Source: Candidatus Tayloriibacteriota bacterium
Lineage (GTDB): Bacteria > Patescibacteriota > Minisyncoccia > Phycocordibacterales > JAKAEA01
Direction of reading: 5' to 3'
Length of the DNA: 19,234 nt
Assembly: GCA_029288535.1 (NCBI GenBank)
Contig: JARIGY010000004.1
Location: 1-19,234 of the forward strand
This document shows positions 1 to 19,234 of the stretch, in pieces (positions within the stretch are counted from its first letter, which is position 1; the number at the start of each line of letters is the position of its first letter). The notes under the pieces are model-generated. The model worked only from the letters and a program-made list of their open reading frames with translations, did not search any database and was not told the DNA's origin. The translations under genes and the position numbers were made by a program.

Positions 1-171
1 ATACTGCGGGTCATGGCCGGGCACGATGAGCAGGTTGATCTTCTGCCCGCTCTTCAGGCTCGATGCATAGCGACTGAGAAGCTCCTGTGCCGTCGCGGCT
101 TGCGAAAGATGCGGGAGAAAAAATATGATTCCGACGAGCAACAGACTGAGATATTTCTTTTTTATGAACAT
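1..171 (-). CDS. Secreted protein, N-acetylmuramoyl-L-alanine amidase-like, N-terminal fragment
   Basis: The minus-strand frame opens with ATG at 171 and runs off the window edge after 57 codons, so only the N-terminus is present. Residues 1-25 form a classic signal peptide: basic MFIKKK, a hydrophobic core, then a likely cleavage site after SQA. Residues 45-54 read INLLIVPGHD. This resembles the first strand and metal-ligand histidine of zinc-dependent peptidoglycan amidases, which cut the bond between muramic acid and L-alanine outside the membrane. The start is supported by a -10 box TATACT ending 6 nt before the ATG. Secretion is well supported; the enzymatic assignment rests on about ten residues and could be wrong. 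Confidence 0.5.
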   Translation of the reverse strand, partial: MFIKKKYLSLLLVGIIFFLPHLSQAATAQELLSRYASSLKSGQKINLLIVPGHDPQY

Positions 172-188
172 CCGTATAGTATATACCC
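172..188. promoter_or_regulatory. Overlapping divergent -10 boxes between amidase-like gene and mutM
   Basis: Only 17 bp separate the two divergent start codons. On the plus strand TATAGT (175-180) lies 8 nt before the mutM ATG. On the minus strand TATACT (183-178) lies 6 nt before the amidase-like ATG. The two hexamers share three base pairs, so simultaneous open complexes should exclude each other. Both mRNAs would be leaderless. No convincing -35 box was seen for either. Confidence 0.6.
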
Positions 189-1097
189 ATGCCCGAATTA
201 CCCGAAGTCCAGACGACCGTCGACGGCATCAACGCCGAAGTGAAGGGAAAGAAAATCACCGATGTCTGGACCGATTACAACAGCCTGTTTCATGCCAAAA
301 AAGATAACATCAAAAATCCGGAATACTTCGCGCACTTCAAAAAAGACGTTGTCGGAGCGACAATAAAACGCGCGTCGCGGGCCGGCAAAAATGTCCTAAT
401 CCATCTTTCCAATGGCAAGACGATCCTGACTCATATGAAAATGACCGGGCATTATATGTACGGGGAATATTTTTTTAACGGCACCATGTGGAAACCTGTT
501 CCAAAATCGGGTCCATTGCTGGACCCGTACAACAGGCATATCCATCTCATCTTTTCCCTGGCGGACGGCAGGCACCTGGCGTTTGCCGATCTGCGCAAAT
601 TCGCCAAAGTTTTTATTTTCGATACCGACAGCGAAAAGCGGATCGAGGACTTGATGCATCTCGGTCCCGACCCCCTCTCGCAAGAGTTTTCGTATACGCT
701 ATTCAGAGAGCAATTGCTGAAGCGGCCGAACTGGAAAATAAAACCCGCGCTCATGAGCCAGGACCTCATCGCAGGCATCGGCAATATTTACTCAGATGAA
801 ATACTTTTTGCGGCCGGCGTGCATCCGGTCTCTATCGTTTCCAAAATCCCCGAGGCGCAGTTCAAGAAAATGTTCAAAACCACAGTCCCTCTGCTTAAAA
901 AAGGCATCGACTTCGGCGGTGACTCAGATTCCGATTACCGCAACATCCATGGCGAACCGGGCAAATTCCAGAACAAGCACAATGCTTACCGCAAAACCGG
1001 CGAGCCCTGCCCCAAGCGCGACGGCGGCACCATAACCCGCCTCATGGTCGCCAGCCGCAGCGCCCACTTTTGCGACAGGCATCAGATCAAATATTGA
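189..1097 (+). CDS. mutM: Formamidopyrimidine-DNA glycosylase (Fpg/MutM)
   Basis: A base-excision repair enzyme that removes oxidised purines such as 8-oxoguanine and nicks the abasic site. The mature N-terminus PELPEVQ carries the catalytic Pro2 and Glu3. Lys67 in GKNVLIHL matches the conserved catalytic-domain lysine, and GIGNIYSDEILF (196-207) is the helix-two-turn-helix. The C-terminal zinc finger (about 268-299) keeps its DNA-contacting Arg290 but is altered. Cys274 and Cys295 remain, the second cysteine position is Arg277 with one extra residue after it, and the last is His298. The length (302 residues) is slightly above the usual 270-290. There is no Shine-Dalgarno site; a -10 box 8 nt before the ATG suggests a leaderless mRNA. 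The gene ends in an 11-bp tail-to-tail overlap with the methyltransferase gene. Confidence 0.93.
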   Translation: MPELPEVQTTVDGINAEVKGKKITDVWTDYNSLFHAKKDNIKNPEYFAHFKKDVVGATIKRASRAGKNVLIHLSNGKTILTHMKMTGHYMYGEYFFNGTMWKPVPKSGPLLDPYNRHIHLIFSLADGRHLAFADLRKFAKVFIFDTDSEKRIEDLMHLGPDPLSQEFSYTLFREQLLKRPNWKIKPALMSQDLIAGIGNIYSDEILFAAGVHPVSIVSKIPEAQFKKMFKTTVPLLKKGIDFGGDSDSDYRNIHGEPGKFQNKHNAYRKTGEPCPKRDGGTITRLMVASRSAHFCDRHQIKY

Positions 1098-1563
1098 GCA
1101 TTCGAAATACCGCGATACCGAACGACACTCCGACATTGAGCGACTCTTTTTTGCCCTTCATCGGGATCTCGGCGATCGTGTCGCATTTTTGCAAAATGTT
1201 TTTCGGCATGCCGTCGACTTCATTGCCCACGATAAAAAGCACGGGCTGCCGTTTATTTATTTTCATTTTTTTATAATCAAGTGATCGTCGATCCTGTTCA
1301 ATGCCGATAATCCGCACGCCGGATTTTTTGAGCCTGTTGATAAGCGCAATTGGGCTTTTTACCTGCTCCCACTTCACCGAAAGCTCGCCGCCCAAGGCCG
1401 TTTTGGAAAGCCCTTTCACCTCCCTGCCGAACCGGTCGAGAGGTGCCGGAGTGTAGCCGGAGAGGAATATCTGCGAGACGCCGGCCGCATCGGCGGTGCG
1501 GAAAATCGAACCGACATTGTGCACGCTGCGGATATTATGGAGAAGGATGTAGATCTGCCTCAT
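1087..1563 (-). CDS. SpoU/TrmH-family RNA 2'-O-methyltransferase
   Basis: A SPOUT-class methyltransferase predicted to methylate ribose 2'-OH in tRNA or rRNA using S-adenosylmethionine. From the start at 1563 it has 158 residues, the size of small single-domain members. All three family motifs are visible: NVGSIFRTADAAG (16-28), IVGNEVDGM (111-119) and IPMKGKKESLNVGVSFGIA (133-151), the last forming the trefoil-knot cofactor site. The frame extends upstream to 1629, but that would run into the tRNA gene. ATG 1563 is preferred because TAGTAT sits 7 nt before it. ATG 1572 is the alternative. The substrate cannot be told. There is no N-terminal L30e-like substrate-binding domain. Confidence 0.88.
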   Translation of the reverse strand: MRQIYILLHNIRSVHNVGSIFRTADAAGVSQIFLSGYTPAPLDRFGREVKGLSKTALGGELSVKWEQVKSPIALINRLKKSGVRIIGIEQDRRSLDYKKMKINKRQPVLFIVGNEVDGMPKNILQKCDTIAEIPMKGKKESLNVGVSFGIAVFRMLNI

Positions 1564-1570
1564 GCCCTCC

Positions 1571-1576
1571 ATACTA
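1571..1576 (-). promoter_or_regulatory. -10 box of the SpoU methyltransferase gene
   Basis: The minus strand reads TAGTAT at 1576-1571, followed by GGAGGGC and the ATG at 1563. The 7-nt gap puts the expected transcription start at or next to the A of the start codon. The GGAGGG run is too close to the ATG to act as a normal Shine-Dalgarno site. Confidence 0.45.
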
Positions 1577-1584
1577 CTCAAAAA

Positions 1585-1612
1585 TGGACTTTTTTCAATT
1601 TTCTGATATATT
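1585..1612 (+). promoter_or_regulatory. Extended -10 promoter of the tRNA-Lys transcript
   Basis: TGGACT (1585-1590, four of six matches to TTGACA) is separated by 16 bp from TATATT (1607-1612). A TGn extension at 1604-1606 precedes the -10 box. The start site expected near 1619 lies just ahead of the tRNA 5' end at 1622, leaving a very short leader. No other promoter is visible before the two genes downstream, so they may be read from here. Confidence 0.6.
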
Positions 1613-1621
1613 TTTGTAACT

Positions 1622-1694
1622 GCACCCATAGCTCAGTCGGTAGAGCACCTGCCTTTTAAGCAGAGGGTCGTTGGTTCGATTCCAACTGGGTGCA
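1622..1694 (+). tRNA. tRNA-Lys (anticodon TTT)
   Basis: 73 nt that fold into a standard cloverleaf. The acceptor stem is GCACCCA (1622-1628) with TGGGTGC (1687-1693), the D arm is GCTC/GAGC, and the T arm is GTTGG-TTCGATT-CCAAC. The anticodon loop CTTTTAA gives anticodon TTT at 1655-1657, hence lysine. The outermost anticodon-stem pair appears to be a C-A mismatch. The discriminator base is A1694. CCA is not encoded, so a CCA-adding enzyme is required. The first downstream protein gene starts 20 nt after the tRNA end. Confidence 0.95.
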
Positions 1695-1714
1695 CAACCA
1701 AAGATTCCCTGGCA

Positions 1715-1954
1715 ATGAATAAACTAAAATTTACCGACATCATCGCACTTCTATCTGTAGACGATCAGCTGCGCATTATTGAACTTGCCGCATCCTTTCC
1801 TGAAATTATGGAGTACATGGAGGAAAATTTTAACGAGAAGCAGACTGCGCTTGGCCATAGAGATCTTCTCAAGAAAATTACCGATAAAGAACTTTTACTT
1901 ATTGATGAAGCAATGCAGTCGGCTCTAAAGGAGCAATTGGATAACACACCCTAA
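1715..1954 (+). CDS. Small hypothetical protein in a tRNA-linked accessory block
   Basis: 79 residues with no family I recognise. It is rich in Leu, Ile, Glu and Lys and should be mostly alpha-helical, with no signal peptide, cysteines or metal motif. It starts 20 nt after tRNA-Lys and ends 5 nt before the large HExxH gene, so the pair is probably one transcript, possibly shared with the tRNA. There is no clear Shine-Dalgarno site and no -10 box at the usual distance. The start codon is the first ATG after the tRNA and fits this tight spacing. Codon use is AT-rich like its partner. The pairing suggests a small partner, chaperone or inhibitor, but that is only inference. Confidence 0.7.
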   Translation: MNKLKFTDIIALLSVDDQLRIIELAASFPEIMEYMEENFNEKQTALGHRDLLKKITDKELLLIDEAMQSALKEQLDNTP

Positions 1955-1959
1955 ACCCA

Positions 1960-3951
1960 ATGAGAGAGGATCTACCCCAACTCAATATTCCTACCCCCGA
2001 GACCGTTCCAGAAAAAGAACTTATTCCGGATGAAGAAAAAGTGGGTACTCCTGAACAAAGTCCGGAAGAATTTTTAAATACTAGAGAAACGTCTTTGGTG
2101 GAGCGTGTCCAAAATTGGCTTGCTACCCTTAAAAGAAGTTCAGGAGAACTCACTCGCAAAGCACTTTTGGTGGGAGCCCTTACCACAGCAATGCAGGGCT
2201 GTACTGAAGCACTGAAAAATATTCCACCGCAAATCTCCGAGAAGCAAACCCAACGACTTCCAGAAACTCCGTCTGGTGAAATGATCCATGCCATGCCGGC
2301 AGAACCGATCGAAAAGCGCATTGCACGCTTTCAAACAGAACTTGGTATCTATAAAGACCTTGGATATGATCTTGAAGCAAAAGGCGTATCTTTAGAAGAA
2401 TCATCTGCGCAAGATATACTTTTCATATCGGAGCAACTTTTTAAAGATAAAATTCCGCGATATGACACTAAAGATCCTTTGGAGTCACTGGAATATGGCC
2501 ATGCGGAAAAACAAGAAATTCCCATTGATCTAATTCAGGATAAAACCATAAAAATTCCCTTTCTTTCAGTCGAGGTGAAAGAAAATAAAAATCACCAAAA
2601 AGTTCTTAGTGTTCATAATTGGTTAAACAACGAAAACTCCCTTGTGTATCAACACATAATCGAAAACGGAGGAATTAATGAGGATCAGGAGCATAAAATA
2701 CTCGGGGTCATTTACAAGGAACTTGACGCCATTAAAACTTCACAAGAAAAACTTAACGCTCTCAAGAAGGAACCGGGTATAGCAAAAAACTGGAAATATA
2801 CCTATGAGCTTGACCAATCGCGTGAACTGCCAAAAGAAAGCAAAGAAGCGCTGAGTAATTCCTTGGAACAGGTGGAAGACATCCACATAACATCCATTGG
2901 CGATTCAAAATCCGTCGACAGAATGCTCGTAAGTGGAGGTATGGCAAAATCTATAGATTTGATCATTAGCTCTGCAACAAAAGACATTATTACTCACCCT
3001 ATTATTATTCATGGCCAAGTAAAAGAAATCCGAGCAACTTCACAAACGGTAGTACCGGTAACATCTGAAGACGCTGCCGCACACACAGTCAATGGAGAAC
3101 CTTTAACAAAATCTTTTACAGACACGTATGGCAATATGCTGTATTATATAAAAAATAAAGACGGCAAAAGACTTAGAACAACTCTTTTAATTTATCCACC
3201 GATTGTATTTGGCAAAGAATCGGATCCTGAAACAGCCCCACTCAACATCGATCTTTCGTCTGTAGGCGGCGGAAGTATTGAAAATGTACTTGAAAGGAAG
3301 ATTGAAAAACCCATAGGATATATCGGAACCAATAACTGCCGAGCGATATATAGCAACATGGAAAGCGCCGAGGCTCAGAAAAATTTTAGTTCTCAGTTTA
3401 GTTCGGTCGAAAAAGGTATTGCCCGGGCGGAAAAACTTTTTGGATTCAGAGATGGCGAAGCGGTAAAAGCTATCTATATCGTGCATGCTGAACGCTCCAA
3501 CGCATTTGCAAGCCGAAAAGATAAAGGAATGATTGCTTTTCAAGATAAAATATTCAGCGACCAAGTTGAAATTTCTACGATCTCCTTTCATGAATCAATT
3601 CACGTGATTGACATGAAGCTCAAGTTAAGCGAGGGATCATTCAACGAATATTTTGCAAGCATTCAAGATAAGCAGTGGTTTTTAAATGAACTTGATGAAA
3701 GAAATTTTCTACCCAACATGAGTACAGGAGGTCATTCGAGAGAAAACTCGCGGGAATTCTTGGCGAGTCTCATGAATTCCATGAACCATCCCGACTGGAC
3801 CAATGTTATGGAAGCAAAAAGTCCGGAATTTAAAAAAATATATCTTAATTCTCTTAAAATACTCAGCGCACAAATAACGCTTACCAAACCTCAATCCCTC
3901 CTCTTATCAGAACTCGGCTCTAAAATTCAATTCTTAGAGAAGCAACCTTAG
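1960..3951 (+). CDS. Large accessory protein with C-terminal HExxH metallopeptidase-like domain
   Basis: 663 residues. The first 60 are acidic and Pro/Glu-rich. Residues 68-80 form a short hydrophobic stretch ending in Gly80-Cys81, a weak lipobox look-alike but too far from the start for a normal signal. The middle (about 90-470) is unrecognised. The C-terminal part carries FHESIHVID: His544, Glu545 and His548 would form an HExxH zinc site with Asp551. Further on, SREFLAS offers Glu599 as a possible third ligand, 51 residues after His548. This arrangement recalls lethal-factor-like gluzincin peptidases (HExxHxxD, then an EF-A motif), but homology was not tested. It starts 5 nt after the small gene; a strong terminator lies 80 nt downstream. 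Codon use is AT-richer than the core genes. Confidence 0.75.
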   Translation: MREDLPQLNIPTPETVPEKELIPDEEKVGTPEQSPEEFLNTRETSLVERVQNWLATLKRSSGELTRKALLVGALTTAMQGCTEALKNIPPQISEKQTQRLPETPSGEMIHAMPAEPIEKRIARFQTELGIYKDLGYDLEAKGVSLEESSAQDILFISEQLFKDKIPRYDTKDPLESLEYGHAEKQEIPIDLIQDKTIKIPFLSVEVKENKNHQKVLSVHNWLNNENSLVYQHIIENGGINEDQEHKILGVIYKELDAIKTSQEKLNALKKEPGIAKNWKYTYELDQSRELPKESKEALSNSLEQVEDIHITSIGDSKSVDRMLVSGGMAKSIDLIISSATKDIITHPIIIHGQVKEIRATSQTVVPVTSEDAAAHTVNGEPLTKSFTDTYGNMLYYIKNKDGKRLRTTLLIYPPIVFGKESDPETAPLNIDLSSVGGGSIENVLERKIEKPIGYIGTNNCRAIYSNMESAEAQKNFSSQFSSVEKGIARAEKLFGFRDGEAVKAIYIVHAERSNAFASRKDKGMIAFQDKIFSDQVEISTISFHESIHVIDMKLKLSEGSFNEYFASIQDKQWFLNELDERNFLPNMSTGGHSRENSREFLASLMNSMNHPDWTNVMEAKSPEFKKIYLNSLKILSAQITLTKPQSLLLSELGSKIQFLEKQP

Positions 3952-3957
3952 CGTTTT

Positions 3958-3966
3958 TGATATAAT
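3958..3966 (+). promoter_or_regulatory. Perfect extended -10 promoter just after the HExxH gene
   Basis: TGATATAAT is a perfect extended -10 element (TGn plus TATAAT), starting 6 nt after the stop codon of the HExxH gene. No good -35 box was seen, but extended -10 promoters often lack one. Transcription would start near 3973 and meet the terminator at 4031-4056, so its product would be a short RNA rather than an mRNA. Confidence 0.5.
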
Positions 3967-3975
3967 CACCTCAAA

Positions 3976-4016
3976 GTTTTTTTAACTCTTTCTTGGTATG
4001 CATCCACAGATGGAAG
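3976..4016 (+). repeat. 41-bp direct repeat, copy 1 (intergenic)
   Basis: Identical at all 41 positions to 4735-4775, starting at G plus seven T and ending in GATGGAAG. The copies are 759 bp apart and in the same orientation. This one is intergenic, between the HExxH gene and its terminator; the other is coding. Similarity stops abruptly on both sides. Confidence 0.95.
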
Positions 4017-4030
4017 TGCAAAGAAACCGA

Positions 4031-4056
4031 GCGAAGCCACCCGGCTTCGCTTTTTT
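4031..4056 (+). terminator. Strong intrinsic terminator
   Basis: A perfect 8-bp stem GCGAAGCC / GGCTTCGC with the 4-nt loop ACCC is followed at once by six T. An outer inverted repeat AAGTGCA (4014-4020) / TGCACTT (4063-4069) encloses it. It would end transcripts of the HExxH gene pair and of the candidate short RNA. Confidence 0.85.
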
Positions 4057-4101
4057 ATTGCTGCACTTTCTTATTTTGATCCGAGTTTGAGCCAACTCGT
4101 G

Positions 4102-4107
4102 TATACT
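4102..4107 (+). promoter_or_regulatory. -10 box of the DUF5684-like gene
   Basis: TATACT lies 27 nt before the ATG at 4135, giving a leader of about 20 nt without a Shine-Dalgarno site. A start codon at 4087 would lie upstream of this promoter, which argues for the 4135 start. Confidence 0.45.
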
Positions 4108-4134
4108 ATAAGCATTACCCCTTTAACCAAAAAC

Positions 4135-4653
4135 ATGCTGCGAAAATTTTTGTATGGCATTTCTTTTATGGGCACATGGCTCGCTACGGCCGGTATCGCC
4201 CACGCCCAATCAAGCTGCTCAGTGAACGGCCAGCCTGTCGAATGTCCGCAGTGGCTCGGCTCGGCACTTATTGTATTCGGGATCGCTTGGACTGCATTCA
4301 TACTTCTTCTGATCATTTCACTTTGGAAGATCTTTACCAAGGCCGGCAAGCCGGGCTGGGCATCCATCGTGCCCGTCTATAACTTTATCGTGCAGTTGGA
4401 GATCATCAACCGTCCGCTCTGGTGGATCCTGCTTATGTTTATCCCTTTTGTTAACTTTATTATCGTTATCATACTCATAAATGATCTGGCAAAAGTATTC
4501 GGCAAAGGCCCAGGTTTTACTGTAGGATTGCTCTTCCTGCCTTTTATTTTCTACCCTATTCTCGCTTTCGGCAGCGCAACATATCAAGGCAATCGGGCAT
4601 ATTCATTCACGCCGCCTCAGCCGCCAATGCAGCCTCCCGCACAATCCGCTTAA
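4135..4653 (+). CDS. DUF5684-like membrane protein with signal peptide
   Basis: 172 residues from the ATG at 4135. Residues 1-24 form a signal peptide ending in AHA before QSSCSV, which is why this start is preferred over the in-frame ATG at 4087. Two cysteines (28 and 37) follow in the exported segment. Hydrophobic spans lie at about 43-63, 97-117 and 129-147. The stretch WKIFTKAGKPGWASIVPVYN (64-83) followed by RPLWW and a polar LINDLAKVFGK segment is the hallmark I associate with DUF5684 proteins, small membrane proteins of unknown function common in CPR genomes and sometimes annotated as signal-peptidase-like. No catalytic residues are evident. The C-terminus is proline-rich. The gene lies between the two copies of the 41-bp repeat and converges on the YdjM-like gene with 4 bp between the stop codons. 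Confidence 0.75.
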   Translation: MLRKFLYGISFMGTWLATAGIAHAQSSCSVNGQPVECPQWLGSALIVFGIAWTAFILLLIISLWKIFTKAGKPGWASIVPVYNFIVQLEIINRPLWWILLMFIPFVNFIIVIILINDLAKVFGKGPGFTVGLLFLPFIFYPILAFGSATYQGNRAYSFTPPQPPMQPPAQSA

Positions 4654-4657
4654 TTAT

Positions 4658-5149
4658 TCAATGAATAGCAAGTAGCCTTAGGGACACTACGATAAAGATA
4701 AAAAGCAGCTGGCTCGCCACTCCGAGAGCAGGCTGTTTTTTTAACTCTTTCTTGGTATGCATCCACAGATGGAAGCACTGAAGCGAAACAAGCGGCTCAT
4801 GCTTGAAATGCGCATAGACAAACTGAAGCGGGTCGGGCAGCATGGCGGCCGCCGCTCCGGCAGTGATGAGCCACGCCGGGCCAAGCGAATGGAAAAACAA
4901 GAGCGCCAGGGTGAAGCCGAGCAAACCGTCGCAACCGATCCTCGCCGCGTCGAGAAACAGAGCCCTGTCCATGCGCATCTTTTCTCCGAAGCTTGGGTTT
5001 ACTGAACGGGAACTTATGGGGTAATCCCAATGCGGAATCGCATCAACCAGGAAATGACTGCAGAATGCCAGGGATATTCCGAGTACGGGATGCGCCGGTA
5101 AAAGAGTGATGACTGCAGCACCGACGACGGCGTGAGCGGTAAGGGTCAT
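4658..5149 (-). CDS. YdjM-like membrane-bound putative metal-dependent hydrolase
   Basis: 163 residues with several hydrophobic segments and a conserved polar pattern. His6 lies in LTAHAVVGAA, a CSHFLVDAIPHWDY block holds His32, Asp36, His40 and Asp42, and LPDP includes Asp106. This pattern matches the YdjM/DUF457 type of inner-membrane putative metal-dependent hydrolases, whose substrate is unknown. The start at 5149 is chosen because TATAAT ends 6 nt upstream and the sequence before it belongs to holA. An ATG at 5221 would overlap holA by 65 bp. Codons 125-139 contain the 41-bp sequence repeated at 3976-4016. The mRNA is predicted to be leaderless. Confidence 0.65.
   Translation of the reverse strand: MTLTAHAVVGAAVITLLPAHPVLGISLAFCSHFLVDAIPHWDYPISSRSVNPSFGEKMRMDRALFLDAARIGCDGLLGFTLALLFFHSLGPAWLITAGAAAAMLPDPLQFVYAHFKHEPLVSLQCFHLWMHTKKELKKQPALGVASQLLFIFIVVSLRLLAIH
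4706..4742 (+). terminator. Weak terminator-like hairpin and T7 run
   Basis: CAGC (4706-4709) pairs with GCTG (4732-4735), and with bulges the stem continues through TG and CTC pairs around the loop 4716-4725. Seven T follow at 4736-4742. It could end transcription of the DUF5684-like gene but lies inside the convergent coding sequence. The bulged stem makes it uncertain. Confidence 0.3.
4735..4775 (+). repeat. 41-bp direct repeat, copy 2 (coding)
   Basis: Identical to 3976-4016. Here it is part of the YdjM-like gene (read on the minus strand), covering codons 125-139, so this copy is under protein-coding constraint and is likely the older one. Confidence 0.95.
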
Positions 5150-5155
5150 GCGGCT

Positions 5156-5161
5156 ATTATA
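5156..5161 (-). promoter_or_regulatory. Consensus -10 box overlapping the holA stop codon
   Basis: The minus strand reads GTATAATAGCCGC before the ATG at 5149. TATAAT (5161-5156) is a perfect -10 hexamer that contains the holA stop codon TAA (5159-5157). It leaves a 6-nt gap to the next start codon, giving a leaderless transcript separate from the polA-holA mRNA. Confidence 0.6.
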
Positions 5162-5879
5162 CTTCCAAAATGAATTTTTCAAGCGCTGTGTCGAAATCCC
5201 GGATGCCACGGCGCGCTTCATGATATATCGAAACGAGTCTGGAAGAGATCGCTTTCACTTCACCCTCTTTAAAATTCCGCAGGAACCCCTGCGACTTCTG
5301 ATAGACGAACGGGTTGAGCCCGGCAGCAGCGGCACTTCCCGCTCCGGCCGCCTGAAGCATGGCTTTGACCTGCCAGAAAAGGATGCCGTGGATTTCTTCG
5401 GCCGCTATGTCGTTCATTTTCGCTTTCGTATACAGAACCCATAGCTGCTTGCGGTCTCTTCGGCCGAACGCGTCGGTCAGGGAGAAAATCTTGAACGCCT
5501 CCTTTTTTATTTCGCCGGCCGTTTTGAGTTCGAATACCTGGACTTTCTCGGCATTTTTTTCAAACTTCGCCAGATCAGATTTATTCAAATCGCTTTCGAG
5601 AAAGACGAAGATATTGTCCGATTTTCCGATATCCCTGATCCTTTCGAGCACGGCTTCTTTGGCATCCTTATTTCGAAAAACATTTTGCATTTCGATGATT
5701 GCTTTCTGCGAAAACAAGCCCATGCCGGCAGTCAGTTCTTCCAGCCTGCCCGCATCAAATGTTTCATCATTCAAACGCTCGTGCGAGGCATCGGGCTTTT
5801 TCTTGACCAGCGACGCCACGAGCTCATGAAGCTTGCCGCGCGCCTTTTCCGTATCCGAACCGTAGAGAAGGTAGATCAT
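5157..5879 (-). CDS. holA: DNA polymerase III delta subunit (HolA-like)
   Basis: 240 residues, against about 340 in model bacteria. The opening MIYLLYGSDTEKARGKL resembles the N-terminus of clamp-loader delta subunits (strand, then a helix in place of the Walker region). The middle segment DNIFVFLESDLNKSDLAKF fits the conserved strand-helix, followed by a helical collar-like C-terminus. Delta opens the beta sliding clamp during replication. The assignment rests on fold-like sequence features, since the family is divergent. The gene begins 4 nt after the polA stop. A Shine-Dalgarno site GAGGAGG (5895-5889) lies in the last polA codons, so it is probably translated from the polA mRNA. Another AAA-like protein is possible but less likely. 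Confidence 0.75.
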   Translation of the reverse strand: MIYLLYGSDTEKARGKLHELVASLVKKKPDASHERLNDETFDAGRLEELTAGMGLFSQKAIIEMQNVFRNKDAKEAVLERIRDIGKSDNIFVFLESDLNKSDLAKFEKNAEKVQVFELKTAGEIKKEAFKIFSLTDAFGRRDRKQLWVLYTKAKMNDIAAEEIHGILFWQVKAMLQAAGAGSAAAAGLNPFVYQKSQGFLRNFKEGEVKAISSRLVSIYHEARRGIRDFDTALEKFILEV

Positions 5880-5883
5880 AAAA

Positions 5884-8331
5884 TTATACCTCCTCCATCT
5901 CGCCCCAGCTTTTGCCGATGTTGCAGTTGGCGAGAATTGGCACGCCTTTGGTCTGCTCCTGCGGCAGCACGTCCTGCATGATGTTTTTTATGGTATCGCA
6001 AAAGCTATCGATGATCTTTTCGGAAACTTCGAAGATGAGTTCGTCATGAACCTGTAGAAGCATGCGGGCTTTTGTTTCCAATTTTTCTTTGGTGATGTAG
6101 CTATCGATGCGGGCCATGGCTATCTTGATGATGTCGGCCTGAGTGCCCTGGATCGGCGCGTTTATAGCCATGCGCTCCGCCGCGGCTTTGACGAACGAAA
6201 TGCGCGACTTGATACCCTCGAAATAGCGGCGGCGGCCGAACATCGTTTCGGTATAGCCGTTGCGTTCGGCTTCGGCTTTTACCTTGTTCAAATAGCTTGC
6301 GAGGCCGGTGAACGTATTGAAATATTCATTGAGGAAAAGCTGGGCTTCGTCGCGCGTCGTCCCCTTTCCCAGATTGGCCCGGAGCGCGTTGACACCCATG
6401 CCGTAGAGGATGCCGAAGTTGATGACTTTTGCTTTGCGGCGCATTTCCTTGTCGACGTTCTCGGCTGGGGTTTTGAACACCCGGGCGGCGACTTCGGTAT
6501 GGACATCGCGGCCGGATTTGAAAATATCCAAAAGCTGGCTGTCGTCGGAAAGGATCGCAGCCAAACGGAGCTCGATCTGCGAATAGTCGAGAGCGGCCAG
6601 CCTGAAGCCTTTTTCCGCTATGAAACCATTGCGGATGTTCCGGCCGAGCTCGGATTTGATCGGAATATTCTGAAGATTCGGATCCTTCGAAGACATCCGG
6701 CCGGTCGCGGCGCCGATCTGAACGTAGGTAGTATGAAGCCGGCCGTCCTCTTCGACCAGGTTCGGAATGTTGTCTATATATGTGGAGAGCAGCTTCTGCA
6801 GTTCGCGGTAGCGCAGGATGCTTTCGATGATCGGGTGAAGCTCGCGCATTTTCTCAAGCTCCGATTCGCGGGTCGACATCGCGCCGCCCGCGGTTTTCTT
6901 CTGGCCTTTCACTTTAAGTCCCATTTTTACGAACAGGATCTCGCCGAGCTGTTTCGGAGAATTGACGTTGAATTCCTCGCCGGCATGCTGCCAGATTTCC
7001 TTCTGCAGTTTTTCGAGCACGACATGGTACTCGGCGCTCAGTTTTTTCAAGTAGTCGGTATCGATCTTGATGCCGGCATCGTGCATTTTCTGAAGGATCG
7101 GGATAAGCGGCAGCTCGATATCGACGTAGACTTTTTTGAGATTTCTTTTTTCAATCTCGGCTAAAATTGCTTCGCGGGCTTTGGAAAAAGTATCGGCATT
7201 GGCAAACTGCAGGATGTCTTCGAGAGTCGGATCGGCAATGTTCGAGTCGAGGACAGAAAGAGCGAGGGCAGTTTGCTTGAAAAGTATCGGGTCGACTGCA
7301 GAGTCGGGGGATGTCGTCCGAATTGAGCCTGCCGAATGGGAGGACGATTCCCCCGACTCTGCAGACGGTAATAAATCATCCCCGAACGCATCGCTCAAAC
7401 CAAGCACCTCTTTCACCCTCACTCCAAGAGACCTGAATTCCAGCGTTTTAAAAAGCTCTTCGACTTTCTTCATGTCGACCGATTCTTTCCAAGCCTTCTC
7501 CGGCAGAGAAAAAGTGATCGGCGCGTCGCGGCGGATCGTCGCAAGCATCTTGGAAAAGAGCGCTTCCTCTTCCCCTTCTTCAAGCAGACCGATCATCCTG
7601 TCGGTAATACCCGCTTCTTTGAATTGCTTTTTGTCTTTCTTGAGGGCTTTGTAAATATTCTCGATCGTGCCGAACTTCTGAATCAGAATCGTGGCGGTCT
7701 TCTCGCCGATGCCTTTGATGCCGATGATGTTGTCGGACGGGTCGCCGCGCAAACCTTTGTAGTCGGGCAGAAGCAGCGGCACAAAGCCATAGCGTTCGAG
7801 CACGGCTTTTTCGTTGTATAAAATAGTATCTTTGATGCCTTTTTTCAAAGTATAGACCTGGACTTTGTCGTCGACCACGAGCTGCATCGTATCCATGTCG
7901 CCGGAAGCTATGACAATTTCGATATCCTTGTCTTTTTTCAAAATCTCGCAGATCGTACCGAGCATGTCGTCAGCTTCAAAACCGGGCTTATCATAAATAG
8001 GAATCGAAAACGCGTCGAACACATCGCGGGAACGGATGATCTGGGCAACAAGATTCGGATCGGACTTCGCCCGGCCGGCTTTATAGTCGGCATACGCTTC
8101 GTGGCGGTACGTCGCCTGCGGCAAATCGTAGGTCGCGATCACGTAGTAGGGCTTGAGCTCTTCTATTATCTTCAGGATCATCGTGGCCAAGCCGTAGAGC
8201 CCGCCGGTCGGCTCGCCTTTCGAGCTCATAAAGTCAGGCAAGGCATGATACGCGCGGTGCAAAATAGCATGCGAGTCGAGCAACACAACCCTCTTTTTCG
8301 TTTCGCTGTTCTTTTGGTCTTTCTTGGGCAT
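5884..8331 (-). CDS. polA: DNA polymerase I lacking a functional 3'-5' exonuclease domain
   Basis: 815 residues from the ATG at 8331. The 5' nuclease domain (about 13-305) shows LLDSH with Asp19, FEADDML (118-124), SGDMD (143-147) and the helix-hairpin motif YKGLRGDPSDNIIGIKGIGE. The polymerase domain (about 405-815) has TGRMSSKDPNLQNIP (543-557), motif A LDYSQIELR (Asp582), motif B RRKAKVINFGILYG (631-644) and motif C VHDE (Asp763). Between them only about 95 residues remain, with no DxE proofreading motif, resembling the vestigial domain of Taq polymerase (832 residues). A Ser-rich stretch at 323-346 is encoded by a palindromic insert. The start 8331 is preferred over 8352 because TAGAAT lies 7 nt before it. 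polA forms an operon with holA. Confidence 0.96.
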   Translation of the reverse strand: MPKKDQKNSETKKRVVLLDSHAILHRAYHALPDFMSSKGEPTGGLYGLATMILKIIEELKPYYVIATYDLPQATYRHEAYADYKAGRAKSDPNLVAQIIRSRDVFDAFSIPIYDKPGFEADDMLGTICEILKKDKDIEIVIASGDMDTMQLVVDDKVQVYTLKKGIKDTILYNEKAVLERYGFVPLLLPDYKGLRGDPSDNIIGIKGIGEKTATILIQKFGTIENIYKALKKDKKQFKEAGITDRMIGLLEEGEEEALFSKMLATIRRDAPITFSLPEKAWKESVDMKKVEELFKTLEFRSLGVRVKEVLGLSDAFGDDLLPSAESGESSSHSAGSIRTTSPDSAVDPILFKQTALALSVLDSNIADPTLEDILQFANADTFSKAREAILAEIEKRNLKKVYVDIELPLIPILQKMHDAGIKIDTDYLKKLSAEYHVVLEKLQKEIWQHAGEEFNVNSPKQLGEILFVKMGLKVKGQKKTAGGAMSTRESELEKMRELHPIIESILRYRELQKLLSTYIDNIPNLVEEDGRLHTTYVQIGAATGRMSSKDPNLQNIPIKSELGRNIRNGFIAEKGFRLAALDYSQIELRLAAILSDDSQLLDIFKSGRDVHTEVAARVFKTPAENVDKEMRRKAKVINFGILYGMGVNALRANLGKGTTRDEAQLFLNEYFNTFTGLASYLNKVKAEAERNGYTETMFGRRRYFEGIKSRISFVKAAAERMAINAPIQGTQADIIKIAMARIDSYITKEKLETKARMLLQVHDELIFEVSEKIIDSFCDTIKNIMQDVLPQEQTKGVPILANCNIGKSWGEMEEV
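5889..5895 (-). promoter_or_regulatory. Shine-Dalgarno site of holA inside polA
   Basis: GAGGAGG lies in the last codons of polA, 9 nt upstream of the holA ATG. It is one of the few strong Shine-Dalgarno sites in the window and fixes the start at 5879, as expected for an internal operon gene. A TATAAT also occurs at 5888-5883, but it is only 3 nt from the ATG, too close to serve it. Confidence 0.7.
7296..7364 (-). repeat. Palindromic element inserted in frame within polA
   Basis: The arms CTGCAGAGTCGGGGGA (7296-7311) and TCCCCCGACTCTGCAG (7349-7364) are perfect 16-bp inverted repeats. They are extended by TCGTCC (7314-7319) / GGACGA (7342-7347) around a 22-nt loop. The whole 69 bp is a multiple of three and encodes a Ser/Gly/Asp-rich linker (residues 323-346) exactly where the exonuclease domain is missing. 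It resembles in kind, not in sequence, the palindromic elements found inside Rickettsia genes. Confidence 0.75.
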
Positions 8332-8338
8332 TTGTCTT

Positions 8339-8367
8339 ATTCTACACGCCAAATGTGTAGTTGTCGT
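8339..8367 (-). promoter_or_regulatory. polA-holA promoter abutting the DUF559 cassette
   Basis: On the minus strand ACGACA (8367-8362, GACA matching the -35 consensus) is separated by 17 bp from TAGAAT (8344-8339), which has a GTG just before it. ATG 8331 follows 7 nt later, so the mRNA is likely leaderless. The -35 box ends exactly where the DUF559 cassette begins. The inverted repeat CTACAC (8342-8347) / GTGTAG (8355-8360) overlaps the -10 box and spacer and could be an operator. Confidence 0.5.
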
Positions 8368-8388
8368 CCCCTCTTAATTTAAGAGGGG
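8368..8388. repeat. Left palindrome of the DUF559 cassette
   Basis: A 21-bp near-perfect palindrome (10-bp arms CCCCTCTTAA / TTAAGAGGGG around one base), followed by the short hairpin GCCC-GTTA-GGGC (8390-8401) and GGGGTGATAT. In the direction of polA no T-run follows, so it is not a good terminator for DUF559 transcripts. Confidence 0.85.
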
Positions 8389-8394
8389 TGCCCG

Positions 8395-8754
8395 TTAGGG
8401 CGGGGTGATATCTAAAATTTCTTGTATCATATTAAGTACGTGCTCAAGCTGAGTATTTACTTCATTATTCCAGAACCGCATCACAGTATGATTGAGATAT
8501 TTGAAATAGTCAGTCCTTGCGTCATCGTACTGTTTATTTCCCAGATGCTGATTTCCGTCAATTTCTATTATCAATCTTTTTGCCGGGCAATAAAAATCCA
8601 CAACATACGGCCCGATGCTATGCTGGCGTATGAATTTAAAACCCAGATTACTCCTCTTTAAATACTTCCACAGAATAACTTCCTGGGGAGTCGGATTATT
8701 GCGAAGATCTTTTCGCCTCAAAAACATTGAATGATCGGAATGTATGAAAACCAT
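8395..8754 (-). CDS. DUF559 endonuclease-like protein
   Basis: 119 residues from the ATG at 8754. It matches the DUF559 pattern along its whole length: RNNPTPQEVILW (18-29), FIRQHSIGPYVVDFYCP (41-57), LIIEIDGNQH (61-70), YDDAR and RFWNNEV (93-99). Asp53, Glu64 and Asp66 form a PD-(D/E)XK-type nuclease site like that of Vsr mismatch endonucleases. The family is small, widespread and functionally unproven. Alternative starts are GTG 8766 (inside the terminal repeat) and ATG 8727; 8754 gives the usual leader before RNNPT. The stop codon lies inside the GCCC-GTTA-GGGC hairpin. The gene is intact and points toward polA. It sits alone in a repeat-bounded cassette. Confidence 0.9.
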   Translation of the reverse strand: MVFIHSDHSMFLRRKDLRNNPTPQEVILWKYLKRSNLGFKFIRQHSIGPYVVDFYCPAKRLIIEIDGNQHLGNKQYDDARTDYFKYLNHTVMRFWNNEVNTQLEHVLNMIQEILDITPP

Positions 8755-8774
8755 GATAAATATCACCCCTCAGT

Positions 8775-8795
8775 CCCCTCTTAAATTAAGAGGGG
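8775..8795. repeat. Right palindrome of the DUF559 cassette
   Basis: Reverse complement of the left palindrome, base for base. It is separated from the inner ATATCACCCC by 5 nt, against 13 nt on the left, so only the palindrome and the inner decamer are conserved. Confidence 0.85.
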
Positions 8796-8853
8796 AGGCG
8801 TGCTGACATGATACTCAACAGGGATAAAATATATATGAAGAAGAATTTAAAAA

Positions 8854-9297
8854 TTATTCCAAGCCGATTTCCCTCGTTGCCTCGTCTATAAAAGTAAAAT
8901 GTATTTTTTTGATATTAGGAGGCAAAATATCCGCGACGCGCTCCGGCCATTCGAGCATGATGATATTTTTGGGATTTTCGATTATTTCTTTCCAGTTCAA
9001 GTTTAAAAGTTCTTTGCTGGACTCCAGCCGGTACGCGTCTATATGGATAAGCTGAGTGAAACCGCCATGAGAAATATCATATATTTTTTCTATAACGAAT
9101 GTCGGGCTGGTTACGGTCTCGGCCACACCCAGCACTTTTGCAACCTGCTGTGTAAACGTCGTCTTGCCTGAACCCAAGTCGCCATATAAAGCCACGAGCA
9201 AAGCGGATTTCCCGTTGGACTGCGCTGAAGGTATTCCGGAAATAAAATCTTCAGCTATTTTTTTCGTATCTTCCAAACTTCTGCTTAGGCGGTTCAT
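8854..9297 (-). CDS. tsaE: tRNA threonylcarbamoyladenosine biosynthesis ATPase TsaE
   Basis: 147 residues, close to the usual 150. TsaE is the ATPase that works with TsaB and TsaD to place the threonylcarbamoyl group on A37 of ANN-decoding tRNAs. Visible are Walker A GDLGSGKTT (39-47), the family motif SPTF (64-67), HIDAYRL (85-91) and EWPER (116-120). The frame is open upstream to 9357, but that part covers a terminator. ATG 9297 begins the conserved domain and has an extended -10 box TGCTACAAT ending 6 nt before it. It is flanked by the DUF559 cassette downstream and by the terminator of the secreted repeat protein upstream. The mRNA is probably leaderless and independent. Confidence 0.95.
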   Translation of the reverse strand: MNRLSRSLEDTKKIAEDFISGIPSAQSNGKSALLVALYGDLGSGKTTFTQQVAKVLGVAETVTSPTFVIEKIYDISHGGFTQLIHIDAYRLESSKELLNLNWKEIIENPKNIIMLEWPERVADILPPNIKKIHFTFIDEATREIGLE

Positions 9298-9303
9298 GGG
9301 CCG

Positions 9304-9312
9304 ATTGTAGCA
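9304..9312 (-). promoter_or_regulatory. Extended -10 promoter of tsaE
   Basis: TGCTACAAT reads on the minus strand from 9312 to 9304, and the ATG follows after CGGCCC. It begins at the end of the T-run of the upstream terminator, so termination and the new start are packed into about 45 bp. Confidence 0.6.
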
Positions 9313-9342
9313 TAAAAAACACCCCGGGTTTGTGGCCCGGGG
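9313..9342 (-). terminator. Intrinsic terminator of the secreted repeat-protein gene
   Basis: A perfect 7-bp stem CCCCGGG / CCCGGGG with a 7-nt loop is followed on the minus strand by TGTTTTTTA. It starts 18 nt after the stop codon of the gene ending at 9360. Confidence 0.88.
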
Positions 9343-9359
9343 ATGTGAGAAAAACAAAA

Positions 9360-10013
9360 CTATCGCGGAGCTGGAATGTAGTGCGAGTACACCACCACCG
9401 TGCCGCCGCTTGATGTGTACGAATAGTACGAGCGGCGGTAATACACTTCCCGACCCGGCTGACTCGCGTAATACGAATTGGTCGGATACGAGTTCGTCGG
9501 GTAGGAATATGTCGGGTAAGAATATGTCCCGACACTCGGAGTCGGCAAACCCGGACCCGTATCGATCCCGCTACCGGAAACGACATACGTCGAGGTGTTG
9601 CCAGTCGGCAAACCTGAACCCGTACTCAAACTGGAACCGGTATTCAAACCCGAACCAGTAGAAACATATCCAGTCGAGACTCCGGCGCCGGTGGAAACGT
9701 AACTGGTAGAAACACCAGCACCAGTCGAAACGTACACCGTTGAAACGCCCGGCCCGGAATCGAGGTTTCTGCTCGAAACATAACTCGAGGAGATCGAGCT
9801 GCTTGTGAGCAGTCTCGAACTCGTTGGGACCGAGTACGTAGAGACGGAGTAGGTCGAGAGATTGCCCGAACGCAGCGGCTGCTGCGGACAGGCGGGCGGC
9901 GGACATGGCGCGGGTTGCCGCACATGCTGCTGGCCGCCATCGTTCCTGCCGCCGGCAAAAGCGATCGCCGGCAGAATGAAAACCAAGACGCAGATTGTCA
10001 TGAGACTCTTCAC
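9360..10013 (-). CDS. Secreted low-complexity repeat protein
   Basis: 217 residues from a GTG start. Residues 1-20 form a signal peptide (MKSLMTICVL..., cleavage after AFA). The mature protein is Ser/Thr/Gly/Tyr-rich with few charges. It has a Cys-Pro segment PCPPPACPQQP (36-46), STYSV repeats (53-62), three 11-residue repeats of the form GVSTxYVSTGA (89-121) with degenerate copies after, and five-residue xSYPT repeats (about 164-180). It ends in a Tyr/Arg-rich tail. Such composition suits an extracellular fibre, stalk or adhesin-like surface protein, but no family is recognised. GTG 10013 is chosen because GAGGTG lies upstream at Shine-Dalgarno spacing; ATG 10043 and ATG 10001 are alternatives. 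The gene has the best consensus promoter in the window and its own terminator, suggesting strong expression. Confidence 0.8.
   Translation of the reverse strand: MKSLMTICVLVFILPAIAFAGGRNDGGQQHVRQPAPCPPPACPQQPLRSGNLSTYSVSTYSVPTSSRLLTSSSISSSYVSSRNLDSGPGVSTVYVSTGAGVSTSYVSTGAGVSTGYVSTGSGLNTGSSLSTGSGLPTGNTSTYVVSGSGIDTGPGLPTPSVGTYSYPTYSYPTNSYPTNSYYASQPGREVYYRRSYYSYTSSGGTVVVYSHYIPAPR
9651..9749 (-). repeat. Three tandem 33-bp coding repeats
   Basis: Each unit encodes GVST-x-YVSTG-A/S. The copies differ at a few bases, mainly in the codon for the variable residue (Val, Ser, Gly). Degenerate units continue toward the C-terminus. Slippage here could change the protein's length. Confidence 0.8.
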
Positions 10014-10017
10014 GGTA

Positions 10018-10023
10018 CACCTC
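10018..10023 (-). promoter_or_regulatory. Shine-Dalgarno site deciding a GTG start
   Basis: GAGGTG (10023-10018) lies just upstream of GTG 10013, with GAGG ending 6 nt before it. It supports the GTG over the upstream ATG at 10043, which would precede this site. Confidence 0.55.
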
Positions 10024-10089
10024 TTTCGGTAATGCAACCCCATACGAGGGTCACGGACGTTTGTTTGTACGGAAAATTATTCTTTTAAG

Positions 10090-10118
10090 ATTGTATCACG
10101 TATTAGTTATAAAGTCAA
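10090..10118 (-). promoter_or_regulatory. Consensus-like sigma70 promoter of the secreted repeat protein
   Basis: The minus strand reads TTGACT (10118-10113), a 17-bp spacer, then TACAAT (10095-10090) with a TGn extension. Each hexamer is one base off consensus. The expected start near 10083 gives a leader of about 70 nt, unlike the leaderless genes around it. Confidence 0.8.
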
Positions 10119-10143
10119 CCCTCTGTGAGCGCACACCAAGACC

Positions 10144-10152
10144 TGTTATACT
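10144..10152 (+). promoter_or_regulatory. Extended -10 promoter of pilB
   Basis: TGTTATACT (10144-10152) lies 9 nt before the ATG at 10162. Transcription would start 0-3 nt before the start codon. No clear -35 box was found. Confidence 0.55.
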
Positions 10153-10161
10153 GATAAGCAA

Positions 10162-11841
10162 ATGCCTGTTTTTGACGAAGAAAAACAAAGTAAGCGGGTT
10201 GGAGAAATCCGCCAGCAGGAGGAAGAGGAACTGGCTCAGGTTCTTTCGGCCAAGTACGGGATAAGCTATATCGACCTCACCACGAGCGCGATCGACATGG
10301 AAGCATTGCGCGTCGTCGACGAAAAAACAGCGCGCGCAGCAAAGCTCGCCGTCTTCGACATGGTGGCCAAGAAAATAAAAGTCGCGGTGCTCGCTCCGGA
10401 AAACACCGAAACCCTAAAAACTATCGAGAGCTTCAAAACCAAAGGCTACATCCCCACGGTCTATATGACTTCGGACCTGAGCCTTGAGAAAGTCTGGAAG
10501 AGATACAAGGATCTTTCGTATTCCTTCGAAACGAAGAGCGGCGCGCTCAACATCGCCAATGACGAGATCGAAGCTTTCATCAAAACCGTAAAAAGCCTGC
10601 CGGATTTAAAGAAAACCCTGGAAGAAACCGTCGGTCAGAGCCAGAAATATAAAATCTCCCATCTTTTGGAACTCATGATCGCCGGCGCGCTCGCCCTAAA
10701 GGCTTCCGACGTGCATATCGAACCGGAAGAAAAGCAGGTCCGCATCCGCTACCGTCTGGACGGCGTACTTGTCGATGTGATGAATGTAGCAAACGAAGTG
10801 TATCACCTGCTCCTTTCCCGCCTCAAACTTCTCTCCGGCATGAAGCTTAACCTCTACGGAGCGCAGGACGGCCGCTTCAGCATCATCATGAACGACACCG
10901 AAATAGAAATCCGCGCGTCCATTCTGCCGAGCACCTACGCCGAATCCGTCGTACTTCGAGTTCTCAACCCCAATTCTATCGCTGTCGGTTTGGATGATAT
11001 GGGAATCCAACCAAAGCTTCTGGCGATCCTCAACCATGAAGTCGATAAGCCTGAAGGCATGATTCTAACGACCGGTCCGACCGGCTCCGGCAAAACCACC
11101 GCGCTCTACGCATTTCTGCGCAAAGTGTACACACCCGAACTCAAAATTCTAACTATTGAAAACCCGGTCGAGTACCACCTGAAAGGCATCGTGCAGACCC
11201 AGACAAGCACGAAAGACGAATACACGTTCGTCGCCGGTTTGCGTGCGGCTTTGCGACAAGACCCCGATGTGATCATGGTCGGCGAGATTCGCGACAGCGA
11301 AACCGCCGAGATCGCGGTCAACGCCGCCCTCACCGGCCACTTGGTATTTTCGACCCTTCACACCAACAACGCGGCCGGCACATTCCCCCGCCTCATCAAC
11401 CTCGGCGTCAATCCGAAAGTTCTTACTTCTGCGCTTTCTGTTTCCATGGCTCAGCGCCTCATGCGCCGCCTATGCCAGACCTGCAAAAAAGAAATTTCCA
11501 TCGAAGGAAGGAATAAAATGCTTATCGACAAAATCCTGACCAGCATAAAAGGCCTGCCGGAATATCTTCCGGCAGTTCCTACAAAAATATACGAGCCTAA
11601 CGGCTGCGCCGAGTGCAACCACACCGGCTTCAAAGGCCGCATCGGCATCTATGAGGCTATCCTGCGCACGCCAGAAATAGAAGAAGCGGTCATGAACAAC
11701 CCGAGCGAACGCGACATCTGGAAAGCCGCCGAAAACCAGGGCATTTTAAATATGAAACAGGACGGCATCATCAAGATTCTCCAAGGCATCACATCCATGG
11801 GCGAACTCGAGCGAGTTGTCGATATAGAGGGCGGATATTAA
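10162..11841 (+). CDS. pilB: Type IV pilus / type II secretion assembly ATPase (PilB/GspE family)
   Basis: 559 residues. This hexameric cytoplasmic ATPase powers pilus extension or pseudopilus assembly. The N-terminal domain (about 1-150) matches the GspE N-terminal module. The motor core shows Walker A GPTGSGKTT (305-313), the Asp box ENPVEY (333-338), Walker B DPDVIMVGEIRD (367-378) and the His box TGHLVFSTLHTN (391-402). Two CxxC pairs (438-441 and 482-485) form the zinc-binding tetracysteine motif typical of PilB/GspE and absent from PilT, which argues for an assembly rather than a retraction motor. No other pilus gene is in the window. An extended -10 box 9 nt upstream makes the mRNA nearly leaderless. 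The gspE name is equally defensible. Confidence 0.93.
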   Translation: MPVFDEEKQSKRVGEIRQQEEEELAQVLSAKYGISYIDLTTSAIDMEALRVVDEKTARAAKLAVFDMVAKKIKVAVLAPENTETLKTIESFKTKGYIPTVYMTSDLSLEKVWKRYKDLSYSFETKSGALNIANDEIEAFIKTVKSLPDLKKTLEETVGQSQKYKISHLLELMIAGALALKASDVHIEPEEKQVRIRYRLDGVLVDVMNVANEVYHLLLSRLKLLSGMKLNLYGAQDGRFSIIMNDTEIEIRASILPSTYAESVVLRVLNPNSIAVGLDDMGIQPKLLAILNHEVDKPEGMILTTGPTGSGKTTALYAFLRKVYTPELKILTIENPVEYHLKGIVQTQTSTKDEYTFVAGLRAALRQDPDVIMVGEIRDSETAEIAVNAALTGHLVFSTLHTNNAAGTFPRLINLGVNPKVLTSALSVSMAQRLMRRLCQTCKKEISIEGRNKMLIDKILTSIKGLPEYLPAVPTKIYEPNGCAECNHTGFKGRIGIYEAILRTPEIEEAVMNNPSERDIWKAAENQGILNMKQDGIIKILQGITSMGELERVVDIEGGY

Positions 11842-11883
11842 ATTTGCTTTTTATTGCGAAACAAAATTTGACAGCTCGGTATC

Positions 11884-11911
11884 TTGTCGAGTCTTTAGAA
11901 AAGAGTAAACT
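11884..11911 (+). promoter_or_regulatory. Possible promoter of the structured RNA
   Basis: TTGTCG (11884-11889) is 16 bp from TAAACT (11906-11911), four of six matches in each box. Transcription would begin near 11918, just before the long closing stem. A perfect TTGACA also occurs at 11868-11873 but has no good -10 box at the right distance. Confidence 0.3.
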
Positions 11912-11917
11912 GACTAC

Positions 11918-12131
11918 AGGTTTTATAGCAAGTCCACAACATAAATCTCCAGGCAATACTTTTAACACGGACGGTTGAAAGTTAAACAATCCTCTAAGGT
12001 GTTTCGCAGTAAATACCCGGAGGTATAACCAAGAGATCCTCGATGAATTGCTATGAGACCTAAAAGGGCCCTTTGCCTAGAGATTTATAACGTGGACGAT
12101 CAAATAAAAATCCGCATCAGTGCGGGTTTTT
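11918..12131 (+). ncRNA. Candidate structured non-coding RNA with terminator
   Basis: This 367-bp stretch between pilB and ruvB (11842-12208) has no protein gene. Its ends fold back on each other: GTCCAC (11932) with GTGGAC (12092), a symmetric AAC/AAC loop, ATAAATCTC (11941) with GAGATTTAT (12080), a C-A mismatch, then AGGCAA (11951) with TTGCCT (12073). That is 21 base pairs. Inside are a 9-bp hairpin ACTTTTAAC / GTTGAAAGT around ACGGACG (11958-11982), a two-part hairpin CCTC-GGTGTTT / AAATACC-GAGG (11991-12022), and a weaker CTC-AT / AT-GAG hairpin (12039-12056). A terminator closes the unit. It lacks the diagnostic sequences of tmRNA, RNase P, SRP and 6S RNA that I know. Identity unknown; the 5' end is approximate. 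Confidence 0.6.
12106..12131 (+). terminator. Intrinsic terminator after the structured RNA
   Basis: CCGCA-TCAG-TGCGG is extended by a T-G pair and five A-T pairs to an 11-bp stem ending in a T-run. Because A precedes and T follows, it can work on both strands. It lies 66 nt before the ruvB promoter. Confidence 0.85.
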
Positions 12132-12196
12132 AGCTTTTTAAATACTAGCATGAATCGATTTTTATGTCAAGCGCATCATTATGAAGCTAGGTAGTA

Positions 12197-12202
12197 TATA
12201 AT
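12197..12202 (+). promoter_or_regulatory. Consensus -10 box of ruvB
   Basis: A perfect TATAAT lies 6 nt before the ATG at 12209, in GTAGTATATAATGAAATA. No -35 box is evident. The spacing predicts a leaderless ruvB mRNA. Confidence 0.65.
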
Positions 12203-12208
12203 GAAATA

Positions 12209-13225
12209 ATGCCAGACGAACCTGCATCATTTGAGCCTGAAACCATCGCTCCGGAAGACAATAGTTTTCTCGATACCGCGCTGCGGCCATCGAAATGGGA
12301 CGAATATATCGGCCAAAAAAACATCAAAGACAACCTGCATATTTTGCTGCAGGCGGCTGAAGAGCGGAAACACCCGCCGGAGCATATTCTGTTTTACGGC
12401 CCGCCCGGCTTGGGCAAAACCACGCTCGCCCACCTCATCGCCAAAGAGCTCGGCGCGCAGATCAAGATCACTTCCGGTCCGGCTATCGAAAAAGTCGGCG
12501 ACTTGGCTTCTGTTTTAACCAACCTTTCTGCCGGCGATATTCTTTTCATAGACGAAATCCACAGGCTGAATAAAGCAATTGAAGAAGTTCTGTATCCGGC
12601 CATGGAGTCGGGCAAGCTCGATATCATCATCGGCAAAGGCCCGTCGGCCCGCACCATCCAGCTCGACCTGCCGCCGTTTACACTTATTGCAGCGACAACC
12701 CGCGTAGCCCTGCTCTCGTCCCCTCTTAGATCACGTTTCTCTGGAGGAGTTTTTCGCTTGGAGTTTTACAGCCAGAATGAAATTGAACGGATTGTGAAAA
12801 GATCGGCAAAAATACTTGGCATCGAGATCGGCGATGATGGCGCGGAAGAGATAGCCAAGCGTTCGCGCTTCACTCCGCGCACGGCAAACTATTTTCTCAA
12901 GCGATGCAGGGATTACGCCCAGGTCAAAAAACAAAAACTCGACAAGAAGACCGTAGACGAAGCGCTCGCCATGCTCGGCGTGGACGCGATGGGACTGACG
13001 CATGAAGACCGTTCCATTTTGAAAATCATCATAGAAAAATTCAACGGCGGGCCGGTCGGGATCAACACTATCGCCGCGGCAGCATCGGAAGAGGAAGCGA
13101 CTATTGAAGAAGTGCATGAGCCGTATCTTTTGCAGGTCGGGTTCATAGACAGGACGCCGAGAGGCAGAGTTGTGACCGAAGCGGGATACAGGCATTTGGG
13201 AATGACAAGTCCGAATTTGTTTTAA
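12209..13225 (+). CDS. ruvB: Holliday junction branch-migration helicase RuvB
   Basis: 338 residues, the normal length. RuvB is the hexameric AAA+ motor that, with RuvA, drives branch migration of Holliday junctions. Visible are [11 protein letters not shown] (26-36), Walker [10 protein letters not shown] (64-72), Walker [11 protein letters not shown] (111-120), sensor 1 AATTR (161-165), LRSRF (173-177) at the arginine-finger region, the sensor 2 segment [16 protein letters not shown] (222-237) and the winged-helix C-terminus ending [32 protein letters not shown] has two extra residues compared with the common LRDRFGIxxRLEFY. The gene is monocistronic by its own promoter; yebC and ruvC follow. 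ruvA is not in the window. Confidence 0.97.
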
Positions 13226-13230
13226 ATTTT

Positions 13231-13262
13231 CCTCTCCCGTGAGGAGAGGTTAAGGTGGGGTC
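13231..13262 (+). repeat. Solo palindromic repeat resembling the DUF559 cassette ends
   Basis: A hairpin CCTCTCC-CGTGA-GGAGAGG (13231-13249) is followed by TTAAGGT and GGGGTC. The layout of palindrome, short gap and GGGGT matches the DUF559 cassette ends, though the stem sequence differs. No gene accompanies it. It lies between ruvB and the yebC promoter and could also act as a weak 3' hairpin for ruvB. Confidence 0.5.
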
Positions 13263-13273
13263 GATCAAAATTC

Positions 13274-13301
13274 TGGACAGCCTTCACAAAAATGCTAAAA
13301 T
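13274..13301 (+). promoter_or_regulatory. Promoter of yebC-ruvC
   Basis: TGGACA (13274-13279, five of six) is 16 bp from TAAAAT (13296-13301), which carries a TGn extension at 13293-13295. The start expected near 13308 leaves a leader of about 19 nt without a Shine-Dalgarno site. Confidence 0.65.
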
Positions 13302-13326
13302 AAAGCCATAATCAAGCATAAAAACC

Positions 13327-13857
13327 ATGTCAGGACACAATAAATGGTCAAAAATCAAGCACCAGAAAGGCGCGTCGGACGCTCAGAAAAGCAAGCTTTT
13401 TGGCAAACTCGTGCGATTCATTACCGTTGAAGCGAAAAAGGCGGGCGGCAACCTGAGTTCTCCCGGACTCAAAACCGCGATCGAAAAAGCCAAGGCCTCC
13501 AACATGCCGAACGATACGATCGATCGGGCAGTGAAGAAAGGTTCAACCGACAATAGCGCGTCGATGGAGAACATTACCTACGAAGCGTACGGCCCCGGCG
13601 GCTCTGCTATCGTAATCGAAGCATTGACCGAAAACAGGAACAAAGCCGCACAGGAAATAAAGCACGCGCTTGCGCTTCAGGGCTATTCCCTTGCCGGCAT
13701 CGGCGCGGCAACCTGGGCATTCAAAAAAGAAAATGGTGAGTGGATCCCGCAGACCACAGTCGCAATAAATGAAGAGGACGGCGCGAAACTCAGTGAGCTT
13801 GTCGCGGCGCTCGAAGAGAACGACGAGGTGCAGGATGTATACACGAACGCCGAATAA
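13327..13857 (+). CDS. yebC: YebC/PmpR-family protein, short form
   Basis: Members act as transcriptional regulators or, as recently proposed for the family, translation factors easing proline stalls. The N-terminus MSGHNKWSKIKHQKGASDAQ, the block ASNMPNDTIDRAVKKG (57-72) and YEAYGPGGSAIVIEALTENR (85-104) are diagnostic. The C-terminal PQTTVAIN-x-EDGAKL and DVYTN match the end of the family. At 176 residues it is about 65 shorter than the usual 240. The missing part is internal, between residue 133 (AFKKENG) and 141 (PQTTV), so the inserted middle domain is absent rather than the end truncated. It lies 4 nt upstream of ruvC, a common yebC-ruvC pairing. Domain loss is seen; its effect on function is unknown. 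Confidence 0.93.
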   Translation: MSGHNKWSKIKHQKGASDAQKSKLFGKLVRFITVEAKKAGGNLSSPGLKTAIEKAKASNMPNDTIDRAVKKGSTDNSASMENITYEAYGPGGSAIVIEALTENRNKAAQEIKHALALQGYSLAGIGAATWAFKKENGEWIPQTTVAINEEDGAKLSELVAALEENDEVQDVYTNAE

Positions 13858-13861
13858 CCCC

Positions 13862-14359
13862 ATGCGCATCATCGCCATTGATCCGGGGTATGAAAGACTT
13901 GGAGTTGCTGTTATTGAAAAAAAAGATACGAAAAGCAAGGAAGAGCTTATTTTCTCCGAATGTTTTTTTACCGACGCGAAACTTCCCCACTCGGCACGTC
14001 TTGCGAACATTGGGATTGAGCTTGATAGGGTCATCGAACAATACAAACCCGAAGCACTCGCCGTCGAAACCCTTTTCTTCAGCAAAAATACCAAAACCGC
14101 GCTCAAAGTGGCCGAGGCACGAGGCGTGATCCTGCATGCCGGCGCCCGCAAAAACCTGCTGATCAGGGAATTCTCGCCGGGCGAGATCAAAATAGCAGTG
14201 ACCGGCCATGGCAAGAGCGACAAAGCCCAGGTTACAGCCATGGTCGGCCGCCTTATCAGGATTTCACAGCCCATAAAGTACGATGACGAGTTCGACGCGA
14301 TAGCCTGCGGCCTGACTTTTTTTGCCACATATCGCCCGCAGGGTTATCCACAGAAATAG
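13862..14359 (+). CDS. ruvC: Holliday junction resolvase RuvC
   Basis: 165 residues. RuvC is the dimeric endonuclease that cuts Holliday junctions after RuvAB branch migration. The four acidic catalytic residues are visible: Asp7 in AIDPG, Glu69 in VETLFF, and Asp142 and Asp145 in DDEFDAIACG. FFSKNTKTALKVAEARGV (72-89) matches the conserved junction-binding segment. The frame is open further upstream, but ATG 13862 begins the family's MRIIAIDPG start, 4 nt after the yebC stop. There is no Shine-Dalgarno site. A TATACA at 13838-13843 could give a separate short-leader transcript, but cotranscription with yebC is simpler. Confidence 0.96.
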   Translation: MRIIAIDPGYERLGVAVIEKKDTKSKEELIFSECFFTDAKLPHSARLANIGIELDRVIEQYKPEALAVETLFFSKNTKTALKVAEARGVILHAGARKNLLIREFSPGEIKIAVTGHGKSDKAQVTAMVGRLIRISQPIKYDDEFDAIACGLTFFATYRPQGYPQK

Positions 14360-14419
14360 CCTCCTGATATTGCAAAAAATACCGAATCTGGTACAAAGAG
14401 CACATTGATTTAATTTTAT

Positions 14420-14425
14420 TATAAT
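14420..14425 (+). promoter_or_regulatory. -10 box of the acidic protein gene
   Basis: A perfect TATAAT in an AT-rich tract lies 18 nt before the ATG at 14444. A GAAGAG just before the ATG is a poor, close Shine-Dalgarno candidate. Confidence 0.5.
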
Positions 14426-14443
14426 TTATAGAGCGAAGAGCAT

Positions 14444-14677
14444 ATGATGCAAGAAGAAAACCAGGTGCAATTTATGACCGAAGAGGAAATGGAACTTGAA
14501 CTCGGCGAAGTCGATGAACTCGAAGTCGAGGAGGATGAGGAAGACGATGTTGTCGATGTGGACCCGGACGATACGGATGACGGAGATGATGACGACGAAG
14601 ACGATGAGGCTGCAAAAACCGATGATGACGACGAAGACGGGTTCGTGTCCGACTATTTCGGCAAAACCGAGTATTAA
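14444..14677 (+). CDS. Extremely acidic small protein
   Basis: 77 residues, of which 40 are Asp or Glu (18 Glu, 22 Asp by hand count) and only two are Lys. The N-terminal half is Glu-rich and may be helical (TEEEMELELGEVDELEVEE). The second half is a near-continuous Asp tract. A short non-acidic C-terminal end FVSDYFGKTEY looks like a defined motif. There is no signal peptide. Function is unknown. Such composition occurs in DNA mimics, histone- or RNA-polymerase-binding tails and metal buffers. The gene has its own -10 box and ends 1 bp from the convergent tyrS stop. Start 14447 (second Met) is equally possible. Confidence 0.8.
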   Translation: MMQEENQVQFMTEEEMELELGEVDELEVEEDEEDDVVDVDPDDTDDGDDDDEDDEAAKTDDDDEDGFVSDYFGKTEY

Positions 14678-14678
14678 T

Positions 14679-16085
14679 CTATATCAGTTCGATCTTGAGG
14701 AATCGGCGCTTGCCTATTTTCAGGGTAATGTCTTTGTCGAGGGAGGCTTCAGGGTCGGTGATCTTGTCGCCGGTCGCAGCGTCTGAGATGGCTCCCGCAT
14801 CGAGCAGGCGGCGGAAATCGGTTTTTGATTCTACCATTTCCTCTTCAAGCAGGATGCCGACAAGAGGCGTGCCCGCAGGCGCTTGGGTGGTTTTAATATC
14901 GTCCGGAATGCCGCCTTTTGAAAACGTGGCGGTGAAGTCCTCTTCGGCTTTTGCCGCTTCTTTTTCTCCATGATAAATAGCTACAATTTCTCGGGCCAAA
15001 CGCATCTTGAGCTCTTTCGGGTTGACGCTTTCCGCATCGAGCTGTTTTTTGAATTCTTCTATCTCGACGAGCGGCGTGTAGGTTGAAAGTTCGAAATAAT
15101 TGGCAATGGAAGTATCGGGAATGGACATGACTTTGCCGTACATGTCGCTCGGCGTGTCGGTAATCGCGATGAAGTTGTCCAGGCTTTTGGACATCTTTTC
15201 CTTGCCGTCGGTGCCTTCGATGAGCCTGAATGAAAGCACGGATTGCTGTTCGAGGGCCGAGGCCTTCATTGTTTCGCGGCCCATGAGCATGTTGAATGTC
15301 TGGTCGGTGCCTCCGACTTCGAGGTCGCAGCTGCCATAAATGGTAGCAATGAGGTTTGAGTCGATACCCTGCAGGACCGGGTACATCATCTCGTGCATGT
15401 ACAGGTCGCCGCCTTCGTTGATGCGCTTCTCAAACATATCCCGCTGGATGAGCTTCGCGTGGGTGACTTTGCGCAGGATGGCCAAAAACGTGCGGAGCGT
15501 GACCTGCTGGATCTCGTTCTTGCCGAGCACGGTTTTCTGCATGCGGGAATTGTCGTAGAGCGCGGCTTTGGCATAAAAAGAATTGGCCGGAAAAATTACT
15601 TTCTGGTTGGTAGCGCTGTCTTTGAATTCTACCGGCTCCGGCGCAATGACATCCGCCACGTCGAGAAACCATTCGGAATTGCGGATCCAGGAAAAAAGCG
15701 TTGCGTCGGTTTTGAGGATCTTGCCGACCTGCGCGACATAGCTTGCCATGTTTATTTCAACGGTCTGCTGGTCGATCTCGGGCCGAACCTTGCTTTTGCC
15801 GGTCGGGTCGCCGATCTGGGCGGTAATGTCGCCAATGAGGAATATCACCGTGCAGCCGAGATCTTGGAATTTACGAAGACGACGAAGGATCACCGCATGA
15901 CCGAGGTGAAGGTCGGGGCGCGACGGATCGGCACCCCACTTTATAAAGATGGGCTTGGTATAGGTTCCCTCGATTTTGCCGATGAGCTTTTTCCTGAAAG
16001 AACCGTCGGGGTCGATGAATTCACCGACGCCGCGGCTCAAAAGCTCATCTATTTCCTGCATCTCCGTGTCGCTCATCTGTTTCAT
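14679..16085 (-). CDS. tyrS: Tyrosyl-tRNA synthetase
   Basis: 468 residues. A class I synthetase that charges tRNA-Tyr. Visible are KWGADPSRPDLHLGH (49-63) with the HIGH-type signature, GDPTGKSKVR (92-101), VGGTDQTFNMLMGRE (257-271) typical of TyrRS, and KMSKS (297-301). The C-terminal 60 residues (about 408-468) fit an S4-like RNA-binding domain. A stretch around 150-185, between the two halves of the catalytic domain, looks longer than in model TyrRS. An extended -10 box TGATACATT lies 10 nt before the ATG at 16085; ATG 16076 is an alternative. It is divergent from the PBP gene across 49 bp and convergent with the acidic-protein gene. Confidence 0.93.
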   Translation of the reverse strand: MKQMSDTEMQEIDELLSRGVGEFIDPDGSFRKKLIGKIEGTYTKPIFIKWGADPSRPDLHLGHAVILRRLRKFQDLGCTVIFLIGDITAQIGDPTGKSKVRPEIDQQTVEINMASYVAQVGKILKTDATLFSWIRNSEWFLDVADVIAPEPVEFKDSATNQKVIFPANSFYAKAALYDNSRMQKTVLGKNEIQQVTLRTFLAILRKVTHAKLIQRDMFEKRINEGGDLYMHEMMYPVLQGIDSNLIATIYGSCDLEVGGTDQTFNMLMGRETMKASALEQQSVLSFRLIEGTDGKEKMSKSLDNFIAITDTPSDMYGKVMSIPDTSIANYFELSTYTPLVEIEEFKKQLDAESVNPKELKMRLAREIVAIYHGEKEAAKAEEDFTATFSKGGIPDDIKTTQAPAGTPLVGILLEEEMVESKTDFRRLLDAGAISDAATGDKITDPEASLDKDITLKIGKRRFLKIELI

Positions 16086-16095
16086 GATTAGCCAT

Positions 16096-16104
16096 AATGT
16101 ATCA
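16096..16104 (-). promoter_or_regulatory. Extended -10 promoter of tyrS
   Basis: TGATACATT on the minus strand (16104-16096) is followed by 10 nt and the ATG at 16085. The leader would be only about 3-4 nt. It is back-to-back with the PBP promoter in the same 49-bp gap. Confidence 0.5.
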
Positions 16105-16119
16105 CATTTCGGAGTGGTG

Positions 16120-16128
16120 TGATAGGAT
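16120..16128 (+). promoter_or_regulatory. Extended -10 promoter of the class A PBP gene
   Basis: TGATAGGAT (TGn plus TAGGAT) ends 6 nt before the ATG at 16135. The spacing predicts a leaderless mRNA. Confidence 0.5.
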
Positions 16129-16134
16129 TTACCA

Positions 16135-18672
16135 ATGCACGATGACCATCGATACTCTCGGGAAACGTTTAAGCGGAATCTGAAAAAAATGTCTCATAGC
16201 ATATCGTCCGGGTCCAGGAAAAAAGCCGGAAATCTGAAACATTGGATGGTCGGAAAAAACTTCTGGAAGAAAACTTTTCTGGTCGTCTTCATCGGTTTTC
16301 TGTTCATAACCGGGATCGCGATGCTCTGGATAGCGTCGCTGCGCATCCCCGACCTCCAGTCGTTTCAGGATAAGATCCTGGCTGGTTCGACCCGCATCTA
16401 CGACCGCACCGGCCAGATCCTTTTGTATGATCTCAACCAGAACGTAAAGCGCCAGGTCGTACCTTTCGACGAGATTTCCCAAAACGTAAAGAATGCCACG
16501 ATCTCCATCGAAGACGAAAAATTCTACAGCCACAACGGCATCGAACTCTCTTCGATCGCCCGCGCTCTGCTCGTCGACGTCCAGCATATGAGCCTGAGCC
16601 AGGGAGGTTCCACGATCACCCAGCAAGTCATTAAAAATGCGCTTTTGACGACAGACAAGACCTTCTCGCGAAAAATAAAAGAATGGGTGCTGGCCCTCAA
16701 GCTCGAACGCGTCATGTCGAAAGACGGCATTTTGAATCTGTATCTCAACGGCTCGCCATACGGCGGCAACTTCTACGGCATCGAGACCGCGAGCGAAAAC
16801 TTTTTGGGCAAACCGGCCAAAGACCTGGACATCGCCGAATCGGCCTACATGGCGGCATTGCCACAGGCTCCCAGCTACTTTTCTCCCTACGGCACGCACC
16901 GCGACGCGCTTGACGCCCGCAAAAATCTTGTGCTTTCAAAGATGAAAGAGTACGGCTACATTACCCAGGCCGAATACGACGCAGCAAAAGCCGAACAGAT
17001 CACCTTCAAGCCGCAGCAGGACAACAGCATCAAAGCGCCGCATTTCGTAATGTTCATCAAAGACTACCTCGATCAGAAATATGGCGAGGATGAAGTGCAG
17101 AACGGCAATCTGAAAGTCATTACCACGCTTGATTATGATCTTGAAAAAACAGCGGAAGGCATCGTCAAAACATACGCGTTGAGCAATGAAAAAAAGTTTA
17201 ACGCCTCGAACGCGGCGCTTGTCGCCATCGACCCGACTACCGGACAGATCCTTTCCATGGTCGGTTCGCGCGACTATTTCGACAATAAAATAGAGGGCAA
17301 CTTCAACGTAGCGCTTGCCCATCGCCAGCCAGGTTCCGCATTTAAGCCATTTGCCTATGCTACCGCATTTGAAAAGGGCTATACTCCCGACACCGTACTT
17401 TTCGATCTTCCTACCCAGTTCTCTACAGCCTGCTCGGCCGACGGCGTGCCGCTCGGCAATGCTACTGCCAGCGACTGCTATATGCCCCAGAACTATGACA
17501 ACCAATTCCTGGGACCGATATCGCTTCGCAATGCTTTGGCCCAGTCGCGCAACATCCCTTCGATCGAAACGCTTTACTTGGCCGGCATCAAAGACACATT
17601 GCAGACTGCGCAGGACCTCGGCATCACCAGCCTTACCGCCGGAGCCAACCATTACGGCCTAACCCTCGTGCTCGGCGGCGGCGAAGTTTCTCCGCTTGAA
17701 ATGACCAGCGCCTACTCGGTCTTCGCCAACAACGGCGTCCGCAACCCTTACACGGGCATTCTTAAAGTAACCGACAAAAATGGAAATACTCTGGAAGAAT
17801 TTACACCGAACCCGACCCAGGCTCTGCCCGAACAAACCGCATTGCAGATCAATGACATCCTAAGCGACCCTGTGGCCCGTCTGCCGCTGAACGGCCCCGG
17901 CTCCGCCACCGACTTCCCTGCAGGCGAACAGGTAGCGCTCAAAACCGGTACGACAAACGACTACCACGATGTGTGGGTTGTCGGCTACACTCCGACGCTC
18001 GCCGTTGGCACATGGGCGGGAAACAACGACAATACGGCAATGATACATAAGACCTCCGGCCTTATTATCGCTCCGCTCTGGCGCGCGTTCATGGATGAAG
18101 CTCTGAAAAAGTATCCGCCGACTCCGTTCAAGGCTCCCGACCCTGTCGATCCAACCATCAAACCGGTACTGCGCGGCGTCTGGCAAGGCGACTTGGGCTA
18201 TACCGATGTCCATTCTATCCTTTACTGGGTAGATAAAAATGACCCGAATGGCCCACAGCCCGCAAACCCTTCCGCCGACCCCCAGTTCAATCTCTGGGAA
18301 AAACCTATTCAGGATTGGGTAAACGCACAAGGAAGCAACCTGAATAATCTTATTCAGCCAACTTCCACAGACACTGCCCTAACAGGAAACAACTCGCCGC
18401 GCATCACCATCCAAACCCCAGCCAATGGCGCAACCTACAACAAAAGCGATCATGTCGTAGTGACGATCAGCAATCAAAGCCAATTACCGCTTTCCAAAGT
18501 CGAGTTCTACCTGAACAATACCCTCATTGGCTCCGCGGTCGGCGACAATCCAACCTTCTCATTCACTCCGCAGGAATCGCCCCAGATCCAGCCGACCAAC
18601 ACCCTCCGTGTCGTCGGCTATGACAGCGCAAACAACCAAGGCGAAGCCCAGATAAACTTCAACGTGCAGTAA
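16135..18672 (+). CDS. Class A penicillin-binding protein with C-terminal Ig-like domain
   Basis: 845 residues. A bifunctional peptidoglycan synthase. It has a basic cytoplasmic N-terminus (1-46) and one membrane anchor (about 47-68). The glycosyltransferase domain carries EDEKFYSHNGI (126-136, catalytic Glu126), QGGSTITQQ (156-164), RKIKEW and LNLYLNGSPYGGNFYGIETAS. The transpeptidase domain carries the active-site serine motif S401-A-F-K404, SRN (471-473) and KTGTT (603-607). After the domain ends near 655, a Pro-rich linker leads to an Ig-like beta domain (about 757-845) that starts SPRITIQTPANGATY and holds VEFYLNNTLIGS. Such tails are common in CPR and Gram-positive PBPs and probably bind wall or surface partners. 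The start is supported by a -10 box 6 nt upstream; ATG at codon 19 is possible. Confidence 0.95.
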   Translation: MHDDHRYSRETFKRNLKKMSHSISSGSRKKAGNLKHWMVGKNFWKKTFLVVFIGFLFITGIAMLWIASLRIPDLQSFQDKILAGSTRIYDRTGQILLYDLNQNVKRQVVPFDEISQNVKNATISIEDEKFYSHNGIELSSIARALLVDVQHMSLSQGGSTITQQVIKNALLTTDKTFSRKIKEWVLALKLERVMSKDGILNLYLNGSPYGGNFYGIETASENFLGKPAKDLDIAESAYMAALPQAPSYFSPYGTHRDALDARKNLVLSKMKEYGYITQAEYDAAKAEQITFKPQQDNSIKAPHFVMFIKDYLDQKYGEDEVQNGNLKVITTLDYDLEKTAEGIVKTYALSNEKKFNASNAALVAIDPTTGQILSMVGSRDYFDNKIEGNFNVALAHRQPGSAFKPFAYATAFEKGYTPDTVLFDLPTQFSTACSADGVPLGNATASDCYMPQNYDNQFLGPISLRNALAQSRNIPSIETLYLAGIKDTLQTAQDLGITSLTAGANHYGLTLVLGGGEVSPLEMTSAYSVFANNGVRNPYTGILKVTDKNGNTLEEFTPNPTQALPEQTALQINDILSDPVARLPLNGPGSATDFPAGEQVALKTGTTNDYHDVWVVGYTPTLAVGTWAGNNDNTAMIHKTSGLIIAPLWRAFMDEALKKYPPTPFKAPDPVDPTIKPVLRGVWQGDLGYTDVHSILYWVDKNDPNGPQPANPSADPQFNLWEKPIQDWVNAQGSNLNNLIQPTSTDTALTGNNSPRITIQTPANGATYNKSDHVVVTISNQSQLPLSKVEFYLNNTLIGSAVGDNPTFSFTPQESPQIQPTNTLRVVGYDSANNQGEAQINFNVQ

Positions 18673-18684
18673 TCACGAGAGTAC

Positions 18685-18713
18685 TTGATACTGCGGATAT
18701 TTAATTGTAGTAT
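18685..18713 (+). promoter_or_regulatory. Sigma70-type promoter of the 3'-terminal gene
   Basis: TTGATA (18685-18690) is 17 bp from TAGTAT (18708-18713). The start expected near 18720 leaves a leader of about 50 nt before ATG 18770. Confidence 0.6.
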
Positions 18714-18758
18714 TCCATTTGGTGCACGTGTTCATTTGATGTCTCAACTTGTTTTTTT

Positions 18759-18764
18759 AAGGAG
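18759..18764 (+). promoter_or_regulatory. Strong Shine-Dalgarno site
   Basis: AAGGAG lies 5 nt before ATG 18770, close to ideal. It decides this start and this reading frame over an overlapping open frame beginning at 18834. Confidence 0.8.
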
Positions 18765-18769
18765 CTGCC

Positions 18770-19234
18770 ATGTTCGGATGGTTCAAAGGCCAGAAAAAGG
18801 AAGCTTCGACAGCCTCTGCTAAGCCTGAAATCATTGCCCAAAGGTTGCAACGGCTTCAAGAAGCTTTCGAAGTTTTTTTCAAGTTCTCCCCGAAACTACT
18901 CGTCCAACACCGATACAAACAGGAAGCCTTGTTCAGGCTTGGAGTGCTGGCTCAGCAGGTCTGTGCTGCTGAGCCAGATTACCGCCAGCGTCCGTATGAA
19001 CGGAACTTCGACAGGAAAGGAAATCCGAGCTACTCCGAGATTTACAGCTATATGCTCGAGAATTTCCAGAATATTCGGCGGCTTATCGAACTCTTCGACC
19101 CGGCATTTGGCAACGCGATCCCGCATTGGACAGAATTCCCAGCGTTTTATAAGCAATGGATGAATGACGCAACCATCGCATTCGAAAATTGCATCAGCTG
19201 CAAAAAGGCTTTGCCTCTCAGCGCTAAGTTCTGT
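18770..19234 (+). CDS. Hypothetical protein with C-terminal zinc-ribbon start, 3' truncated
   Basis: 155 codons that run off the window in frame, so the C-terminus is missing. The protein begins MFGWFKGQKK and has no signal peptide. The body is helical and rich in aromatic and charged residues (for example FFKFSPKLL, SEIYSYMLENFQNIRRLIELF). The last visible residues CISCKKALPLSAKFC (141-155) look like the first knuckle of a zinc ribbon (CxxC, then FC), usually completed by another Cys a few residues later. I do not recognise the family. Unlike most neighbours it has a conventional promoter and a strong Shine-Dalgarno site. Two strong hairpins (18924-18940 and 18948-18976) lie in the coding sequence. 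Confidence 0.75.
   Translation, partial: MFGWFKGQKKEASTASAKPEIIAQRLQRLQEAFEVFFKFSPKLLVQHRYKQEALFRLGVLAQQVCAAEPDYRQRPYERNFDRKGNPSYSEIYSYMLENFQNIRRLIELFDPAFGNAIPHWTEFPAFYKQWMNDATIAFENCISCKKALPLSAKFC
18924..18976. repeat. Two adjacent perfect hairpins within a coding sequence
   Basis: AAGCCT / AGGCTT (18924-18940, 6 bp, 5-nt loop) is followed after 7 nt by TGGCTCAGCAG / CTGCTGAGCCA (18948-18976, 11 bp, 7-nt loop). Both are perfect. They lie about 150 nt into the 3'-terminal gene. A transcript would form two stable stems in a row. Confidence 0.75.

Follow-up and report, generated by a model that had tools for sequence, protein, structure and literature searches.

The bacterial 6S RNA, a molecule of roughly 180 nt, has its own promoter, binds RNA polymerase, and templates pRNA; it folds into a long closing helix plus additional stem-loops, and a large, mostly single-stranded central bubble lies between two long helices. 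In tmRNA, a long end-to-end helix closes a multi-branched RNA that carries a tRNA-like domain and a tag reading frame, and helix 8 of bacterial SRP RNA is a conserved tetraloop helix. The RNA described here is encoded between pilB-type and ruvB genes in the window, i.e., the whole 19,234-nt stretch of DNA that was analyzed. It resembles 6S RNA in its size, long closing helix, further stem-loops, and own promoter, but it has a four-helix junction and conserved helix sequences, and no large open central bubble is predicted. As in tmRNA, a long end-to-end helix closes several branches, but no tRNA-like domain was found, and the tmRNA model (RF00023) has no match at the locus. Like SRP RNA, it is small and structured and occurs throughout most of a lineage, whereas the end of its P3 arm is variable in sequence and length. 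With class A RNase P RNA (RF00010), the likeness would be that of a housekeeping structured RNA, but this genome has a separate RNase P candidate on another contig (C94; 93.1 bits, E = 1.5e-29, below the 100-bit cut-off), and the RNase P model has no match at the RNA locus.

We searched the genome of origin with the models for 6S RNA (RF00013), SRP RNA (RF00169), RNase P RNA (RF00010), and tmRNA (RF00023), extended the RF00169 search to 41 genomes of the order, and covered the large SRP model through Rfam scans of the loci. The 6S model matched nothing in this genome, the window, or 28 further loci. For tmRNA, none of five weak matches in the genome exceeded the cut-off (best, 23.4 bits), and ARAGORN reported only a tRNA-Lys in the window, with no tRNA-like domain at the RNA. 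SRP RNA was matched in 0 of the 41 genomes (this one and 40 relatives), and the Ffh M domain (PF02978) had no match in this genome (95.6% complete, 107 contigs), with controls positive in 14 of 14 cases. The lineage may lack an SRP altogether, given these results for RF00169 in 41 genomes and for PF02978 in the one genome tested. None of these tests supports the identification of the RNA as 6S, SRP, tmRNA, or RNase P RNA, as the original prediction had anticipated. A riboswitch or cis-acting leader of ruvB does not fit, because the RNA lies on the strand opposite to ruvB and pilB.

At the gathering score, an Rfam 15 scan of the window returned only a tRNA at 1622-1694. Permissive searches yielded nothing but subthreshold matches, with a lowest E value of 0.18 for the region itself and of 0.039 across the 28 further loci (Phe_leader, in an extra hairpin of locus L008); no family recurred at the RNA. 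Thus, at the RNA in the window and at the 28 further loci, every Rfam 15 family stays below its cut-off, and measured against Rfam 15, the RNA family is new. A search of phage records gave no match.

The features of the locus are as follows, numbered by position in the window.

10162-11841, plus strand: pilB-type ATPase gene, convergent neighbor (named by eye; its protein served as a tblastn query)
11897-11934, minus strand: possible weak 3' end, with a hairpin at 11934-11912 followed by a U-rich stretch (sequence inspection)
12135 (approximately) to 11932, minus strand: RNA gene (fold, promoter, covariation, and model score)
11932-12097, minus strand: RNA body P1 to P4, four helices and a junction (folds, covariation, and model match)
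11932-11956, minus strand: 3' strand of the closing helix P1, pairing with 12073-12097
11958-11982, minus strand: P4 hairpin (11982-11973 with 11968-11958), with a conserved ACUUUU/AAAAG stem
11985-12052, minus strand: long arm P3, lower stem 12052-12038 with 11999-11985
12034-12022 with 12017-12004, minus strand: upper stem of P3, with a conserved tandem G-U motif (UGG/CUG)
12056-12071, minus strand: P2 hairpin of 5 bp (12071-12067 with 12060-12056)
12073-12097, minus strand: 5' strand of P1 (about 25 bp)
12105-12132, minus strand: hairpin in the 5' leader, not conserved
12142-12170, minus strand: sigma-70 promoter scoring 10 of 12, with -35 box TTGACA (12170-12165), a 17-nt spacer with an extended TG, and -10 box TAGTAT (12147-12142)
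12209-13225, plus strand: ruvB, divergent neighbor (named by eye; its protein served as a tblastn query)

Elsewhere in the window, a 227-aa open frame (9360-10043, minus strand) contains short repeats and many Ser, Thr, Tyr, and Gly residues and begins with a signal-like segment; by eye, it looks like a secreted low-complexity protein. A 77-aa, extremely acidic open frame with long D and E runs (14444-14677, plus strand) is flanked by ruvC-like and tyrS-like genes, both named by eye.

The original prediction was of a structured RNA read on the plus strand. The structural elements that it described (a long closing helix, internal hairpins, and a palindrome) are all present at the positions given, and no convincing protein gene covers them, a 66-aa minus-strand open frame (11789-11989) overlapping part of the region. 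On the plus strand, positions 11918-12131 fold far better than their shuffles (-62.8 kcal/mol, z = -5.02, 0 of 200 shuffles as good), so a structured element is indeed present. The strand itself did not hold up: the RNA is encoded on the minus strand. The first sign of this was that TTGACA promoters are aimed away from ruvB into the RNA. Over 11932-12098, the minus strand folds to -63.0 kcal/mol (z = -6.68), its minimum free energy (MFE) structure being identical to the centroid, compared with -51.2 kcal/mol (z = -5.19) for the plus strand, whose centroid retains only part of the MFE structure. Both flaws in the plus-strand helix are repaired on the minus strand, where the C-A mismatch becomes U-G and the AAC/AAC internal loop becomes GUU/GUU, in which two G-U pairs flank a U-U. 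The minus-strand fold was also better in 12 of 12 loci (the window included and L008, with its extra hairpin, excluded) and in 57 of 58 loci of a wider, overlapping set, with L047 as the exception.

The asymmetry between G-U and A-C cells points the same way. Across all model pairs, G-U exceeded A-C by 704 to 132 in 79 sequences, by 459 to 60 in 52 sequences, and by 204 to 29 in the 23 sequences of alignment A6; within the strand-symmetric P1 alone, the counts in the first two of these sets were 171 to 32 and 67 to 24. In the unguided alignment A2, the ratio was 119 to 14 over all pairs but 14 to 8 within P1. At its own locus (G000:C91:11928-12107), the covariance model scored 148 bits on the minus strand versus 52 bits on the plus strand. 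A plus-strand consensus was computed with RNAalifold, which returned 31 pairs, some of them A-C where the minus strand has G-U, and was rejected.

The RNA body is about 170 nt long. Its 64 model pairs were derived from A2 (12 sequences aligned by MAFFT with no structure model) together with single-sequence folds, whereas the model's structure guided the alignment of A4 (52 sequences) and A6 (23 sequences, all but one divergent); alignments A3 and A7, which mix sense and antisense matches, were excluded from all counts. In A2, which is favored over its slid versions because the structure was taken from folds of its own sequences, 90.2% of cells were paired, versus at most 48.3% with partners slid. 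Double changes occurred at 31 pairs in A2, versus 18.3 after shuffling, and the covariation score was 0.383 versus 0.207. In A4, 91.5% of cells were paired, and 54 of 64 pairs had double changes, with a covariation score of 0.499 compared with 0.199 after shuffling and at most 0.136 after sliding. The divergent sequences of A6 gave 88.5% paired cells, double changes at 54 of 64 pairs, and a score of 0.599. The closing stem (11932-11956 with 12073-12097), for which the original prediction had named covariation as support, displayed it in A4, with double changes at 24 of 26 P1 pairs and 94.4% of cells paired. The corresponding figures were 5 of 5 pairs for P2 and 9 of 10 pairs, with 94.1% of cells paired, for P4.

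Among the strongly conserved features is a P3 motif, AGGA...UGG / CUG...UCCU, which includes a tandem U-G/G-U pair. In A4, all 52 sequences retain the P3 G-C pair 96-134, and the U-G pair 94-136 and the G-U pair 95-135 are each retained in 47 of 52; in all, two P3 G-C pairs and one P4 C-G pair are invariant in the 52 sequences. The 12-nt palindrome AAAGGGCCCTTT, which overlaps P1 and P2, was by eye kept in none of the 11 other aligned rows. One genome (G041; locus L213, contig G041:C1) carries two copies of the RNA in tandem, about 7 bases apart in model coordinates. Their P3/P4 core is near-identical, with one difference seen, and P1 and P2 have diverged yet remain self-pairing within each copy, so that selection or gene conversion seems to keep the core and selection seems to keep the pairing of P1. 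L008 and L045, both from genome G085, have a long extra hairpin in the P2 region that makes the RNA about 70 nt longer than usual. This extra hairpin could be a small insertion.

The RNA is present in most of the genomes examined from the order and from the class. A plain DNA search matched 13 of 98 genomes, this one included. The first covariance model (R1) matched 235 of 297 genomes and 144 of 165 genera of the order and 59 of 237 genomes of the class; the second (R2) matched 19 of 379 genomes of the phylum, all within the class. The third model (R3), whose 23 source sequences include 22 divergent ones, raised the count to 165 of 237 genomes and 132 of 192 genera in the class and to 24 of 379 genomes in the phylum, and all 24 were again within the class. 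Among the 72 of 237 class genomes without an R3 match, some were lost to search filters, and true losses are possible; one genome (G307) was found in the class search and missed in the phylum search, which indicates that the filters lose weak matches. In the phylum search, the listed genomes without a match comprised 8 from the class and 12 from outside it. The count outside the class would then be 0 of about 347, with 335 unlisted nonmatching genomes placed outside by table order. Many genomes gave two matches per model search; wherever it was inspected, the second was an antisense echo of the same place, except for the tandem pair of G041.

A search for the P1 pattern found it in at least 118 stretches, and among the matches listed were Nomurabacteria, Zambryskibacteria, Taylorbacteria, Vogelbacteria, Tagabacteria, and other Parcubacteria. 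R2 matched 79 of 80 of the listed stretches at an E value of 1e-17 or better, leaving L140 unmatched. The class is most probably Paceibacteria (Parcubacteria). The RNA is thus lineage specific, as had been proposed, but the lineage is a whole class rather than a narrow one.

In almost every locus, the RNA is flanked by pilB and ruvB. By eye, translations of the first 13 loci revealed a PilB-like protein in 13 of 13 and a RuvB-like protein in 12 of 13, the 2-kb L012 locus ending too soon. In tblastn searches of 137 loci, some of which come from the same genome under two names, RuvB was divergent within 400 nt in 128, lay at 775 nt in L074, and was absent from 8; six of these 8 have less than 430 nt on that side, while L058 and L122 have 804 nt and no RuvB. 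PilB was convergent within 900 nt in 123 of the 137 loci, lay farther away in 3, was not found in 10, and was oddly placed in 1. Among the A6 loci, RuvB was found in 22 of 23 (not in L153, at a contig edge) and PilB in 23 of 23. For 21 class members that R3 found outside its own building set (18 hand-picked from the class listing and three from the phylum search), RuvB was present in 19, PilB in 20, and at least one of the two in all 21. There was no RuvB match within about 1.5 kb in L227 and L236 and no PilB match in L229, and PilB was more than 1 kb away in L225.

In all of the first 13 loci, the stretch separating ruvB from the RNA contains a TTGACA promoter aimed into the RNA. Among 127 distinct loci with enough upstream sequence, 110 had a promoter scoring at least 10 (of 13), compared with 8 of 127 after shuffling and 14 of 127 on the other strand; 17 had no high-scoring promoter. 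The strict form, TTGACA...TGnTAnnnT, was present in 105 of 133 loci. From the promoter in the window, transcription would start near 12135. The leader between the -10 box and P1 has a median length of 45 nt (109 loci). It is in this leader that the 11-bp "terminator" of the original prediction lies: the hairpin at 12105-12132 is real, but it stands between the promoter and the RNA body, so it belongs to the 5' leader rather than to the 3' end. Among 109 loci with a strict promoter, terminator-like leader hairpins were found in the ruvB sense in 1 and in the RNA sense in 9. Those in the RNA sense could attenuate transcription, and in L003, one was seen by eye soon past the -10 box. Downstream of the RNA, a strict terminator search covering up to 150 nt was positive in 25 of 134 loci, versus 0 of 134 after shuffling and 0 of 134 on the other strand; no clear intrinsic terminator was seen after the RNA in the window. 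On the ruvB side, a TATAAT box (12197-12202) ends only 6 nt before the ruvB ATG (12209), close enough that the ruvB mRNA may be leaderless.

Because the pilB-ruvB synteny is so strict, the region might instead hold a cis-acting element that couples the expression of the two genes, with divergent or convergent transcription tuning ruvB or the 3' end of pilB. The divergent RuvB in 128 of 137 loci and in 19 of the 21 loci fetched by the RNA model alone would fit such a role, as would a promoter that overlaps or adjoins the ruvB start, with the -35 box lying over the ruvB start codon in several relatives (by eye). We nevertheless consider it unlikely. Transcriptional interference needs a promoter but not some 60 conserved base pairs with compensatory changes, and a cis role leaves the conserved helices unexplained. 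Moreover, the RNA body is not antisense to the ruvB coding sequence, the gene order may be merely inherited, and a few loci lack one of the neighbors (RuvB in L058, L122, L227, and L236; PilB in L229).

Somewhat less probable still is a functional counterpart of 6S RNA that binds RNA polymerase, in which P1 would act as the downstream-like helix and P3 as the upstream-like helix, with P2 and P4 in the strands of the bubble. The similar size, the layout of a rod plus hairpins, and the consensus promoter agree with this proposal, and so does the failure of the 6S model to match anything in this genome. Against it, the same model is silent in the window and the 28 further loci, and the hairpins P2 and P4 nearly fill the predicted junction, so that the large open central bubble of 6S RNA is not predicted. 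In our judgment, a generic DNA mimic would also have no need of the strong conservation seen at the top of P1.

A highly diverged tmRNA or SRP RNA, lying below the detection limit of the models, is very improbable. The missing matches to SRP RNA (41 genomes) and tmRNA above the cut-off (this genome) do make both slots appear open; however, no tRNA-like domain was found in the window, and an SRP RNA would be without its protein in a genome with no Ffh M-domain match, albeit one that is 95.6% complete and in 107 contigs, and would have a variable P3 end unlike SRP helix 8. Least credible of all is a plus-strand RNA, either a ruvB 5' leader or a gene ending at the 12105-12132 hairpin: that hairpin is terminator-like, L047 (1 of 58 loci) folds better on the plus strand, and the plus-strand fold beats its shuffles, as the complement of a long helix must, but the G-U versus A-C asymmetry, fold energies, model scores, and promoter direction all oppose it, and the hairpin is not conserved.

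Overall, the evidence strongly supports an independent RNA gene that is lineage specific and absent from Rfam. This much of the original prediction, which envisaged an independent gene of about 200 nt, is upheld by the covariation, the lack of an Rfam family at cut-off, and the wide presence of the RNA, whereas its strand, its ends, and the role of its terminator had to be revised. Going one step further, we see roughly even chances that this minus-strand gene produces an independent noncoding RNA that acts in trans as a structural RNA across most of Paceibacteria. The consensus promoter suggests strong, constitutive transcription, and the transcript would end at intrinsic terminators where these are present. 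The RNA may then act in trans as a rigid scaffold, its long P1 holding a junction that would expose the conserved top of P1, the stem of P4, and the tandem G-U motif in P3 for contact with a partner protein. The conserved core looks like a putative binding surface. The partner would most likely be part of a housekeeping machine, such as RNA polymerase or the ribosome.

That most of the class carries the RNA points to a housekeeping role. It is plausible, at a little under even chances, that the RNA forms a separate class of housekeeping RNA, being an abundant ribonucleoprotein component of most Paceibacteria that was found in no genome outside the class, in a setting where no SRP RNA was detected across 41 genomes from the order and no 6S RNA in this genome. 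In our judgment, few RNA families span most genomes of a whole bacterial class and yet are absent from Rfam. With models, a structure, and a promoter in hand, the RNA is directly testable in strand-specific metatranscriptomes, and its conserved place beside ruvB makes it possible to locate the RNA even after its sequence has drifted. Paceibacteria are a large and mostly uncultured part of the CPR with very small genomes, and an RNA retained behind a consensus promoter in such genomes therefore likely matters to the cell. If it does form a housekeeping class of its own, it would replace or extend the canonical set of bacterial RNAs throughout the lineage.
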